Below, piece after piece: positions 1 to 64,000 of a stretch of DNA of 64,000 nucleotides. Position 1 is the stretch's first letter. Each line of letters starts with the position of its first letter. This stretch comes from a virus, in the IMG/VR virus record IMGVR_UViG_3300027749_000083, positions 1-64,000 of that record. The stretch is one strand, 5' to 3'. The translations under genes were made by a program, and so were the position numbers. Below the pieces are notes generated by a model. It worked only from the letters and a program-made list of their open reading frames with translations. It searched no databases and was not told the origin of the DNA.

Positions 1-18
1 GGGGGGGGGGGGGGGGGG
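1..18. other. poly-G run at window edge
   Basis: Eighteen consecutive G residues stand against an AT-rich background and are followed directly by coding-like sequence. This looks like a sequencing or contig-end artefact, such as two-colour Illumina poly-G, rather than a biological element. No partner poly-C or structural context is visible. Confidence 0.7.
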
Positions 19-19
19 C

Positions 20-61
20 TTGAAAGATTTTGAAGCTGAACGAGAATATTACACAAAATGA
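20..61 (+). CDS. 3' end of an upstream gene (partial)
   Basis: An open frame with no start in the window ends in TGA at 59-61 and encodes a charged tail (LKDFEAEREYYTK). It probably is the C-terminus of the preceding gene, cut by the window edge and the poly-G run. Nothing can be said about its function. Confidence 0.35.
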   Translation: MKDFEAEREYYTK

Positions 62-88
62 GATTTAGAAATCTAAAAATACATTAAT

Positions 89-607
89 ATGAATAAAAAA
101 ATGGTGAAATGTGTGGATCTGGGAAAAGTTTATGGAGCTCTAACTCTCAACCGCGAATATATCGTCGAGAGTATCAGTGCGGATGGATATCAAGTTATTA
201 ATGATCAAGGATATCTCTATTGTTACCCTACCGAGTGTTTTGCAGAAATTCCTGTAGGTGCTTCTAACATTGAATCACTTATAGCAGAACTTAAAGAGAC
301 TAAAAAGAATCTGAAGTATTTGGAAGCTAAACTAGAGGAAGCTAAACTAGAGGAAGCTAAACTAGAGAAAGCCAAGGAAAAACTGAAGTCTAAAAATGTT
401 ATTAATCTTGCCATTTTGAATGGTGGTTATGATGCAAGAAATCATATTGATTATATTTGTGTCTGTCTTGCCGATGCTCTTGGCGAACCAAACCTGAATA
501 TACAGGTTACTAGTTGCGGAGACTTGAAAGAAAAATCTATATATCTAGGCACAACCTATAACTGGTCTATTATTGATAATACGTATCTTGTAATTGAAAA
601 GAAGTAA
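89..607 (+). CDS. hypothetical protein with central coiled coil
   Basis: A 172-residue protein of unknown function. Residues 1-50 look like a small beta domain with alternating hydrophobic residues. Residues about 60-105 are a Lys/Glu/Leu-rich coiled coil containing a tandem EEAKL repeat, mirrored in the DNA by a 15-bp repeat near 334-366. The last 65 residues are a mixed domain. The ATG at 89 follows an A/T-rich leader with no strong Shine-Dalgarno site, as for most genes here. I recognise no family. Confidence 0.6.
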   Translation: MNKKMVKCVDLGKVYGALTLNREYIVESISADGYQVINDQGYLYCYPTECFAEIPVGASNIESLIAELKETKKNLKYLEAKLEEAKLEEAKLEKAKEKLKSKNVINLAILNGGYDARNHIDYICVCLADALGEPNLNIQVTSCGDLKEKSIYLGTTYNWSIIDNTYLVIEKK

Positions 608-611
608 TCAT

Positions 612-944
612 ATGGGACTTGATTCATACGCATACTATCGTTTACCAAATTCTCTTTCTGTTTTGAAAGAATTTCATTATTGGAGAAAGCATTATCCAAT
701 TCATGATTGGATGGAAACTCTATGGCGCTCCAAAGGAAACACAGAAGAATTCAATTGTGTTTGCGTAGATATCACTTCTGCTGATATTGATGCTTTGGAA
801 TTATGTATTAATCAAGATTCATTCTATAATAGTACTGAATCATATAATATAAAATATCATAGAAATGATGATTTACAATTCATTGTAAATGCCCGAAATT
901 ATCTTAAAGCTGGTTTGGAAATTGTATATGATTCTTGGTGGTAA
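612..944 (+). CDS. conserved phage protein of the MGLD-start family
   Basis: A 110-residue protein. I chose the ATG at 612 over an in-frame TTG at 594 because the N-terminus MGLDSYAYYR matches a widespread tailed-phage family whose members start with MGLDMY or MGLDSY. That family also carries a W-R-K...IH-W motif, seen here as YWRKHYPIHDWM. The function of the family is unknown. The gene sits 4 bases after the previous stop and 3 bases before the macro-domain gene, so they are probably co-transcribed. Confidence 0.65.
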   Translation: MGLDSYAYYRLPNSLSVLKEFHYWRKHYPIHDWMETLWRSKGNTEEFNCVCVDITSADIDALELCINQDSFYNSTESYNIKYHRNDDLQFIVNARNYLKAGLEIVYDSWW

Positions 945-947
945 AAT

Positions 948-1433
948 ATGAATAATATTATTGAAATTGATGGGGATCTGTTACACGATTATTTTCACAA
1001 AGGTAATCATTGTGCCATCGCTCATATATGTAATTGTCAAGGAGTAATGGGATCTGGAATTGCATTTTCTATTCGTAATTATGTTCCTGGAGCATACACT
1101 AACTATAAAAAATACCAAGAAAAGCATGGGCTTGTTCTTGGTACTATTTCTTATGCTTGGCCATATTTACCAAATTTTAAAAAATGTGTAATTAATCTTC
1201 ACGCTCAACAAAATTATGGTAGAGGAAAACAACATCTTGATTATGAAGCATTGAGAACATGTCTTGCAAAAACTCAAGAGTATCTGTTGAGAAATAGAGT
1301 GACCGAAATCGGAATTCCGTATCGTATGGGTTCTGACCGAGCTGGAGGTGATTGGAATACAGTTCTGAAAATTGTCGGAGAAGAATTGAATGAATTGCAA
1401 GTAACTGTAGTAAGGCTGCCAATCCCAATTTAA
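948..1433 (+). CDS. macro-domain protein, ADP-ribose-1''-phosphate phosphatase type
   Basis: A single macro domain of 161 residues. Visible signatures are the N-terminal ligand loop CNCQGVMGSGIA (residues 28-39) and the C-terminal loop GIPYRMGSDRAGGDW. These resemble the Poa1p-like branch, which removes phosphate from ADP-ribose-1''-phosphate and binds or hydrolyses ADP-ribose derivatives. Other macro domains reverse ADP-ribosylation, so substrate specificity is open. The next two genes encode a nucleotidyltransferase-fold protein and a metallophosphoesterase, which suggests work on nucleotide or RNA ends or on ADP-ribose metabolites. The family call is strong; the substrate is inferred. Confidence 0.85.
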   Translation: MNNIIEIDGDLLHDYFHKGNHCAIAHICNCQGVMGSGIAFSIRNYVPGAYTNYKKYQEKHGLVLGTISYAWPYLPNFKKCVINLHAQQNYGRGKQHLDYEALRTCLAKTQEYLLRNRVTEIGIPYRMGSDRAGGDWNTVLKIVGEELNELQVTVVRLPIPI

Positions 1434-1436
1434 CTA

Positions 1437-1472
1437 TTTGCAAGTCTAACTAATCCTAATATAATAATCATA
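1437..1472 (+). promoter_or_regulatory. sigma70-like promoter placing the start at or near the ATG
   Basis: The -10 hexamer TATAAT (1460-1465) lies 17 bp downstream of a weak -35, TTTGCA (1437-1442). Only AATCAT separates the -10 from the ATG at 1472. The string TATAATAATCATATGG recurs exactly at 25999-26014, where the -35 is a better TTTACA. A start about 7 bp after the -10 would make the message leaderless or nearly so. Confidence 0.5.
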
Positions 1473-2233
1473 TGGAAACTGACATTACTAAACACCCGGC
1501 ATTTATTAATTGTAATGGTAAGCTGATTTGTCAACTGATTGGCGGCAGCACATTGTATAATTTGCATAATAGTTACAGCGACGTAGACTATAGAGGGCTT
1601 TTCGTTGCAACTGATAAGAAATATATTACTGGATTTGATACAATTGAGTCTATTGTTCAAACAAATGAAATTGACTCCACATATTATGAACTTTCTCGGT
1701 ACTTAAAATTATTGAGAAAAACAAATACACAAGTACTTGAAATTTTATTTGCTCCAGAATCTGCATTTACATGTATGACAGATTTATTCAAAACAATTCA
1801 TTATTACCGATATAAATTAATCGACACCAATCTATTAAAATCTTCGTTAAAGGGATATGTTTATTCTGAAATTCGGCTTGCTACAGGAGAGCGATCAGGT
1901 CAGCTTGGATCACTCAGAAAAAATACTATTAACAAGTATGGATTCTCCCCAAAGAATTTTGTTCAAATTCTTCGCCTATGCAAAGTAGGTATTGTCTTTT
2001 TTAAGACTGGTGAATATATGGTAAAGGTGTCTGATACTGATGAAGCTTATCACGATTTTCTAATGGAAATCAAAAATCATCCTGAGAATTTCACCTGTGA
2101 ACAATTAACAAAAATTGTAAATAATAAGTTTCATGAATTAGAAACCGTGATATCTACTTCAAAGATTTCATATAAATTTGATACAGAACTTGCTGCAGAT
2201 ATCATCCTAGAATCCCGAAAACCTTATGTCTAA
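1472..2233 (+). CDS. predicted nucleotidyltransferase, RlaP/PF10127 type
   Basis: A 253-residue protein with the polymerase-beta nucleotidyltransferase signature near its N-terminus: GGSTLYNLHNSYSDVDYRG (residues 24-42), with G-S at 25-26 and metal-binding aspartates D37 and D39. This matches the RlaP-like predicted nucleotidyltransferases (PF10127) found in many phages and bacteria, whose substrate is not established. The rest is helical and ends in a basic tail. The 3' end overlaps the metallophosphoesterase start by 8 bp, which suggests translational coupling. Nucleotide transfer is inferred from the family. Confidence 0.8.
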   Translation: METDITKHPAFINCNGKLICQLIGGSTLYNLHNSYSDVDYRGLFVATDKKYITGFDTIESIVQTNEIDSTYYELSRYLKLLRKTNTQVLEILFAPESAFTCMTDLFKTIHYYRYKLIDTNLLKSSLKGYVYSEIRLATGERSGQLGSLRKNTINKYGFSPKNFVQILRLCKVGIVFFKTGEYMVKVSDTDEAYHDFLMEIKNHPENFTCEQLTKIVNNKFHELETVISTSKISYKFDTELAADIILESRKPYV

Positions 2234-2924
2234 TTACAACAAACCTTTACTTTTGATTGGAGATATTCACGGTGCATTTGGTCGTCTTGTAGATCAAGTG
2301 AAACGTATTGATTTATCGAATTGTTATCTCATTTGTGTTGGTGATCTTGGCATCGGCTTTAATTATAGCGCAGCTGGTGAATGGCGGGCATGCTCTAAAC
2401 TGAATGATCTTTTCGCAGCACGTGATATTCATTTCATGTCTATCCGCGGGAATCACGATGATCCGGATTATTTCTCAGGTCCAAAGCAAATTACATTATC
2501 TCATTTCAAGTTGTTATCAGATTATTATACAGAAGTGATTAATAGTGAACTTATTCAATTTGTAGGAGGCGCTATTTCTATTGATAGATTGTATAGAGTT
2601 CCTGGACGATCATGGTGGGCTGGAGAAAAGTTTGTGTATGAACCAGATAAAGTTGTGCAATGTGATGTACTTGTTACGCACTCCGCCCCAGCATATTGTG
2701 GCCCCTTCGATAAAGAAGGTCTTGCATCATGGACATTGAAGGACATTTCTCTATGGGATGAACGCTATGCAGAAAGAATTGCTCATAATCAATTGATTGA
2801 ACAGTGTGGAGCAAAGAGGCACTATGCAGGTCATTTCCATTGTAAAGATTGGGCTGTTTCACCCAACGGAATATGCACTAGCAGAATACTTGATATTGAA
2901 GAAATTTACGAACATAAACCATAA
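2226..2924 (+). CDS. calcineurin-like metallophosphoesterase
   Basis: A 232-residue protein with all five metallophosphoesterase blocks in order: GDIHG (D13, H15), GDLG (D40), GNHDD (N76-H77-D78), THSAP and GHFH near the C-terminus. Such enzymes hydrolyse phosphomonoesters or phosphodiesters with a di-metal centre; the substrate could be a nucleotide, nucleic acid or protein phosphate. It is coupled to the upstream nucleotidyltransferase by an 8-bp overlap, with the macro-domain gene just before that, so a shared role in RNA-end or nucleotide metabolism is plausible but inferred. Confidence 0.85.
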   Translation: MSNYNKPLLLIGDIHGAFGRLVDQVKRIDLSNCYLICVGDLGIGFNYSAAGEWRACSKLNDLFAARDIHFMSIRGNHDDPDYFSGPKQITLSHFKLLSDYYTEVINSELIQFVGGAISIDRLYRVPGRSWWAGEKFVYEPDKVVQCDVLVTHSAPAYCGPFDKEGLASWTLKDISLWDERYAERIAHNQLIEQCGAKRHYAGHFHCKDWAVSPNGICTSRILDIEEIYEHKP

Positions 2925-2927
2925 TAT

Positions 2928-3134
2928 ATGAATAATTTAGAAATTAATGCAATGTTAGATGGCAGAGAGTTCTCAATTGCGTATGATGAAATTCATGCTG
3001 CAATTCATCAACTTGATTATGCGGCAAACTCAGCAGATCATAATAAAGCTTTATCTTATCTGGAAAATGCATGGATGTTATTAATTCAAGCAAAAACTAA
3101 AATTCAAAACGATAAAATTAAAAATTATGAATAA
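2928..3134 (+). CDS. small hypothetical protein
   Basis: A 68-residue helical, acidic protein (MNNLEINAMLDGREF...), three bases after the metallophosphoesterase stop and overlapping the next gene by 8 bp. No family recognised. The tight packing supports it as a real gene. Confidence 0.5.
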   Translation: MNNLEINAMLDGREFSIAYDEIHAAIHQLDYAANSADHNKALSYLENAWMLLIQAKTKIQNDKIKNYE

Positions 3135-3450
3135 ATATCCATTAGCAGATATTCTTCGTCCTCTTCTTGGAGATAATCCCATGATTATTATGGATGATGA
3201 CCGTGAACCATATTATAGAAATCATTTTCTATCAGATCCTGAGTTGGAATATGCAGCAACAACATTTCTTACTAAATATTTTAATAGTAAAGATTTCTAT
3301 AATAAAATCAAGAAGTTGGCAGACAAAAATTACTCAGAAATTAATATGGGTGAATCTGAGCCAACTATTCACGAATTATGTTATGCAGCTCAAACTAGAA
3401 TTGAAATTCTTGAATCTTTATATGAATCCGAACAATCTATTTACAGATGA
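3127..3450 (+). CDS. small hypothetical protein
   Basis: A 107-residue protein (MNKYPLADILRPLLGD...) with an acidic MIIMDDD segment and a helical C-terminal half. It overlaps the previous gene by 8 bp and the following YopX gene by 4 bp (ATGA). An overlapping 88-residue frame inside it has biased composition and was rejected. No family recognised. Confidence 0.5.
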   Translation: MNKYPLADILRPLLGDNPMIIMDDDREPYYRNHFLSDPELEYAATTFLTKYFNSKDFYNKIKKLADKNYSEINMGESEPTIHELCYAAQTRIEILESLYESEQSIYR

Positions 3451-3867
3451 GAAAAATTAAGTTTAGAGTGTGGGATGGTGAGTGTTTTAGAGGTAATTTA
3501 GAAAAATATTTCTTAAATCTTCATAGTGGAGAAATAGAAACAAAGGTTTTCAGCGATTTATATGATGAATGGTATAGCGCAACAGATGAAACCGATAACT
3601 TTATCATTCAACAATACACAGGACTCTTTGATAATAATAATGTAGAAATCTGTGAGGGAGATATTGTGCATTATAATTTTGATGAAGCATCCAATACTTC
3701 TGACACAGTAAATAAAAATATATTTTGTAAATATGACTCAAATAACGGTTGGTATGTTTTTCGTAGAAAAAGATCCTATTGGAGATAACGGCTGGCATTG
3801 ACTCGAAGTTAGAAACTATTGTATTATTGTTGGAAATATTTTTGAAAACCCAGAATTACTAAAATGA
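3447..3867 (+). pseudogene. YopX-family gene broken by a frameshift and a stop
   Basis: The first 113 residues have the YopX signature: KFRVWDGE at the N-terminus and QQYTGLFDNNNVEICEGDIV in the middle. The frame leaves the family after WYVF at about 3757, inside a T run. Moving one frame over restores VEKDPIGDNGWH, then a TGA at 3799-3801, then the expected YopX end IVGNIFENPELLK with a stop at 3865. The gene thus carries one indel and one nonsense change. YopX proteins are common in phages and of unknown function. Sequencing error could explain the indel, less easily the stop. Confidence 0.75.
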
Positions 3868-3965
3868 GACAAGAAACAACACAGCAAGCAATTGTTGATA
3901 TGTGTACAAAGAAACATATATCTTTAAATAATACGAGAATCGAAAATCAATTAGATCAGGTTTAA
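3864..3965 (+). CDS. possible short ORF, 33 residues
   Basis: Its ATG overlaps the TGA that ends the YopX remnant (ATGA), the usual coupling pattern here. The peptide (MRQETTQQAIVDMC...) matches nothing I know. It may be a real small gene or a relic. Confidence 0.25.
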   Translation: MRQETTQQAIVDMCTKKHISLNNTRIENQLDQV

Positions 3966-3999
3966 ACTATACAGAATAAAAATTAGAGAATAATAAACT

Positions 4000-4461
4000 A
4001 TGAGTAATAAAAAACTATCTTGGACTCCTCGTCAGTTAAAATTTAAGGTTTGGGGTTGTTTTGAAAAAAAATGGATTACTAATTGGAAAAAACAAGTTGG
4101 AAAAAATACGCCTGTTTGTTTTTTACCAGAAGAGATGTCTAGAGATGATGAAGGAGCTACAGTTCAATTCTTTGACTCCTTTAATGGGAGCTTTTATAGA
4201 TTTCTTCAATATACAGGACTGAATGATTCTAATGATATTGAAATCTATGAAGGTGATATTGTAAAGGTGAGTTCAGAAGAATCTTCTAATGAGAACTTTA
4301 TTGCATGCGTTATCTTTGATGAAGGCAATTATTGTTTTAAAATAAATGATGAAGATATTAGATGTTTTTCTGCCGAACTATATTCCAACAAAGAGATTAT
4401 AGTTATTGGAAATATTTGTGAAAATCCCAAATTATTAACCAAAGTCAAAATCAAAACATAA
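4000..4461 (+). CDS. YopX-family protein
   Basis: A 153-residue, apparently intact YopX protein: LKFKVWGCFEKKW at the N-terminus, FLQYTGLNDSNDIEIYEGDI in the middle, and the terminal VIGNICENPKLL. The family is typical of phages and prophages and has no assigned role. It is the only complete member in a tandem row at about 3447-4785 that includes a broken copy and two fragments. Confidence 0.8.
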   Translation: MSNKKLSWTPRQLKFKVWGCFEKKWITNWKKQVGKNTPVCFLPEEMSRDDEGATVQFFDSFNGSFYRFLQYTGLNDSNDIEIYEGDIVKVSSEESSNENFIACVIFDEGNYCFKINDEDIRCFSAELYSNKEIIVIGNICENPKLLTKVKIKT

Positions 4462-4547
4462 AGTTTAGAGTGCTGGATAAAGAGATTAAAGTAATTGCAC
4501 CAATGACATCTCCAGCAGGAACAATCTTCACTCTAAATAAAATTTAA
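4458..4547 (+). pseudogene. YopX N-terminal fragment
   Basis: Overlapping the end of the intact copy in another frame, 4458-4547 encodes IKFRVLDKEIKVIAP followed by a short tail and TAA. This is the KFRVxD opening of another YopX gene with no usable start and no body. It is best read as debris from tandem duplication and deletion. Confidence 0.5.
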
Positions 4548-4553
4548 CAACAT

Positions 4554-4616
4554 ATGAGTAATAATAGTAAAGGTTTACGTGAAGTTGATAAATGGTTTGT
4601 ACATATTAGAGAATAA
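4554..4616 (+). CDS. possible 20-residue ORF
   Basis: ATG at 4554 to TAA at 4616 (MSNNSKGLREVDKWF...). It lies between two YopX fragments. It may be a relic; I see no family. Confidence 0.2.
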   Translation: MSNNSKGLREVDKWFVHIRE

Positions 4617-4623
4617 CAAATGT

Positions 4624-4785
4624 ATGAATAGAAATCGGAAATTTAGGGTATGGCACACGGAAGCAAAAATCTTCATAAATCCGCATGATGTTGCAATCAC
4701 TGGCGCGGGTAATCTCCTATATAATTATGATCATGCTTGTGGGATTGTAAGAGGTGTTATTGCAAAGCAAAAGAAGAATTTGTAA
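4624..4785 (+). pseudogene. YopX N-terminus cut by the TnpB fragment
   Basis: From the ATG at 4624 the product begins MNRNRKFRVWHTEAKIF, a clear YopX opening, then runs to a stop at 4785 without the QYTGL...GDIV core. TnpB-like sequence starts in another frame at about 4787, so the 3' part was probably replaced when that element arrived. An upstream in-frame start at 4579 would add unrelated residues. Confidence 0.5.
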
Positions 4786-5500
4786 CTCAATTAAGATTTT
4801 CAAGAATCATTTTCAACTGAGTTGGTGCGTAGAAAAGAGTCCAAAACCACAAGGAGATAAGATTATTGGTATTGATCAAGGTCTTAAAACAGTTGCAACT
4901 CTTTCCGATGACCAAACAACACCGGATATGGATTGTCATGGACATTCTCTTCAATCAGTTATTAAAAGGTTATCAAGAAAAAAGAAGGGTTCTAGAGGTT
5001 TTAAAAAAGCTCAAGTACACCGCAAGAATTTTGTCAATTGGTCTATAAACCAATTGGATTTTTCTAACCTACAGGAAGTTAGGTTAGAAAAGATCATCGA
5101 CCTCAATAAAGGTGTTAAAACTTCCAGAAGTATGACTCATTGGTCGAATCCTGAGATAAGAGATAAGGTTTTATGGCGTTGTGAAGAACTGGAGGTTCCA
5201 GTTGTAGAACAGGAAAGTGCTTATCGGTCTCAGAGGTGCCATCAATGTTCTCAGGTCCGAAAGGGTAATAGGAAAGGTAAGATATATTCATGTCCCAACT
5301 GCAGCTGGGTCGGCGATGCCGACTTTAACGCCGCTATGAATCATGAATGTGATCTTGAACCGATTCCATTTAGTCTTGTCGGCAAAGGTCTTAATTTGGG
5401 TTCTGGTTTCTTTTGGAAAGAAACAGGTCTATTTAAGATTGATGGTTCGGAGCTCATAGTCCCGGATACTAAAAATAATCTTATTGAAAATTTTCAATAA
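4754..5500 (+). pseudogene. tnpB: TnpB (IS200/IS605 OrfB) RuvC half, N-terminus missing
   Basis: From a GTG at 4754 the frame encodes 248 residues that match only the C-terminal half of TnpB. Seen are RuvC-I IGIDQGLKT (D41), RuvC-II EVRLEKI (E112), a zinc ribbon C162-x2-C165...C180-x2-C183, and RuvC-III DADFNAAMN (D190), then a C-terminal extension ending SELIVPDTKN. The three catalytic acidic residues are present. The N-terminal DNA/RNA-binding half, about 150 residues in normal TnpB, is absent, and homology begins abruptly next to a cut YopX gene. TnpB is an RNA-guided nuclease of transposons; this copy lacks the guide- and target-recognition part. It may be a dead fragment or a domesticated nuclease. 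Confidence 0.75.
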
Positions 5501-5535
5501 AAATTGTAACTATATAATCTATTTATATAAAAACT

Positions 5536-6333
5536 ATGAAAACAAAAAAACATAAAAATAGTGTTTGGCTATTAGGCCATTACGGATCAGACGAAATTAT
5601 TGCTTGCTCAGCATGGACAAGTACTTCTAGAGATTTAACAGATGATAAAAGAGCACGAATTCCAACTATGATTAAAACCTTGTGGAATGCGGGTCATCAT
5701 ACTCCATGGGAAAAAGGCATGGTGCATTTTTTAGTGAACACAGACGTGAGTTCCCATATTCATTTGTGTAAACATAGGATATCTTCAATGAATGCAGAGT
5801 CTGCCAGATATCGCGAACTTGAAGACAAATTTTTCATTCCGGATGATTGGGGTGATATTGTTGCGACAGATGATATTGAACAACTAGAATTGAAAGGTAA
5901 AGCATGGACATCTATTCTTAAAGACTTTACCGTGATGAGTAATTCTCTTTATCATACATGTCTTAAAGATTTAGAACCAGTACTTGGCAGAGCACGAGCT
6001 AAAGAATCGTCTAGATTTTTCAAGGGTTACAATTCTCAAATCCAAGCTGATATCTCTTTTAATATGCGAAGTTTTCATAACTTTTTAACATTGAGAAATT
6101 CAGGTCATGCTCAGAAGGAAATTCGCGAAATTGCTCAAGGTATGTTGAAATGTGTTCAAAATATTGAAGGTAATCCATTTAGATATACTCTGGAAGCATG
6201 GGGAATGAACAAGGGAGAAATTCCAGAAACTTTCACTATTGAATCACCTCCTATTCGTGGAGAAAAAATTAAACTAAAAGTTTCTTTAGGCGATGGCTAT
6301 CAAAATGAAAATACTTACGATGAAAAACATTAA
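5536..6333 (+). CDS. thyX: flavin-dependent thymidylate synthase ThyX
   Basis: A 265-residue protein with the ThyX signature KHRISSMNAESARY at residues 79-92. Compared with the canonical RHRxxSxNExSxR, the first Arg is Lys and the usual Glu position is Ala, followed by Glu. The helical C-terminal half contains GHAQKEIREIAQ. ThyX makes dTMP from dUMP using FAD, NADPH and methylenetetrahydrofolate, supplying thymidine for phage DNA. Together with the two deaminase-fold proteins near 14.7 and 20 kb it forms a pyrimidine-nucleotide set. An AT-rich leader with TATAAT at 5513-5518 precedes it. Confidence 0.92.
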   Translation: MKTKKHKNSVWLLGHYGSDEIIACSAWTSTSRDLTDDKRARIPTMIKTLWNAGHHTPWEKGMVHFLVNTDVSSHIHLCKHRISSMNAESARYRELEDKFFIPDDWGDIVATDDIEQLELKGKAWTSILKDFTVMSNSLYHTCLKDLEPVLGRARAKESSRFFKGYNSQIQADISFNMRSFHNFLTLRNSGHAQKEIREIAQGMLKCVQNIEGNPFRYTLEAWGMNKGEIPETFTIESPPIRGEKIKLKVSLGDGYQNENTYDEKH

Positions 6334-6481
6334 TATCGGTTTAGGTTTTGTTGCACTATTATTCATAATCAATTCTATTACATCTTTTATTCATAAAGAC
6401 TATATTTGGGGGCTAACTTGCATTCCTTTATGTCTTTTGCATATCCAATTAATATATCAAAATAAAGATCATGAAACCTGA
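6320..6481 (+). CDS. small membrane protein
   Basis: About 53 residues from the ATG at 6320 (an in-frame ATG at 6305 is also possible), overlapping the end of thyX. Two hydrophobic stretches are visible: GLGFVALLFIINSI and WGLTCIPLCLLHIQLIY. It overlaps the next gene by 11 bp. Probably a two-span inner-membrane protein of unknown role. Confidence 0.45.
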   Translation: MKNINIGLGFVALLFIINSITSFIHKDYIWGLTCIPLCLLHIQLIYQNKDHET

Positions 6482-6818
6482 GCCCTACGCAATGGAAATC
6501 GAATCAATTCCAGTAATTGCAGGACCTAGAAAACCCAAAGGTAATTACTCATTTGAGATGAATCGGGTTGTTCAATGCTCGTGCCGAAGTGATGATAATG
6601 ATTATCTTACAAAGTGTAATTTGATGAATCGTGAATTAAGTAAGGAGTTTGAGATGATACCACCGATAACCATTAATACAATAGCTGTTGGTATTTCTGC
6701 AGGAATGTATTTTATCGTGGCGATTTCGTATTTTCTACAAGGGAAATATCCATGGAGTTTCATATGGTTGTGTTATTGTTTGGCGAACATTGGATTGTTA
6801 TGGGCCGCATCCAAATGA
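6471..6818 (+). CDS. membrane-anchored hypothetical protein
   Basis: A 115-residue protein. The N-terminal 60 residues are soluble, with a C-S-C pair at QCSCRSDDND. The C-terminus has two probable transmembrane helices, IAVGISAGMYFIVAISYFL and WSFIWLCYCLANIGLLWA. It overlaps the upstream small membrane-protein gene, suggesting coupled expression. No family recognised. Confidence 0.5.
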   Translation: MKPEPYAMEIESIPVIAGPRKPKGNYSFEMNRVVQCSCRSDDNDYLTKCNLMNRELSKEFEMIPPITINTIAVGISAGMYFIVAISYFLQGKYPWSFIWLCYCLANIGLLWAASK

Positions 6819-6831
6819 TAAATAGAATTAT

Positions 6832-7044
6832 ATGGACTCTAATCAAAATAACAAAGAATTTCTGACGCATCTTCCGGTACGTCATCTAGGGCAACTTAAT
6901 GAAATCGTCGGCGATAATGTAGAATTGCACTGCAAACATAAATCATGTGACTTATGCAGCGGTACCGGATTCATTGGTGGGCAGAATAGGTGTCCTAATA
7001 GCATTGCTTGTAATTGCCCGTTGTGTTTAGGTTTAGGACATTGA
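6832..7044 (+). CDS. small Cys-rich protein, DnaJ-type zinc-finger-like
   Basis: 70 residues whose C-terminal half is rich in Cys pairs: CKHKSCDLCSGTGF, then CPNSIACNCPLCLGLGH. CxxCxGxG repeats are typical of DnaJ-like zinc fingers, so a small metal-binding protein is likely. It ends just before the convergent broken homing-endonuclease gene. The function is unknown. Confidence 0.5.
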   Translation: MDSNQNNKEFLTHLPVRHLGQLNEIVGDNVELHCKHKSCDLCSGTGFIGGQNRCPNSIACNCPLCLGLGH

Positions 7045-7056
7045 AAAACCATTCAT

Positions 7057-7942
7057 TTATTTTCTAAGAATCCAAGTTGGATCTTTTGGTGGATATTGAA
7101 ACCTTTTGGACTGTTTATCTGGGTGATCATATAATGGGTAACCAAGATCCTTTAATTCTTTTATATTTAATCTAAGAACCCATGATGTATCTTCTGGTTG
7201 TTCTTTGAACATCTTATATTTTTCTCCAGGTTTGTCATAGAATCTCAAATCTTTTCTAGCCTCTCTCTGTTTTTTAGCATATGCGGCTTTTTCTTCAGGA
7301 TTTCTATTAATCTTAGCATCCCTCATTTTTTTACTAGTTTCTGCTTTTTCTTCTGGAGTTTTATTATTTTTGGTTTCAAGTTCTTTTTGTTTTTTTGCCG
7401 CTTTTGCTTCTGGTGATTTATTATTATTTGTATCGAGTCTTTTTTGTTTACTGATAGCTTTTTCTTCTGGAGATTTATTATTTTTTGTATCAAGTTCTTT
7501 TTGTTTACTGATAGCTTTTTCTTCATCTGATTTATTATTGATGGTCTCTCTCATTTTCCTTATAGTTTATTCTGAGAGTGGTTCTCCCCAACCGTTATTC
7601 TTATTGATATATCTCAGGTGATTCTTAGCATCTACTTTGGTAAGAAATTTCTTTTCATAATCAGTAACCTCTTTAGGTGTTGCAAAATGTCGAATACATA
7701 ATACTCTAAAAGAAGCCAAACCATCTCTTTCTATTAATTCTTCAACATATTCCGATGATGTTTTATAACCAGATTCTGTCATGTGTAATGAAGAATCACA
7801 TGTGGACTTTTCATATTCCATCTATGATATTCCATCTATGTTATATCATAGATGGAATATGTTGAATCCAATAAACGTATGGGCTTTTACAGGTTAAACC
7901 TTCGGGTATATATACTTTTGTATTATATTTTTCTTGTTTCAT
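7057..7942 (-). pseudogene. GIY-YIG / NUMOD3 homing endonuclease, broken
   Basis: Read on the minus strand, three pieces form one gene. From ATG at 7942 come KSPYVYWIQHIPSM, a GIY-like strand, then a stop where the YIG motif should be; an inverted repeat lies there. From 7821 to 7567 runs the rest of the nuclease (YKTSSEYVEELIERDG, then EVTDYEKKFL). It ends GWGEPLSE followed by TAA, and the same frame continues TIRKMRETINNKSDEEK, so an intact ancestor would read GEPLSE-x-TIRKM, a NUMOD3-like motif. The C-terminal part has four repeats of about 21 residues (NNKSPEEKA...KQK). GIY-YIG enzymes of this type are selfish mobile nucleases. It was inactivated by at least two lesions. Confidence 0.7.
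7813..7860. repeat. 18-bp inverted repeat with an extra direct copy
   Basis: Arm 7813-7830 (ATATTCCATCTATGATAT) is a perfect reverse complement of 7843-7860. A third partial copy, 7827-7840, overlaps the left arm. The repeat interrupts the GIY-YIG gene exactly at the YIG position and causes a stop and a frame change. It probably arose by templated duplication, or is a tiny palindromic insertion. Confidence 0.75.
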
Positions 7943-8064
7943 AGTAGTTGTAATTGGCTAGTGAAAAGCTGGTGGATGGTTCAAACATCGCGATCAGCAT
8001 CTATTCTTATTTATATATTAGCATCACTTTTATTCACATATTGTCAAAACTATTAGGTAATTTA

Positions 8065-8093
8065 TATAAATAGAATTGAGGATAATTCAATTC
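8065..8093 (+). promoter_or_regulatory. T4-like late promoter plus 5' leader hairpin
   Basis: TATAAATA at 8065-8072 matches the T4 late-promoter core and is followed by a 7-bp hairpin (GAATTGA 8073-8079, TCAATTC 8087-8093). The lysis genes begin at 8112. A T4 late-type element fits timing of lysis genes. A sigma70-like reading (TTGTCA near 8041 with TATAAA) cannot be excluded. Confidence 0.55.
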
Positions 8094-8111
8094 TCATAAC
8101 AAAATAAAAAT

Positions 8112-8327
8112 ATGACAGAAATTCTATCAAATCTACAATCACAAAACTGGTTTGGCATCGTAACCGCAGTTATTGCTCTCGCATCTGCCGTGGCATCAAT
8201 TTCGCCAACACCCGCACCCGGTTCAACATGGTCTAAAGTTTATGTCGTGCTAGATTTTCTTGCACTTAATATTCTGAAAGCCAAGGACACTGGAGTGCCT
8301 CCAACAACCCCAGGCGCACCAAAGTAA
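8112..8327 (+). CDS. probable holin-like small membrane protein
   Basis: A 71-residue protein with one clear hydrophobic helix at about residues 14-31 (FGIVTAVIALASAVASI), a Pro-rich turn (TPAPGS), a second moderately hydrophobic stretch (KVYVVLDFLALNI) and a hydrophilic tail. Similar short proteins with a TPTP turn and a LDFLALNI segment sit in lysis regions of other large myophages. The next two genes look like a spanin pair, supporting a lysis role. The holin function is inferred. Confidence 0.5.
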   Translation: MTEILSNLQSQNWFGIVTAVIALASAVASISPTPAPGSTWSKVYVVLDFLALNILKAKDTGVPPTTPGAPK

Positions 8328-8337
8328 CAGAATAACA

Positions 8338-8565
8338 ATGAATACACTGAATGTATTTCTCCAGGCACTCATTTCTGCTTGCAATGCTTATTCTGCATGG
8401 ACGAGGTGGCAATTCGAAACTGAACTAGATAAAATTGAAGATGAAATTCAGAAATGTACTCAAATTATTAGTGCTGGCGGAAATGATTCTGCTAATGTCG
8501 AATTGCGCATCCTCCTCCTTGGCAAAAGAAAACAACGCAAAATTGACAGCATCAGCCCTGTATAG
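8338..8565 (+). CDS. candidate inner-membrane spanin (Rz-like)
   Basis: A 75-residue protein with an N-terminal hydrophobic segment (VFLQALISACNAYSAW) followed by a charged helix likely to be a coiled coil (FETELDKIEDEIQKC). This matches the plan of an i-spanin, though it is short and its N-terminal helix is weakly hydrophobic. A lipoprotein gene is embedded in another frame, the classic Rz/Rz1 layout. The function is inferred from this nesting and from the preceding holin-like gene. Confidence 0.45.
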   Translation: MNTLNVFLQALISACNAYSAWTRWQFETELDKIEDEIQKCTQIISAGGNDSANVELRILLLGKRKQRKIDSISPV

Positions 8566-8695
8566 TCCCCCGATGATTACATTACAACCTGGAGTTGTGT
8601 ATCAATTCAAAGAAGGTACTCTAACAGGCACTGGACAAGTATTTCATTCCGATTTCTCTTGGAGACAAGCGCTGATAATCGGAAATGGTAAATAA
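8441..8695 (+). CDS. candidate outer-membrane spanin lipoprotein (Rz1-like)
   Basis: From the ATG at 8441 (preferred to TTG at 8435) the product is 84 residues. It has a lipoprotein-type signal: a basic start MKFR, a hydrophobic core VLKLLVLAEMILL, and a lipobox-like MSNC with Cys22, then ASSS. The mature part is short and beta-like (YQFKEGTLTGTG). It starts inside the upstream gene in another frame, as Rz1 does in Rz. Asn at -1 of the lipobox is unusual. A strong terminator follows at once. Confidence 0.55.
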   Translation: MKFRNVLKLLVLAEMILLMSNCASSSLAKENNAKLTASALYSPPMITLQPGVVYQFKEGTLTGTGQVFHSDFSWRQALIIGNGK

Positions 8696-8716
8696 ATTAA
8701 TTCTGATAACCCCAAC

Positions 8717-8756
8717 GAAATCCCTGCCAAGTTATAGTTCGCTTGGCAGGGATTTC
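8717..8756. terminator. strong intrinsic terminator between convergent genes
   Basis: A perfect 15-bp stem (8717-8731 with 8742-8756) with a 10-base loop is followed by a T-rich tract on plus and preceded by one on the opposite strand. It separates the lysis genes from the convergent DUF5856 gene and can act in both directions. Confidence 0.9.
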
Positions 8757-8773
8757 CTTTTATACCTTTATGT

Positions 8774-9133
8774 TTATGATTGTCTCAACCGATAAATCAA
8801 GTGATTAAGAATCCCTTCAATTTCATCTTGAATATTTTTTAAATCTGGTTTATCCATCGTAATAGTGCAAAGATATTCAAGAAGTGTATTTTTGAGATTT
8901 ATATATCTTGTTACCGAATCTCCTCTATATGATTCAATTTCCACAGAATATAGTACTTGTTCTGTTGAAACATCTTCACGCCCATAAAACTTTTCAATAA
9001 AGTCGTCAAAGATATCATCAAGCTCATCATATGCAGTTCCTAGAGCCATGTGAGATGCGAAACTTTTAGTTTGCCAGTGATCTACTCGGATTTGGTTAAG
9101 AACGGCAAGGAATAGTGATAATTGTAGGTTCAT
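8774..9133 (-). CDS. DUF5856-family protein, Dps/ferritin-like helical protein
   Basis: A 119-residue all-helical protein. The N-terminal HWQTKSFASHMALGTAYDEL (residues about 19-38) is the hallmark of the DUF5856 family of T4-like phages and resembles the HW...H helix of Dps-like ferritin-fold proteins. Acidic residues follow (DELDDIFDDFIEKF). The function is unknown; a metal-binding or mini-ferritin role is speculative. It is divergent from phoH, and the shared gap holds a late-type motif on each strand. Confidence 0.75.
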   Translation of the reverse strand: MNLQLSLFLAVLNQIRVDHWQTKSFASHMALGTAYDELDDIFDDFIEKFYGREDVSTEQVLYSVEIESYRGDSVTRYINLKNTLLEYLCTITMDKPDLKNIQDEIEGILNHLIYRLRQS

Positions 9134-9140
9134 ATGAAAC

Positions 9141-9166
9141 TATTTATAATTATAGGGTTATAAATA
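9141..9166. promoter_or_regulatory. back-to-back T4-like late promoters
   Basis: The 41-bp gap between the divergent genes contains TATAAATA on minus (9141-9148, 8 bp before the DUF5856 ATG) and TATAAATA on plus (9159-9166, 9 bp before the phoH ATG). Two exact 8-mers in so small a gap, correctly oriented, are unlikely to be chance, even in AT-rich DNA. Confidence 0.65.
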
Positions 9167-9174
9167 ATTCATAT

Positions 9175-9918
9175 ATGGCAACTGTAAAACGCGAGAAGAA
9201 ACCAAGAAGAGTTGAATTCAAAGAAGTTGAAACAGCCTTAACTGAAAATTTCAATAAATTAGATTTTAAATTCAAGAAGCGCAGTTTTAAACTAACAGAA
9301 AAACAAAAAGAATTAATAGCAATTATTAATGATCCAAATATCAAGGTTGTTATAATTCAGGGCCCGGCTGGTACGGGAAAATCATGGACGAGTGTTTTTT
9401 GTGCTTTAACTATGATTAAAAATAAAACCTGTGAAAAATTACTATATGTAAGAGCTATGGTTGAAAGTGCTTCTAAATCTATGGGGTTTTTGCCAGGATC
9501 TGAAGCCGAGAAAACGGCCCCATATAATGCAGTCATGTTTGAGTTAATCAACAAGATTGTGGAAGATTGTGATATTCTTAAAATAAAAAAAGCGGGAGTT
9601 ATTGATACAATGCCGCTTAACCACACTAGAGGCCATACGTGGGATAATATGTTTGTATTAGTGGATGAATCACAACAACTAGAAAAAACTGAAATTTTAA
9701 CTGTAATGAGTCGCATAGGAGAGAACAGTAAATTAATTTTAGCAGGAGACAAGATGCAACCAGATATTAAAAATAGTGGATTCGAAAAGGTATTTAATAC
9801 TTTTAACGATACTGAATCATTGGAAAATGGAATTACTACATTTGAATTTGATGAATCTGATATTGTGAGATCACAAATTCTAAAATTTATAGTTAAGAAA
9901 TTTCGTACAATAGAGTGA
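9175..9918 (+). CDS. phoH: PhoH-like P-loop ATPase
   Basis: From the ATG at 9175 (longer starts would run into the promoter) the protein has 247 residues. The Walker A GPAGTGKS is at 63-70, Walker B is MFVLVDESQQ, and the PhoH-type LAGDKMQPD is near the C-terminus. Before the P-loop come a basic N-terminus and LTEKQKELIAII, typical of PhoH/helicase-like NTPases. PhoH is very common in aquatic phages; it is probably an RNA-related ATPase, but its biological role is unsettled. Driven by a late-type TATAAATA. Confidence 0.9.
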   Translation: MATVKREKKPRRVEFKEVETALTENFNKLDFKFKKRSFKLTEKQKELIAIINDPNIKVVIIQGPAGTGKSWTSVFCALTMIKNKTCEKLLYVRAMVESASKSMGFLPGSEAEKTAPYNAVMFELINKIVEDCDILKIKKAGVIDTMPLNHTRGHTWDNMFVLVDESQQLEKTEILTVMSRIGENSKLILAGDKMQPDIKNSGFEKVFNTFNDTESLENGITTFEFDESDIVRSQILKFIVKKFRTIE

Positions 9919-9994
9919 GATAAATATAAAATATAATAGAATTGCCGGAATTAGTATTTTTCTGGTTTCAGCAATTTTATCTTGGAACTCATTA

Positions 9995-10053
9995 TAATTA
10001 TTTTCTCATTTCATCATTTTTTGCTTTACAAGGGTTTTAGTGTTTGTTATAAT
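9995..10053 (+). promoter_or_regulatory. sigma70-like promoter P1 with long conserved upstream block
   Basis: The -35 TTTACA (10025-10030), a 17-bp spacer and a perfect -10 TATAAT (10048-10053). The DNA from about 9999 to 10030 (TTTTCTCATTT...ATCATTTTTTGCTTTAC) and from 10047 on (GTTATAATTACTATAG) recurs almost unchanged on the minus strand at 61526-61597, while the spacers differ. No ORF follows for about 400 bp. Confidence 0.75.
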
Positions 10054-10373
10054 TACTATAGAAAATAAATTAAAAAATATTTTAAATAATATCAATACTA
10101 AAAACTAAGATTACCCTTCGGGAATTCCTTTCAGGAATTAATCCAACTTCTTAGAAATTGAATTTAAAAATACTTAATTCAAACAAAAGAATTTCCGAAG
10201 GACATCCTTGCAGGATGTAAATTGAGTTTCATAGGAAATTATTAAGACTTAAAAAATCTTGAAAATCATTTAGAATCTCTTAAATTCCTCTTGGTTTCCT
10301 TCCAAACTCAAAGAATAATTATGGACTTTTTTATCCATAACCTCTTGATTTTCAATAGGATTCTTCGAAATCC
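10054..10373 (+). ncRNA. candidate structured non-coding RNA
   Basis: The region downstream of P1 has no credible ORF but many hairpins. CTAAGA (10105-10110) pairs with TCTTAG (10149-10154), enclosing CCC-ttc-GGG (10114-10122) and AATTCCT-ttc-AGGAATT (10123-10139). Then come TTGAATT/AATTCAA (10158-10182), TCC-gaa-GGA (10194-10202), ACATCCT-tgc-AGGATGT (10202-10218), TTATGGA/TCCATAA (10319-10340) and GGATT/AATCC (10358-10373). Triloops are repeated. No family is recognised, and the 3' end is uncertain. Confidence 0.5.
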
Positions 10374-10403
10374 AAATTATTTTCATTTTTTAGTACTTTT
10401 TTG

Positions 10404-10451
10404 TGTACAGGAAGGTCGAATTGGTGTATATTGAGCCCGTAAGGAAACCCC
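10404..10451 (+). promoter_or_regulatory. sigma70-like promoter P2 with conserved leader
   Basis: The -35 TGTACA (10404-10409), a 17-bp spacer and the -10 TATATT (10427-10432), preceded by the T-run common to this promoter family. The start region reads GAGCCCGTAAGGAAACC, identical to that after P5 at 20.6 kb. It drives the gene at 10467. Confidence 0.75.
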
Positions 10452-10466
10452 CAAGCCGCTCCAACA

Positions 10467-10775
10467 ATGCAAAAGAAATTGAATACCTTTATCACCCACA
10501 TGAAATCCCTTCCGGATTCAGAACTAGGATTTTCTCCAGTCTTTATTTGTAAGACTGCTAAGGAATTTAAGGTACCCGGTCGCATTGTTAAGGAATTATT
10601 CTTGGGTAATTCCAAGAAGTTGAGCCCCGGTAAGTATGCTGTAACCGATTCCAACTTGGTTTCTAAAGCCGAATTGAAATCCGTCAAGAAAGCCGCCAAA
10701 TATTCTGGTGAGCCTGCGCCAGACACTTCAATTTTTACTTACATTGCTACTCCGGAAGAAATCGCAAACTCCTAA
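10467..10775 (+). CDS. hypothetical early protein
   Basis: A basic protein of 102 residues (MQKKLNTFITHMKSLPDSEL...), first gene behind promoter P2. The middle SPGKYAVTDSN and a Lys-rich helix suggest a small nucleic-acid or protein-binding domain, but no family is recognised. Its codons look less AT-extreme than its neighbours, as for other genes directly behind these promoters. Confidence 0.55.
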   Translation: MQKKLNTFITHMKSLPDSELGFSPVFICKTAKEFKVPGRIVKELFLGNSKKLSPGKYAVTDSNLVSKAELKSVKKAAKYSGEPAPDTSIFTYIATPEEIANS

Positions 10776-10804
10776 ACTATATAACAAACTCTACAGGATA
10801 TACA

Positions 10805-10876
10805 ATGTTCGATTACGATGATCTTACAGAGGAAGAAATTTGGGATCTGTTGGATGCTTATTACTCACAATCATGA
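10805..10876 (+). CDS. acidic 23-residue peptide
   Basis: MFDYDDLTEEEIWDLLDAYY plus three residues, from the ATG at 10805 to the TGA at 10874, overlapping the next ATG as ATGA. Strongly acidic and helical. It lies in the P2 operon. It may be a real micro-protein or a coupling leader. Confidence 0.4.
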   Translation: MFDYDDLTEEEIWDLLDAYYSQS

Positions 10877-11106
10877 AAACACTACAAAAAGACTTAAAAG
10901 AAGGGGATCAGTTTCAATATCCAGGAAGTTCACTAGTCTGGACACTTCACAAACTATCCCATGCTGATTTATGGATTCTAGTGGGATCAAATACAAATGC
11001 AGAAAATCCGTTTTACGCAACGCAATGGTGTGCTATTAATAGTAGTTTTAATCAAACTCCTTTTGGCGCATTTGGTGGTTGTTTTGAAATGTTTACGAAA
11101 CTTTGA
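10873..11106 (+). CDS. hypothetical protein
   Basis: From the ATG at 10873, which overlaps the upstream stop, the product is 77 residues: MKTLQKDLKEGDQFQYPGSS and a beta-rich, aromatic C-terminal half. Similar short barrel-like proteins with a KEGDxF opening are frequent in phages, but I cannot name a family. Confidence 0.5.
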   Translation: MKTLQKDLKEGDQFQYPGSSLVWTLHKLSHADLWILVGSNTNAENPFYATQWCAINSSFNQTPFGAFGGCFEMFTKL

Positions 11107-11108
11107 TT

Positions 11109-11354
11109 ATGGAAACTAGTAATTACGATATTCCGTTGCAAGCTCTTAAACATAATTGTCGAAACTTGCGAGTAGCAAAAGCTCTTGCTAAGGAGTGGTT
11201 ACTGATGAATGAATTTGTAGAATTTCGGGGAAATATTCACCATTTTCAAATAAAAGATTTGGGTCTTGGTGTCTGTGCAGTTCAACTTCTTCCCAAAAGA
11301 TTTGTGAATACTGTAATGGTAAAAGAATTGTGTCAAGATAAATTTTTAGATTAA
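11109..11354 (+). CDS. hypothetical protein
   Basis: An 81-residue protein from the ATG at 11109, two bases after the previous stop. Basic helical N-terminal half (CRNLRVAKALAKEWLL), then a beta-like half. No family recognised. Confidence 0.5.
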   Translation: METSNYDIPLQALKHNCRNLRVAKALAKEWLLMNEFVEFRGNIHHFQIKDLGLGVCAVQLLPKRFVNTVMVKELCQDKFLD

Positions 11355-11357
11355 ATC

Positions 11358-11693
11358 ATGAATAAGAAACTACAAAATGAAGTGAGCATTGTCGGTGCTG
11401 GTGATAGTTATTGGGGGGGCGGGGGTAATAGCACAGGCGAATTCCTTGTTACTCATTATGATATCTCCTGGATTGATTATGAAGAAGGTGATGGCAATCA
11501 ACCATATGGACTTCAATTATTCGGGCCTAAAACTATTTGGCAACACTACACAGATTCTGGAATTGTAAAGGAAGTTAATGATAAGCTCTTGACTTTTCTA
11601 CAAGAAAATGTTGATCCTAGGATTAAGCGAGTTGCATGGTCTGAGCAAGGAATGCAACCCGACTCTGGTTGGTCATTTGATATCTTGTTGTAA
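11358..11693 (+). CDS. hypothetical protein with Gly-rich loop
   Basis: A 111-residue protein with a glycine-rich segment GAGDSYWGGGGNSTGEF near the N-terminus and an aromatic, acidic remainder (WIDYEEGDGNQPYG). Last gene of the P2 cluster. No family recognised. Confidence 0.5.
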   Translation: MNKKLQNEVSIVGAGDSYWGGGGNSTGEFLVTHYDISWIDYEEGDGNQPYGLQLFGPKTIWQHYTDSGIVKEVNDKLLTFLQENVDPRIKRVAWSEQGMQPDSGWSFDILL

Positions 11694-11757
11694 AGGTAAA
11701 AATAGAATTCCAGCAATAAAAAATACTCATTTTGGGTTGCATTAGCATATGCTTAAC

Positions 11758-11796
11758 TTTATCATTGACTTTATCACGCTGAAAATCAATGATAAA
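11758..11796. repeat. perfect 11-bp inverted repeat
   Basis: TTTATCATTGA (11758-11768) and TCAATGATAAA (11786-11796) around a 17-base loop. No T-run follows on plus, so it is not a standard terminator. It lies in the 140-bp gap before the DUF1353 remnant and might be an operator or a leader structure. Confidence 0.6.
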
Positions 11797-11833
11797 GGTC
11801 TTATAAATTGTCTAAACTTATAGAAAGAAAATA

Positions 11834-12232
11834 ATGACTCCCGGCTTTGTAAATATTACACTCGATGTGAAAACTTCGAACGGTCTTGAGGATATTCTGT
11901 TAGAACCTCTAGAGTTTGTTCGGGTGAATAATCGAAGAATTCGAGCGCCAATTGCTGGAACAACTGATGGTTAATGTCTTCAGAGTATTTTTCCTGCAGC
12001 AAGTTGTGATTGGTTTGCCTCTGTAATTCATGATTCTGCTTATAGGAATCAGCTTGAAATTCAATATGTTGGAGAATGGGTTCCGGCAAATTATACACAA
12101 AAAGAAGCTGATATTCTTTTTCTTGAGGCTATGAAGTCTCAAGGAATGTCTTTTATTAGGAGGTATTTAATTTATAGCGCGGTTCGATTATTTGGCCATT
12201 TTGCTTACAACACAGATCATTACAAATCATGA
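11834..12232 (+). pseudogene. DUF1353-family gene with an in-frame stop
   Basis: One reading frame from ATG 11834 to TGA 12230-12232 is interrupted only by TAA at 11972-11974. Before it: EPLEFVRVNNRRIRAP and the TDG of the family. After it: FASVIHDSAYRN, then KEADILFLEAMKSQG and YSAVRLFGHFAY. These are the expected DUF1353 blocks (TDxASxP, HDxxY, aDxxF, aVRxfG) in order, at normal length. DUF1353 proteins are common in phages and prophages and of unknown function. A single nonsense change seems to have killed the gene; a wrong base call is the alternative. Confidence 0.75.
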
Positions 12233-12456
12233 AATATTATATTATTTTGGGGCTCGTATTAATTCCATTTTTAGTTCTATGTATCTTTGTTATGGGATTT
12301 ATAGCCGGTGAAGATGCTACAATGAGCTCAGCTTTTCAGCATGGATTTGTAGTTCCAGTTAAGAATGGATCGGAAATTCAATATGAATGGATAGATCCAA
12401 AACTTCTTTCTCAACAAGAACCTCCCTTAGAACCTGAAGAAAATCACAAAAAATAA
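12229..12456 (+). CDS. small membrane protein
   Basis: 75 residues, start overlapping the upstream TGA (ATGA). One strong N-terminal transmembrane helix (IILGLVLIPFLVLCIFVMGF) followed by a 45-residue acidic, Pro-rich soluble tail. Probably a single-span inner-membrane protein; role unknown. Confidence 0.55.
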   Translation: MKYYIILGLVLIPFLVLCIFVMGFIAGEDATMSSAFQHGFVVPVKNGSEIQYEWIDPKLLSQQEPPLEPEENHKK

Positions 12457-12478
12457 TTTAAATTTATTTACTTTTTTG

Positions 12479-12507
12479 TTTACATCAGGTCATAAATAGA
12501 GTAGAAT
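12479..12507 (+). promoter_or_regulatory. sigma70-like promoter P3
   Basis: The -35 TTTACA (12479-12484), a 17-bp spacer and the -10 TAGAAT (12502-12507), preceded by the T-run. The transcript start region contains GTAAGGGATATC, a variant of the conserved GTAAGGAAACC leader. It drives the gene at 12536. Confidence 0.75.
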
Positions 12508-12535
12508 TTTGTTGTAAGGGATATCACACTACAAT

Positions 12536-12892
12536 ATGGCTGCTAAGACTAAAGACGTAGCACTCGTTGCAACTCAGAAACAAGAACGAGCTGCGGAGCG
12601 CAAAGCCCGCAAGGAACAAGACCTTCCTGATAAATCAGGTCGGACATATTCCAAAGATGTTGCGGCTGCAATTGCTCAACATGAAGACCTAAAAGTCAAT
12701 CCTCTCATTTATCGGAAATTTACTCCGATTGTTGAAAAGGAACTGGACATCGCAGAATCTGAAAAGAGTTTGGCTGCATACAAAGCGGATCCAACTAAGG
12801 GCGGTCTTTACAATGACTACTTTATCAGGCTCTATACGGGCTTTCTGATTACTCTGAATAAGGAATTGAAGGAGCTCAAAAAGAAAGGATAA
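12536..12892 (+). CDS. hypothetical early protein, Lys/Ala-rich
   Basis: A 118-residue helical, highly charged protein (KQERAAERKARKEQDL at residues 15-30; KELKELKKKG at the end). First gene behind P3. No family recognised; the basic charged helices could bind nucleic acid or a host protein. Confidence 0.55.
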   Translation: MAAKTKDVALVATQKQERAAERKARKEQDLPDKSGRTYSKDVAAAIAQHEDLKVNPLIYRKFTPIVEKELDIAESEKSLAAYKADPTKGGLYNDYFIRLYTGFLITLNKELKELKKKG

Positions 12893-12898
12893 TCTAAT

Positions 12899-13225
12899 AT
12901 GAAAATCACCCCTTCAGATATGTTGAGCGAGAGCGACGGCCAAGTTGATAGTACCGCGCGATGCTTGCCTTCAAATCCTGCCGAACAGGTGGCTGCGGTT
13001 CTGAACTTTCATTGTCTGCGACCGACCCGAATTAGTGAAATGCCTGAAGGCAGCCAAATGTTCGAATTCCTTGATGATTGTGAGGCCTGTGTGGAGGTGT
13101 ACCCAACCAGAGAGATTGTCCTAGTCGTCAAACGTGGGCCTGTGCTGGACCTATACGAATTGACCACTTCTGAGGTTAACCTGATTGTCCCAATTCTCAA
13201 GGATGCTCTGCGGTCAAGAATGTGA
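12899..13225 (+). CDS. hypothetical protein, less AT-rich than its neighbours
   Basis: A 108-residue alpha/beta protein preceded by AAAGGA at a workable Shine-Dalgarno distance. Its base composition is visibly more GC-rich than surrounding genes, which may mean recent transfer or codon selection for high expression. No family recognised. Confidence 0.55.
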   Translation: MKITPSDMLSESDGQVDSTARCLPSNPAEQVAAVLNFHCLRPTRISEMPEGSQMFEFLDDCEACVEVYPTREIVLVVKRGPVLDLYELTTSEVNLIVPILKDALRSRM

Positions 13226-13298
13226 ACATTTCAAGATTCATTCATTTTCAGAATTTGTGTTTGCAAATAAAGATCAACTTGAATTTATTTATTGAATT

Positions 13299-13544
13299 AT
13301 GAAATGTTATAAAATCCGAAACTCTGAATATTTGTACTCAAAGGGTGGGATAATTCCATTTTGGACAAAGAAAGGTAAGACTTGGTCTGCCAAGCAATTT
13401 ATAAAAAGTCATCTAACTCAATATAAACAGAACAACAATAGAGATATTCCTTCCGACTGGATTGTTGAAGAGATTATATTTGCTCCAAACATGATATGTG
13501 AATATAAGGAATATGACGCCACAGACTTTTACGAAAATTATTAA
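13299..13544 (+). CDS. hypothetical protein
   Basis: An 81-residue basic, aromatic protein (MKCYKIRNSEYLYSKGGIIPFW...) resembling small phage proteins whose members begin with a YKIRN or YxIRxxxx strand. Function unknown. The 3' end lies in a 63-bp block that recurs near 14150. Confidence 0.5.
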   Translation: MKCYKIRNSEYLYSKGGIIPFWTKKGKTWSAKQFIKSHLTQYKQNNNRDIPSDWIVEEIIFAPNMICEYKEYDATDFYENY

Positions 13545-13593
13545 GTAATAAGAATATGAAATCTAAATATTACGAAATCTGTTATAACCCAAA
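13531..13593 (+). repeat. 63-bp direct repeat, copy 1
   Basis: Covers the end of one gene, the spacer TTAAGTAATAAGAAT and the first 38 bases of the next gene. It matches 14150-14212 at 61 of 63 positions. It is the probable source copy, since here both flanking genes are complete. Confidence 0.85.
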
Positions 13594-13789
13594 GACAAAA
13601 ACCTATCGAATTTGGGATTATCAAAATGATTGTTGGGATTGGGATGTTGGTGATTATTGTCACACTATTTTCGAAACTCGTTGGAAATTTCTCGCTAAAC
13701 GAAGATGTACTAAAAGGTTAAGTTTCGATGAAAGCTATTATAAATCCGACACTTGGACTGATTATGAAGGAAATAAACCAAAGAATTAA
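13556..13789 (+). CDS. hypothetical protein
   Basis: A 77-residue protein rich in aromatic residues and Cys/Asp (YYEICYNPKTKTYRIWDYQ, then a W-D-W stretch). A truncated copy of its start lies in the repeat at 14150. No family recognised. Confidence 0.5.
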   Translation: MKSKYYEICYNPKTKTYRIWDYQNDCWDWDVGDYCHTIFETRWKFLAKRRCTKRLSFDESYYKSDTWTDYEGNKPKN

Positions 13790-14129
13790 GATTGCACAAA
13801 TCATGGGCTGGAGTAACATCCAAGATCCTATTATATTCTCGGCCGTAATGAGAACTCCTGCAGGATATGCCCCAGGAACCGACGGTCCATATTTCTCAAC
13901 AATTCCTGATTATCTCCATGACTTGAATAGTTGTCATGAATTTGAAAAGTACATCCGTGAAAATTCTTTATGGAGTACATATTGCTTGGAATTAGAAACT
14001 GTTTGTTCAAGAACAGAAAATTGGGATTATTGGGTTGCAATTGAATATGCTGAACATGCCATCGGAGCTTCTGCACCAGAACGTTGCGAAGCTTTTCTAA
14101 AAATCATGAATAAATGGGAAACTGTATAA
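13764..14129 (+). CDS. phage ABA-sandwich domain protein
   Basis: From the ATG at 13764, overlapping the upstream gene by 26 bp, 121 residues. The pattern of an early MGW, then PYFSTIPDYLHDLNSC, a mid-region hydrophobic-aromatic strand, and APERCEAFLKIM at the end fits the phage ABA-sandwich domain family (PF18066). Function unknown. A longer start at 13728 would increase the overlap without adding family sequence. Confidence 0.6.
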   Translation: MKEINQRIKIAQIMGWSNIQDPIIFSAVMRTPAGYAPGTDGPYFSTIPDYLHDLNSCHEFEKYIRENSLWSTYCLELETVCSRTENWDYWVAIEYAEHAIGASAPERCEAFLKIMNKWETV

Positions 14130-14149
14130 ATATACATATGACTACTTCT

Positions 14150-14212
14150 ACAAAAATTATTAAGTAATAAGAATATGAAATCTAAATATTGCGAAATCTG
14201 TTATAACCCAAA
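14150..14212 (+). repeat. 63-bp direct repeat, copy 2
   Basis: Matches 13531-13593 at 61 of 63 positions. It encodes an 18-residue stub (MKSKYCEICYNPNSWIFA, 14175-14231) that diverges right after the repeat ends, so it is a partial duplication and not a second gene. Confidence 0.85.
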
Positions 14213-14307
14213 CTCTTGGATATTTGCTTAGACGGTCGCAAGATAAAATGATTTCAGCTTTGCGTAAATCTGGAGGGGAATCTGCATATGAAAGATACAG
14301 TAAGTGA
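14212..14307 (+). pseudogene. 3' fragment of an unknown gene
   Basis: After the duplicated block, one frame stays open as TLGYLLRRSQDKMISALRKS and on to a TGA at 14305-14307, overlapping the next gene by 20 bp. It looks like a gene tail fused to duplicated sequence by a deletion. An internal ATG at 14248 could still give a 19-residue peptide. Function unknown. Confidence 0.35.
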
Positions 14308-14548
14308 CATGCTATTTGTACATCGGCACTTTAAAAGATGTGATGATAAACTTTTTCTTTTTGATATAAAGTTTGAACTGGCTGATGATGGATTCGTTGA
14401 TTTTAAACACATCGGTATTCATGCAGCATTGGAAGATTTGCGACTAAGCTCCTGCATCAATAAAGATCCCAATATCATAACTGAAGGAATGTATAATTCT
14501 GCATTTAATATGCTCATTGAAGATGGAGTAATGAAATCACATGAGTAA
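14288..14548 (+). CDS. hypothetical protein
   Basis: An 86-residue acidic alpha/beta protein with the ATG at 14288 preceded by GGAGGGGAA, one of the few good Shine-Dalgarno sites in the region. It overlaps the deaminase gene by 8 bp. No family recognised. Confidence 0.5.
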   Translation: MKDTVSDMLFVHRHFKRCDDKLFLFDIKFELADDGFVDFKHIGIHAALEDLRLSSCINKDPNIITEGMYNSAFNMLIEDGVMKSHE

Positions 14549-14948
14549 TAGAATTAACATTATTGATTATGGTATGGCACTTGCAAAAACAGCCGCATTG
14601 AGAAGTGAAGATCCTTTTCGGCAAGTTGGTGCCGCGGCTTTCAATAAAGAAAATCGAGTGATTGGTTTATCTTATAATGGATTACCATCCGGTTTCAATC
14701 CTGATGAACATTTCTGGGAGGATCGAGATGCACGCCAAAAGTTCTTAATTCATGCTGAACAAAATCTGTGCAGTCTTTTTAAGCGTGGTGAAGTAGAGAC
14801 AGTTTTTTGTACGACGATGCCGTGTGATGCTTGTATGAAATTATTGATCGCTCACAGTGTACAAAAAATCTATTTCCATGAGGATTATCCAGGCTCAAAT
14901 TCTCCAGAATTGGCGAAAACCTTTGGAATTTCTCTGATTCAGGTGTGA
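14541..14948 (+). CDS. dCMP deaminase-family protein
   Basis: A 135-residue zinc deaminase with HAE (H71, E73) and PCDAC (C95, C98), and the substrate-side GLPSGFNPDE typical of dCMP deaminases. It converts dCMP to dUMP, the substrate of ThyX at 5.5 kb, so the two complete a dCMP to dUMP to dTMP route. It is coupled to the upstream gene by an 8-bp overlap. Shorter than T4 Cd (193 residues) but the core is intact. Confidence 0.85.
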   Translation: MSNRINIIDYGMALAKTAALRSEDPFRQVGAAAFNKENRVIGLSYNGLPSGFNPDEHFWEDRDARQKFLIHAEQNLCSLFKRGEVETVFCTTMPCDACMKLLIAHSVQKIYFHEDYPGSNSPELAKTFGISLIQV

Positions 14949-15074
14949 AAATTCTGTGATTTTGAGGAAATTTTAACATCCACGACAATTGATTTGAAAT
15001 GGTCGCCTGACTAATAACCCATCAACTCTTTTAGAGAATGATTTAATCACCAGCAAAAACAAATAATTCAATTT

Positions 15075-15161
15075 ATGACTACAGATCAATTAAGCATTGC
15101 ACTTGCGATTGTTATAATTTTACCACCACTGATTACAGGAATCCTACTCAATTTTAAGTAA
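15075..15161 (+). CDS. 28-residue membrane peptide
   Basis: ATG 15075 to TAA 15159-15161 encodes one hydrophobic helix (IALAIVIILPPLITGILL) with short ends. Two bases separate it from the next start. Micro-proteins with one span recur in this phage (19699, 21241, 22208). Function unknown. Confidence 0.45.
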   Translation: MTTDQLSIALAIVIILPPLITGILLNFK

Positions 15162-15163
15162 GA

Positions 15164-15439
15164 GTGAAACCATTATTAATTAACCAAATCAAAGCAAGTG
15201 CTAATTATCTTGCACCTGCAATCGATGATGATACATTGCTAGATGTACTTGATTCTGGTAAAACGATTCTTGATGATAATAATATACAGTGCTTACTTGT
15301 CGGAAATATTGCTCGTCTATATCTGCTCTGCGATGAAGAGGTTATATCGTGGGAATTTGGAAAATTTGAAAATGAATTTATTTTTCCCGTGAATATTCTA
15401 GGAGTCAGAAATCTTGTTATTGTATATCTACCATTATGA
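15164..15439 (+). CDS. hypothetical protein with GTG start
   Basis: A 91-residue protein from GTG at 15164, the only plausible start given the neighbour's stop at 15161. Acidic N-terminal half, then alternating hydrophobic strands (FIFPVNILGVRNLVIVYLPL). Overlaps the next gene by 4 bp. No family recognised. Confidence 0.45.
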   Translation: MKPLLINQIKASANYLAPAIDDDTLLDVLDSGKTILDDNNIQCLLVGNIARLYLLCDEEVISWEFGKFENEFIFPVNILGVRNLVIVYLPL

Positions 15440-15618
15440 AAATCGAATTATCGGAAGTACTTGAATTCCTTGAATATGAAAAGGAAACTGCTCTTAAAAC
15501 ATGGAAATTTTATGTTCATAATTGTCATGAATCCAAAGAAACATTCTTCTGGTTAGCTAAAGCACAAACGCTTGAAGACATGATTGATCGGTTGTCTATT
15601 AAGTATAAACTTTCCTAA
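15436..15618 (+). CDS. small hypothetical protein
   Basis: 60 residues, helical (MKIELSEVLEFLEYEKETAL...), ATGA overlap with the upstream gene. No family recognised. Confidence 0.45.
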   Translation: MKIELSEVLEFLEYEKETALKTWKFYVHNCHESKETFFWLAKAQTLEDMIDRLSIKYKLS

Positions 15619-15624
15619 AAATAT

Positions 15625-15936
15625 ATGCTCACATTCGTAACATCCACGGGTTGTTCTTGGACTCGCCCCTGCTTGAAATCCACAGGTAATTCTGTAGTAA
15701 TTGATGGATGGAAATCATGGAGAACTCTTTATGAGATTGATGCTAATATGAAATCTTTATTTCCAAATGCAACACATCTTATTGAGATGACTCCAAACTA
15801 TCATCAAGAAGATCCGTTATTTGTTGCAGTGCCCTGTCATCTTAAGGCTGGAACAAAACATCAAATGATTATCTACGCAGATGATGAAGAACCAGCACTT
15901 CAAGTGAAAGTAAAGAAATTTGTGAACTGGAATTAA
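15625..15936 (+). CDS. hypothetical protein
   Basis: A 103-residue beta-rich protein; two Cys near the N-terminus (TGCSWTRPC). Six bases after the previous gene and two bases before the next. No family recognised. Confidence 0.5.
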   Translation: MLTFVTSTGCSWTRPCLKSTGNSVVIDGWKSWRTLYEIDANMKSLFPNATHLIEMTPNYHQEDPLFVAVPCHLKAGTKHQMIIYADDEEPALQVKVKKFVNWN

Positions 15937-15938
15937 TC

Positions 15939-16118
15939 ATGGAAAACGTACCAGAATTTCGGTTTATTTACAAAATTGTTAATTGTGATAATTCAATTCT
16001 CGATGGTCTTATCCTAGATTTTCGAGCGAACAGTAAAGAAGAAGCTGATGTTAAAGCAACAAAAAAAGCATCCTTATTTGGGAGTTATGCCAAAGCAAAA
16101 TTTGTGAAAGAAGTATAA
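15939..16118 (+). CDS. small hypothetical protein
   Basis: 59 residues from the ATG at 15939. Beta strand then a basic Ala/Lys helix (EEADVKATKKASLFG). It fills the gap between two genes with 2-bp spacing on each side, which supports it as real. No family recognised. Confidence 0.45.
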   Translation: MENVPEFRFIYKIVNCDNSILDGLILDFRANSKEEADVKATKKASLFGSYAKAKFVKEV

Positions 16119-16120
16119 TT

Positions 16121-16378
16121 ATGATTTTTAAACTAATCAACCTCTATTTCTCAGTTCGAATTCTTGGTATATATTTGGGATTTCGTCATTGGAGATTGAT
16201 GTGTGAGTGTATTAATAATCCGACATTCGCGATAAGATGGGCTAAAGCTATGCGATCTGAAGCGGATAAAGAAGATACCATGGGTCGTCATTCCGATGCT
16301 GATTTTTTCCGAGCATATGCAGAGGAGATTGAACGAGTAATGCAGCATATCATAACAAATAAATCATGGATAAAATAG
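16121..16378 (+). CDS. hypothetical protein
   Basis: 85 residues: hydrophobic N-terminus (LINLYFSVRILGIYLGF), then a charged helical region. Possibly membrane-associated. Overlaps the next gene by 13 bp. No family recognised. Confidence 0.45.
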   Translation: MIFKLINLYFSVRILGIYLGFRHWRLMCECINNPTFAIRWAKAMRSEADKEDTMGRHSDADFFRAYAEEIERVMQHIITNKSWIK

Positions 16379-16530
16379 ATAAGATTGCAAAAAGAAAGAA
16401 AGACCGTGCTGATAAACTAGCATGGATTCTTCTTGAATGGGATTGTCGTGATCTTGAAGAAGCTAAAAAATTGGTCATTCATGATCGTGAACTTAATTAT
16501 GCATTGCGTGAAGTTGGTGTTGTACTATGA
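16366..16530 (+). CDS. small basic hypothetical protein
   Basis: 54 residues from the ATG at 16366, ending in an ATGA overlap with the next gene. The N-terminus is strongly basic (KIAKRKKDRADK). No family recognised. Confidence 0.45.
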   Translation: MDKIDKIAKRKKDRADKLAWILLEWDCRDLEEAKKLVIHDRELNYALREVGVVL

Positions 16531-17003
16531 ACTTGTTTATTCTCGATTCCGATCCTATTAGGAATGCGCAATATCATGTTGATAAACATGTTGTAAAAAT
16601 GATTCTTGAAGCTACACAACTCATGTGTACCCAATTTCATTTGCAAGGGATTAATGCTCCATATAAAGCAACTCATAAAAATCATCCCTGTTCTGTATTT
16701 TGCAGATTATCTTTGAGTAATTTTTTGTTTGTTCATGAATATGCATCTGTTCTCCATGATGAATTTCAGTTTAGATATGGAAAGACTCATAAATCCGGAC
16801 GAGATGTTCTTCCATGGATTTTGGAAAATATGAATAAATTGGAGTTTCCAAAGAAAGATCGAACTTCATTTGCCCTTGCGATGCCAGAGAAATATCGGTC
16901 AAATGATTGTGTGAAATCTTATAGGTCTTACTATGAACACGAGAAATCACATCTGTTTTCATGGTCAAAGCGGAATAAACCCGAATGGTTAAAAGATCGG
17001 TAA
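16527..17003 (+). CDS. conserved phage protein, DKHVVKM family
   Basis: A 158-residue protein with the conserved blocks of a family widespread in tailed phages: MNLFILDSDP...HVDKHVVKMILEATQLM, then THKNHPCSVFCRLS, a mid-protein RYGKTHKS, AMPEKYRSND, YRSYYEHEK and a terminal PEWL. The many invariant His, Lys and Asp residues suggest an enzyme, but I know of no demonstrated function. Confidence 0.65.
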   Translation: MNLFILDSDPIRNAQYHVDKHVVKMILEATQLMCTQFHLQGINAPYKATHKNHPCSVFCRLSLSNFLFVHEYASVLHDEFQFRYGKTHKSGRDVLPWILENMNKLEFPKKDRTSFALAMPEKYRSNDCVKSYRSYYEHEKSHLFSWSKRNKPEWLKDR

Positions 17004-17032
17004 AAATAAATGGGATTTTATGTGGTTTTTTG

Positions 17033-17061
17033 TTTACAAGAGACCGAAAATAGTGTAGAAT
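17033..17061 (+). promoter_or_regulatory. sigma70-like promoter P4
   Basis: The -35 TTTACA (17033-17038), a 17-bp spacer and the -10 TAGAAT (17056-17061), followed by ACCCGTAAGGAAACC, the conserved leader of this promoter family. It reads into a short frameshifted gene and then 17220 onward. Confidence 0.75.
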
Positions 17062-17089
17062 TACCCGTAAGGAAACCTTACCTTAAATT

Positions 17090-17211
17090 ATGACAGCGGA
17101 TTTAAAAACTTAACTCTTGAAACATGTAAGGATAAAACTTGGACACAAACTCAACTAGATATTTACAAATCTGTTTTTGATTTATGGAAAAATATTCGAA
17201 GTAATTTTTAA
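17090..17211 (+). pseudogene. 41-residue gene with a one-base frameshift
   Basis: The ATG at 17090 behind P4 gives only MTADLKT before TAA. Adding one A to the A5 run at about 17105-17109 opens the frame to MTADLKNLTLETCKDKTW and on to TAA at 17209-17211. Sequencing error in a homopolymer or a genuine deletion would look the same. No family recognised. Confidence 0.5.
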
Positions 17212-17219
17212 AATAAAAT

Positions 17220-17414
17220 ATGAAATACACTGAATATCCGAGGTTAGCTCCAGGCTGCAAATATGTAGCATGGATAGTTGGATTATCACCAACACATACT
17301 ACAAATCCAATGACTAAATCTGCAGCTTTAAAAATGATTAAGGAACGGCATAAAAATAATAAGTATGCAACTTTGATCAAGACTTGGATTTGCGTATCTG
17401 CGAAGAAAAATTAA
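17220..17414 (+). CDS. small basic hypothetical protein
   Basis: 64 residues (MKYTEYPRLAPGCKYVAW...), basic, with a helical C-terminal half. Follows the frameshifted gene in the P4 unit. No family recognised. Confidence 0.5.
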   Translation: MKYTEYPRLAPGCKYVAWIVGLSPTHTTNPMTKSAALKMIKERHKNNKYATLIKTWICVSAKKN

Positions 17415-17415
17415 T

Positions 17416-18060
17416 ATGTCAATTTTCAATAAATACAAAATAATTATGAACATCGAATTAATTAAAACTCTAATCAACTATGGTAAATTCAAAAATCCAT
17501 ACATCTTCTCAATTACATTTGAAGATGTTTATGGCGCATTGATGTGGCGAGCTACATTAACGCCAGAAGCCAAACGAGGCTTTGGTTATCACATTAGTAG
17601 AGATCATTCTTACGATCTTGATTGTATTATCACTGAGTTGCAACAGTTCAGTGATGAATGCTCAGATTTAAATCTTGTAGCTCCTACAGATGAAGATCAA
17701 AAATGTAATAATGGATATTGTTCCACTAAAATAAGTGATAATAAATATGTGGAATGGAAACGAATGGATGATAGATTTTATGTCATTTCCATATATGATA
17801 AAGATGATGCTGGATTCGTTCTATTGAAAACGCCTGTTTCAATTAGTGAATATCCAAATGCGCAACCTTTTTCAGAACTAGTTAGAATTGAACACTATAA
17901 TTATCCATCGTATGAAGAAAAGATATTCTCCAAATTAAAGTTGGAAAATGGTGAGTCTTTATGGTGTTGGGACACTATTCAAGTTCTATCAGGTAGAGCC
18001 GGATTGATTATTGTTAAAGATGGTATGGTTACAAAAGTACAAACACTTAGAATGGCATAA
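17416..18060 (+). CDS. hypothetical protein
   Basis: A 214-residue protein from ATG 17416 (ATG 17446 is an alternative). N-terminal helix (IELIKTLINYGKF), then mixed alpha/beta, acidic in the middle; the last part is LSGRAGLIIVKDGMV. No family recognised despite the length. Confidence 0.55.
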   Translation: MSIFNKYKIIMNIELIKTLINYGKFKNPYIFSITFEDVYGALMWRATLTPEAKRGFGYHISRDHSYDLDCIITELQQFSDECSDLNLVAPTDEDQKCNNGYCSTKISDNKYVEWKRMDDRFYVISIYDKDDAGFVLLKTPVSISEYPNAQPFSELVRIEHYNYPSYEEKIFSKLKLENGESLWCWDTIQVLSGRAGLIIVKDGMVTKVQTLRMA

Positions 18061-18131
18061 TCATGAATATTTTTAATATCTTTAAAAGATAATGAAGAGA
18101 TCACATCAGATGAAAGTTTTAAAAATCGCAA

Positions 18132-18484
18132 ATGAAGCATTATCATATGAAGAAGAAAATTAGAGAAATATTAAATGCTATGGATTTAGACGGACCGATA
18201 GATTCCGTCATTAAGTCTCTTACAGAGTGGCAGGAATATTACACAACCAAAGGTTACAATGATATTTGTATCACACGTGGTTGTGTTTGGGATGGTGGTT
18301 ATGATGAAATTAACCTCACAGGAGATAGACTTGAAACTGACAATGAATACAAAAAAGAATCAAGTATGAACAGATTCACACTGAACGTGTGAAAAAAGTT
18401 AATGATAAAAAATCAGAAACTGAGAAGAAACTTTACGAAAAACTGAAAAGGAAATATAATATAATAAATTTATGCAAAACGTGA
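18132..18484 (+). pseudogene. conserved phage protein (ETDxEYxKRI) frameshifted near its C-terminus
   Basis: From the ATG at 18132 or 18147 the product runs to LTGDRLETDNEYKK, a motif shared by many phage proteins that continue with RI. Here the frame instead goes to ESSMNRF and stops at 18392. Adding one A to the A6 run near 18350-18355 restores RIKYEQIHTERVKKV and a charged coiled-coil tail ending at 18484, 12 bp inside the next gene. One homopolymer deletion or a sequencing error explains it. Function unknown. Confidence 0.6.
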
Positions 18485-18768
18485 CTAGATATGAACCTAA
18501 TGATGAGTGGAGTATGGATGAAGCATCAACGGGTCGTTTTGTTTCATATGACGATTATATGGAAATGAGTAATTATGCAGATCGGTTGGTTGCTCATAAA
18601 AATATGGTTTGTCTTCCCATGGATCTTCAAATTCTCAGAGAATCTAATTTAGCATTTGCCGTGGAGAATGAAGCACTTAGAAAAGAGATTGGTGAACTTA
18701 AAGAAAAATCTTTAGTTCATAAAGCTAGAGTAATGGGATTGCGAACAAAAATAAGACGAAACCTTTAA
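18472..18768 (+). CDS. hypothetical protein, RYEP family
   Basis: A 98-residue protein: MQNVTRYEPNDEWSMDE, a YDDYMEM segment and a C-terminal coiled coil (ENEALRKEIGELKEKS). Phages often have paralogues of this type; the next gene has the same plan (IKRYKP, YVLFTDHD, coiled coil). Function unknown. Confidence 0.55.
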   Translation: MQNVTRYEPNDEWSMDEASTGRFVSYDDYMEMSNYADRLVAHKNMVCLPMDLQILRESNLAFAVENEALRKEIGELKEKSLVHKARVMGLRTKIRRNL

Positions 18769-18790
18769 CGGATTGGTATTGCAGATAATT

Positions 18791-19114
18791 ATGATTGATA
18801 ACATCAAAAGATACAAGCCCCTTGATGGTACAATGATTTCCGATCCTAAAGGAGATTATGTTCTATTCACAGATCATGATAACCGTGTAGCTGATCTCAT
18901 TGATGATTCGTATGTGACATATGGAATAAACCAATCCAAAGTAAAACTCATTTCATCTCTTGAAGCCGAAAATGAATTACTTCGAGCAGAGATTGCACAA
19001 ATTCGAACAATCACAGAAATCAAGGGTTGTATATGTAAACGCAAATTTGTAAAACAGATTCCTTCATTGATTTTAGATCCATCTTTAATTCTTAAAGAAA
19101 AAACACATGAGTAA
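18791..19114 (+). CDS. hypothetical protein, paralogue-like to its neighbour
   Basis: 107 residues from ATG 18791. It shares the layout of the preceding protein: IKRYKPLDG, YVLFTDHDNRVADL and coiled coil EAENELLRAEIAQ. Its C-terminus has CICKRKF. Overlaps the exonuclease gene by 8 bp. Confidence 0.5.
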   Translation: MIDNIKRYKPLDGTMISDPKGDYVLFTDHDNRVADLIDDSYVTYGINQSKVKLISSLEAENELLRAEIAQIRTITEIKGCICKRKFVKQIPSLILDPSLILKEKTHE

Positions 19115-19715
19115 AGAAACCCCTTATAGTGGATATAAAAACATATTCATTGACACAGAGACAACAGGTGTTGACAGAAAGTTGCACAATTTATTTCAGT
19201 TGTCTGGTATTATCACTGATCCTGATTTGAATGTTTTGGAAAAATTCGATTTTACATTTCGACCATTATCTTTAGAACATATTGATGCAGGCTCCACTGA
19301 AAAAACTGGAATGAGTCGTGAAAGACTAGAGAATCTCGAAATGAGTGCAGGCGAAGCTTATCAGGAATTCGTTAAGATTCTATCACGTCATTGTAACAAA
19401 TATGATAAAACTGATAAGATGCAAATGGTTGCTTATAATGCTTCATTTGATTCTGATTTCATTCGTGAATTTTTTGCTAAGAATGGTGATAACTATTTTG
19501 GATCTTGGTTTTGGGTACCAACTATTTGTGTAATGCAAGCCTCCGCTTGGTTTACTCAACGTGTGCGGGGGGCATTGCCTAATTTTAAGTTAGAGACTGT
19601 GTGTAAATCTGCAGGCATCAAATTTGAAGAAAGTGAAGCACATAATGCAATGTATGACGTTGAAAAAACCTTAGAACTATTTAAGTATATTAAAGAATAT
19701 GTTCCAACTTTGTAG
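19107..19715 (+). CDS. DnaQ-like 3'-5' exonuclease (DEDDh; RNase T/epsilon type)
   Basis: A 202-residue protein with the three exonuclease motifs: Exo I FIDTETTG (D16, E18), Exo II YNASFDSDF, and Exo III HNAMYDVEKT (H and D), i.e. the DEDDh class. The length and a single domain resemble RNase T or a free-standing epsilon-like proofreading exonuclease. It degrades single-stranded DNA or RNA from the 3' end; which substrate applies here is unknown. Coupled to the upstream gene by overlap. Confidence 0.85.
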   Translation: MSKETPYSGYKNIFIDTETTGVDRKLHNLFQLSGIITDPDLNVLEKFDFTFRPLSLEHIDAGSTEKTGMSRERLENLEMSAGEAYQEFVKILSRHCNKYDKTDKMQMVAYNASFDSDFIREFFAKNGDNYFGSWFWVPTICVMQASAWFTQRVRGALPNFKLETVCKSAGIKFEESEAHNAMYDVEKTLELFKYIKEYVPTL

Positions 19716-19806
19716 TTTTATCTTTATCACTCATAATGAATTCCTACCATTAATCTGTGCATTTATGGTAATTCTATTATTTTCAAATGCAATTCTTAAA
19801 TTGTAA
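19699..19806 (+). CDS. 35-residue membrane peptide
   Basis: An ATG at 19699 inside the exonuclease 3' end opens a frame with a hydrophobic helix (FLPLICAFMVILLFSNAIL) and stops at 19804-19806, overlapping the next ATG as TAATG. Overlap at both ends fits the local style. Function unknown. Confidence 0.4.
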   Translation: MFQLCSFIFITHNEFLPLICAFMVILLFSNAILKL

Positions 19807-20213
19807 TGGCAATTAACTTTTCAAGACTTGAGGAAATCGCACGAGCCTTAAAACTTGGAGCTCAGACTGGTAAATCGTTTCATAGCACATTTGTATATCG
19901 AGGAAATAAGATGCTGTGTCTTGCGACCAATAATTACAACAAGCTACATCGACGACATAAGTTCACAGATTATATAAAGTCCAATGGAGATAATTATGTT
20001 GCATCATTACACTCAGAAATTTCATCATTAATTAAAATGGGATTCAGTGATTGTTCCGATCTTTCATTTTATAACATTCGTATTGATAATAATGATCGTG
20101 CAGCAATTTCAAAACCATGTGAAAATTGTGCTAGAGTATTATCGGGGGTCGGCTATAAGAATTTATGGTACTTTGATGGAGAAAAATATATAAAGGAAAA
20201 ATGGAAATTATGA
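19806..20213 (+). CDS. cytidine-deaminase-fold protein
   Basis: A 135-residue protein with HSE (H69, E71) and KPCENCARVL (C105, C108): the HxE and PCxxC zinc motifs of the deaminase superfamily. The surrounding sequence differs from the dCMP deaminase at 14.5 kb, so it is not a duplicate. It might act on a free nucleotide, nucleoside or nucleic acid. Deaminase chemistry is strongly supported; the substrate is not. Confidence 0.75.
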   Translation: MAINFSRLEEIARALKLGAQTGKSFHSTFVYRGNKMLCLATNNYNKLHRRHKFTDYIKSNGDNYVASLHSEISSLIKMGFSDCSDLSFYNIRIDNNDRAAISKPCENCARVLSGVGYKNLWYFDGEKYIKEKWKL

Positions 20214-20536
20214 AAAAAACCCAAGTTAAAGAGTTGGAAAAGAAAATTACTAATATTATAGAATCTTATCAGAGACTTAGTAAAGCTTGCCAAGCCGTAG
20301 TTGATGTTGGTGCAATGGATATAAATGGAGAACTATATGAAGCTATCTGGAGAAACTTCGATATTCTCTTGGATCTGACCGATATTGAAGGATGGATTTC
20401 CTGGTTCATTTTTGAAAATTCTTGTGGGATTGATGGCAAAAAAGCCAGATCAAGTGATCAATCTAAGCTAAGAAAGATTGAAAATCCTCGGGATTTGGCT
20501 AAAATGATCATGGAATCAGAGAAATTCAAAAAATAA
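20210..20536 (+). CDS. hypothetical protein
   Basis: 108 residues from the ATG at 20210 (ATGA overlap with the deaminase stop). Helical; residues 55-80 carry WISWFIFENSCGIDGKKA. Similar phage proteins have a W-x-x-FE...CG segment, but I cannot give a named family. Confidence 0.5.
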   Translation: MKKTQVKELEKKITNIIESYQRLSKACQAVVDVGAMDINGELYEAIWRNFDILLDLTDIEGWISWFIFENSCGIDGKKARSSDQSKLRKIENPRDLAKMIMESEKFKK

Positions 20537-20599
20537 GCGTTCATAACCCTTAATTTGCAACAGAATTCTATTATTTTCAGGTTTTACACACCTTTTTTG

Positions 20600-20643
20600 T
20601 TTACAAGTCATGGGTTTTAGTGTATATTGAGCCCGTAAGGAAA
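20600..20643 (+). promoter_or_regulatory. sigma70-like promoter P5 with conserved leader
   Basis: The -35 TTTACA (20600-20605), a 17-bp spacer ending GGTTTTAGTG and the -10 TATATT (20623-20628), then GAGCCCGTAAGGAAACC, identical to P2. The spacer end matches P6. Drives the gene at 20660. Confidence 0.8.
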
Positions 20644-20659
20644 CCTCAAGCACAACACC

Positions 20660-20962
20660 ATGAATCCTAAAAAGACAACTATTGCAACTCTCAAATCGTT
20701 TGTCCGTAAAAATAGAGCAAATCTCTATATTAACGTTAAGTCTAAATTTGACGGAATGTATGACTCAGTGATGGAAAACGAAAATAGTGCATTTCATCCC
20801 GCCGCATCCGCCGGATCCAATATGATTGATTACACTTTAGGTATTTCGGGTGCCTGGATTTGTACGTCTGGCAATTACGTTACACCATATAATAATGGTG
20901 TATTTCAAGGATATTCTGTACTGAATTGCTGTGGAGAATTTATTCTTGCAATTCCTGCCTAA
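20660..20962 (+). CDS. hypothetical early protein
   Basis: 100 residues: a basic N-terminal helix (TLKSFVRKNRANLYI) followed by a DGMYD segment and a Gly/Asn-rich beta C-terminal part. First gene behind P5. The KSFVRKNR...L opening resembles small phage proteins of unknown function. Confidence 0.55.
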   Translation: MNPKKTTIATLKSFVRKNRANLYINVKSKFDGMYDSVMENENSAFHPAASAGSNMIDYTLGISGAWICTSGNYVTPYNNGVFQGYSVLNCCGEFILAIPA

Positions 20963-20986
20963 TTTCATTCTTAAGAAAACTACATT

Positions 20987-21229
20987 ATGAAAAATAGCAC
21001 ATACATCGTACTAGATAAAAATGGACAGGAAATAATCATCGAGGCTGATAGTCCTACATCAGCGCTTGGTAAATTTCTACATCGCCGTTTGGGCGCATCC
21101 TGGGGGCTAACACGGCAACCGAATGGGTGGATTATCGCTTCAAATAAAGGGGATAAAACATTAACACGAACTTATTATAAACTTCGGGAAGTTGATTATT
21201 CTCGGTTCGGCACTTACGCAAATTCCTAA
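20987..21229 (+). CDS. hypothetical protein
   Basis: An 80-residue protein: beta start (YIVLDKNGQEIIIEAD), helix, then basic strands. Same P5 unit. No family recognised. Confidence 0.5.
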   Translation: MKNSTYIVLDKNGQEIIIEADSPTSALGKFLHRRLGASWGLTRQPNGWIIASNKGDKTLTRTYYKLREVDYSRFGTYANS

Positions 21230-21240
21230 AAAGAAATTAT

Positions 21241-21341
21241 ATGGATCAAGATGATAAAATTATGTTGTTGGCCGCTCTCTGATCACACTGATCACATTCG
21301 GGCTCTTTTTTATAGGTCTTGCAATTCTTCATTATAACTAA
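21241..21341 (+). pseudogene. small membrane protein with a one-base frameshift
   Basis: The ATG at 21241 gives MDQDDKIMLLAAL then TGA in a CTCTCT tract. The neighbouring frame continues as a transmembrane helix LITLITFGLFFIGLAIL and stops at 21339-21341. A one-base change near 21279 would join them into a single-span protein of about 33 residues. Confidence 0.45.
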
Positions 21342-21344
21342 CTC

Positions 21345-21623
21345 ATGAAACCAAACCGTTTTTTCATTAAGGTTAAAGATCCCGAGCGTGTAGAACCATC
21401 CAAATTTCAAGGTTATATTCCAGAAATGATAACAGTTGAAAAAGATACTATCTATGCGGCGATTCAATCTATTTCTAATTGCCTTGAACACACCAAAGAA
21501 TGTCTTATTATTCATGATAGGGATCTTGGCCGGAGTACTCGTAAAAATAGTGAATGGGCTAAAGTTCTTGAACAAGATAGCGAACAAGCTGCGAACACAC
21601 TGGAACTGCTTAAGGCTCTATGA
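21345..21623 (+). CDS. hypothetical protein
   Basis: A 92-residue protein, helical C-terminal half with KECLIIHDRDLGRSTRKN in the middle. ATGA overlap with the next gene. No family recognised. Confidence 0.5.
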   Translation: MKPNRFFIKVKDPERVEPSKFQGYIPEMITVEKDTIYAAIQSISNCLEHTKECLIIHDRDLGRSTRKNSEWAKVLEQDSEQAANTLELLKAL

Positions 21624-21844
21624 CTCTCATTGAAAAAATAACGTCTTATAATAGTTGGTGTCGAGGATTAGAAGATAACTTAAAGTTTACACCAACTGAA
21701 ATCGGTTTATTTCTTGATGAAGCTTGTACTCAACTTGAAAACCTTCAAAATGCTGTTGATGACGCAGCAGATCTGTTTCAAGAAATTATGCTCCAAAACT
21801 ATTATTTAAGTAAATATGAAAATAAAAGCAGTAAAAGTAATTGA
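21620..21844 (+). CDS. small acidic helical protein
   Basis: 74 residues, amphipathic helices (IGLFLDEACTQLENLQNAVD). Overlaps the genes on both sides. No family recognised. Confidence 0.5.
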   Translation: MTLIEKITSYNSWCRGLEDNLKFTPTEIGLFLDEACTQLENLQNAVDDAADLFQEIMLQNYYLSKYENKSSKSN

Positions 21845-21917
21845 AAGTTCCGATTGGGATAGATTGGTAGAAAAAAGTTTAAATTTGCACATTCTAAGAA
21901 TTAAAGCCCAAATCTAG
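21816..21917 (+). CDS. short SDWDxLV peptide, probably truncated
   Basis: 33 residues, MKIKAVKVIESSDWDRLVEK and a short tail, from ATG 21816 inside the previous gene. Phages commonly have a longer small protein with V-x-x-SDWD-x-LV near its start; this copy ends soon after that motif, so it is likely a truncated relic. Confidence 0.4.
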   Translation: MKIKAVKVIESSDWDRLVEKSLNLHILRIKAQI

Positions 21918-22153
21918 AGCATATTTGAGTTTGTTATGGGTATTTACCCGTAAATTGAGAAATTCACGATTTTATGAATTTCTCGGAATATAACCCATTG
22001 ATTTGCAATGAGTTATGAAATCGGAAATGACGATTTTCCGGTTTTTTCGTATTCTCTGGCAAAACCATTAAATCGAGTGTTTTTTAATGAATATCCGTAA
22101 CCAATTGATTTGCAATGGATTAAAATTATTTTCGCATTTTATGCGCTTTTTCG
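21918..22153. other. non-coding stretch with three hairpins
   Basis: No ORF is seen. Hairpins: GAGAAATTCA/TGAATTTCTC (21957-21984, 10 bp perfect), TAACcCATTG/CAATGaGTTA (21991-22015), and CGGAAA/TTTCCG with a T-run (22022-22047). The string TTGATTTGCAATG occurs twice (21998 and 22104 regions). The block separates the P5 unit from P6. Confidence 0.6.
22022..22047 (+). terminator. intrinsic terminator
   Basis: The stem CGGAAA/TTTCCG (22022-22027, 22035-22040) with a 7-base loop is followed by TTTTTT. It probably ends the P5 transcript. Confidence 0.6.
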
Positions 22154-22195
22154 TTTACAAGTTTCAGGTTTTAGTGTATATTGATTTCGTAAGGA
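22154..22195 (+). promoter_or_regulatory. sigma70-like promoter P6
   Basis: The -35 TTTACA (22154-22159), a 17-bp spacer ending GGTTTTAGTG and the -10 TATATT (22177-22182), then TTTCGTAAGGAATACC, a variant of the conserved leader. Drives the membrane peptide at 22208. Confidence 0.8.
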
Positions 22196-22207
22196 ATACC
22201 ACAAATT

Positions 22208-22318
22208 ATGATTAGTCCATCTCAAATTGAAATCGAAGTTGCAGTAATCTTTTATTCTGCTCTTGCAATTGTTACCGTGATTCTTGGAGTTATTCTTAAC
22301 AAAATTGCAGACATTTAA
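22208..22318 (+). CDS. 36-residue membrane peptide
   Basis: ATG 22208 to TAA 22316-22318, directly behind P6. One transmembrane helix (VAVIFYSALAIVTVILGVIL). Its position as first gene of a strong early promoter suggests high early expression. Function unknown. Confidence 0.55.
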   Translation: MISPSQIEIEVAVIFYSALAIVTVILGVILNKIADI

Positions 22319-22322
22319 TATT

Positions 22323-22718
22323 ATGATTACAAAAATGACGCTTGAAACTATTCTTCCTCCCAAGGATGAAACTATTACGATCACCTGATATCTAACACGG
22401 CCGGAAAGAATCCTGCGCGGTAATGATACACTCGTGAGTATGATTCTCTCGAATTTCAACCACGGAGACACTGTACATTTTAGTTTTTATCGAAGTAGAT
22501 TCCGTGTGCTGCGTTCTAAAAATTCGGCGTATATTCAGCAAGATGATGATTTACCACAATATACGAATCTATATCAATTCAAGCTGTTTCTATTATCTTT
22601 TGATATTATTACTCTCATGAGAATTTCAAAACTGATTTCAAAGAATCATCTTGATATGCATGCCCAAAATAAACAAAAGCTGAAATTTCGAGTAATTAAT
22701 TCTACGGGTTATGCTTAA
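22323..22718 (+). pseudogene. hypothetical gene with an in-frame TGA
   Basis: The frame from ATG 22323 (MITKMTLETILPPKDETITIT) meets TGA at 22386-22388 and then stays open in the same frame (YLTRPERILRGNDTLVS) through FNHGDTVHFSFYRSRFRVL to the stop at 22716-22718. The whole would be 131 residues. TGA is a normal stop elsewhere in the window, so recoding is unlikely. A GTG at 22434 could still give the C-terminal 94 residues. Confidence 0.5.
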
Positions 22719-22746
22719 ATTTAAGAATTTATCTAATCTATAATAT

Positions 22747-24723
22747 ATGAACTATCAAGAAAAAATCTCCTTGTATTTAAAGGCCAAACATACTTATTAT
22801 TCCGGATATCCAATTATGTCGGATCCACAATTCGATGAGTTGGAAGAAGAAATTCGAGAATTTAATCCAGGAGAACCGGCTCTGAACCAAGTTGGTACTT
22901 CAATTTTTAAATCTGATTCTGTAAAAACTAAGCATCAGATTCATATGGGGTCTCAGGAGAAAGTTCATACATTCGAAGAACTCTTGAACTGGAAGAAAAA
23001 TCGGCGTAATACAGATTGTTTCCATGTATCATATAAGGCTGATGGTGGATCACTCGCCCTATATTACAAGAAGGGTAATCTGGTTTCTGGAGTTACACGA
23101 GGAGATGGTATTGAAGGAGAAGATATTTCAATTCAAGCCGGAAACTTTCAAGGAGTTCCTCTTAGGCTTCCATATGAAATTGATGTGGCAATTCGGTGTG
23201 AGGCTGTAACCACTCTTGAAGATTGGCCTAAAGCTGATCCTCTTATAAGTAGTAATCCGCGAGCTGTCGCCAACGGAATTCTAGGTCGTGACGATTCTGC
23301 GAAGTCTCAATATATTACAGCTCTTGCATTCGACATTGATTTTCTATCCAAATCTGATAAAGATCAATTCGAGTTGAATACAGTTTCAGATCAGATGTCA
23401 TTTCTCAGGACTCTTGGATTTACGACAGTTCCGGGTCAGGGAAATTTAACTCTTGAAGAAGTTCATGTATTCTATAATAAAGTGAAGGAATTGCGTGATG
23501 CTGATAAGCTTCCGTTTTGGATTGATGGAACGATAATTCAATACGATTTTATATCAACACAGAAAGCGCTTGGTATTGGAAATGATCGTAAGCCAAAAGG
23601 ACAGGTAGCTTGGAAGTTTCCCGCTGAGAAGTGTATCAGTACACTTAATTCAGTGGAATGGCAGGTGGGAAGTTCTGGCGCAATTTGTCCGGTTGCAATG
23701 ATTGAAGCTGTGCGCATCGGCGGCTCTACTGTAAAAAAAGCGTCATTAGCTAATATCGCCAATATTAAAACTCTTGGAGCCTTTATTGGAGCTAAGGTTG
23801 AAGTTGTAAAAGCTGGTGATATTATTCCACAGATTATCTCCGTGGTATCTGAATTTGATCCTTCAATTCAGGTTCATATAGAAATTCCTAAGGTATGTCC
23901 GGTATGTGGTCATCCTCTAAGCCATCGGAAAAATACAAGTGGAAATGATTCGGTTGTATTATTCTGTGAAAATATTAAATGTGACGCGCAAATTTCAGGG
24001 AAGATTAAACGATTTGTATCTTCTCGAAATATTCTAGGGCTTGGTGATTCTATCATTAATGCGCTTGTGTCCAACGAATTTGTTTATACCGTTCCAGATT
24101 TATATAAGCTTACTCCGAAAATGATTGAGAATATGCTCATGGATGGAGATGGACGCGTAAGGTTAGGACTCACTCGTGCCACTAATATTTGCGAAGAGAT
24201 TGCAAAGAAAGGAACTGAAATGACTCTTCCAGAATTTCTTGGTGCATTTGGCACGAGGTCGCTGGGTGTACGCAAAGCTACCCTAATGATTGAAGGAAAT
24301 CCAGAACTTGAAAATATTGAGCATTGGTTCGATAATAGTCTTTTGAATGAAGACTTTGCACGAAAAGCTGGGGTACCTAATGTAGGGAAAACAATTCTTA
24401 AAGCATTAAAGGATCAAGAAAGTATTTTACGACAAACTCTGAAATATATCACACTAATAACAAACAAAAAAACGAATACAATTAATATGAATAAAAAAAC
24501 TGTATGCATTACGGGTCGACTTCTTAGCGGAAAAAAGAAGCATGAATATGCAGAGCCTCTTGCAAAGACCGGTTATGAACTTGTAGATTCTTTGAAAGCC
24601 GATGTTGACTATCTCGTGGTTTCTAATATTGATGATAAACCTTCAAGTAAGATTAAAAATGCTATTAAGTGGGGAATTCCGATTATTGATGAAGACGCCC
24701 TTATCAAAATGGTTGAAGGTTGA
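22747..24723 (+). CDS. ligA: NAD+-dependent DNA ligase
   Basis: A 658-residue LigA. Order: N-terminal Ia-like YYSGYPIMSDPQFDELE; adenylation domain with the catalytic lysine K97 in KADG and RGDGIEGEDIS; OB fold with GSSGAICPVAMIEAVRIGG; zinc finger CPVC...CENIKC (about 386-414); helix-hairpin-helix region; BRCT domain from about residue 575 (KTVCITGRLLSGKK to the end). It seals nicks using NAD+. T4 itself uses an ATP-dependent ligase, so this is a different lineage. The segment between the hairpin domain and BRCT is short and Lys/Asn-rich. Confidence 0.95.
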   Translation: MNYQEKISLYLKAKHTYYSGYPIMSDPQFDELEEEIREFNPGEPALNQVGTSIFKSDSVKTKHQIHMGSQEKVHTFEELLNWKKNRRNTDCFHVSYKADGGSLALYYKKGNLVSGVTRGDGIEGEDISIQAGNFQGVPLRLPYEIDVAIRCEAVTTLEDWPKADPLISSNPRAVANGILGRDDSAKSQYITALAFDIDFLSKSDKDQFELNTVSDQMSFLRTLGFTTVPGQGNLTLEEVHVFYNKVKELRDADKLPFWIDGTIIQYDFISTQKALGIGNDRKPKGQVAWKFPAEKCISTLNSVEWQVGSSGAICPVAMIEAVRIGGSTVKKASLANIANIKTLGAFIGAKVEVVKAGDIIPQIISVVSEFDPSIQVHIEIPKVCPVCGHPLSHRKNTSGNDSVVLFCENIKCDAQISGKIKRFVSSRNILGLGDSIINALVSNEFVYTVPDLYKLTPKMIENMLMDGDGRVRLGLTRATNICEEIAKKGTEMTLPEFLGAFGTRSLGVRKATLMIEGNPELENIEHWFDNSLLNEDFARKAGVPNVGKTILKALKDQESILRQTLKYITLITNKKTNTINMNKKTVCITGRLLSGKKKHEYAEPLAKTGYELVDSLKADVDYLVVSNIDDKPSSKIKNAIKWGIPIIDEDALIKMVEG

Positions 24724-24728
24724 GTTTT

Positions 24729-24848
24729 ATGAATGTAATTAAATTGTTTAAAGATAAGTTTAACAACAAATCTGAGGAATCTCAGGTTGTAGTTGATAGT
24801 GTTTGGGCTTTTAAAAAGCCTAATGATCTCAAACAAACTATATTATGA
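24729..24848 (+). CDS. 39-residue hypothetical protein
   Basis: From ATG 24729 to a TGA that overlaps the next ATG (ATGA). Basic N-terminus (MNVIKLFKDKFNNK). Similar short peptides starting MNxxKLFKDKF occur in phages. Function unknown. Confidence 0.45.
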   Translation: MNVIKLFKDKFNNKSEESQVVVDSVWAFKKPNDLKQTIL

Positions 24849-25378
24849 AACTTTATTTTACTCCACAATATACAGAAGATTTAAGTCGATTCTCAGATTC
24901 CAAACTTGAATCTTTTGGCATTTTCTCTAGGGAATATTCACAAACACCAATTCTTATCACGAATTTAGCTCTTGAGAAAAATAGCAAGGGGCAACTTGTT
25001 ATTACTTTTGATAGTGAAAATCATAAATATCTTAAATGTCAATATGGAATAACTTCAGCTGGCAATATTGATAATGATTTTGTCGAAAATCCATTTTTGT
25101 CACGCGGTCTTGAAATTGAAACTGAATGTCAATATGAAGATGATAAATTTTCTGATGGTGTACCATCAATGCTTCCTGTTTCTTATATGACTATTTGGTT
25201 TGAAGCAGAATCTAAAGAAGAAGAACAAATGCTAGACGGTTATGCTTATATATTGCCCACAAAATATTCATATTCAATTGTTATTATTCCCTGGGACGTC
25301 TTTGATGTGAATACAAAAGACGAAGATAAAATTGTCAATATTGACGAACAAATGGTTTACTTCTTTGAATTTAACTAA
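24845..25378 (+). CDS. hypothetical protein
   Basis: A 177-residue acidic, beta-rich protein; FDSENHKYLKCQYG in the middle and a hydrophobic strand YSIVIIPWDVFDV near the end. Between ligA and the histidine phosphatase. No family recognised. Confidence 0.5.
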   Translation: MKLYFTPQYTEDLSRFSDSKLESFGIFSREYSQTPILITNLALEKNSKGQLVITFDSENHKYLKCQYGITSAGNIDNDFVENPFLSRGLEIETECQYEDDKFSDGVPSMLPVSYMTIWFEAESKEEEQMLDGYAYILPTKYSYSIVIIPWDVFDVNTKDEDKIVNIDEQMVYFFEFN

Positions 25379-25384
25379 ACATAT

Positions 25385-25966
25385 ATGAAGAAATTGTACA
25401 TTATTAGGCATGGTGAATCAGAGGCTAACGTAGATTCTAATATCTATTTTTCCAAGAATGATGCAGAGATTGAACTTACATCAAAGGGAATTGACCAAGC
25501 AAAACTTTGTGGAAAATCTTTAGTTAATAAACTCGGACCAAATAAAGACTGTTGTATTTTCTATTCTCCTTTCCTGCGTGCAAAGGATACAGCAGAATTA
25601 ATTGATACAGAATTCGTTCTGGCTGGAGTATATGGTGATATGATTGAAGAACCATTAATCCATGAACGAACTTGGGGTGAACTAAATTATATTGTCGATA
25701 CTCCAAACCTCGATAGAAAATTACATTTTAATTTTTTCTATACACCTATTAATGGTGAAAGCTTCATGAATGTATATCAAAGAATCTCACTATTCTTTCA
25801 AAAATTACATTGTGAGAAAGATTCTCTTCCGGACAATATTATTATTATATCTCATGGAGAAGCAATTCGATTGATGATTATGTATCTTAAAAAATACTCA
25901 ATCGAACATTTTACAGCTAATATGGCTAATCCAAAGAATGGAGAAATTTTAGAGTTTGAATTCTGA
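25385..25966 (+). CDS. histidine phosphatase (phosphoglycerate mutase-like)
   Basis: A 193-residue protein with the RHGE motif (R8-H9-G10-E11), the internal YSPFLRAKDTAELI (second catalytic Arg), an acidic HERTWGEL and the second His in IIISHGEAIRLM. These are the blocks of the histidine phosphatase superfamily, which removes phosphate from small molecules or proteins. The physiological substrate is unknown. Confidence 0.85.
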   Translation: MKKLYIIRHGESEANVDSNIYFSKNDAEIELTSKGIDQAKLCGKSLVNKLGPNKDCCIFYSPFLRAKDTAELIDTEFVLAGVYGDMIEEPLIHERTWGELNYIVDTPNLDRKLHFNFFYTPINGESFMNVYQRISLFFQKLHCEKDSLPDNIIIISHGEAIRLMIMYLKKYSIEHFTANMANPKNGEILEFEF

Positions 25967-25975
25967 AAATAGATA

Positions 25976-26010
25976 TTTACAACACAATCAATTTAGTTTA
26001 TAATAATCAT
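25976..26010 (+). promoter_or_regulatory. sigma70-like promoter P8, near-leaderless
   Basis: The -35 TTTACA (25976-25981), a 17-bp spacer and the -10 TATAAT (25999-26004). Only AATCAT separates the -10 from the ATG at 26011, as at 1460-1472. The transcript would start on or next to the initiation codon. Confidence 0.7.
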
Positions 26011-26226
26011 ATGGAAACAAACAATAAAGCTAAAAACGCAGATATGTTATATGAGCTGTTTCAATCTGTAAAAAATGAAACAGTATCTATTATCGAGGCT
26101 GTCCAAGCTATTAAAGATGCAGTTTCATATATTGAAGAATCTGCATATGAAGCAGGACATCGAGAAGGCGAAAAATATGCATCTCAAATTAATGGAGTAA
26201 AACCGTCTGCAATCTACATCCCTTAA
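26011..26226 (+). CDS. small acidic helical protein
   Basis: A 71-residue protein, helical (ETVSIIEAVQAIKDAVSYIEE). First gene behind P8; its stop overlaps the next ATG. No family recognised. Confidence 0.5.
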   Translation: METNNKAKNADMLYELFQSVKNETVSIIEAVQAIKDAVSYIEESAYEAGHREGEKYASQINGVKPSAIYIP

Positions 26227-26501
26227 TGAACTACACTCAAGAAGAATTAGTAACTGCACTGGAAAATAATGTACTCAAAGTCACTTTTATTAAAGTGAAT
26301 GGAGATCATCGGTGTATGAAATGTACTCGCGATGGTACACATATTCCTAAGGATAAGTATCCAAAGAATTCTGATGGAGATGATTCTAAACTAAAAAGTG
26401 GATATCCAGATGGTATTGTAATCGTATATGATTTGGATAAAGATTCATGGCGATCATTCCGATTTGATTCTATTATCTCTGTTGAACTTGCAGCTCTATG
26501 A
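26226..26501 (+). CDS. WYL_2 / DUF2693 SH3-fold protein
   Basis: A 91-residue protein with the family blocks LENNVLKVTFIKVNGDHR-M-KCTRDGTHIP and VYDLDKDSWRSFRFDSI. DUF2693 (WYL_2, Sm/SH3-like barrel) proteins are common in phages and presumed to bind nucleic acid or ligands; none is well characterised. Overlaps both neighbours. Confidence 0.75.
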   Translation: MNYTQEELVTALENNVLKVTFIKVNGDHRCMKCTRDGTHIPKDKYPKNSDGDDSKLKSGYPDGIVIVYDLDKDSWRSFRFDSIISVELAAL

Positions 26502-26620
26502 CCATTAGACTAGCGAAGAAGATAGTCACTGCAAAATCTTCTTTGTATATTCGTAAACATCGCTTAGAAAAAACAAAGAAGACTCTTCGGAATAAATCTG
26601 GATGGTTTTTTCTTTGGTAA
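26498..26620 (+). CDS. 40-residue basic peptide
   Basis: ATG 26498 overlaps the upstream stop (ATGA). Very basic (RLAKKIVTAK...RKHRLEKTKKTLRNK) with an aromatic end GWFFLW. Could bind nucleic acid. No family recognised. Confidence 0.45.
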   Translation: MTIRLAKKIVTAKSSLYIRKHRLEKTKKTLRNKSGWFFLW

Positions 26621-26636
26621 CACACCACATAATTAA

Positions 26637-27854
26637 ATGAGCACTTACAGCAAAAATGGAACAGTTAATTCTCCAGATTTTATCCATACTGGAGGAGAAC
26701 AAGTTTGGCATAATTGGCAATCTTGGGATTTAGAAAAATTCTATTCTACTCGATCAAAAGCTATCAGATTTTATGGTTATTATCTAACTGAAAAAGATTT
26801 GATGGATCTTACACTGAAATGGATGAAGAAAGAGAAGTATTCTGCATCTGATATTTCTACAATTAGGAATTCAGAATCGGGAGCTTTGCCAGCAATGGTA
26901 GGAAAACTAGTGCGATGTATGGATCGTGGAATGCCACCACTACATCCAAATGCTCAAGATTACTATAATAATCTTCCATTTCATGATATTCCTCCTATCG
27001 CCAAATCCGATTACGATGTAGTTAAAGAAGAAATTAGAAAAGTTCTTAGAATTAAATTTGAAATAATTCCTGAAATTGCTAGTTCAATTGTAGAAAAGAA
27101 AGTAAAAGCCATTTCTCCCCTTGAGCGCATTCGCGAGAATGTTCGTAAAGATATCATTATGGTTCTGGAAGAGTTGATTGATAAATGGGCTAATCCTAAA
27201 AATGGTATTGCTAGTATTAATCTTACAGATCTTCTTAAGACCTATAAGGTTCCGACTCAAGGATGTAAACAAATTATTGATTGGTTGGAGTATCATAGAG
27301 CTGGGTATAATGATGCCCTGGAAAAATTATGTCCTCAAGCGGTGGAAAGTTATAACTTTTTATCTAAAGCTAATCTCAAAAATATTGTAAAAGGTTTTGA
27401 TACAATGTTGGCTGAGGTTAGATTACATGCAAAAATTAAGGTTGCTGAACGCAAACCTCGAATTAAGAAATCTAAGTCTGCAGATAAACAAGTATCTAAA
27501 TTGAAGTATCAATTAAATTCTTCGGATTATTCATTGGATTCAGTTGCACCATCAAGAATTCCTGGATCTCAAAGACTTTATATCTTCAATACGAAAACTA
27601 GATTGCTTAGTGTACTTTTTGCTAAAGGTTCTCCAGGATTTTCTGTTAAAGGATCAACTCTACTTGATTGGAATCCAGATGAAAGTTTTGCAATGGTACT
27701 ACGCAAACCTAAAGAAATTCTTGCCGGTATTTTATCCGCTCCGCCAAAGAAGTTAGATAAAATTTTCGATGGAGTAAAGACTACTCGAAAACCAGTAACT
27801 GGTCGAGTAAATTCTGATTGTATTTTGCTCAAAGTAATCGAACCTCGAATTTAA
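26637..27854 (+). CDS. conserved hypothetical protein upstream of gene 33
   Basis: A 405-residue helical, basic protein. Visible segments: HNWQSWDLEKFYSTR near the N-terminus, a middle LERIRENVRKDIIMVLEEL, a Lys/Arg-rich linker ERKPRIKKSKSADKQ and a C-terminal beta part (RLYIFNTKTRLLSVL; GFSVKGSTLLDWNP). It sits just before the 33-59-32 genes, so a role in replication, recombination or late transcription is possible. I cannot assign a family. Confidence 0.55.
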   Translation: MSTYSKNGTVNSPDFIHTGGEQVWHNWQSWDLEKFYSTRSKAIRFYGYYLTEKDLMDLTLKWMKKEKYSASDISTIRNSESGALPAMVGKLVRCMDRGMPPLHPNAQDYYNNLPFHDIPPIAKSDYDVVKEEIRKVLRIKFEIIPEIASSIVEKKVKAISPLERIRENVRKDIIMVLEELIDKWANPKNGIASINLTDLLKTYKVPTQGCKQIIDWLEYHRAGYNDALEKLCPQAVESYNFLSKANLKNIVKGFDTMLAEVRLHAKIKVAERKPRIKKSKSADKQVSKLKYQLNSSDYSLDSVAPSRIPGSQRLYIFNTKTRLLSVLFAKGSPGFSVKGSTLLDWNPDESFAMVLRKPKEILAGILSAPPKKLDKIFDGVKTTRKPVTGRVNSDCILLKVIEPRI

Positions 27855-27858
27855 AAAT

Positions 27859-28113
27859 ATGAATAATCCTGAAATTGCTCAAATCTTACCTATTCTTACT
27901 AAAGCTGAACTAATTGCTCGTACTGAAACTCTTGTACATGAGGAAGGCATGCAATATGTGGAAGCTGTTGTACATATCTGTGAAGAATTAGGAGTAGAAC
28001 CTGAAGATATTGCAAAATTGATTACAGGCTCGTTGAAAGCCAAATTAGAATCTGAAGCACAAAGGAATTTCTTACTCCCTCGATCCAGCGGAGATCTATT
28101 TGATTTCCTATGA
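27859..28113 (+). CDS. 33: gp33-like late-transcription co-activator
   Basis: An 84-residue helical protein: LIARTETLVHEEGMQYVEAV, CEELGVEPEDIAKLITGSL, KAKLESEAQRNFLLP. The YxDAVxxxCExxxxExExxxKLI...LK...EA..N.L pattern matches gp33 proteins of T4-like cyanophages and pelagiphages. In T4, gp33 links the RNA polymerase beta flap to the gp45 sliding clamp at late promoters. Its presence agrees with the TATAAATA signals found here. It overlaps gene 59 as ATGA, the T4-type 33-59-32 order. Confidence 0.75.
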   Translation: MNNPEIAQILPILTKAELIARTETLVHEEGMQYVEAVVHICEELGVEPEDIAKLITGSLKAKLESEAQRNFLLPRSSGDLFDFL

Positions 28114-28751
28114 TTGTTATTAGTCATGATTCCATTAAGATAAATGCCAGTGATATATGGCAGATATATATGGCTATAAAGTTGCATTTTCAATCGAGTT
28201 CGAAATTCGATGCATTTAAATTTAACTTTCGTGGGCCAAGACTTAAACCGGGATCTAGAAATGAATCTAGAAGTAAATGGGCTTTGGAGAAATTATCAAA
28301 AAAGTATCCTAGAAAAAATGACATAATTCTATATTTTCTTGCAAATATTCTTGGTGGTAAAGAATGGATTGGTGATATGAATGAAGATATATATTCTAGT
28401 TGGATTGCAAAAATTCAAAGGATGGAATACTCATTTAAGTGTGAGATATTTGAGTTTTATAAAGTCTGTATCGAAAAAGAGTTATCATTTGATGACGCAT
28501 TTATATCCAAAGATAATGTCGAAGTACCTTTGATTTATAAAATGTTATACCATGGGAAAATCTCTTTGGAATCATTGGTAATACTTCAAAGTCTGATTAG
28601 ATTTGTTAAGAATATAGAAAATACAATGTCAGATCCTTTAGGAATTATAGGAGATATAAATAATAAAATATTACAATATCAACCTTTTCTGAAGGAAGAA
28701 ATCAATCTTAATAATTCTAGGAATATTATTCTAAAGACTTTTAAGAATTAG
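28110..28751 (+). CDS. 59: gp59-like helicase loader
   Basis: A 213-residue helical protein whose blocks follow T4 gp59: IWQIYMAIKLHFQSSSKFD with AFKFNF, WALEKLSKKY, ILYFLANILGGKEWIGDM, and PLIYKMLYHGKISLESLV near the C-terminus. T4 gp59 (217 residues) loads the gp41 helicase onto gp32-covered single-stranded DNA at forks and recombination intermediates. Length and position between 33 and 32 agree. Confidence 0.85.
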   Translation: MIVISHDSIKINASDIWQIYMAIKLHFQSSSKFDAFKFNFRGPRLKPGSRNESRSKWALEKLSKKYPRKNDIILYFLANILGGKEWIGDMNEDIYSSWIAKIQRMEYSFKCEIFEFYKVCIEKELSFDDAFISKDNVEVPLIYKMLYHGKISLESLVILQSLIRFVKNIENTMSDPLGIIGDINNKILQYQPFLKEEINLNNSRNIILKTFKN

Positions 28752-28752
28752 A

Positions 28753-28781
28753 TTTACATATCAGAAAAAATGATATATAAT
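28753..28781 (+). promoter_or_regulatory. sigma70-like promoter P7 of gene 32
   Basis: The -35 TTTACA (28753-28758), a 17-bp spacer and a perfect -10 TATAAT (28776-28781). The spacer contains a small palindrome (ATATCA...TGATAT). It gives gene 32 its own promoter. Confidence 0.7.
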
Positions 28782-28823
28782 ATATATTATATAAAGGATA
28801 TTCTTAGCAATAATTTCCTCTAT

Positions 28824-28882
28824 ATAAAAATACAAAACAAACAATAATAAAATACAAACAATACAACAATACAAATAATAAT
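28824..28882 (+). promoter_or_regulatory. unstructured A/C-rich leader, candidate gp32 autoregulatory operator
   Basis: About 60 bases just before the gene 32 ATG consist almost only of A, C and T with repeated AATAC/CAA units and no G until the start codon. T4 gp32 represses its own translation by cooperative binding to an unstructured leader. This leader is of the right kind and place, but the function here is inferred. Confidence 0.5.
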
Positions 28883-29806
28883 ATGTCTACATTCGATCAA
28901 TTAAAGAAAAATCGGGATGCTGCTCTAGCTAAACTTGTTGGTGCTTCTGAACAAATTACCAATCCATCAAAGTCATATACACCTGATGAACGTCTCTGGA
29001 GTCCTGTAGCTGATAAAACTGGTAATGGCTTTGCTGTTATTAGATTTCTCCCTGCAAAATCTGGCGAGGATCTACCATTCGTACGACTTTGGTCGCATTC
29101 ATTTAAAGGTGAAACAACTGGTCGTTGGTACATTGAAAATTCATTAACCACAAATGGTCAACAAGATTATGTATCTGAGTATAACGCCCTAAAATGGAAT
29201 AGTGGCAATGAAAAAGATAAAGAGGGCGTTCGTGCTCGCAAACGTCATCTTAATTATTTTTCTAATGTACTAGTAATAGCAGATCCAGCAAATCCTGAAA
29301 ATGAAGGGAAAATCAAAATCTTCCGTTATGGTAAGAAGATTTTTGACATGATCAATGAAAAACTTTCCCCAACTTTCCCTGGAGAAGTAGCAGTTAATGT
29401 CTTTGATATGTGGGCTGGTGCTAATTTCAAGATCAAAATCCGTCACGTTGAAGGTTATCGTAATTATGATAAGAGTGAATTTGATGCACCTTCAGAAATC
29501 TTTGCAGGTGATGAAGAGCGTCAAAAGGAACTTTATGATGGTCTATATTCCCTCACAGAATTGGTTTCTCCTGATAAGTTCAAATCATATAATGAACTTA
29601 AAAGTAAGTTCCTTGCTGTTATGGGAGAAACTGATAATACTATGGTAAATCACACTAGTGTGAATACAACTACACCAGCTGTACTTGGTAAGTCTCTGCC
29701 AGAACTTGTTAAGGAATCAGTTGCTTCTACTTATGAAGATGCGGGTGAGAGTGGAGAAGAAGATGATTCGTCGCTTTCATATTTTGCTAAGCTTGCCAAA
29801 CAATAA
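28883..29806 (+). CDS. 32: gp32-like single-stranded DNA-binding protein
   Basis: A 307-residue protein. N-terminal basic segment (LKKNRDAALAKLVGAS; cooperativity region), a core with WYIENSLTTNG, ARKRHLNYFSNVLVIADPAN, GKIKIFRYGKKIFDMI, NVFDMWAGANFKIKIR, and an acidic C-terminal tail (EDAGESGEEDDSS) used in T4 for partner binding. Unlike T4 gp32, no cysteines are present, so the zinc site has been lost, as in some T4-like relatives. It coats single-stranded DNA in replication and recombination. A strong terminator follows. Confidence 0.92.
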   Translation: MSTFDQLKKNRDAALAKLVGASEQITNPSKSYTPDERLWSPVADKTGNGFAVIRFLPAKSGEDLPFVRLWSHSFKGETTGRWYIENSLTTNGQQDYVSEYNALKWNSGNEKDKEGVRARKRHLNYFSNVLVIADPANPENEGKIKIFRYGKKIFDMINEKLSPTFPGEVAVNVFDMWAGANFKIKIRHVEGYRNYDKSEFDAPSEIFAGDEERQKELYDGLYSLTELVSPDKFKSYNELKSKFLAVMGETDNTMVNHTSVNTTTPAVLGKSLPELVKESVASTYEDAGESGEEDDSSLSYFAKLAKQ

Positions 29807-29822
29807 CGATTAAATAAAACTT

Positions 29823-29863
29823 AAAATCCCGACACCTCTTTTTTGAGAAGTGTCGGGATTTTT
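29823..29863 (+). terminator. intrinsic terminator after gene 32
   Basis: AAATCCCGACACCTC pairs with GAAGTGTCGGGATTT around a short T-rich loop, with one mismatch, followed by a T-run. It ends the 33-59-32 transcription unit. Confidence 0.88.
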
Positions 29864-29875
29864 GTTATATACTTT

Positions 29876-30148
29876 ATGATCTTTTTAATCAGGGTTTTTA
29901 CTTTACTTTCTTGTATAGATTGTAAGAAGTATCAAATAGTTATTCAAGATTATTGTAATAGGACTCCAACTCAATTACAGATTATTGATGTCGATAATTA
30001 TGATAATATTCATATAGTTCTAGATTCAAAACTTACAGGAATTCCATACTGTATCTTCTATGATATGAATGGAAATATTCTATCTACTCTTGAAGGTATA
30101 CATACAGCAGAAGAGTTTGATACCTTTTTATATGAGAATAGGATTTAA
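29876..30148 (+). CDS. thioredoxin/glutaredoxin-like protein
   Basis: From the ATG at 29876 (an upstream TTG lies in the terminator stem) 90 residues: a beta strand, the redox motif C-I-D-C in LLSCIDCKKY, and the cis-Pro region LTGIPYCIFYD, then GNILSTLEGIHTAEEF. This is the thioredoxin fold with an active CxxC. It could reduce ribonucleotide reductase or other proteins; the partner is unknown. It overlaps the convergent tape-measure gene by 4 bp. Confidence 0.75.
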   Translation: MIFLIRVFTLLSCIDCKKYQIVIQDYCNRTPTQLQIIDVDNYDNIHIVLDSKLTGIPYCIFYDMNGNILSTLEGIHTAEEFDTFLYENRI

Positions 30149-32205
30149 TAATCCCATAATGCAGGTATTCCGCTTCCGGGTACTGAGGCCATCATCACAC
30201 TATTCATAATATTAGAACTATTCGATGATACATTACCACCAGTGTTAATATTGTTAACAATAATTGGAGTAGAGCTTCCTTGCCCGCCAAGTGATCTACT
30301 GACATCACTGTTCACACTAATACCTGTAGTCGGTTCTATAGTTTTAATTGCATTACGATCTTTATAATCATGACTTTTATAATCATCCCATGATGTATAT
30401 CCAGCGGAAACGGCTTTTTGAAATTTTGCAACACTTTCAAGTTTATCAATATCTAAATCAGTTAAGGCTTTAAGTCCATCAGCGGCGTCTGCAATACTCG
30501 CTAAGCCTTTTGCTATATTATTAAGACCGTCGCCAACAAGAGTGATACCAGCACCTCGTTCAGCTAGACTTATGATTTGTGCAATTGGATCTATTGTAAG
30601 TCCTAGTTTTTTACCAAAGAATGATAGAATACCATCAATTGCGGTGCCAGCTCCAAGTCCGGCAATACCTAAGGCTAATGCACCAACTCCCAAAGCAATA
30701 TCTTTAAGTTTTGTAAATGTTACATTCTTAGTGAGATCTGTTAAATTGGTTACAAAGGTTGTTAATGTTTTAGCAGAATCATTATTCATTGCCATTGATA
30801 ACGACTTAAGACCTCCTGCAAATAAACCAAGACCTATAGCACCTAAAGTTAAACCTGGACCGGCTAGAACTAATGGTATTGCCCCTTCAGCTAAAGATGA
30901 TAATGCTGGACCAATAGTCTCAATAATTTTCCAATCAATTCCTTGTAGCGATTCGAGTGCAAGTATAAAAGGAAATATTGAGGCTCCCAATAAAGTTATA
31001 CCTAAAGCTCCAGCCGCAACCATTGGTAATGCAGATCCAAGTACACCGCCAGCAATAGCTAATACTACTAAGCCTTTAGCAAGATTTTCAATGGTGTCCT
31101 CTTTAATACCTTCCATCATTTTCAATGAAAATACAAATGGCAATATTGAAGCTCCCAATAAAGTTATACCTAAAGCTCCTTTCATTAGAGATCCCGCAAC
31201 AGAACTAAGAAATTTTGCAATAGGAGTAAATACCTCTTGTAACATAATTCCTACATTTTTTAACTTTTCTAATTTTGTAGTAGGTATAGATGTTAATGGT
31301 GTTAGACCTGCAACTATATTATTGGTAATAGTTGATAGCAATAAAGACCCTGCTAACATCTTTACGAATTTTAGATTCTGAAGAGTTTCCAAAGGATCTA
31401 ATATATGAGCAAAAAGTCTGATTCTTTCTTCAAGTTCTTTAGGTATATCTATTGTACTCAAAGCATTTACTAATGCTCGTATACCCATTGCATATATATG
31501 AGAAAGACTTTTAAGAGTCAATGCGCCTTTCAATACACCAATCCAACTGATACTTTGAATATCTTTAACTATTCTTGATAGTCCTGAAAGATGTTTTAAT
31601 TTTTCATCAATTAAAGAAATATCTATTGATTTTATAACATTGACTAATTTCTGAATACCGTTTGTATATACATCAAAAACAAATTGAGGTGTGATACTTA
31701 ACATTAAACCTTTTAATAGATTTCCTACACCAGGAGTTTCGATTGAAGTATCTACCATTTGATGGCGAGATCCTCTATAACTTGATATTTTTGTTATTCG
31801 TTTACCTGGAGACGTTAATACTCTAGTAGCTCCCATAGGTTTATTACTAGAAATAGCACTTGTAACCGGATTTACTATCTTAATATTACTAATAGCTTCA
31901 GTGAGAGTTAATATTCTCTCTGCACTTAATCTGGTATATTTAACTATCTCTTCCCATTTTTTATCATCTCTGATTTCTCTTAATATAGCTGCGACATTTG
32001 CTATATTGAGTAAACCCATTTCTATTTCATGATGAAGACCTTCTGTAGGTTTTAATACTAAAGACTTGGCGGTATCCAATACTTTAATAGATTCTGCAAT
32101 GGATCCGACGATTTGATTTGATTTTTTAATCTCATCAATAATATCAAGAAATCCTCCTTGAAGAGAAACCGAATTAGAAGAAGTTCTTGATATTTTTTTA
32201 GCCAT
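30145..32205 (-). CDS. probable tail tape-measure protein
   Basis: A 686-residue protein with long helical stretches and several hydrophobic segments, including a near-identical pair GALGITLLGASILPF / GALGITLLGASIFPF encoded by a 38-bp DNA repeat (30974-31011, 31142-31179). The C-terminus carries PIIVNNINTGGNVSSNSSN, a kind of tail often seen in tape-measure and phage structural proteins. It follows the gp26-like gene and its frameshift product, the usual order chaperone then tape measure. It would set tail length and be expelled during DNA entry. The assignment rests on composition and position. A late motif lies just upstream. Confidence 0.65.
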   Translation of the reverse strand: MAKKISRTSSNSVSLQGGFLDIIDEIKKSNQIVGSIAESIKVLDTAKSLVLKPTEGLHHEIEMGLLNIANVAAILREIRDDKKWEEIVKYTRLSAERILTLTEAISNIKIVNPVTSAISSNKPMGATRVLTSPGKRITKISSYRGSRHQMVDTSIETPGVGNLLKGLMLSITPQFVFDVYTNGIQKLVNVIKSIDISLIDEKLKHLSGLSRIVKDIQSISWIGVLKGALTLKSLSHIYAMGIRALVNALSTIDIPKELEERIRLFAHILDPLETLQNLKFVKMLAGSLLLSTITNNIVAGLTPLTSIPTTKLEKLKNVGIMLQEVFTPIAKFLSSVAGSLMKGALGITLLGASILPFVFSLKMMEGIKEDTIENLAKGLVVLAIAGGVLGSALPMVAAGALGITLLGASIFPFILALESLQGIDWKIIETIGPALSSLAEGAIPLVLAGPGLTLGAIGLGLFAGGLKSLSMAMNNDSAKTLTTFVTNLTDLTKNVTFTKLKDIALGVGALALGIAGLGAGTAIDGILSFFGKKLGLTIDPIAQIISLAERGAGITLVGDGLNNIAKGLASIADAADGLKALTDLDIDKLESVAKFQKAVSAGYTSWDDYKSHDYKDRNAIKTIEPTTGISVNSDVSRSLGGQGSSTPIIVNNINTGGNVSSNSSNIMNSVMMASVPGSGIPALWDY

Positions 32206-32214
32206 AGTTCATCT

Positions 32215-32385
32215 TTATTTATATGATTTATGACTCTCTCTTTTTTGTTTCTCTTCCTCATCCTTAATATGATTTATGAGTAAGGATAGATAGATTTCCT
32301 TTTCCCAAGGAATTAGATCATTTAACTCATTTAGGCTCCAATGGTGATATTGCGCAAGAGCAAACATTTCTTGATAAAAGTTCAC
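32215..32385 (-). CDS. short tail-module protein, probably also a -1 frameshift extension of gp26
   Basis: 56 residues from GTG 32385, with FYQEMFALAQYHHWSLNELN and LIPWEKEIYLSLLINHIK. The (Y/F)xxxFxLxQxHxWSLxELxxMIPxExEIYxxLL pattern is a small conserved protein in the tail module of T4-like phages. No good start or Shine-Dalgarno site is present, but the same frame is open upstream into gp26, and a T-TTT-TTC slippery site lies just before the gp26 stop. It is therefore probably made as a gp26 fusion. It lies directly before the tape measure. Confidence 0.65.
   Translation of the reverse strand: MNFYQEMFALAQYHHWSLNELNDLIPWEKEIYLSLLINHIKDEEEKQKRESHKSYK
32216..32223 (-). promoter_or_regulatory. 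T4-like late promoter of the tape-measure gene
   Basis: TATAAATA on the minus strand, 10 bp before the ATG at 32205. It overlaps the 3' end of the preceding small gene. Confidence 0.55.
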
Positions 32386-32405
32386 AAGACTTGCGTGAGA
32401 GAGCG

Positions 32406-33113
32406 CTACTCGAAAAAACTTTGTGCACCAATCAATGTTATAGAATTCTTTTCCTTACAAGAAGAGCATACAAACTTTACAACATGTGATAATTTTGGAG
32501 CTTCTGCAATGAAAGTTTCAATTAGAGACATTTGAGTTCTATTTAAAGAATTGATAAATGTTTCCATTTCTTCTCTTGATGTTTGTTCTGAAAGATATAC
32601 CCCAACATCATCAAAAATACTAGCAATGGAAGCAATAACAATATCGGTAATCATATCAGTTTTTTCCGACTTATCATTCATGAGAACATTCATATCTTTA
32701 ACTTGAATATATCTCATATTAAGTCCAATTTTATCTGTAAGCATAATAATTTTGCTCTTTTTAGGATCATTATCAATCTTAATATCTTCAAGATTAATTG
32801 AGGTTTGAGTAAACTTCTTACACTTTGTACACTTACAATTAATAGTTGCAATTTCTCCTACAGATTTTGAACGAAGCTTGAGAAAGATATATTCAAGGTC
32901 TAATACTGAAAGAGTTTCAGGATCAACTTTATTGAATGTACAAGCAGAAATAATATTTTTCATTGCTTGAATAATCTCTGTATTATCCGAAGATTCTTGT
33001 GCTATTAGGAGAATCTTTTCTTCCTTAACCAAAAATGGACGAAATTCTATAGTTTTTTGTGTTGACGGAACAGTAAGCGAATATCTCGGAGATGTAATGA
33101 TAGGAAGTGCCAT
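32406..33113 (-). CDS. 26: gp26-like baseplate hub / tail assembly protein
   Basis: A 235-residue protein: LTVPSTQKTIEFRPFLVKEE and ILLIAQESSDN, then LSVLDLEYIFLKLRSKSVGE, typical of T4 gp26-like proteins. A zinc-ribbon-like set of cysteines (CKCTKC, and CSSCK near the end) is inserted. T4 gp26 acts in assembly of the central baseplate hub. The gene ends QSFFE-stop, overlapping a frameshift site that leads into the next frame. Confidence 0.8.
   Translation of the reverse strand: MALPIITSPRYSLTVPSTQKTIEFRPFLVKEEKILLIAQESSDNTEIIQAMKNIISACTFNKVDPETLSVLDLEYIFLKLRSKSVGEIATINCKCTKCKKFTQTSINLEDIKIDNDPKKSKIIMLTDKIGLNMRYIQVKDMNVLMNDKSEKTDMITDIVIASIASIFDDVGVYLSEQTSREEMETFINSLNRTQMSLIETFIAEAPKLSHVVKFVCSSCKEKNSITLIGAQSFFE
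32412..32418 (-). promoter_or_regulatory. candidate programmed -1 frameshift site T-TTT-TTC
   Basis: On the minus strand the last sense codons of the gp26-like gene are AGT TTT TTC GAG, then TAG. T-TTT-TTC fits the X-XXY-YYZ slippery rule in the correct frame. A -1 slip continues as RVALSHASLVNFYQEM into the next ORF for 65 residues. Phage P2 uses a T-TTT-TTG slip in its tail gene E, also ahead of the tape measure. Confidence 0.6.
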
Positions 33114-33149
33114 AATTTATTATTGTGTTATATAATATATATCTTCAAA

Positions 33150-33998
33150 TTAAACTGGAGTTTGTGGAATTATGGGTTTATAATCAGGAGTTGTTGGAGA
33201 AGTGATAGGCGGAACAACTCTTGGATCTAAGAATGAAGGGTTTAAAGTGTCTAATATTGAAGGTTGATTATCTGGTTGAGGAGCCAATCCGGGTGTTGCC
33301 GGAGCTATAGTTTGATAAGATGGATTATTGGCTGGCTGTAATGGAGTTAATGACGAGCCAGGAACAGGAGCACTATTGTTATATTGATTATTAACAGAAA
33401 TAGGATTTGATGTTATATCAGAATTTGTAACAGAAATAACACGAAAGTCTTTATATGTAAATGAAGCCGAACATGAAACTATTTCATTTTCAATACCATT
33501 ATTCAATTCTAACGCTTTTACTGTATATGGATATGCTTCTATAAGTTCTACACCATATATAATTTTATCACTTTGATCTAATTGATAAAGCTTGATGGAA
33601 GTTTTATATTCATTATCATAATTCAAAAGATATGTATCAATATTAATGATCTTTCCCATCCATAAATCCAATAACTTCTTAACAAAGAAATCATTGGTCA
33701 TATGGAATGTCATTGTAACATCATCGTTAGTATAACCTGCAGGCAATTTAATTGGTCGATGCCATATACCATATTCAACTGTTTCTATTGTTCTTCCAGG
33801 AATTGAAGATGTTTCACAAAAATAATTAAGATCATCCAACTGAACATTATCAACTTGGAATAAAGTGCCGACAGCACTGAAATCCACATAAAATCTATTA
33901 CTCCTGGACAGACCTTGTCTAGCTTGAATTCTAGAAAGTAGAGTTTTTGGATCTGATTTAGAAGTGTTCTTTGGAGGAATAGGATTTGTAATAGCCAT
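33150..33998 (-). CDS. tail-tube / tube-initiator-like protein
   Basis: From the ATG at 33998, 282 residues. SRSNRFYVDFSAVG, then FCETSSIPGRTIETVEYGIWHRP with LPAGYTNDDVTMTF and FVKKLLDLWMG resembles the tail-tube fold of T4 gp19 and gp54 (tube and tube initiator). The last 80 residues are Pro/Asn/Thr-rich and of low complexity. T4 gp19 has 163 residues and gp54 320, so this may be the gp54 equivalent or a tube protein with an extension. It starts 8 bp after the upstream gene stop. Confidence 0.65.
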   Translation of the reverse strand: MAITNPIPPKNTSKSDPKTLLSRIQARQGLSRSNRFYVDFSAVGTLFQVDNVQLDDLNYFCETSSIPGRTIETVEYGIWHRPIKLPAGYTNDDVTMTFHMTNDFFVKKLLDLWMGKIINIDTYLLNYDNEYKTSIKLYQLDQSDKIIYGVELIEAYPYTVKALELNNGIENEIVSCSASFTYKDFRVISVTNSDITSNPISVNNQYNNSAPVPGSSLTPLQPANNPSYQTIAPATPGLAPQPDNQPSILDTLNPSFLDPRVVPPITSPTTPDYKPIIPQTPV

Positions 33999-34005
33999 AT
34001 AAAAT

Positions 34006-34575
34006 TTATTTGAAGTTTTCGCAAGGCATGAACAAAGCAATTTCCCATTCTGTTGCAGGAATTTCTACGGCAAATCCTTTCATGTGTTTTAGCAAATACA
34101 TATGAAAACAAGGTTCAAATGCTTTCAATCTTGATGCAGATTTAAGCATAGAATATGATAAACGAATTTGTGTATTTGCATCATATCTTTTATTGGTAAA
34201 AGACATAAGTCTATCAAAGAAAACCGCCCGAGCTTGTGGAGGAAGATAATGAAGATTGAGTCCATAGAATCCCTGTTCTCCATTAGCTCCTTTTGCAGGA
34301 CCAACCATTAAAATTAAGGGAAATGCATCATACAATGGAAGAGTTAATTTATGTTTAGGATCATATCGAAAAGCATACATTTTTCCTATTTTAGCTCTAT
34401 TACCAGACTTTAATGAAGTATCCGTAATAATTGTGCGTTCGGCAATAGTCTGTCGCATTCCTGATAACTTTGATAAAAACCATTTATGTGATGCTATCGT
34501 GTTAGGAATGATTCCGGCCGATTTAGCTTCAGCATGTAGTTTTTGAAAAAGAGAATTTGAATTAGAGATCACCAT
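34006..34575 (-). CDS. conserved T4-like tail/head-module protein
   Basis: A 189-residue protein with segments well conserved in T4-like marine phages: GKMYAFRYDPKHKLTLPLYD, FPLILMVGP, GFYGLNLHYLPPQAR, and a C-terminal CFHMYLLKH...ATEWEIALFMP. The high conservation and late-module position suggest a structural or assembly role. I know no firm function. A TAATAAATA string just upstream resembles the late signal with one mismatch. Confidence 0.6.
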   Translation of the reverse strand: MVISNSNSLFQKLHAEAKSAGIIPNTIASHKWFLSKLSGMRQTIAERTIITDTSLKSGNRAKIGKMYAFRYDPKHKLTLPLYDAFPLILMVGPAKGANGEQGFYGLNLHYLPPQARAVFFDRLMSFTNKRYDANTQIRLSYSMLKSASRLKAFEPCFHMYLLKHMKGFAVEIPATEWEIALFMPCENFK

Positions 34576-34587
34576 ATTAAATATTTA

Positions 34588-35175
34588 TTAACTGGGATCA
34601 TATCCAAATTCATGAATTGAATTACCATCTGTAAATAATTGATTGGCTAACACAGTCTTAGTGAGAATTCTATAATTGCCCCGCAATTCTCCTAATCCAT
34701 GATTAACTGCATATTGTCTATTTAAAGTAACCCAATCTCCAGGAGAAATAACAAGTTTGGCTGTGTTTGGTTTATCTTTAACTTCCTCTATCTCCTTTGT
34801 AACCCAATCATAAAAAAGCTTCTTATCCCCTTTGTAAGATCTAGGAATTAACTTTCTGCTCATGAAGTTATATTTCATTGTTTTCAATTTAGACAACTTC
34901 TCAGAATTACTTAAAATCTTAGGAACTGCTCGATAAATCGTAACCTTTGCATTGGGCTTATTTCTATAAGCCTTTATAAGGCTTATAGAAATCCTATCAT
35001 TCAAATCTCCACCCATATCACCGTATAGTCTTGCGGCATCTAAACTATAGATATCATCGGGATATATCATATCTAGTTTGTGAAGAGGCGCCTTATCTGG
35101 AGTATTCATGGGGGCTGAATGGTTTCCTCGATAATCAGAATTTTCCAATAAGATGTAAGTTTTAAAAGATATCAT
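34588..35175 (-). CDS. predicted ADP-ribosyltransferase-fold protein
   Basis: A 195-residue protein. AKVTIYRAVPK (R82), SPGDWVTLNRQYAVNHG (about 144-160) and DGNSIHEFGYDP (E189) form an R...(S/T)...E arrangement like the phage polyvalent-protein ADP-ribosyltransferase domains, where Arg binds NAD+ and Glu is catalytic. The N-terminus MISFKTYILLEN is a common start of T4-like late proteins. Its own late promoter and its place between two virion genes suggest it may be packaged, as T4 Alt is. The fold assignment is by motif only; activity is untested. Confidence 0.55.
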   Translation of the reverse strand: MISFKTYILLENSDYRGNHSAPMNTPDKAPLHKLDMIYPDDIYSLDAARLYGDMGGDLNDRISISLIKAYRNKPNAKVTIYRAVPKILSNSEKLSKLKTMKYNFMSRKLIPRSYKGDKKLFYDWVTKEIEEVKDKPNTAKLVISPGDWVTLNRQYAVNHGLGELRGNYRILTKTVLANQLFTDGNSIHEFGYDPS

Positions 35176-35183
35176 ATAGATAT

Positions 35184-35191
35184 TATTTATA
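35184..35191 (-). promoter_or_regulatory. T4-like late promoter
   Basis: TATAAATA on the minus strand, 8 bp before the ATG at 35175. It lies in the junction with the gp4-like gene, so the ADP-ribosyltransferase-like gene may be started separately. Confidence 0.6.
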
Positions 35192-35666
35192 TCTTCCTTT
35201 TTGGTTTAGGAGCTCGTTCAATAATAAGCTTGATTCCTAAATCTGCCAAAGAATCTTCAGTCCAAACCTCAAATTCCCAACCTCTTTGATGTGCATATGC
35301 TTCTGCTGCGTGCCATTTTGACTGGTTTTTTGTATAAGTAAGAACTTCCAAAAGAAACTTTCGAGTTTGCCGTGCAGGTTTTTTAGGTAAAATAGTTTGA
35401 GCTTTTGGCTTGATTTCAATTAGAAAAGTTTTACCATTAGAGAAGGTAATTTTGAGATCAACGAAATACCGATGGTGTTTATTATCAGTTCTACAAACAT
35501 ATGGAACTACAGTTTCTTCTGAAGACCATGAAATTATACTAGGATTTTCATCACACCATTTAAATACTTGTCGTTCCCATAATGATCTATATTGTATATT
35601 ATCATATTGTCCTTCATACTTAGAAATGTTTTTTGGACGAAATTTTCCAGAATAGTACTTTGACAT
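35187..35666 (-). CDS. 4: gp4-like head completion protein
   Basis: A 159-residue basic protein: YRSLWERQVFKWCDENPSII, WSSEETVVPYVC, HRYFVDLKITFSNGKTFLIE, then IKPKAQT. These are the blocks of T4 gp4, the head-completion protein with a TnsA-like nuclease core: E in YRSLWER, the D of the YFVD strand and the E-I-K of LIEIKPK. It acts after DNA packaging to stabilise or complete heads. Divergent from the gp48-like gene. Confidence 0.88.
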   Translation of the reverse strand: MSKYYSGKFRPKNISKYEGQYDNIQYRSLWERQVFKWCDENPSIISWSSEETVVPYVCRTDNKHHRYFVDLKITFSNGKTFLIEIKPKAQTILPKKPARQTRKFLLEVLTYTKNQSKWHAAEAYAHQRGWEFEVWTEDSLADLGIKLIIERAPKPKRKI

Positions 35667-35667
35667 A

Positions 35668-35683
35668 TATAAATATATTTATC
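35668..35683. promoter_or_regulatory. divergent late-promoter pair
   Basis: The 17-bp gap between divergent ATGs (35666 minus, 35684 plus) is almost entirely TATAAATATATTTATC. Plus reads TATAAATA (35668-35675); minus reads GATAAATA from 35683. It can start both tail gene sets. Confidence 0.6.
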
Positions 35684-36688
35684 ATGGCAAATAACTCACA
35701 GTCTTCAGCTCCATTAATATTTCCATTGGATATTATGGTTGCATCTACGACTTATAGGCCAATGGTTGTATTTACTCAGAATAATAAGAATGTGGCATCA
35801 TCGAATATTAGATTGCGAGCACAAGCTCCAATGATAGCACTACCAATTCCTACTGGAATTTCTACGGCCGATAGTTCAACTTATACGGCAAAAGAACTTG
35901 GAGTTATTGGGAATGCAGTTGCTGGATCTTTACAAGGTGGTGCAAATATGGATGCTATCAAAGGAGTATTTGATAACGCCAAGCAACAATTAGGTGGATC
36001 TAAGGAAGAAATAGCTTCACTTGTTCTAAAAGGATTGAAATCAGTTTCTCCTAATATATCTTCAGCGGCATCTATTGGGGCAGGTACTATTTTCAATCCT
36101 TATGTAAATACAGAATTTTCTGGAGTTGGTACAAGGACATTTACTTTTAAATTTAATTTAATACCTAGTAGTGCTCCTGAAGCTGATCTTATTAGACGTA
36201 TTGTATATGCTTTCCGATCAGGGGTTTATCCAGTTTCAAATGGATTTCAATTATTATATCCGCCATCCTGGACTATTCGGTTTGTTGCTTTTAGCGGAGG
36301 AAATGAAATAAAAGAACTCGATCATATTCCAAAGATATTTGATTGTTATCTGGAAAGTGTTGATTCTACTTTCAACTCTTCTAATAATATGTGGAGAAAT
36401 GATTCTGCTCCGTTTGCAACTGAATTAACTGTATCATTTAAAGAAACAAGAGCACTTACATATGAAGATATTCTAAGTCTGAATAGTGATAAACCAAAGA
36501 GAACTGGCATCAATGTATTTACTCCAGATGTTGCTCCAGATGTTGCTGCGCCGAATTCATCATCATCTGATTTAATAAGTCCGCTTCCTCCTATTAATAA
36601 TGATGGAGTCGGTAAAGCTGGTCCTCTAGGAACTCTTCCTCAATATCTTGGGGGTAATGCATCCGGTACAAGGGTAGGAGGCCTTTAA
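35684..36688 (+). CDS. 48: gp48-like baseplate tail-tube cap
   Basis: From the ATG at 35684, 334 residues. IFNPYVNTEFSGVGTRTFTF, then ADLIRRIVYAFRSGVYPVSN and LLYPPSWTIRFVAF match T4 gp48, the protein that caps the baseplate hub and starts tail-tube growth. An Ala/Gly-rich helical insertion lies at about 65-135. The C-terminal 60 residues are Pro/Ser/Asn-rich. Followed by gene 53, a common T4-like order. Confidence 0.85.
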   Translation: MANNSQSSAPLIFPLDIMVASTTYRPMVVFTQNNKNVASSNIRLRAQAPMIALPIPTGISTADSSTYTAKELGVIGNAVAGSLQGGANMDAIKGVFDNAKQQLGGSKEEIASLVLKGLKSVSPNISSAASIGAGTIFNPYVNTEFSGVGTRTFTFKFNLIPSSAPEADLIRRIVYAFRSGVYPVSNGFQLLYPPSWTIRFVAFSGGNEIKELDHIPKIFDCYLESVDSTFNSSNNMWRNDSAPFATELTVSFKETRALTYEDILSLNSDKPKRTGINVFTPDVAPDVAAPNSSSSDLISPLPPINNDGVGKAGPLGTLPQYLGGNASGTRVGGL

Positions 36689-36699
36689 TTTAATCTATC

Positions 36700-37692
36700 A
36701 TGCCAACCCCATTCTTTTCCAAATACTCTACAATACCATATGATCTTTATGGTGATGGTTCTGTTACAAATCTCACTAATATTACACAAGAGGTTTCAGT
36801 GACTGCATCAAAACTTCCCGATGATGCATCGGTTTATACCTACTATACTATTCGTGATGGAGATAGACCAGATACAGTATCATATGATCTATATGGAACT
36901 TCCGACTATTATTGGACTTTCTTTATTCTAAATTCGTTTCTCAAAGACGGTCTCAATGAGGCATGGCCAATGTCTTATTATGATTTAAATAGTATGATAG
37001 AAGCTGAATATTCTCCATATTCAGTTATTACATTTACTCCAGAATCTTTAATTGATATTAAAAATAAAGATGATCTCATGGATTTTAGTTTAACTCCCTT
37101 GAATTCAAAGTATCTTCCATATTTGCGTTTAAATAATGATGTAGGAAGTAGTGCTAAAATTCTAAAATTTGATTCGGCTAGGCAACAATTGATTATCTAT
37201 GATATATCTTCTAATTCTAGAGATTCTTTTATATCATCTCCACATTATTCACTTTCTTGGCATGAGCCTAATGTAGTCAATTCTCCTCTAAAACTTGAAT
37301 GGTTATCTATCATGAAATCCATGTATGTGGCTAACGGATTAAAAGAGTCTGCCTGGAAAACTATTATAGAAACTGGGGCTGATATAAATGATGTTATATT
37401 TCATTCAGTGTATATTCCGCTTAGTGTTACATCAGAAATAAATAATAAAACTGTCATATCATATCCATACAATTGGTCTTTATACTATAATGCAGCTCAT
37501 ACATATTATGATACATTTGGGAATATTAGAAATGTATATGACTTAATTAAGTTAGGAACAAACGAACCAATATATAAAAGTTTTCAAGATATTGAGACTA
37601 TAACAAATGATGCCAAAACTCAAATTAAAATCATCCGAGCCGATAGAATTGCTGATTTTGCATCTGCATACTTCTCAGTTTTGAATAGTTAA
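36700..37692 (+). CDS. 53: gp53-like baseplate wedge protein
   Basis: A 330-residue protein with YTIRDGDRPDTVSYDLYGTS and YYWTFFILNSF near the N-terminus, the clear gp53 signature (LysM-like). T4 gp53 (196 residues) closes the wedge ring around the hub; this one is longer, with an extra central and C-terminal part ending IKIIRADRIADFASAYF. Confidence 0.85.
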   Translation: MPTPFFSKYSTIPYDLYGDGSVTNLTNITQEVSVTASKLPDDASVYTYYTIRDGDRPDTVSYDLYGTSDYYWTFFILNSFLKDGLNEAWPMSYYDLNSMIEAEYSPYSVITFTPESLIDIKNKDDLMDFSLTPLNSKYLPYLRLNNDVGSSAKILKFDSARQQLIIYDISSNSRDSFISSPHYSLSWHEPNVVNSPLKLEWLSIMKSMYVANGLKESAWKTIIETGADINDVIFHSVYIPLSVTSEINNKTVISYPYNWSLYYNAAHTYYDTFGNIRNVYDLIKLGTNEPIYKSFQDIETITNDAKTQIKIIRADRIADFASAYFSVLNS

Positions 37693-37693
37693 T

Positions 37694-39100
37694 ATGACTA
37701 ATATCATTACAAGGAATACACCAAAGGGTATTGAGAATGGAATTGCTAATATTCCATCCGCCTTCAATCTTATTAAGTTTGATATAACAAACTCAAAGAA
37801 TGAAGTTAGAGATATTCGTCGAATTGTAGAATCTTTCACTATAACTGAAGAGTTGTTTTCCCCAGTAATAACATTATCGGCAACTATAAAAGATACGATT
37901 AATTTCTTTGAAGATTTTGGTATTAATGGACAAGAAATAATCAATATTGAAATTGAAAAGATTAGTAATAATCCAGAAATCAATTCAGCAACTCCCGTAA
38001 AAAATATTAAGTTGAAATTAACAGTTCTTGAATATCCTAATTATGAAAAGTTAGCATCATCTCCTAATATTCAAAAATATTCTCTTATTGCTATATCGGA
38101 TTTTGCTTATCTATCAGCTCTTACAAAAATATCTCGGTCTATAAAAAACAATGTTCTCACAAACATCTATAATATCTTTAAAGATGATCTTAATGTAAAA
38201 TTACTTGTACCAAAAAAACTTCCAATAACTATGTTTGATGGGATTATCACCATTCAAAGTCCTCTTAGAGCTGCTGAATGGTTAAGATCCAAGCTATTTG
38301 ATTCTGTTGGTTCACCTTTTTTCTTATATAATAGAATTTCAGAAAATATACCAAGATTATCTTCATGGACGGAATTAGTTAATTCTAGCTCATATAGAAA
38401 ATACACATATAAACAAAAGTTGGATAATACAGGAGATTCTCCTGAAGCTTATAAGGATGGGATTCTCCGAATTATTGAAATGCAATCCAACATGAAATTA
38501 AATAAGTTGGAGTTAGCTAAGGCTGGTGCATTTGCAAGTGTAGTCAATGTTACAGATCTTGGTACTAAAACTTGGACTCAACAAATTTTTAATGCTGATA
38601 AAAATCGATCAGTTATTATACCAAATACTCTTGCCACAACCAATGTTATACAAGATCCGTTTAAAACTATATTTAATAAGGGATCTATTACATTATATGC
38701 TCATGATAAAAATTTTAAGCCTATTGCATTATCTGACATGCCTAATGCAAGCATGACTAATTTGGAAGTTAATACAGTTCCAAATCCAGTTTCTCAATTG
38801 AATTCAACTTCTGGACCTTTACTCGCTAATATAGCTAATGCGAAAGCATTTTCTGCAAGAATGAGTTCAGTTACACATGAAGTTACTGTATATGGAGATT
38901 TATATTTAAATCCTGGAAGAAAGATCAATTTAGAAATATATAAAGCTATTAATGTTGAAATATATGATAAAAGTACCCGAAATAGTATAGATCAATTAGA
39001 TGAAAGAATATCAGGTCCATATATAATATCCAATGTAACTCATTCATTTTCTGATGGATATTATACAAGTAAACTAAGAGTTGTAAGTGATAAGCTATGA
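37694..39100 (+). CDS. 27: gp27-like baseplate hub protein
   Basis: A 468-residue protein of hub type: an N-terminal barrel (VESFTITEELFSPVITLSAT), a middle LRAAEWLRSKLFDSVGSPFF, and a C-terminal HEVTVYGDLYLNPGRKINLE. Order and composition fit T4 gp27 (391 residues), the trimer that carries gp5 and the tail tube. The assignment is supported by the next gene being gp5-like, with a 4-bp overlap. Confidence 0.75.
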   Translation: MTNIITRNTPKGIENGIANIPSAFNLIKFDITNSKNEVRDIRRIVESFTITEELFSPVITLSATIKDTINFFEDFGINGQEIINIEIEKISNNPEINSATPVKNIKLKLTVLEYPNYEKLASSPNIQKYSLIAISDFAYLSALTKISRSIKNNVLTNIYNIFKDDLNVKLLVPKKLPITMFDGIITIQSPLRAAEWLRSKLFDSVGSPFFLYNRISENIPRLSSWTELVNSSSYRKYTYKQKLDNTGDSPEAYKDGILRIIEMQSNMKLNKLELAKAGAFASVVNVTDLGTKTWTQQIFNADKNRSVIIPNTLATTNVIQDPFKTIFNKGSITLYAHDKNFKPIALSDMPNASMTNLEVNTVPNPVSQLNSTSGPLLANIANAKAFSARMSSVTHEVTVYGDLYLNPGRKINLEIYKAINVEIYDKSTRNSIDQLDERISGPYIISNVTHSFSDGYYTSKLRVVSDKL

Positions 39101-40116
39101 AAATTTCTCATTGGTTTACAGGTGTTGTCGAAAGTACTAATGATCCTCTTCAGCTAGGACGTGCTCAGGTGAGGTGTATGGGATATCATACACCAGATTT
39201 AACTTTACTTCCCAGTCAAGATTTGCCATGGGCAACTGTAATACTTCCAACAACTTCTGCGAGTATTTGTGGTATTGGCTTGAATCATTCCATGAGTGCA
39301 GGAACATGGGTTTTTGGATTCTTTAGAGATGCTGAATTGCAAGATCCCGTTATTATAGGAACAATTCCCGGAGCATCTTCATCAACTGGATTTAGTGGTA
39401 GACCATCGGCTATTGGATTTCAAGATCCCATGGGAACCTATCCTTTAAGATCGGGACCAGATGCTCCAGCAGGATCTCTTGCATATACTAATGGAAATAA
39501 TCCTGGATTTGCTAATGCTCAACAATCGGCATTATCGAGTTCTGGTATATATAGTCCTACGGGTAAAAATACAACCGCAACTTCTACAACCGGAACTTCT
39601 AACGATCCAGTTCCAGTTGCGACTGGTCCTGCTTCTGCAATAGCAAATGTGGGTTTAACACAAATAGGAGTTGTGGAACCTAATCATGATAATAGAGGAC
39701 CTGGAATTGAAAAATACTGGACTGCAACAAGTTCAGATACTTCTGGTTATGGGCAAGCATGGTGTGCTGCCTTTGTTTGTTGGTGTGTTCAACAAAGTGG
39801 AATTATTGATGAAAAACATAGACCAAAGACAGCATCTGCTTTTGGATTAGAAACAGATTGGGCTGCATCAAATCCAGCTTTAGTACAGATTATTAAAAAT
39901 CCTAGAGAAGCTCAGCCAGGAGATATTGTTATATTTTCATTTTCTCATGCAGCTATTGTAGTAAAACAAACAGAAAAAGGTTTCCAATTAATTCAAGGGA
40001 ATTCAATATCAAATGGAGTTGAAGGTGTTATTCTTAAAGATACAGCAATGAGTAGTGTTAGAAGTCTTCTTCGTATTAAATCTCCCACGAGTTCTTCATC
40101 TTCAATGTTAGTATAG
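39097..40116 (+). CDS. 5: gp5-like spike base with a CHAP peptidoglycan hydrolase domain
   Basis: A 339-residue protein. Residues 1-95 are the gp5 OB fold (WFTGVVESTNDPLQLGRAQV, GTWVFGFFRDAELQDPVIIG). After a low-complexity linker (about 120-180), residues 190-325 form a CHAP domain with the catalytic C223 in QAWCAAFVCW and H284 in SFSHAAIVV. T4 gp5 has a lysozyme domain and a beta helix in one chain. Here the enzyme is a CHAP amidase/endopeptidase and the beta helix is a separate gene. It should digest peptidoglycan during entry. Confidence 0.85.
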   Translation: MKISHWFTGVVESTNDPLQLGRAQVRCMGYHTPDLTLLPSQDLPWATVILPTTSASICGIGLNHSMSAGTWVFGFFRDAELQDPVIIGTIPGASSSTGFSGRPSAIGFQDPMGTYPLRSGPDAPAGSLAYTNGNNPGFANAQQSALSSSGIYSPTGKNTTATSTTGTSNDPVPVATGPASAIANVGLTQIGVVEPNHDNRGPGIEKYWTATSSDTSGYGQAWCAAFVCWCVQQSGIIDEKHRPKTASAFGLETDWAASNPALVQIIKNPREAQPGDIVIFSFSHAAIVVKQTEKGFQLIQGNSISNGVEGVILKDTAMSSVRSLLRIKSPTSSSSSMLV

Positions 40117-40117
40117 T

Positions 40118-40948
40118 ATGGCAACAAATGAATTTCAGTTTACGAATCTATGGAATCCTCCTGTACCCACAGAGGATTCTCAATATACTTTTAATTCTGT
40201 AACTCAAACTAAGGGTGGTCATGTTTTTGAAGTTGATGACACACCTGGACATGAACGAATTGCAGAACATCATAAATCGGGTACATCAAAAACAATTATA
40301 GCCGATGGTACTTCTATCATTGATATCCAAGGTGATTCTTGGATAATGGTTATCAGAGATGGTCATATTCATATTAAAGGAAATGCGCATGTCACAATGG
40401 AACAGAGTGTTAAACTTCATTGTAAGAAGTTAGAGATTGAAACTGAGGAAATGCATACAACAGTTCATGGAGATTATAGTCTTCATGTTGATGGTAATTA
40501 TATTCTTGAGGTTGTAGGAGATGCATCTGAAAAGATTAAAGGTAAACAGATCACGGAAAGTAAAGATTTTACTCATACGGTTCATGGTAAAGTTTCTGAA
40601 ACGGTATCTTCTGGATATACATCTATTATCAAAGGAGATTATAATATGACCTCGACTGGATCGGCTCATATTACTGGAGGGCCTTCTGGAACATCACTTA
40701 ATTCGTCTGGTAAGGTTTCTATTGGAGGATCATTAATTGGAATAGATTCATTATCAACTTGTAATATAACTGCTGTTGGAACTATCACTGCATTAACTCC
40801 AGTATTTTTCGCAAAAACTCCTTCAATACTTGCTCCTAATGCATTTGTAGAATGTCTTGATACTATGAGTACTCTAACCGGACCAGTAACATTATCATCT
40901 CATATTCATCTAACATCTGAAATTCCATCAGCTCCTCCGATTATATGA
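40118..40948 (+). CDS. separate beta-helix central spike (gp5C / VgrG-tip-like)
   Basis: A 276-residue protein. GHERIAEHHKSGTSKTIIAD is the transition into a spike, then regular 8-residue repeats such as HIHIKGNAHVTMEQSV, MHTTVHGDYSLHVDGNYIL and EKIKGKQITESKDFTHTV build an intertwined beta helix like T4 gp5C and VgrG. The C-terminal part (SHIHLTSEIPSAPPII) could bind a PAAR-like tip. In T4 the needle is cut from gp5 by proteolysis; here it is encoded as its own gene one base after the CHAP gene. Confidence 0.8.
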   Translation: MATNEFQFTNLWNPPVPTEDSQYTFNSVTQTKGGHVFEVDDTPGHERIAEHHKSGTSKTIIADGTSIIDIQGDSWIMVIRDGHIHIKGNAHVTMEQSVKLHCKKLEIETEEMHTTVHGDYSLHVDGNYILEVVGDASEKIKGKQITESKDFTHTVHGKVSETVSSGYTSIIKGDYNMTSTGSAHITGGPSGTSLNSSGKVSIGGSLIGIDSLSTCNITAVGTITALTPVFFAKTPSILAPNAFVECLDTMSTLTGPVTLSSHIHLTSEIPSAPPII

Positions 40949-43002
40949 TACATCTTCCAAATTTTCTTTATATAACTCTTACAGATAATCTCAAGACAAC
41001 ATTTGGATCATTTCCAGGAGTTGTTTTAAATACTGTTGGGTATTATACTGATAATTCTGGTCTTGATGATATATACCATCCTGTATCATTGTTATCTATA
41101 ACATATACAGTAACTTACATTTCTAATGATAATACATCAAGTACGACTATTCCCACTAATATAGGAAAATATGATATTCGTGTCGAAGCTTCATTATCAC
41201 CTAATCCTTTGGGTGGGACAAGTCCTATGGTTGGATATTTTACATCCAAATGGGATCCAAGTGATGTCAAAAGGTCAGATGTTGGCATTGTAAATACCTC
41301 AAAGTCTTTATCTATTGATAAAGGTATTGCAACTATTACTTTGAACGATGAAACTTTTATATATAATGGACTTTCTCCGGTCGCAACTATAATTACCAAC
41401 CCACCAAATTTAGATTGTATTGTAACATACAATGGATCTTTAATCGCACCATCTGATCCTGGAACATACCAAGTTTCTGTAATGGTTGTAGATCAGAATT
41501 ATAAATCTACAACTCCTGTGATTGCAACTCATACTATAGCAATGGATACGGGCGCAATAGCAGAACAACTTAATTTTAAAACTGGATTGTTAACTCCAGA
41601 AGGTAAAGCATCTCTTAAAGATCCATCTGGTTTCATTACAGAAACTCTTTTATATCGGTTGGATGTTCCACAGATTAGTGCAATTTCAACTATAGCGTCT
41701 ATTTCTGATTGTGCAAAATCTCTTCCAGAAAAATTAATGGAAGCTGTTGCTGCAAAAGCATTGAGTTTATTATTAGCATATATTCCAGGGCTTGGTATTT
41801 CTAATCTAATTTCACAGATTGTTAATATGATTGAGGAAGCGGAGGCTATAATTGTGTCAATTCAGGATATTAGAAGTAATCCTTTAAGTTTTCTTGACGC
41901 TGTACTAGCTTCATCGGGAGTATATGCGAATATTAATGATCAAATTCATGCTCTTGAAAAACAATTCCCAAATATTCCTGGGATTACTGAAATATTAAAG
42001 GATATTAATAATGTGTGTAACAAACAAGATTACGGTGTGTTTGGACTACCTTCTCCAGGAAGAATCAAATCTAACCCCACATTACAACCCAAGATTGTCA
42101 CTCCCACACCAATGCCGATATTTAATCCAGCATCTAATAATGTCAAGAATTCATATGATACTTTCTTGGAAGGGTTAAGAGGCGCAGTCGCAAAAGATAC
42201 TCCCAAGATGACTGAGTTGAAAAAAATTGAGGAGGGTGGAGATATAACTAAACCTTTCTCCAATTACATGGTGATGATAACGGCTGTGACAACATTAATC
42301 TATTCATATCATGATGATATAAAGATTACAACAGATTCATCAAAAGATGCTATTCTACAACAGAAATATATTGATAATGCATTACGAATAGAGAAATCTC
42401 ATGGAGAATGGTCCGCCGAACTTATGATGGATTTTAATAGACGGATTACACGCGGTAAGTTAGAAATTGGGAAAAATACTAATGTAATTCGAGCATACTT
42501 TATGAAGAATGTTCTAGTACCTACTCGAGGAGTTGAAAATGTTGGATGTACTACTTATGGCCCTGCAAGCGATGATCCTACAACTGCCGCAGAATTAAGA
42601 TCAGGTAAAGTTCAGCTAGAAGGAACTAGAGATGGTGACAGAGGAGCATATGGAATTCTAAGAGACGGTCTAACTATAGCTAGTACTCGTTGGCCAGGTG
42701 GTTCAGTAATAGCCTTAAAAAATCCCGACGGAACTCCATATAATCCAGCAGGTAAAACCACATCTGGCCAATATACAGTAACAGATACTGGAGCATATAC
42801 AGGAACGGGAACTGGTAGCAATACTTATCATCACCCTGATATATTTACTACAAATCATAGATTATATCCAAGTCCAGGAATTGATAAAGTACAGGCCTTT
42901 GTTGTTTCTTTAGGAACTCAAATAAATTCAAATTATAAATCTGCTCACAAATTATATGCTTCTGAAGCTACAGCAACTAACGGAGCAACTACAAATGTTT
43001 AG
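40945..43002 (+). CDS. baseplate-region protein with MBG-like and 3D (MltA-like) domains
   Basis: A 685-residue protein. Residues about 130-195 resemble an MBG-type Ig-like domain (ETFIYNGLSPVATIITNPP, VTYNGS, PSDPGTYQVSVMVVD). Residues about 265-300 are hydrophobic helices (AKALSLLLAYIPGLGI). Residues about 530-640 look like a 3D domain: TTYGPASDD, DGLTIASTRWPGGSVIAL, then VTDTGAY and HPDIFTT, with the Asp residues of the double-psi barrel of MltA-type enzymes. It may be a second tail peptidoglycan hydrolase. The domain calls are mine by motif. Confidence 0.5.
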   Translation: MIHLPNFLYITLTDNLKTTFGSFPGVVLNTVGYYTDNSGLDDIYHPVSLLSITYTVTYISNDNTSSTTIPTNIGKYDIRVEASLSPNPLGGTSPMVGYFTSKWDPSDVKRSDVGIVNTSKSLSIDKGIATITLNDETFIYNGLSPVATIITNPPNLDCIVTYNGSLIAPSDPGTYQVSVMVVDQNYKSTTPVIATHTIAMDTGAIAEQLNFKTGLLTPEGKASLKDPSGFITETLLYRLDVPQISAISTIASISDCAKSLPEKLMEAVAAKALSLLLAYIPGLGISNLISQIVNMIEEAEAIIVSIQDIRSNPLSFLDAVLASSGVYANINDQIHALEKQFPNIPGITEILKDINNVCNKQDYGVFGLPSPGRIKSNPTLQPKIVTPTPMPIFNPASNNVKNSYDTFLEGLRGAVAKDTPKMTELKKIEEGGDITKPFSNYMVMITAVTTLIYSYHDDIKITTDSSKDAILQQKYIDNALRIEKSHGEWSAELMMDFNRRITRGKLEIGKNTNVIRAYFMKNVLVPTRGVENVGCTTYGPASDDPTTAAELRSGKVQLEGTRDGDRGAYGILRDGLTIASTRWPGGSVIALKNPDGTPYNPAGKTTSGQYTVTDTGAYTGTGTGSNTYHHPDIFTTNHRLYPSPGIDKVQAFVVSLGTQINSNYKSAHKLYASEATATNGATTNV

Positions 43003-43020
43003 AAACTCAAAATCTTCTTG

Positions 43021-43028
43021 TATAAATA
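43021..43028 (+). promoter_or_regulatory. T4-like late promoter of gene 25
   Basis: TATAAATA at 43021-43028, 6 bp before the ATG at 43035, in a 32-bp intergenic gap. Confidence 0.6.
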
Positions 43029-43034
43029 TAATAT

Positions 43035-43466
43035 ATGAGTAGGATTTTATCGGATTACAGTGATGGACGCGCAAGTGTCGTATCACGTAATTTTCTTTAT
43101 AGTGATATGGATCCAAGCTTTACTATACATCCAGTATATAATGATATTCTTCCTATTATTGATCTCGATGCAATTAGATCATCTATACGAAATTTAGTAT
43201 TAACTAATCATCATGAAAGACCATTTCAAGCTCAATTAGGATCTGGTCTTAGATCTTTATTATTTGAAAATGCTAATCCATTTACAGCATTCGCCTTAAA
43301 AGATGCTATTGAAAATCTCATAAAAAAATATGAACCTAGAGTATCCGAAATAACTGTCCAAGTTATAGATAATTCTATTAGAAATGCATATCAAGTCACT
43401 GTAACATTTTTAACATCCTATGATGTGGTTGCAGATGTAACATTTTACCTCAACAGAATCAGATAA
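43035..43466 (+). CDS. 25: gp25-like baseplate wedge protein
   Basis: A 143-residue protein: FTIHPVYNDILPIIDLDAIR, SIRNLVLTNHHERPFQAQLG, then ALKDAIENLIKKYEPRVSEI. This is the gp25 (lysozyme-like fold, non-enzymatic) family present in all contractile injection systems, which anchors the first sheath layer. Usual length (T4 gp25 is 132). Followed one base later by gene 6. Confidence 0.92.
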   Translation: MSRILSDYSDGRASVVSRNFLYSDMDPSFTIHPVYNDILPIIDLDAIRSSIRNLVLTNHHERPFQAQLGSGLRSLLFENANPFTAFALKDAIENLIKKYEPRVSEITVQVIDNSIRNAYQVTVTFLTSYDVVADVTFYLNRIR

Positions 43467-45365
43467 ATGGCAAATCCAAGTCAAAGAATCAATGTAACAG
43501 AATTAGATTTCGATCAGATTAAGATGAATCTAATCGCATATTTTACTGCGTCGGATTCTCCGTTCAAAGATTGGAATTATTCTGGATCCGGTTTAAATAC
43601 TTTGATAGATTTGCTTTCTCATAATACTCATTATAATGCTGTACTTGCTCATATGGCAGTCAACGAAAGTTTTATTGATTCTGCCCAACTTAGACAAAAC
43701 GTAGTATCTTGTGCAAAGCTTATAGGTTATACCCCAAATAGTTATACTGCCGCTAAAGCTACAATCAATATATCTCGTAATTATTCCGCAGATATAGATT
43801 CATCTACAACAATTATTGTTCCAGCATATACAATTTTTAATACATATATCAATAAAGTTTCATATGAATTTGTGAATCTTGACGATGTCGTTTTAACATT
43901 AAATAATGGTGTATATTCGGGAATTGCTAATATATATCAGGGAGCTTTAATTACTACTAATATTCAGATTAATAATCTTCAAAATAATAATCAATATATA
44001 ATTAATGATAAGAATATTGATATTTCTACTCTTAAAGTACTAGTATATCCTACGGGAGCAGGTTTGTTTGATGTATATAATAGGTTTGAGCAAGTTGCTA
44101 ATATAGATGGTTCTTCTCAGATATACTTTATCTCTGAAAATTATAATGGAAATTATTTTATTAGTTTTGGTAATGGTACAACCTTTGGAAAAGTTCCAGA
44201 TAACCTCGGTGTATTACAATTGAGTTATCTTGTCACTGAAGGTCCTATTGTAAATGGAGCCGGATATGGTACAGGATTTACCATGAATTTGATTTCAGAT
44301 TTAAAGAATGCTCCACAATATAACGTAACAGCTGCAACTGATACTAATGGAAACAGTTTATTCGCAACAGGAGGTTCATATAATGAAAGTATCAGTAGTA
44401 TCAAGTTTAATGCTCCTTTAAATTTTATTGCTCAAAATCGGGCCGTCACTGCAGATGATTATAAAGCTATCATTAAGAGAGATTTTCCGACTGCTCAAAC
44501 TATTGCAGTATGGGGTGGAGAAGAAAATAATCCTCCTTATTATGGTCAGGTATTCATATCTATTGCAAAATCTAATGTACGTTCTGGTGTATTATCTCAA
44601 TTGACTGATGAGGATAGATCACAAGTACTCAATATTCTATCTGGTAAGAAAGTACTTTCAATTCTACCTCAAATTATAAATTATGATTATGTTGATATTA
44701 TTCTCGATGTGATGTTTAAATATAACAAAAATCAAACAACACTATCGGCAATACAAATGGAAAGTGCTGTTAAACAAACAGTCATTGATTTTAATTCTCA
44801 ATATCTCCGATCATTTGATGGTGTATTTCGTCATTCTTTATTATCAAAAACTATTGATACTAGTTCTCCAGCTATTCTTAATTCATTGGTTCGGGTTTAT
44901 GTTTCAAAAACATTTACTATTGTTGCAGGATCTCCTACTATTCTCACCTTGAAATATGGGATGCAACTTAATCCAGAAAATGATGTGGTTATTATAAAGT
45001 CTTCTGGATGGACATATAAAGGTGTTACATATTATCTTGGAGATATTCTAAATCCAAGCAATTCCAATAAACGAATCATTTACAGTTATAGTATTGCATC
45101 AGATGGAACTCAACTTGTATATAACAACAACGTAGGTTCCATTGATATTACGGCGGGAATCGTTGAACTTGATTATTTGGATGCAGATATTGACACAACT
45201 GTTTATCTTGATCTTATTCCTGCATCAAATGATATTGCATCTGCTCGTAATAAACTAATTCAAATTAATACAGATAGAATATCTGTATATGGAGAAGTTG
45301 ATGCCATTGTGGTTGGAGGTATCAGTCAATCCATCAATTATAACACATTTAAACGAGATCGGTAA
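43467..45365 (+). CDS. 6: gp6-like baseplate wedge protein
   Basis: A 632-residue protein, near T4 gp6 (660). TELDFDQIKMNLIAYFTASD, GSGLNTLIDLLSHNTHYNAV, SFIDSAQLRQNVVSCAKLIG and a later AQNRAVTADDYKAIIKRDFP are the characteristic baseplate_J/gp6 segments. It forms the ring of inter-wedge contacts. Order 25-6 is as in T4-like phages. Confidence 0.92.
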   Translation: MANPSQRINVTELDFDQIKMNLIAYFTASDSPFKDWNYSGSGLNTLIDLLSHNTHYNAVLAHMAVNESFIDSAQLRQNVVSCAKLIGYTPNSYTAAKATINISRNYSADIDSSTTIIVPAYTIFNTYINKVSYEFVNLDDVVLTLNNGVYSGIANIYQGALITTNIQINNLQNNNQYIINDKNIDISTLKVLVYPTGAGLFDVYNRFEQVANIDGSSQIYFISENYNGNYFISFGNGTTFGKVPDNLGVLQLSYLVTEGPIVNGAGYGTGFTMNLISDLKNAPQYNVTAATDTNGNSLFATGGSYNESISSIKFNAPLNFIAQNRAVTADDYKAIIKRDFPTAQTIAVWGGEENNPPYYGQVFISIAKSNVRSGVLSQLTDEDRSQVLNILSGKKVLSILPQIINYDYVDIILDVMFKYNKNQTTLSAIQMESAVKQTVIDFNSQYLRSFDGVFRHSLLSKTIDTSSPAILNSLVRVYVSKTFTIVAGSPTILTLKYGMQLNPENDVVIIKSSGWTYKGVTYYLGDILNPSNSNKRIIYSYSIASDGTQLVYNNNVGSIDITAGIVELDYLDADIDTTVYLDLIPASNDIASARNKLIQINTDRISVYGEVDAIVVGGISQSINYNTFKRDR

Positions 45366-45368
45366 TAA

Positions 45369-46976
45369 ATGATTTTAAGTGTAGCAAATTCAGCGGCTCC
45401 TAGAAATATAGAATCCAGAAAAGTTTCGGGTCTGTATCCAGAGAATCTTCGAGAATCTTCATCCACTCTTATTAGTTTCATTGAAAGATATTATGAACAT
45501 ATCAATTCCGTAGGATTACCTTCATATGAAATATCAAATATTACTTCCGATAAAGATATTGATATAGCATCTGACAAGTATTTGACAAGTATTCAAAGTT
45601 TAATTGCTCGAACAATACCTAATACTTCATCTTTAAGTAAAGTTACTCTGTATAAAATAGTTCTGCAATATTATAATACCCGAGGATCAGATGATTCTAT
45701 ATATGCATTCTTTAAATTATTCTATGATGAAACTGTAAGCATATTTTATCCTAGAGATTATCTATTCGATTTATCAGCTGGTTCTGGTCAATGGGGTAGC
45801 ATTCAGGATCTTACTCATGCAAATCTTTGTTTGACTAATCCGAATAAAGAAACAATGGTAGTATCTTCAGATTCGCCAATCGGGCCCAATGGAGAACTTA
45901 CTGTATATCTAAAATACTTTCGTGATAATGTATGGTCATATGAAGCCAAGAATCCTGAATTATATAATATCCCATTCATTGAAAGATATGAATCAATTTA
46001 TTACGATTATTATACAAAGGTTCGTGGTTGGATATTTACATATGATAATTTACAAAATATAACAATAATAGATGCAGCCTGGCCAGATGAAGCTGTTTGG
46101 GGAAATGTGGTTGATGCCTTAGTATATAACGATTCAGATGTTGTATATAAATCTATAGATAATTTGAGACCATTCAAATATCAACATGGGTTTAGTATTC
46201 ATGCTGAGTCTATTCCTGGGAGTAGTTATGGCGATATCATCTATGATACAAATCATTTGAACCTATATTCAATTATAGCATTGAATCCTACCGTTTGGTC
46301 TTTGGCTAATGACACAAAGAAATTATGGAAATATTCAAATCATAAATCATTTGCATCAGATAATTACAAATTACATGATGGTCATTATTGGCAGAAATAT
46401 TCATATTCAATTAAGTCTTCCTATAGTAGTGATGTATGGATTAATGATTATTTAAGATTAGTGCATCCTGCGGGATTAAAATTATTTACAGCCGTACTTC
46501 TACAATTATTGGCAAAAAGTGAATGGTATAATTATATTGATTATAATCTATTCAAAAATAATGCAGATTTTTTGAGTTATAAATTACTTCAACCTCCAGT
46601 TATTGGTTATCATTCTCCAAAATATCAACCAGGTCGAATTAATCTTGGCGCCATAATTTACACAATTCTATCTAAAGCTTTAATAGATCCTACATTAGAT
46701 CAATCTTTAATTAGAATGATTTTAATGACATTAGGCTTATTGAAATTATGTGATAATAGTAGAGATTCAATTGTGCGAGAGAATTATCAATCATGGGCAA
46801 GAAGCTTAGATAGTACTCAATTATGTGCAGGATATGGAGATATGACTATTGCTCAAGCGATGGAACCATATAGCAATATAAATGTCTGCAAATTTAGCAA
46901 TATATCTTGTTATGTTAATATCATACAACATAATGAAGTAACTTCATTCTTCTTAAGTACAGTAACAAATTTATAA
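45369..46976 (+). CDS. baseplate wedge-associated protein of T4-like aquatic phages (gp7 slot)
   Basis: A 535-residue protein. The N-terminal LRESSSTLISFIERYYEHIN and LYKIVLQYYNTRGSDDSIYA with FFKLFYDETVSIFYPRDYL is a module conserved in T4-like cyanophages at the gene 7 position. The rest is aromatic and asparagine-rich, including WSYEAKNPELYNIPF. T4 gp7 is twice as long (1032), so this may be a reduced functional equivalent. The role is inferred from position. Confidence 0.65.
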   Translation: MILSVANSAAPRNIESRKVSGLYPENLRESSSTLISFIERYYEHINSVGLPSYEISNITSDKDIDIASDKYLTSIQSLIARTIPNTSSLSKVTLYKIVLQYYNTRGSDDSIYAFFKLFYDETVSIFYPRDYLFDLSAGSGQWGSIQDLTHANLCLTNPNKETMVVSSDSPIGPNGELTVYLKYFRDNVWSYEAKNPELYNIPFIERYESIYYDYYTKVRGWIFTYDNLQNITIIDAAWPDEAVWGNVVDALVYNDSDVVYKSIDNLRPFKYQHGFSIHAESIPGSSYGDIIYDTNHLNLYSIIALNPTVWSLANDTKKLWKYSNHKSFASDNYKLHDGHYWQKYSYSIKSSYSSDVWINDYLRLVHPAGLKLFTAVLLQLLAKSEWYNYIDYNLFKNNADFLSYKLLQPPVIGYHSPKYQPGRINLGAIIYTILSKALIDPTLDQSLIRMILMTLGLLKLCDNSRDSIVRENYQSWARSLDSTQLCAGYGDMTIAQAMEPYSNINVCKFSNISCYVNIIQHNEVTSFFLSTVTNL

Positions 46977-46977
46977 T

Positions 46978-48519
46978 ATGATATCTAGTTACGACAATTC
47001 TATTATAACCTCAGATTCTACAACGTTATCTTCTGGATGGGTGGTATCTAAAGTATCAAAGGCTACCACATTGTCAGGCTTGTCATTAAATAATGCTACG
47101 ATGTATCCAAGGTTTTTTACCGAAACCAGTTCATATACTTCAGTGGTAACCAATGATATTGTTCCTATAACTATTACTCCCACCTCAAATGATATAGGTG
47201 CCGTTATTACGGTTAACGGAGATGTAGTACAATCAGGTCATACTTCAAATAGAATTCCCTTGGTAATTGGTGATAATATTATTAATGTCGTAGTCACGTC
47301 ATTGGCAGCAATTTCAACTACTTACACGATTACTATAACTGCCATAGCAAAAGTACAAACCGTTACTGTAATTTACAATAATGGTAGTTCAGTTGATCAT
47401 GCAGGAGTTGTAGCGATTGATTCTTATATTACTGGAGATTTACCAAATGTCAATACAGTTTTATTGGGGGCGGGAACATATACAGTAAATAATGCCACAG
47501 GAAATACAGTAATATCATGCCCAATAACTCTTGCTGCTAGTATTGGCAGAAGTGCGACTATTAAAATGATTAATGCTCCGTGGACAAACTATGAACCACC
47601 ATGTGTAATTACATGTTCTAACGGAGCAACTTTAAAAGGTATTGTTATAGATGCAAATTCAGTTAATAATATAGTTGCCATACATCCAACATATTTTACC
47701 GCTCTACCTGTATCGTCTCGAATAGAAGGTCCTGAATATAGATGTTTGATTATGGATAATGGGACAATGGATAACTGTCATTTTATCAATTGGACAACTG
47801 GGGGAGTTGGTGAAGTATTCCCAATTTGGGGATACAATTCATCTTTTACTAATTCTCTCATAGATAATCCTGTATCAGTTGGACCAGCAAATCCGTATGT
47901 AACTATTGTTACAGGAGAAAATTTACAATGTAATAATATATCAATTATCATGCCAGATTCTTGGGATTCATGGGTATTATGGCCTGGTACTAGCTTATTG
48001 GAATATAATTATCCCAAAATGTACGGATTTACTCTTTATAATGGTTCATCTATAACCAATTGTTATGTTAAAAATTGTACAACTTTATATCATAATGATG
48101 CATTTGATATTAACAATCTCAATATAATCAATAATACAGCCGAGCACGTCATTCAAGGATTTGCTTCATGGGGTCATAACAATTCTAATATAACAATTAC
48201 CGGGAATGATTTTAACATATCTCCATATATGAATGGACCATCTGATGCGGTCGGATGGTCTGGTTATGGTATACTATTCTCCACAGAGAATAATTCAGCA
48301 TTAATATGTACTAATTTGAAAATTACCAATAATACTATTAATGTAATAAACACTGGTATTCTAGCAACCCCAATCCTGATATTAACCACACTGACTAATA
48401 CATTTATACCAGAAATACATAATAATATAATCACGGGAGTTACAACCCAAGGATCTCGATTTAACACATCTAATATAAATGTATCTGGCACTCAAGCCGA
48501 TTTTGTCGCAAGTCTATAA
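46978..48519 (+). CDS. tailspike-like protein: cadherin-like domain plus right-handed beta helix
   Basis: 513 residues. Residues about 30-120 form a cadherin-like beta-sandwich (PF12733 type): TLSGLSLNNATMYPRF, then ITITPTSNDIGAVITVNG and TTYTITITAIA. From about 125 to the end are the Asn/Gly-rich repeats of a parallel beta helix (NVNTVLLGAGTYTVNN; GSSITNCYVKNCTTLYHND; NSNITITGNDFNIS), as in pectate-lyase-like tailspikes and depolymerases. No catalytic residues can be pointed to. It may bind or cut host surface glycans. It sits between wedge genes, an unusual place for a spike. Confidence 0.7.
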   Translation: MISSYDNSIITSDSTTLSSGWVVSKVSKATTLSGLSLNNATMYPRFFTETSSYTSVVTNDIVPITITPTSNDIGAVITVNGDVVQSGHTSNRIPLVIGDNIINVVVTSLAAISTTYTITITAIAKVQTVTVIYNNGSSVDHAGVVAIDSYITGDLPNVNTVLLGAGTYTVNNATGNTVISCPITLAASIGRSATIKMINAPWTNYEPPCVITCSNGATLKGIVIDANSVNNIVAIHPTYFTALPVSSRIEGPEYRCLIMDNGTMDNCHFINWTTGGVGEVFPIWGYNSSFTNSLIDNPVSVGPANPYVTIVTGENLQCNNISIIMPDSWDSWVLWPGTSLLEYNYPKMYGFTLYNGSSITNCYVKNCTTLYHNDAFDINNLNIINNTAEHVIQGFASWGHNNSNITITGNDFNISPYMNGPSDAVGWSGYGILFSTENNSALICTNLKITNNTINVINTGILATPILILTTLTNTFIPEIHNNIITGVTTQGSRFNTSNINVSGTQADFVASL

Positions 48520-48546
48520 TTTCTTGATAAACCTCAATTAAATACG

Positions 48547-48554
48547 TATAAATA
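48547..48554 (+). promoter_or_regulatory. T4-like late promoter of gene 8
   Basis: TATAAATA at 48547-48554, 5 bp before the ATG at 48560. Confidence 0.6.
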
Positions 48555-48559
48555 TAAAC

Positions 48560-49945
48560 ATGTCTGCTATCATTACAGAAAACTTTCGGCGTAATAACAC
48601 ATCTGCTTTTATATCAGATCTAGGAGTTAATCAATACTATGTTGGTCTTGGCAAATCTGATAAATGGGTTACAGATGAACAGGTAGATACCACTGTACCA
48701 ACTCCTTTAGGAACTTATTTAGATGAACGAGAAATTAAAAGTAATCTCATTAGCCTTATTGGAGTTACTGCTGCAAATGGTACAAAGGTTATTCCTAATA
48801 ATAAGTTCTTAACTGGTAAGAGATATAAGGCATATGATCCTATTAATGATAATTGTTTTTATTCTTCCACAGATGATTATAATGTAACGTATCTTCCATG
48901 TTATGTTACTGTTAGTGGTAATATATTTCTATGTCTATATGCTCCTCCAAATACAGCAACTTCTACAATTCCTTCATATGTAACTAAATATGCACCGTAC
49001 GCTGCAAATTCTGGTGATGGATATGTTTGGATTTTAATTGATGTGGTTGCAGTTAATTCCGTAAATTCTGTAATTACTGATCAATTTATTAGCATAACAA
49101 CTGATAAAACTTCTGATGGAGAAGCTGCTCTTTGTAAAGCTGCTCAAGGAGGATTACTTTATGGATTTAGTGTTGTCAATGGCGGTTCTGGATATAGGGC
49201 AGGAATTGATACAGCCTTTACCTATACATATACAACTTCGGATGCTACATCGGGAACAATTGCATTAACTGGAACAATCTCATCTGGATCTATCACTGTC
49301 TTAACTCCCACATCTGTAAATCTCACAACTTTAAGATTAGTAAATGTTATATCTGGAGTTGTTACATTAGATTCATCTGGATCTACTCCTGGTTCTGGAT
49401 TTGCATCTGTTGCAAAAATCGCCCCAGATGTTGGATTTGCTTGCTATCCATATAAGATTCTTCCTGCATGGTATGCAGCAATTTCAGTAAAAGCAGAATC
49501 TTTAATTTCTGGTGATGGATTTTATATTCCGTATCGTCAAATTTCTCTCCTAAAAAATCCTTTACCGAATGGGGTTATTAGTAACTATGGAGCATCCATG
49601 AGAGGACTTCCATATCTAACTTTATCTGGAACTGTTACGGTTTCTACTGGAGATATATTAACTATCAATGGGACTACTAAAATTATTGTGGATACTTTAA
49701 TTTATGATGGGTTAACTTATAAATTATATTATCACCAAAACAATAAGAGTGATTATGGAAATACGGCTCTCACGACAAACAGAACTATTTACATGGGATC
49801 TTCTGCATTAACTCCAACAATTCTTGGAAGTAGTACAGGAGAATATATGGCAAATTCTGGAGAAGTCGTATTCATTGAAAACCGTGCTGCCATTACAAGA
49901 TCCGAATCTCAAACTGAAGAAATTAAAATCATAATTCAATTCTAA
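48560..49945 (+). CDS. 8: gp8-like baseplate wedge protein
   Basis: A 461-residue protein. IITENFRRNNTSAFISDLG, YYVGLGKSDKWVTDEQ, then the later YKAYDPINDNCFY and YAANSGDGYVWILI match gp8 of T4-like phages (T4 gp8 is 334). Gp8 dimerises and holds the gp7/gp10 arm of the wedge. This version has a longer middle with Gly/Ser-rich strands. Its stop overlaps the next ATG (TAATG). Confidence 0.85.
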   Translation: MSAIITENFRRNNTSAFISDLGVNQYYVGLGKSDKWVTDEQVDTTVPTPLGTYLDEREIKSNLISLIGVTAANGTKVIPNNKFLTGKRYKAYDPINDNCFYSSTDDYNVTYLPCYVTVSGNIFLCLYAPPNTATSTIPSYVTKYAPYAANSGDGYVWILIDVVAVNSVNSVITDQFISITTDKTSDGEAALCKAAQGGLLYGFSVVNGGSGYRAGIDTAFTYTYTTSDATSGTIALTGTISSGSITVLTPTSVNLTTLRLVNVISGVVTLDSSGSTPGSGFASVAKIAPDVGFACYPYKILPAWYAAISVKAESLISGDGFYIPYRQISLLKNPLPNGVISNYGASMRGLPYLTLSGTVTVSTGDILTINGTTKIIVDTLIYDGLTYKLYYHQNNKSDYGNTALTTNRTIYMGSSALTPTILGSSTGEYMANSGEVVFIENRAAITRSESQTEEIKIIIQF

Positions 49946-52900
49946 TGTCAATTACTTCTTATAGTACAACATATTTCGATGACTTCAATGTCAAGGATGT
50001 AAATCAAGGCAATAAGACTGTTGCTGAAAAAAACTATCTTCGGATTTTATTCAAGCCAGGATATTCTGTTCAGGTTAGAGAAGTTAATCAACTTCAAAGT
50101 ATTCTGCAATCTCAGATTGACAGATTAGGTTCAAGTATTTACAAAGATGGTTCTGCAATTCTTGGAGGAAATTGCACATTCGATAATAATGTATCGGCAG
50201 TTGATATTTCTACTGGAACTATTAATGCTACATCTTTATTTACGACTTTAGCAAATACTATTAATGTAAGTAGTGGTTCTAGTCAGACAGGTGTTACAGC
50301 AAAACTCCTTGGTTATAAAATTATATCTACAAATATTCTCCGTTTATATGTTAGATATAATAATAGTATTCAAGATTCTTATTCTAATAACGTAAACACA
50401 TTTCTAGGATTAAATGTATATTCTGATGCAGTTCTCCTTGGAGCTTGTAATGCTTTAAGTTATGCCGCCGGTGCATTTCTTAGTGAAGGAATTTTTTATA
50501 CAAAGGGTTCATTTGTATGGACTCCGGCACAAGCAGTATTTCTTGATAAGGTTGCAGTTGATACATTAGTAAATCAATTAATTGTTATCGGTATTACAGA
50601 ATCTGTTGTTAATTATTCTAATGATGGAACAATATTAGATAATGCAACAGGAATGCCAAATTATTCAGCACCTGGGGCCGACAGATATACAATTGATTTA
50701 TCTCTAGATTTTGTTGAAATGGATCCAGTTAAGGAGTTGCCTGTATCTACAACCCTTTCTCCATCTAATTATATTAAGTTACTTACAATCAAGAATTCTC
50801 AATGTCTTGAAACTGTAAAACAATTATATACATCTCTTGATGATGTTCTCGCAAAAAGAACTTATGAAGAATCTGGAGATTATACTTTAAGCCCATTTAA
50901 GATTACACTTCGAGAATTCTATAATGATGGAGTAACCGGCGGTAGATATACTGTCGATGAAATGCCAACAGGATCATATCCTGCAACAATTCCTGTTCAA
51001 ACTGATATACAAAAAGAAGCTATAGGAGAAACTTTATATTCAATCTCTCTAGATCCTGCAGTTGCTTATATCAAAGGATATCGTGTAGAACTTACCCAAA
51101 ATAGAGATTTATATTCAACTAAAAGCAGAGCAAATGTTTTAACTGGGGCATCAGTTCATTCTTCTGCAAGAGTTGGTAATTATATTGTTGGTAAATTCAA
51201 TCATGGATCTACTTTACCAGTAATAACAAATCCAACTACAGCTTATAATATCTATGATGAACCGGAAAGTTATTACAGTGATGGTAATATTTTAGGTACT
51301 TGTAAAATTCGGGCAGTTGATGGAACTGCAGATGCTATCAGACTTCATCTGTTTGATATTAAGATGAATTCAGAAAAATATCTAAGTAATGCCAAACGTA
51401 TATACTCTGTAGGAAGTGTGGATTTTGATATCTCTGGAGTAGTTACATTGATTGATTCTCAAAATAGCACAAGCTTATTTCCTATTCCTTATGGTACAAC
51501 AAAGGCAGTTTCTAATGTATCTTATACTTATGATAAATTGTTTACTGGCACTTGGAATTCTGGACCAAATACAACCACATTTACAACAAGTGTTGGACTT
51601 TTCGGTGATACATCATCCATAATCTGCACAGATTATACTTCAGGACTTGTTAAAGTTATATCAGGAACTGGTTCAGCTTCTACAACGGTAACTTTGCCGG
51701 GTCGTATAGTATCCGCAATTCTTCCTATTATTATTGATGCAGGAAGTTCTCCCAGAAAAACAAAAACTATCAATACTATAACAACTTCGGCCCAAGAAGT
51801 ATTAAGTGCTGGTACTGCTATTAGAATGTTATCAAAGGGAGATGTTATTAAGATAAATTCTGTATATACTACATCTGGAATATCAGGTAAAAATGTTACA
51901 TCAATGTGTTCTATCACAGATGATGGACAAAGAGATAATTATTATACAAATGCTTCTATAACATATACAGGAGCCACCTCAGATACTCTTTATATTAGTT
52001 ATGATTATTTTGATCATGGTACCGGAGATTATTTCAGTGTAAGCTCGTATACGTTATCTGATACGTTCCTATATGATAATATTCCTTCATATAAAGGAGT
52101 TCGTTTGTCGGATGTATATGATTTCCGTCCCCTAATTTTATTTAATCCGGCAAGTCCTAGTAGCATTGTTTCATTTGAATCTTTTGCTCCTCTTGATCCG
52201 GATAGCATTATCACTTCAACAATTGATTATTATCTACCGAAAATTGATACTGTTATTGTGGATAGTAATGGAATCTTCAGTGTTCTTCAAGGAGATCCCG
52301 CACTAGAACCTAAAGCTTCATCAATTCCTGCAAATGCTATTGCCTTATATACACTTGATGTTCCAGCTTATACATATTCTCCGAAGGATATTACTGTAAA
52401 TTATATCGATAATAGACGATTTACTATGCGAGATATTGGTGGTATTGAGCAGAGAATTTCTAACATCGAATATTACACATCTTTATCTTTACTTGAAACT
52501 TCTGCACAAAATGCATCAATTACAGATAATAATGGTCAAAGATTAAAGAACGGATATATTGTAGATGCTTTCACTGGGCATTCTATTGGTGATCCTGCAA
52601 ATTCTGGTTATGCATGTTCAATGGATAATACAGTCGGTCTATTAAGACCGATGTTTACAATGAAGAATCTTCGCTTAGTTCCTTCAGATACTTCAGCAGT
52701 TAAACTTCATGATCATACTATAACTCTTCCATATACCGAACAAGTCTTGATTAATCAGTCTTATGGTTCCGATACTTTAAGTGTCAATCCTTATGATGTT
52801 GCTGTATTTTCTGGCAATATATCATTAATTCCTTCAAGTGATAATTGGAAGGACACTATACATGCACCTGATTTAGTTATCAATAATTCTGGCGCATACG

Positions 52901-55281
52901 ATGCTGTGGCTTTAACTGCTGCAACATCTGACACTTTCGGGTTTCATTGGAATGAATGGCAAACAAATTGGTTAGGACAATCAACTGTAAGTGGTAGATC
53001 AGCTATAACAGCCGCAACTGGATTTAGCGGAGCTTCTATAAATAAAGCCATTTCTGCGACTACTACAACTGCATATCAATCTAGAAGTGGATCGCTTACG
53101 TCTCTCGGCTACACAGATCAGACACAATCTCTTGGTAATAAAGCAATTGATATCAGCTATATTCCATATATTCGTCCAATCAAAATTTATTTTAATGCTA
53201 CCAAACTTAAACCTAACACTCGAGTATTTGCTTTCTTTGATGGCATTAATGTAACTGGCTATTGTAATCAACTTACTAATATTCCTACATCCATGAATAC
53301 TGCAGGAGATTCTGCTGTATATTATGATATCATTCCGTCTATTGATGTTGATATATTAAAAGGGTTACCAATCATTACAGATGAATTTGGTAATGTTCAG
53401 GGGGAATTCTATATTCCTAATAATAAATTAACCAAATTTAAATGTGGTCAGCGAGTATTCAAATTGAGTGATTCTCCATCTAATACAGAACCAGAATCTA
53501 CAACTGTTGCAGATACTCAATATATTGCGTCTGGTACGACTGAAACTCAGCAAGATACTATTCTATCAATTCGTAAGCCTGAATTAGTTGTAGCTTCAGT
53601 AAGTCAGAATCAAGCAATTAATGTTGGTACTTCTATTCAATGGAATGATCCCATAGCTCAAACATTCATGATTCCTAATGTGGAAGAAGGTTTATTTGCA
53701 ACTGGGTTTGATCTATACTTCTCAGCTAAATCTACGAATCTTCCAGTTACTGCATATATTGTTATTTGTTCAAATGGAATTCCTACACAACAAATAATGC
53801 CATTCTCAACTGTAACAATGCAAGCAGCTGATATAAATGTAGATGCCAATTCTGGAACTATTGCGACAAACTTTAAGTTTTCCGATCCGGTATATCTTCT
53901 TAATGGAACTGAATATGCGATTGTTGTGACATCTAATTCTGCAGATTATAGAATTTGGCTTGCGACTGTGGGAGGAATTGATGTTAGTAGTAATACTTCT
54001 ATCACAAAGAATGCGTACAATGGAGTATTGTTGATGAGTCAAAATGCATCGACTTGGACTTCAGAGCAAACTAAGGATATGAAGTTTAAAATGTACTATG
54101 CTGAATTTGATACTTCATCGGCTGTAGCTCATTTCACCCAACATCTTTCTGGTGGTATTGTATCAGTTGATATTTCTCCGGCTTTATCTGATACATACAC
54201 AGGAAATAATCCAGCAGTAACTATTGCTCCTCCAGGACTTATTGCTACAGCATCAGTCATTATACCATCAAGTGGAGTTATACCAAATACTGTTACCATT
54301 TCAGCTGATGGAAATACTGGGTATATTCTACCACCTCTTGTAACTATTATTTCTACCTCTGGGGGAGCTCATGCAAAAGCTCATGCACTTATTAATGCTG
54401 GCAAGGTAACAAGTATTATTATTAATGATGGAGGAGTTGGATATTCCACTGCGACAACTACAATAAAAATTGATCCTCCAGGAGTTACTGCAACTGCTAT
54501 TTCTATAAAAAATCCCAACACAAATAAATTGTCTGGAATTTCTATAACAAATCCAGGGTCTGGGTATTCTTCTGCGCCCGTAGTTAAAATTGCAAAATCT
54601 AGTAATCCTTCTGATTATTGGACTACCACAGGAACTGTTGAATCTGTGGATATTTCATTATTTAATCTTAATCGCAATGCTGTTGCTGTTAATAATACAA
54701 GTATTACCGATTCTTTAGATATGAATATTGCTTCATATTCAACCATTATACCAAATGAGAATTATGCCGCAGTTTCTCAATTTAGCATTGATTCAACTTC
54801 TGCTCCAATTGATCTTAAGTCTACATTATCTTCAACTTCATCATATCTAAGTCCTGTAATTGATATTGAACGCAATTCATTAATATGTGTTAATAATGTT
54901 ATTACAGATGGATCTGGAACTGATACAGAATTAATAATGGATGCCGGTAATGCGGCAGCTCGATATATCACAAGAACTATTACCCTTAATAATGCATCTG
55001 ATCAGATAGATATCTATGTAAATGTTAATAGACCAATTACTAACTCTAATATTAGAGTTTATGTAAAATATAATGATGATACCAATTGGAATCTTTATAA
55101 TTCGATTCCCGGCCAGATTCCAGTTTCTTCAGATCCTTCTGTATTCACTGAAATTCATTATACTGATAATATTCATACTGTTCCTTTATTTACTTCATTC
55201 GCAGTAAAAATTGTAATGGTGTCTGATGATAAAACTCAGGTTCCTACCATTAAGGATTTCCGAGCAATCGCAACATTCTAA
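49945..55281 (+). CDS. giant DUF4815 baseplate/tail structural protein
   Basis: 1778 residues, the longest gene in the window. The start FDDFNVKDVNQGNKTVAEKN, then NYLRILFKPGYSVQVREVNQ and QLQSILQSQIDRLGSSIYKD, is the DUF4815 signature, covering roughly the first 600 residues. Later parts are beta-rich; near 1430-1550 are repeats of GxGY loops (INDGGVGYSTATTTI, ITNPGSGYSSAPVVKI). Homologues are virion proteins of T4-like aquatic phages in the gp10/short-fibre region. It probably forms the outer baseplate. Exact role unknown. Confidence 0.75.
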   Translation: MSITSYSTTYFDDFNVKDVNQGNKTVAEKNYLRILFKPGYSVQVREVNQLQSILQSQIDRLGSSIYKDGSAILGGNCTFDNNVSAVDISTGTINATSLFTTLANTINVSSGSSQTGVTAKLLGYKIISTNILRLYVRYNNSIQDSYSNNVNTFLGLNVYSDAVLLGACNALSYAAGAFLSEGIFYTKGSFVWTPAQAVFLDKVAVDTLVNQLIVIGITESVVNYSNDGTILDNATGMPNYSAPGADRYTIDLSLDFVEMDPVKELPVSTTLSPSNYIKLLTIKNSQCLETVKQLYTSLDDVLAKRTYEESGDYTLSPFKITLREFYNDGVTGGRYTVDEMPTGSYPATIPVQTDIQKEAIGETLYSISLDPAVAYIKGYRVELTQNRDLYSTKSRANVLTGASVHSSARVGNYIVGKFNHGSTLPVITNPTTAYNIYDEPESYYSDGNILGTCKIRAVDGTADAIRLHLFDIKMNSEKYLSNAKRIYSVGSVDFDISGVVTLIDSQNSTSLFPIPYGTTKAVSNVSYTYDKLFTGTWNSGPNTTTFTTSVGLFGDTSSIICTDYTSGLVKVISGTGSASTTVTLPGRIVSAILPIIIDAGSSPRKTKTINTITTSAQEVLSAGTAIRMLSKGDVIKINSVYTTSGISGKNVTSMCSITDDGQRDNYYTNASITYTGATSDTLYISYDYFDHGTGDYFSVSSYTLSDTFLYDNIPSYKGVRLSDVYDFRPLILFNPASPSSIVSFESFAPLDPDSIITSTIDYYLPKIDTVIVDSNGIFSVLQGDPALEPKASSIPANAIALYTLDVPAYTYSPKDITVNYIDNRRFTMRDIGGIEQRISNIEYYTSLSLLETSAQNASITDNNGQRLKNGYIVDAFTGHSIGDPANSGYACSMDNTVGLLRPMFTMKNLRLVPSDTSAVKLHDHTITLPYTEQVLINQSYGSDTLSVNPYDVAVFSGNISLIPSSDNWKDTIHAPDLVINNSGAYDAVALTAATSDTFGFHWNEWQTNWLGQSTVSGRSAITAATGFSGASINKAISATTTTAYQSRSGSLTSLGYTDQTQSLGNKAIDISYIPYIRPIKIYFNATKLKPNTRVFAFFDGINVTGYCNQLTNIPTSMNTAGDSAVYYDIIPSIDVDILKGLPIITDEFGNVQGEFYIPNNKLTKFKCGQRVFKLSDSPSNTEPESTTVADTQYIASGTTETQQDTILSIRKPELVVASVSQNQAINVGTSIQWNDPIAQTFMIPNVEEGLFATGFDLYFSAKSTNLPVTAYIVICSNGIPTQQIMPFSTVTMQAADINVDANSGTIATNFKFSDPVYLLNGTEYAIVVTSNSADYRIWLATVGGIDVSSNTSITKNAYNGVLLMSQNASTWTSEQTKDMKFKMYYAEFDTSSAVAHFTQHLSGGIVSVDISPALSDTYTGNNPAVTIAPPGLIATASVIIPSSGVIPNTVTISADGNTGYILPPLVTIISTSGGAHAKAHALINAGKVTSIIINDGGVGYSTATTTIKIDPPGVTATAISIKNPNTNKLSGISITNPGSGYSSAPVVKIAKSSNPSDYWTTTGTVESVDISLFNLNRNAVAVNNTSITDSLDMNIASYSTIIPNENYAAVSQFSIDSTSAPIDLKSTLSSTSSYLSPVIDIERNSLICVNNVITDGSGTDTELIMDAGNAAARYITRTITLNNASDQIDIYVNVNRPITNSNIRVYVKYNDDTNWNLYNSIPGQIPVSSDPSVFTEIHYTDNIHTVPLFTSFAVKIVMVSDDKTQVPTIKDFRAIATF

Positions 55282-55285
55282 ACAA

Positions 55286-55564
55286 ATGAGTCCAAATCAT
55301 ACAATACAAGTAAAAGATAATCCTACTTTGGTTCGAGATACATATTCAAAGGCTATTATCAATACTGATGTGTCTGCCTATAATGCTGTATGTCATAGAC
55401 GTAACATGCAACTAAAACATGCTAATACAATTGCGGACTTATATTCTCAGATTGAAGAGTTGCATAATCAAATTGATAACTTACTTGAATGGAAAGATTT
55501 GGTTATTGAACGTTTATCGAATTTAGAAACGGTTTCAAAGAAAATTAAAAGCAAGACAACTTAA
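55286..55564 (+). CDS. small coiled-coil virion-associated protein
   Basis: From the ATG at 55286, 92 residues. LVRDTYSKAIINTDVSAYNA is conserved among small T4-like tail proteins; the C-terminal half is a coiled coil (IADLYSQIEELHNQIDNLLE). It starts four bases after the giant-gene stop. Likely a structural or assembly partner of the outer baseplate; function unknown. Confidence 0.55.
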   Translation: MSPNHTIQVKDNPTLVRDTYSKAIINTDVSAYNAVCHRRNMQLKHANTIADLYSQIEELHNQIDNLLEWKDLVIERLSNLETVSKKIKSKTT

Positions 55565-55565
55565 T

Positions 55566-55573
55566 TATAAATA
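55566..55573 (+). promoter_or_regulatory. T4-like late promoter of the collar fibre
   Basis: TATAAATA at 55566-55573, 6 bp before the ATG at 55580. Confidence 0.6.
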
Positions 55574-55579
55574 TAGATA

Positions 55580-58300
55580 ATGGACAACATATCCTTTAAC
55601 TCATTTTCTGGAACCGGTGTATCTACGTCTGACACATTTGAACAATGGCGATTAAAGAGTAATGGTATTACTGCTCAACTTCAAACTGTATCGACTGCTA
55701 TAGATGCTTTGTATTCTGGAGTTACAATTAATTATGTCACTCTTAACAGTGATCAAACTATAACAGGATCCAAAACTTTTAGTGCTGGATCTAGTTCAAG
55801 ACCAACATTAAAAATAGGAGATGCTGGTTTATATTATGAAAGTTCTATACTAAAATCAAGCGCAGCTATACAAGCGGGATCTATTATTGCTGCCAATTCT
55901 TTAGGACTGGGTACTAATTTATTCTCAGTTCCTACGGGAGCTAGTCCAAGTTCTACTTCATACTTAACTGGAAAATCTGGAGTTTTATCATGGAAGGATG
56001 AAACTTCATTGAGTACTTCTATTTTAGGACAGATAACATCAGTATCTCCAGGAATTCTAAATCAGATTATTCCTGTTGGAACTATAATTGCATATTCCGG
56101 AATAACAATCCCTACCGGTTGGGCCGAATGCGATGGTTCTATTATTTCAAGTGTTACATATCCAGAGTTATATGCATTACTAGGATCTACTTATGGAGCG
56201 CCCGGTAAACTTCCCGACTTAAAAGGTCGATCTATTATTGGTAGAGGAATAGGAACAGATTCAATAACCACTCAAGCTTTTGTTATTGGTTCTTATGGCG
56301 GTTTATATAAGCATACATTAATTACTGATGAATTACCAAGTCATAATCATGATACTGGAACATTAATAATATCTTCCGCCGGAGCTCATACGCATTCAAT
56401 TAACAAAGGACGATATGGCACGGGCAATATATTTGGATCGGCAAATCAGGATATGGGGGGAGGTTATGGCACATTTGAAACAGCTTCTGCTGGATCGCAT
56501 ATACATACTATAACTGGCAGTACAGGATCGATCGGATCTAGTATAGCTTTCAGTATTCTTCAACCTTACTTAACAACAACTTATATCATCAAGTTAGTTT
56601 CTGATACAATTGTTAATACACAATTATTAGCTGGAGATGGTATTCAGTTTAATAAATCTTCAGATTCTTCGAGTGTATCTTCATTTAATTTATCGGCATC
56701 GGACACATATACAGTTGCAGTTAAACATGATTCGACTCTTTCAGTTGTCGGGGGAGTTTTGGGGGTTGCTGCAATTACGGGATCAGAAATATCAGCCGCC
56801 ACAATCACTCCTAATAAATTAGCAACGGTATCTGGTGGTTATATTTCTTGGGATGGAATCCATGTATATTATACTAATGGATCTGGTACTTCTCCTTTAT
56901 TAACTGAATTTAGCGCAAATCTTAATGGACCAGTTAAACAACTTAGAGAAAAAACTCATGGTGATACATCAGCAATGTCCTGGCAGGAATATGCTTATAT
57001 CAATACTGATAATAACGTAGTTGTTACTGGGGCAAATAGATATTCAATATTCGGAGTCTGTAATGCATTTGGTCATCAGATTATACCATTACCTTTAAAT
57101 AGAAAAGCTTCTAAATTGTATATCTCAGAATATTCAATGGTGTGTATTGATACTACTGGACAACTTTGGGCAATTGGTAGAAATTCATATAATCGATTCA
57201 ATTTAATGTCTGGATCTACTTCAGATATTACTACCTGGACTCAGGTATTTCCACAGATTACAAATCCTATCATCAAAGTAGTTCTTAGCAGTTATACGAC
57301 ATATATTCTGGATAATGCTAATAACTTGTGGTGTGCAGGTTATAATGTTTATGGTCAACTTGGTAATAGCACCAATGATAATACAAGTGATATCGGATAT
57401 CAGACTGTTGCATCTAATACAACTGTGTCAGATATAGTTGTATGTGGATCTGAAACCTTGATTAGTGCTTGTATTATGAGTACTAATAATCAAATTTATA
57501 CATGTGGTTATGGCGGCAACGGACAAATCGGAAATGGGTCTGTTGGTAGTAAAAATACATGGACAATTATTTCAAAACCGTCGGAACTTTCAAATTGGTC
57601 TAATTATGTATTATATTCCAAGGGAAGTTCTGGCAATGGAGCATTTTTTATTAAGAGCAATAATGGAGCTTCATTATATGCCTGGGGTTATAATGGAGAT
57701 AATACATTTGGAAAAGTAACAACTCCAATAATATCATTACCATATAAAATTTGGGATGGAACTGTTTCTGGTAATATTAGTAAATTTTATCCAACTCATG
57801 CAAGTGGAGTTACATATATTTTAACAGTCGATAAACAAATATATGCAACAGGAAATAATACATGTGGTAATTTCGGAAATTCTGGAATTTCATCTGTTGT
57901 AATATGGACTAATATAACTTCCACATTACCTTCCGGTTATACTTTAACTGATTTATATGTAAGTAATTCAAATTCTTCATATTGTTCTGCTATTATTAAA
58001 TGCACAAAATCCGGAGATTCTTTCTTATTTGGAACTGGTTCTAATTTTAATGGTCAATTAGGAAACGCTGGTGTGGCAATTATTAAATCTTCGTGGACTC
58101 CAATATTAATCAGTTCTGATGTTGTTGCAAATATTAAAGATGTTCAGTTAGGATATAACAATGATACTGCCTATTCATTGCTGATGTTAAATGATGGAAA
58201 ATTATATTGGGCTGGATATAATGATTTCCATTTTGATTCTGGTATTGAATCTAGTTGGAATAATGGGCAATATAGAACAATTTTCAATAGAGTCAAATAG
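55580..58300 (+). CDS. tail fibre with collar domain, HxH sites and RCC1-like beta-propeller
   Basis: 906 residues. N-terminal attachment part (about 1-120), then the phage tail collar domain at about 165-225 ([33 protein letters not shown]). Next come HNH, HTH and HIH motifs (about 255-310), like the metal-binding HxH of T4 gp12. From about residue 475 are RCC1-type repeats ([71 protein letters not shown]), which should fold as a seven-bladed propeller. The propeller probably is the receptor-binding head. The collar-plus-RCC1 fusion is unusual. Confidence 0.8.
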
Positions 58301-58305
58301 AATAT

Positions 58306-60528
58306 ATGTCAGACTATAATCAAATTATACTTAAAAAGTCCGGGATTCAAGGATTGGTACCAGCACCAACAGATCTCGATTACGGAGAACTATCTATAAA
58401 TTACAAGGATGGAATTCTTTATTATAAAAATCCTAATAATGTAATTCAATCAATTACTTCTCAACAAGAAGTGTTGGATGTAAATGCTTTAAGTTCAATT
58501 AAAGTCGGAATAAACAATACTACAGGTAGTATTTCATCAACATCTTTAGGTTATCAGAATAATGCCAATGGAGAATACTCAACTTCGGTTGGGTTTAGAA
58601 ATAATTATTCAGTATTATCTGGTAATTACTCAGTTGCAGTAGGATATAAGACCAATACAATAGGTTTATACTCTACATCTATTGGTTATAGTAATATTTC
58701 GTCTGGAGATTATTCATTAAGCGCAGGTTATTTCAGTATAGCTTCTGGACAATCATCTTCTGCTATCGGTACTAACTGTAACGCAGAAAGTAATGATTCG
58801 GTTGCTATTGGTAAAAGTTGCAATGCATTTGGTAATAATGCAGTTGCTATTGGTAATAACACAAGTTCATATGGAGTAAACTCATCTTCTGTTGGATCTT
58901 ATAATGATGTTGGTGCTGATTATGCCACTGCTCTTGGTTATTATAATTATACGTCAGGAATAAATTCTAGTGCAATAGGAGTTAAAAATAATCATGATAT
59001 TTATGACTATTATATAGAATCTGGAGCTCAGTCATCGGCTGTAGGTCATCAGAATATTGCATCAGGTATAAGTTCATCAAGTTTTGGATATAAAAATTTA
59101 GCTAGTAGTTTTGCATCTGTTAGTATTGGATCTTATAATTTTGATCATTCATCTGGTTATTCATCTGCAATTGGTATAAGCAATACTGTATATAATCTTT
59201 ATACATCGGCTATTGGATATCAAAATATTGCATCTGGCACAGCTTCGTCTGCTTTTGGATATGGTAATTCTGCGACTGGGGAAAATTCTACAGCTTTCGG
59301 AAATAGTAATAATACTGGCGGTAATTTATCTGCAGCATTCGGATACAAAAATACGGCATTAGGAACGAGTTCATCTGCAATTGGATATCAAAATACAGCA
59401 TCAGGGATAAGTTCATCATCAGTCGGATATCAAAATATTGTATCTGGCGCAAGTTCGTCTGCTTTTGGATATGGTAATTCTGTAACAGGATCAGCTTCAG
59501 CTGCATACGGGTCTAACATTTATAGTAGTATTGATAAGATAAATTCTCTTGGCTATTGGGATGATACCTTTGTTCGTGGAGCTGAAATTAAAATTCATGG
59601 TAATACAGGAATGGTTCAACAAACTGTAGAATCTCTCAATTCCATATATGTAGATTCTGAAGTTTCTCAAGTTGTAACTATTACTCGTACGGGAGGAATT
59701 GCCACTGTTCATTTAGTTAATCATGGATACTCTAAGGGAAGCCAAGTAACTATAAGTGGAGCTATTCAAACTGAATATAATGGAATAGTTGATATTATTG
59801 ATGCATCGGCTTCAGATTATTTTACATATCTTATACCAGGAACTCCTGTAACTCCTGCAACTGGAACTATTATATGTTCAGCTAGAGCTGGTTCGGAAAG
59901 AGATGGTCATATTGGTCGTAAGATGTTAGCTTTTAGAAAAACATTGACTTCTATTAATTTAGATTATAATGATGCAACAGGTAATGTAACAACTATAGAT
60001 TTAGGTGCAGTTGGTGCCACAGGAGTTGCAGGACCTACTGGTCCTGGAGGAGGAGCTACAGGCCCCATAGGAGCTACTGGGGTGCAAGGAATTCAGGGAG
60101 CTACTGGGCCTATCGGTGTTGCTGGTCCTACAGGAGTCGCAGGTCCATCTGGTGCACCAGGTCCATCTGGTGCTACAGGTCCATCTGGTGTTATTGGTAT
60201 AACTGGTGCAACGGGACCAATTGGAGCATCTGGTGTTATTGGTATAACTGGTGCAACGGGACCAATTGGAGCATCTGGTGTTATTGGTATAACTGGTGCA
60301 ACGGGACTTGTAGGACCAACTGGACCTGGAGGCTTAAATGGGGCTATTGGCGCAACTGGACCAATAGGATTTTCTTCTGTTACTGGTGTTATAGCAAACG
60401 CTGGTACAGGACCTGCTTATATTACAGGTTCTGTTGATGGGTTTGGATTACTTACACTAACTATAGGAATTAAGACCAAAACTATTAATGTATCAGGGCC
60501 AACAAGTGTTACTGTATTTGTTCCATAG
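58306..60528 (+). CDS. trimeric tail fibre with YadA-type head repeats and collagen-like stalk
   Basis: 740 residues. The N-terminus [20 protein letters not shown] is the usual attachment motif of T4-like aquatic-phage fibres. Residues about 75-410 are 14-residue YadA-like left-handed beta-roll repeats ([20 protein letters not shown]). After a beta domain, residues about 568-690 are Gly-x-x collagen-like triplets ([10 protein letters not shown] type), and the last 50 residues form a beta cap. All three repeat types trimerise. It probably is a long or side fibre that meets the host surface. Confidence 0.8.
60187..60306 (+). repeat. 45-bp tandem repeat in the collagen-like stalk
   Basis: Two identical 45-bp units begin at 60187 and 60232, and a third partial copy at 60277 continues to about 60306. 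Each encodes 15 residues, [15 protein letters not shown]. The DNA identity points to recent slippage or unequal crossing-over that changes stalk length. Confidence 0.85.
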
Positions 60529-60535
60529 ATAATTA

Positions 60536-61351
60536 ATGATCAAAAAGATTATTTTTAATTCTAGTATGCCTAGATCTGGTTCTGAATTACTTCAAGTAAT
60601 TCTTAATCAAAATCCAAGAATTTATGGTTCATCAACTTCACCACTTCTGGAATATCAATTTGGCGCTCGATCTAATTATAATCTAGCTGAAGTAAAATCT
60701 CAAAATCCTCAACTCATGAAAAATGCATTTATTTCAATGTGTTCTTCAATGGCTCAAGGTTATTATTTACCTATTACAGATAAACCTATTGTATGCGATA
60801 AGAATCGGGGATGGTGTCACTATTTTGAATGGGTAAACCAATGGAATCCTAATCCAAAAATGATTTGTATGGTTAGGGATCTTCGTTCAATTATAGCTTC
60901 CATGGAAAGGATTTATAGAGCAAATGGATATAATCCTGAAAGACCTGATAATCCTTCTCAAATCCAAAATATGACGGTTTCTCAACGAACTCAATATTGG
61001 TTAACGGCTCAACCTATTGGGCTTGCTCTTCAAAAAACTCTTGATTTATTTCAAAGAAATATTGCCAAAGATATATGCTTTATTAGATATGAGGATCTAT
61101 GTGAAACCCCACAAGAAGTTATGAATAAAATTTATGAATATCTAGAGCAAGATTCATATCAACATGATTTTAATAATTTAGTAAAAAGTGTTGAAGAAGA
61201 TGATGTACATTTTGGAATTTTTGGATCTCATACAATTAAGCCTTCAATTAAACCTGCAAGCAAAAATGATTGGAGTGATATGTTAATTCCAGAAATTTCT
61301 AATGGTATTAAGGAAGGTAATTCATGGTACTTTAAAATCTTTGATTATTAA
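60536..61351 (+). CDS. sulfotransferase-family protein
   Basis: A 271-residue protein with the PAPS-binding motifs of sulfotransferases: the 5'-phosphosulfate loop MPRSGSELLQVIL (residues 11-23), the 3'-phosphate motif ICMVRDLRSIIASM, and FIRYEDLCETPQEVMNKI. It would transfer sulfate to a glycan, peptide or metabolite. Similar genes occur next to fibre genes in cyanophages. The target could be host surface sugar or virion components; unknown. Confidence 0.8.
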   Translation: MIKKIIFNSSMPRSGSELLQVILNQNPRIYGSSTSPLLEYQFGARSNYNLAEVKSQNPQLMKNAFISMCSSMAQGYYLPITDKPIVCDKNRGWCHYFEWVNQWNPNPKMICMVRDLRSIIASMERIYRANGYNPERPDNPSQIQNMTVSQRTQYWLTAQPIGLALQKTLDLFQRNIAKDICFIRYEDLCETPQEVMNKIYEYLEQDSYQHDFNNLVKSVEEDDVHFGIFGSHTIKPSIKPASKNDWSDMLIPEISNGIKEGNSWYFKIFDY

Positions 61352-61539
61352 TAATACAATTTTCCAAAGATTAACAAGTAGTTTTAATTGATTTTATAAT
61401 TTCAATTAATAATTAGCCTGCTGCTATCCCTTCGGGATATTTTCAGGTCCTTTTATTAAGGTTTTAATATATGTTTCACATGGTGTCTAGGTAGATTTTT
61501 CAATAGATTTTTATTGAGTTTTTAATATTTTCTATAGTA

Positions 61540-61597
61540 ATTATAACGGTTTTTCAAATTGACGTAAAGCAAAAAATGATCAAAATGAGAAAATATT
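61540..61597 (-). promoter_or_regulatory. minus-strand twin of promoter P1
   Basis: On the minus strand: -35 TTTACG (61563-61568), a 17-bp spacer and -10 TATAAT (61540-61545), with the upstream block TTTTCTCATTTTGATC and ATTTTTTGCTTTAC. The -10 region GTTATAATTACTATAGAAAAT is shared base for base with P1 at 10.05 kb over most of its length. It reads away from the gene at 61616 and antisense toward the sulfotransferase gene. Confidence 0.7.
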
Positions 61598-61602
61598 TTT
61601 AA

Positions 61603-61610
61603 TATAAATA
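61603..61610 (+). promoter_or_regulatory. T4-like late promoter
   Basis: TATAAATA at 61603-61610, 5 bp before the ATG at 61616. It lies back to back with the minus-strand P1-type promoter. Confidence 0.6.
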
Positions 61611-61615
61611 TAATT

Positions 61616-61960
61616 ATGAGTTTACTAACACAAACAGTCCCAGATTCTTCATTGCTCATCAATCGTATCACCAATCAACTTAAAGCTACTCCACGACAAA
61701 TGATGGAATTGCTTGTAAATCAATGGAATTTTGCTTACGATTCTTTATGGTCTTCCCGAGGGGATATTACACCAGCGCAAAAATTATTAGCTCTTGGTAC
61801 AGATGCGGCAGAACTTTTTGATACATCTGCTGCTTTGACTACATTTATTATTTCCCAATGTTCCGGAAAACGTGATGATATTGTTGCAGCAATGACAGCT
61901 AAGATTGCAGCAATTCCAGCCCATACTATTCATCCGGATGGCACAATAACACTTGATTAA
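61616..61960 (+). CDS. hypothetical late protein
   Basis: A 114-residue helical protein (TNQLKATPRQMMELLVNQWN; SSRGDITPAQKLLALGTDAA; TLD end). Phages often carry such a small protein next to fibre or lysis genes, but the function is unknown. Its stop overlaps the next ATG (TAATG). Confidence 0.55.
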   Translation: MSLLTQTVPDSSLLINRITNQLKATPRQMMELLVNQWNFAYDSLWSSRGDITPAQKLLALGTDAAELFDTSAALTTFIISQCSGKRDDIVAAMTAKIAAIPAHTIHPDGTITLD

Positions 61961-62589
61961 TGAATGACTTACAAGTTTTGTGGTTGACAGATGAATCTAA
62001 GAATTTGATTCATCGAAAGGAGTTTACTTTAAGTAATCCCAATGTTATTCAACATATTTCTTGTGGTAAAGAAGATATTAATAATTCCAATGAGAATTGG
62101 AGAAATGTAGATAGATTAATTAGAAATTGGTGGAAATCTGATGGGTATAAAACAAACGCAAATACAATCTTTTGTTTGGAATGGGATGTGTATTGTAATT
62201 ATGCTCTTGAAAAAATAGAAACATCTCCAGGATTAAATTCAGTTCATGTTTTAAATCCTATTGATAACGAAGACTGGTGTTGGTGGCAAGAACTAAATAG
62301 ATTACCGAAAGAATTACATCAATATGCTACTGGATGTGTACCTTTAGGATTTCTTGCAATATCGAGAGAATGTTTGGATAATATATCTGAATCAAAATTT
62401 GATCATATATTCGATAGTGATATATTTTCCGAAATGAGATTACCTACATGTGTTAAATTTTGTGGATTTGATGTTCAAGAATTTACAAAAACTGATCTAA
62501 AGAATAGCATATTTTGTTATGAAATTGATATATCAACAAAACAAGTAGGAATTTTTCATGCAGTAAAAAATCGACAATGTTATAAATAA
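61960..62589 (+). CDS. putative GT-A-type glycosyltransferase-like protein
   Basis: A 209-residue protein. IFCLEWDVYCNYAL places a D-x-x after a hydrophobic strand, like the metal-binding region of GT-A glycosyltransferases, and TGCVPLGFLAISREC resembles the acceptor-side segment of related phage proteins. A sulfotransferase gene lies just upstream, so the two may modify sugars. The family call is tentative. Confidence 0.4.
   Translation: MNDLQVLWLTDESKNLIHRKEFTLSNPNVIQHISCGKEDINNSNENWRNVDRLIRNWWKSDGYKTNANTIFCLEWDVYCNYALEKIETSPGLNSVHVLNPIDNEDWCWWQELNRLPKELHQYATGCVPLGFLAISRECLDNISESKFDHIFDSDIFSEMRLPTCVKFCGFDVQEFTKTDLKNSIFCYEIDISTKQVGIFHAVKNRQCYK
62581..62588 (+). promoter_or_regulatory. possible late promoter overlapping a stop codon
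   Basis: TATAAATA at 62581-62588 overlaps the end of the previous gene and lies 30 bp before the endolysin ATG. The longer distance than at other late genes makes it less certain. Confidence 0.4.
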
Positions 62590-62618
62590 CTTTAAGAGAA
62601 ACTCAAAATATATAAAAT

Positions 62619-63269
62619 ATGAACATTTCAGATATTATTAAACTAATCCAAAAGGAAGTAGCTGTTGAATGTGACGGAATTTTTGGACTAGCGACGGCCT
62701 CTGCTGTATTATCGGCACTACAACAACACCCTGTGGAAAATTCAGTTACTCCAACTCCAATCAAACCTTCGATTAATCCTAATAATATTCAATTTGATGC
62801 TAGAAGTGAAGCTGTTCTTGCGACATTGGATCCCAAAGCTCAACCAATGTTCCGAAAATTTCTAAGTCTTGCTAAGGCAACAGCTGCTACATTCGGTTGT
62901 GACTATCGATTTATTAGTGGATATCGGTCTTGGGCTGATCAGGATGCTCTATTTAATCAAGGAAGAAAAACACCCGGCCCTAGAGTTACCAATGCACCTG
63001 GTGGTTATAGTTTCCATAATTTTAAGACTAGTGCTGATGCCGGAGTATTTTCTGGAAACATTTATCTGGATGGGGGAACATCTGCACAACAAGCAAAAGC
63101 CCACCAAGTACATCAAGAGTGTGCTAAACATGCAGCAAGTTGTGGTCTTCTCTGCGGAGCCTTATGGAAAAGTATGCCCGATGAGCCACACTATCAAGTT
63201 AATGTTGGACATGATTCTCCTACAGATGATGATCGCGCAAAATTTCAAGAAAAAGGCTCGATCTTATAA
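62619..63269 (+). CDS. endolysin: PG-binding start plus M15 (VanY-type) peptidase
   Basis: A 216-residue protein. Residues 7-35 resemble half of a peptidoglycan-binding repeat (LIQKEVAVECDGIFGLATAS). After a Pro-rich linker, residues about 65-205 are an M15 L-alanyl-D-glutamate/D-Ala-D-Ala peptidase: FISGYRSWADQDALFNQGR, SFHNFKTSADAGVF (H133, D140) and DEPHYQ (E189, H191). It cleaves peptidoglycan peptides at lysis. The holin/spanin-like genes are far away at 8.1 kb, so lysis genes are split. Confidence 0.85.
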   Translation: MNISDIIKLIQKEVAVECDGIFGLATASAVLSALQQHPVENSVTPTPIKPSINPNNIQFDARSEAVLATLDPKAQPMFRKFLSLAKATAATFGCDYRFISGYRSWADQDALFNQGRKTPGPRVTNAPGGYSFHNFKTSADAGVFSGNIYLDGGTSAQQAKAHQVHQECAKHAASCGLLCGALWKSMPDEPHYQVNVGHDSPTDDDRAKFQEKGSIL

Positions 63270-63270
63270 C

Positions 63271-63278
63271 TATAAATA
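63271..63278 (+). promoter_or_regulatory. T4-like late promoter
   Basis: TATAAATA at 63271-63278, 7 bp before the ATG at 63286 and just after the endolysin stop. Confidence 0.6.
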
Positions 63279-63285
63279 AAGACTG

Positions 63286-63927
63286 ATGGCCAATTATTCT
63301 GATATATCAATTGATCAGGGATCTTCATTTTCATCTACTATACTTGTAAATGATACAAATGGATTGCCTCTAGATTTAACGGGTTTTCAATCACGTGGTC
63401 AAATTAGACGTTCATATTCATCATTAAAGGCAATTGATTTTGTAACAAGTATCAACAATCCTACTTTAGGGCAAGTCTATATTTCTTTACCAGCTTCTAT
63501 TACTCGTTCACTTAAACCTGGGCGTTATGTATTTGATGTTGAAATATATAATCTTAATGACGATGTTACGAGAATTTCTGAAGGACAGGTTACGGTTTCG
63601 GCGGCTTCAACAAGAACTGTTACTATATTATCTAATATATCATCATTAAGTGATCTTCAAATAAGTGAGGGAACTTTTACTCCCGAATTTAATAAAGACG
63701 TATTATCATATACTGCAACATTTACAAGTAAAGTTTCCTCAATTACTATAACTCCATTTGTAACAGATACTACTGCTACATTATCAGTCAATTGTATGCC
63801 TGTAATCAATATGTTTTCTAGTTCTGATATTAAACTTCTTTCTGGAATTAATTCTATTCCTATTATTGTTACTGCTCAAGATGGTATATCACAAACTGTA
63901 TATAATTTAATTTACACTAAAATCTAA
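63286..63927 (+). CDS. virion protein with cadherin-like beta-sandwich
   Basis: A 213-residue beta-rich protein. The N-terminal domain (DQGSSFSSTILVNDTNGLPL, LTGFQSRGQIRRSY, LKPGRYVFDVEIY) is common in structural proteins of T4-like aquatic phages. The C-terminal domain (SDLQISEGTFTPEFNKDVLS, YTATFTSKVSSITITPF, GISQTVYNLIYTK) is a cadherin-like sandwich like that of the spike at 47 kb. It probably decorates the virion or binds glycans. The TAA overlaps the next start (TAATG). Confidence 0.65.
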   Translation: MANYSDISIDQGSSFSSTILVNDTNGLPLDLTGFQSRGQIRRSYSSLKAIDFVTSINNPTLGQVYISLPASITRSLKPGRYVFDVEIYNLNDDVTRISEGQVTVSAASTRTVTILSNISSLSDLQISEGTFTPEFNKDVLSYTATFTSKVSSITITPFVTDTTATLSVNCMPVINMFSSSDIKLLSGINSIPIIVTAQDGISQTVYNLIYTKI

Positions 63928-64000
63928 TGTCGGACATACGATCATATATTTTACCGAATCAGACTTTTCTATCTACAATAAATTCAAGGGGTAGTATTCG
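63927..64000 (+). CDS. start of the next gene (cut by window end)
   Basis: The ATG at 63927 overlaps the previous stop. The 24 visible residues begin MSDIRSYILPNQTFLSTINS. Too short to assign; the context suggests another structural protein. Confidence 0.5.
   Translation, partial: MSDIRSYILPNQTFLSTINSRGSI

Follow-up and report, generated by a model that had tools for sequence, protein, structure and literature searches.

The G/GT genes of phage lambda and the E/E' genes of P2 yield short and long forms through a -1 slip just before the tape-measure gene. For T4-like phages, the abstract of Vladimirov, Gautam and Davidson (2022) reportedly mentions T4 genes 26 and 51 and states that several T4-like groups have retained frameshifting. 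As that study is cited in a passage of PMC10885494, some T4-like phages do without frameshifting and encode a short tail-assembly chaperone (TAC) protein and a longer fusion in two genes; as cited in a passage of PMC12846349, T4-like TAC-N genes contain poly-T slippery sites. The same part of PMC12846349 describes a poly-T -1 frameshift at the end of TAC-N in the Vandenendeviridae and Andersonviridae, where the long form is routinely misannotated. Passages of a 2010 review (PMC3004832) list T4 gp26 and gp51 as hub assembly chaperones, gp51 being essential and of unknown function, and report genetic support for gp26 as a component of the T4 hub, to which the tape measure gp29 belongs as well.

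The window, a 64,000-nucleotide stretch of an 81,741-base viral record, carries its tail block on the minus strand. Within this block, a gp26-like gene (ORF1) is followed by a short reading frame (ORF2) and a long ORF:

33150..33998, minus strand: tail-tube-like gene upstream of ORF1 (phrog_45, E 2.4e-36; 33150-33989 searched)
32406..33113, minus strand: ORF1, gp26-like, 235 aa, the putative short form TAC-N (PF12322, E 2.7e-54; phrog_150, E 9.7e-60)
32412..32418, minus strand: slippery heptamer T_TTT_TTC in zero-frame phase, read from the sequence
32406..32408, minus strand: ORF1 stop TAG, one codon (GAG) past the heptamer
32215..32411, minus strand: ORF2, 65 codons (RVALSHASL...SHKSYK) plus stop, gp51-like, entered by a -1 slip and putatively the C-terminal part (TAC-C) of the long form
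32383..32385, minus strand: GTG, candidate ORF2 start inside the conserved peptide, with no Shine-Dalgarno (SD) site
30145..32205, minus strand: 686-aa ORF that begins 9 nt past the ORF2 stop, where a tape measure is expected, and is assigned as one by position only

ORF1 exceeds the PF12322 cut-off (184.6 bits against 24.5), and no second PF12322 copy was found in the 81,741-base record, which is possibly a fragment. ORF2 matches phrog_634, annotated 'baseplate hub assembly catalyst' (E 4.4e-25), a family matched by all 50 aligned members at E ≤ 0.01. Cysteine pairs near residues 92-98 and 218-221 of ORF1 suggest a zinc ribbon. Elsewhere in the structural block, a 195-aa ORF (34588-35175, minus strand) matches phrog_2579, 'ParB C-terminal domain' (E 4.7e-32).

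The 3' end of ORF1 reads AGT TTT TTC GAG TAG (S-F-F-E-stop), and T_TTT_TTC fits the X_XXY_YYZ phase relative to the ORF1 frame, so that the correctly phased heptamer claimed in the first-pass annotation is read directly at 32418-32412. The -1 frame is open from 32454, just past the TAA at 32457-32455, and ends with the stop at 32217-32215. A tandem -1 slip would continue with CGA GTA GCG... and join ORF1 through F234 to 65 further residues, and the stop-free fusion of about 299 residues that had been predicted thus agrees with the count (234 + 65 = 299). Within the -1 frame, the GTG at 32385 is the sole ATG, GTG or TTG ahead of the conserved core of ORF2.

We interpret the locus as a single tail-assembly chaperone gene that yields TAC-N and TAC-NC by -1 frameshifting, with a probability of roughly 0.85. 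Most ribosomes would stop after 235 residues and produce the gp26-like short form TAC-N; a minority would slip back one base on T_TTT_TTC and add 65 residues, giving a 299-residue TAC-NC whose C-terminal domain would be the gp51 domain. On the model of lambda G/GT, both forms would coat the tape-measure protein and aid polymerisation of the tail tube around it. We infer that slipping takes place, how frequent it is, that the products act as chaperones and that the tape measure is their partner. The locus shares with lambda G/GT and P2 E/E' the predicted slip and, by gene order, the probable position before the tape measure; no sequence relation to them emerged, only a weak PF10109 (Phage_TAC_7) match (E 0.014, below the cut-off) and a partial fold match to the HK97 chaperone. 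The poly-T slippery site in TAC-N is common to the T4-like genes of Vladimirov et al. (2022) as cited in part of PMC12846349, the window representing a new uncultivated phage, and to the Vandenendeviridae and Andersonviridae, which are other phage families and, in the same part of that source, use the motif GTTTTT.

Conservation of the junction was evaluated in 193 sequences comprising the window, sets of 80 and 96 loci, and 16 annotated phage regions; two of the locus searches each gave the best 80 of about 600, and some loci duplicate the same phages. The end of ORF1 could be located in 192 of the 193 (L111 is incomplete). The ORF2 domain lies in the -1 frame relative to ORF1 in all 192 located loci, window included, and 190 of these have an in-phase T6N heptamer no more than 36 nt from the ORF1 stop, counts that come from related loci and are not independent trials. 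The last base of the heptamer is C in 144, T in 41, G in 3 and A in 2 of the 190 loci; in 163 of them the heptamer begins 10 nt ahead of the stop codon. The two exceptions are L104, in which ORF1 stops prematurely and an intact T run lies farther on, and L079, which has lost the T run, about 30 nt before its ORF1 stop, through a T-to-G difference. This difference, in the sole located locus with a broken run, is either a real variant or a sequencing error.

Codon choice at the site was quantified in representatives selected at 70% amino acid identity (90 from the 192 loci). An initial version of the test was discarded as circular, its 89 representatives having been picked for possession of the heptamer. 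In the version free of heptamer selection, the protein motif GxxxF[F/L] near the ORF1 end anchors 89 of the 90 representatives, and every one of these 89 has a T wobble before the FF pair followed by TTT as the first Phe codon, where codon usage predicts about 32. The unanchored 90th is L079, which reads V-F at the site and has no heptamer. At other FF dipeptides in ORF1 bodies, an in-phase T6N occurs in 3 of 74 cases. On these sequence comparisons, the conservation of heptamer and frame is more than chance, given the -1 relation (192/192), the T6N run (190/192) and the codon test (89/89), and the junction is retained in relatives.

The counts of start codons, stimulators, structure and substitutions that follow refer to 89 representatives chosen for the heptamer, with L079 and L104 omitted. 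From the heptamer onward, the -1 frame is kept as protein (FFRIALSHDSL...), and substitutions past the heptamer in 145 close pairs fall at -1-frame codon positions 1, 2 and 3 in numbers of 154, 73 and 322, respectively. ORF2 might instead be a separate small gene with its own start, or one translationally coupled to the termination of ORF1, with an incidental T6 run. An independent start is conceivable because 6 of the 89 representatives, including loci of Vibrio, Rhizobium, Sinorhizobium, Stenotrophomonas and Caulobacter phages, have an ATG that overlaps the ORF1 stop, and 53 of the 89 have some ATG, GTG or TTG before nt +48; in addition, 12 of the 16 annotated phage records give ORF2 its own CDS. 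An early start accompanied by an SD-like stretch, however, occurs in just 4 of the 89 representatives, the heptamer is in phase in 190 of 192 loci, and the slipped frame is protein-like right after the heptamer even where the -1 frame contains no ATG, GTG or TTG as far as nt +36 of the heptamer (67 of 190 loci, 41 of 89 representatives). Within these 67 start-less loci, 23 close pairs, which share sequences and are not independent, show changed codons in a ratio of 47 synonymous to 28 non-synonymous for the -1 frame, compared with 10:59 for the zero frame and 7:67 for the +1 frame. The substitution pattern demonstrates that the -1 frame past the slip site evolves as coding sequence in the start-less loci, a set to which the window does not belong because of its GTG at 32385. 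All six representatives with an overlapping ATG keep both heptamer and frame; relatives with a clear ORF2 start had been named as grounds for abandoning the prediction, and what the relatives display mostly favours frameshifting. We consider the separate-gene explanation very improbable.

The first-pass annotation had also stressed that ORF2 lacks a good start and a ribosome site. The former point holds in that the only candidate is the GTG at 32385, located inside the conserved peptide; the latter is uninformative, and we rejected it as evidence for frameshifting, because an SD-like 4-mer precedes only 3 of the 42 ATG ORFs of at least 150 aa in the window, with ORF1 itself lacking one. By the same token, the missing SD site does not exclude a separate ORF2 gene, and the ribosome-site argument carries no weight where few genes of the phage have such sites. 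The upstream stretches of window ORFs are often AT-rich, and the 42 may include ORFs that arose by chance. This phage seems to initiate translation of its genes without Shine-Dalgarno sites, and the genes of its nearest relatives mostly lack them in the sequenced pieces examined.

Among the relatives, GAG is the codon used in 31 of 53 Glu-Gly pairs situated about 10-14 nt before the heptamer, compared with 25% of Glu codons in ORF1 bodies (p 2e-7); measured against Glu-Gly pairs elsewhere (15/42), the enrichment reaches p 0.04 only. The SD-like duplex energy is clearly below that of synonymous shuffles in 50 of the 89 representatives, and the window has no GAGG ahead of its slip site. In the 82 representatives whose aligned start is an ATG, SD use at the start of the gene and an SD-like stretch ahead of the slip site were not linked (31 with and 14 without versus 28 with and 9 without; Fisher p 0.62). 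Downstream structure scores a z below -2 in 23 of the 89 representatives versus 23 of 267 ORF1 control stretches, which differ in frame and codon table from the stretches tested. No single downstream helix stands out across all loci, and the downstream fold of the window is unremarkable (z -1.2). Long predicted stems, in which the ORF2 start pairs with codons of an NFALMQ-type stretch, were seen in a minority of loci (L184, L031, L048, L041 and L052).

These data also bear on whether RNA polymerase, rather than the ribosome, slips on the T run to reach the -1 frame. The same run would in principle serve, with a nearly identical protein as the outcome. Against this, six Ts are short for polymerase slippage, a single phase (T_TTT_TTN) is kept in 190 of 192 loci, and the GAG bias 12-14 nt upstream resembles an SD-like stimulator of ribosomal frameshifting, so that we regard polymerase slippage as very improbable. 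Together, the heptamer, the frame relation and the coding character of the slipped frame provide comparative support for the predicted ribosomal shift, and the locus is, judged from its sequence and that of its relatives, very probably a real, working -1 frameshift gene.

The gene order in the window is tail tube, ORF1/ORF2 pair and then the long ORF. The 686-aa ORF matches no Pfam family, and no PHROG at an E below 0.14; it aligns to the annotated tape measure of HTVC008M at E 0.051, and among the loci gathered its only sequence matches at E ≤ 1e-3 are five (L002-L006). An ORF of at least 300 aa, or open-ended, starts within 900 nt downstream in 42 of the 44 representatives that have at least 1,400 nt there, and the long ORF after ORF2 is annotated as the tape measure in HTVC008M and Cr30. 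The earlier designation of the next gene as the probable tape measure fits the position and gene order, and sequence families give no recognition; by position, the 686-aa ORF is probably the tape measure. An extra small ORF lies between ORF2 and the presumed tape measure in L085 (3223-3555), and likewise in L086, L087, L093, L097 and L098; it is absent in the window.

The AlphaFold2 model of ORF1 has a pLDDT of 91.2. When its N-terminal ~90 residues were compared with 997 chains, the uncharacterised structure 3fgx ranked first (Z 8.1) and the HK97 tail-assembly chaperone 2ob9 second (Z 7.2, 3.7 Å over 84 residues), the next chains scoring Z 4.6 and 3.1; a Z near 8 can reflect a common arrangement. 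A Foldseek search of the model against the PDB gave nothing at E ≤ 0.001, with 2ob9 at E 4.9, and profile searches against PDB sequences returned weak unrelated matches only. Against a viral library, the named best matches were mostly baseplate-hub proteins, and many matches were without a name. The model is suggestive of a proximity of the ORF1 N-terminal ~90 residues to the HK97 tail-assembly chaperone fold, and the proposal that gp26 and its partner form a lambda G/GT-like chaperone pair gains suggestive backing from the fold besides the comparative evidence.

It could be that the frameshift is real and that its products are baseplate-hub parts or hub chaperones and not tape-measure chaperones. 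The hub-chaperone listing and the genetic support for gp26 in the hub, both from the passages of the 2010 review (PMC3004832), favour this view; on the opposite side, the order of tail tube, pair and long ORF, the short/long pattern and the TAC-like N-terminal fold fit tape-measure chaperones, and the pair has been identified as TAC in print, according to passages of the citing papers PMC10885494 and PMC12846349. We judge hub products unlikely. This estimate is not exclusive of the TAC-N/TAC-NC reading, because the T4 hub as described in that part of PMC3004832 itself includes the gp29 tape measure. The TAC-N/TAC-NC reading is weakened by the genetic placement of gp26 in the T4 hub, unlike a pure chaperone (PMC3004832, in the passages cited), as well as by the heptamer-free L079, the non-significant Foldseek result, the weak stimulators in the window, a tape measure unrecognised by sequence and the long branches in the tree described below.

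T4 gp26 and gp51 both match PF12322 and phrog_150, and the phrog_634 region is found only in gp51, residues 147-246 of which match this family like ORF2. By these domain matches, T4 gp26 is the short-product form and gp51 the long-product form, present as separate genes. T4 therefore parallels the window in having PF12322 in both products and the ORF2-type domain in gp51, and differs from it in using two genes on opposite strands with no frameshift. In Enterobacter phage EC-F2 (L099, 3001-4294), a gp51-like long gene is directly followed by an ORF on the same strand with a gp26-like C-terminus, in contrast to the divergent T4 genes. A 50-sequence tree, rooted at the midpoint and accompanied by a program warning of long branches meeting among the eight sequences from four two-gene phages, sets these eight apart from the 42 frameshift-type sequences on a 100/98 branch. 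We tentatively suggest, as an idea that we consider less likely than not, an old T4-like frameshift gene in which the heptamer was fixed and its helpers were swapped by lineage, with the T4-type Straboviridae losing the slip once through duplication into genes 26 and 51. The putative helpers would be an upstream SD-like GAGGG (many loci) and a long downstream stem (a minority), neither of which is clear in the closest relatives of the window, whose genes are mostly without SD sites.

The link of gp26 and its partner to tail-assembly chaperones, which the first-pass annotation had supposed undescribed, is already in print (Vladimirov et al. 2022, as cited in passages of PMC10885494 and PMC12846349), and the window is another instance of it. 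Among the titles listed in our literature search none stated the gp26/gp51-TAC link; part of the search covered the years from 2021 on. A joined CDS is absent from all 16 annotated phage records of the frameshift type, of which 12 list ORF2 as a separate gene and 4 leave it unannotated. A pair now labelled 'baseplate hub' and 'hub assembly catalyst' would thereby gain a concrete role and a corrected gene model, and the published connection between T4 gp26/gp51 and lambda-type tail chaperones gains wide environmental support.
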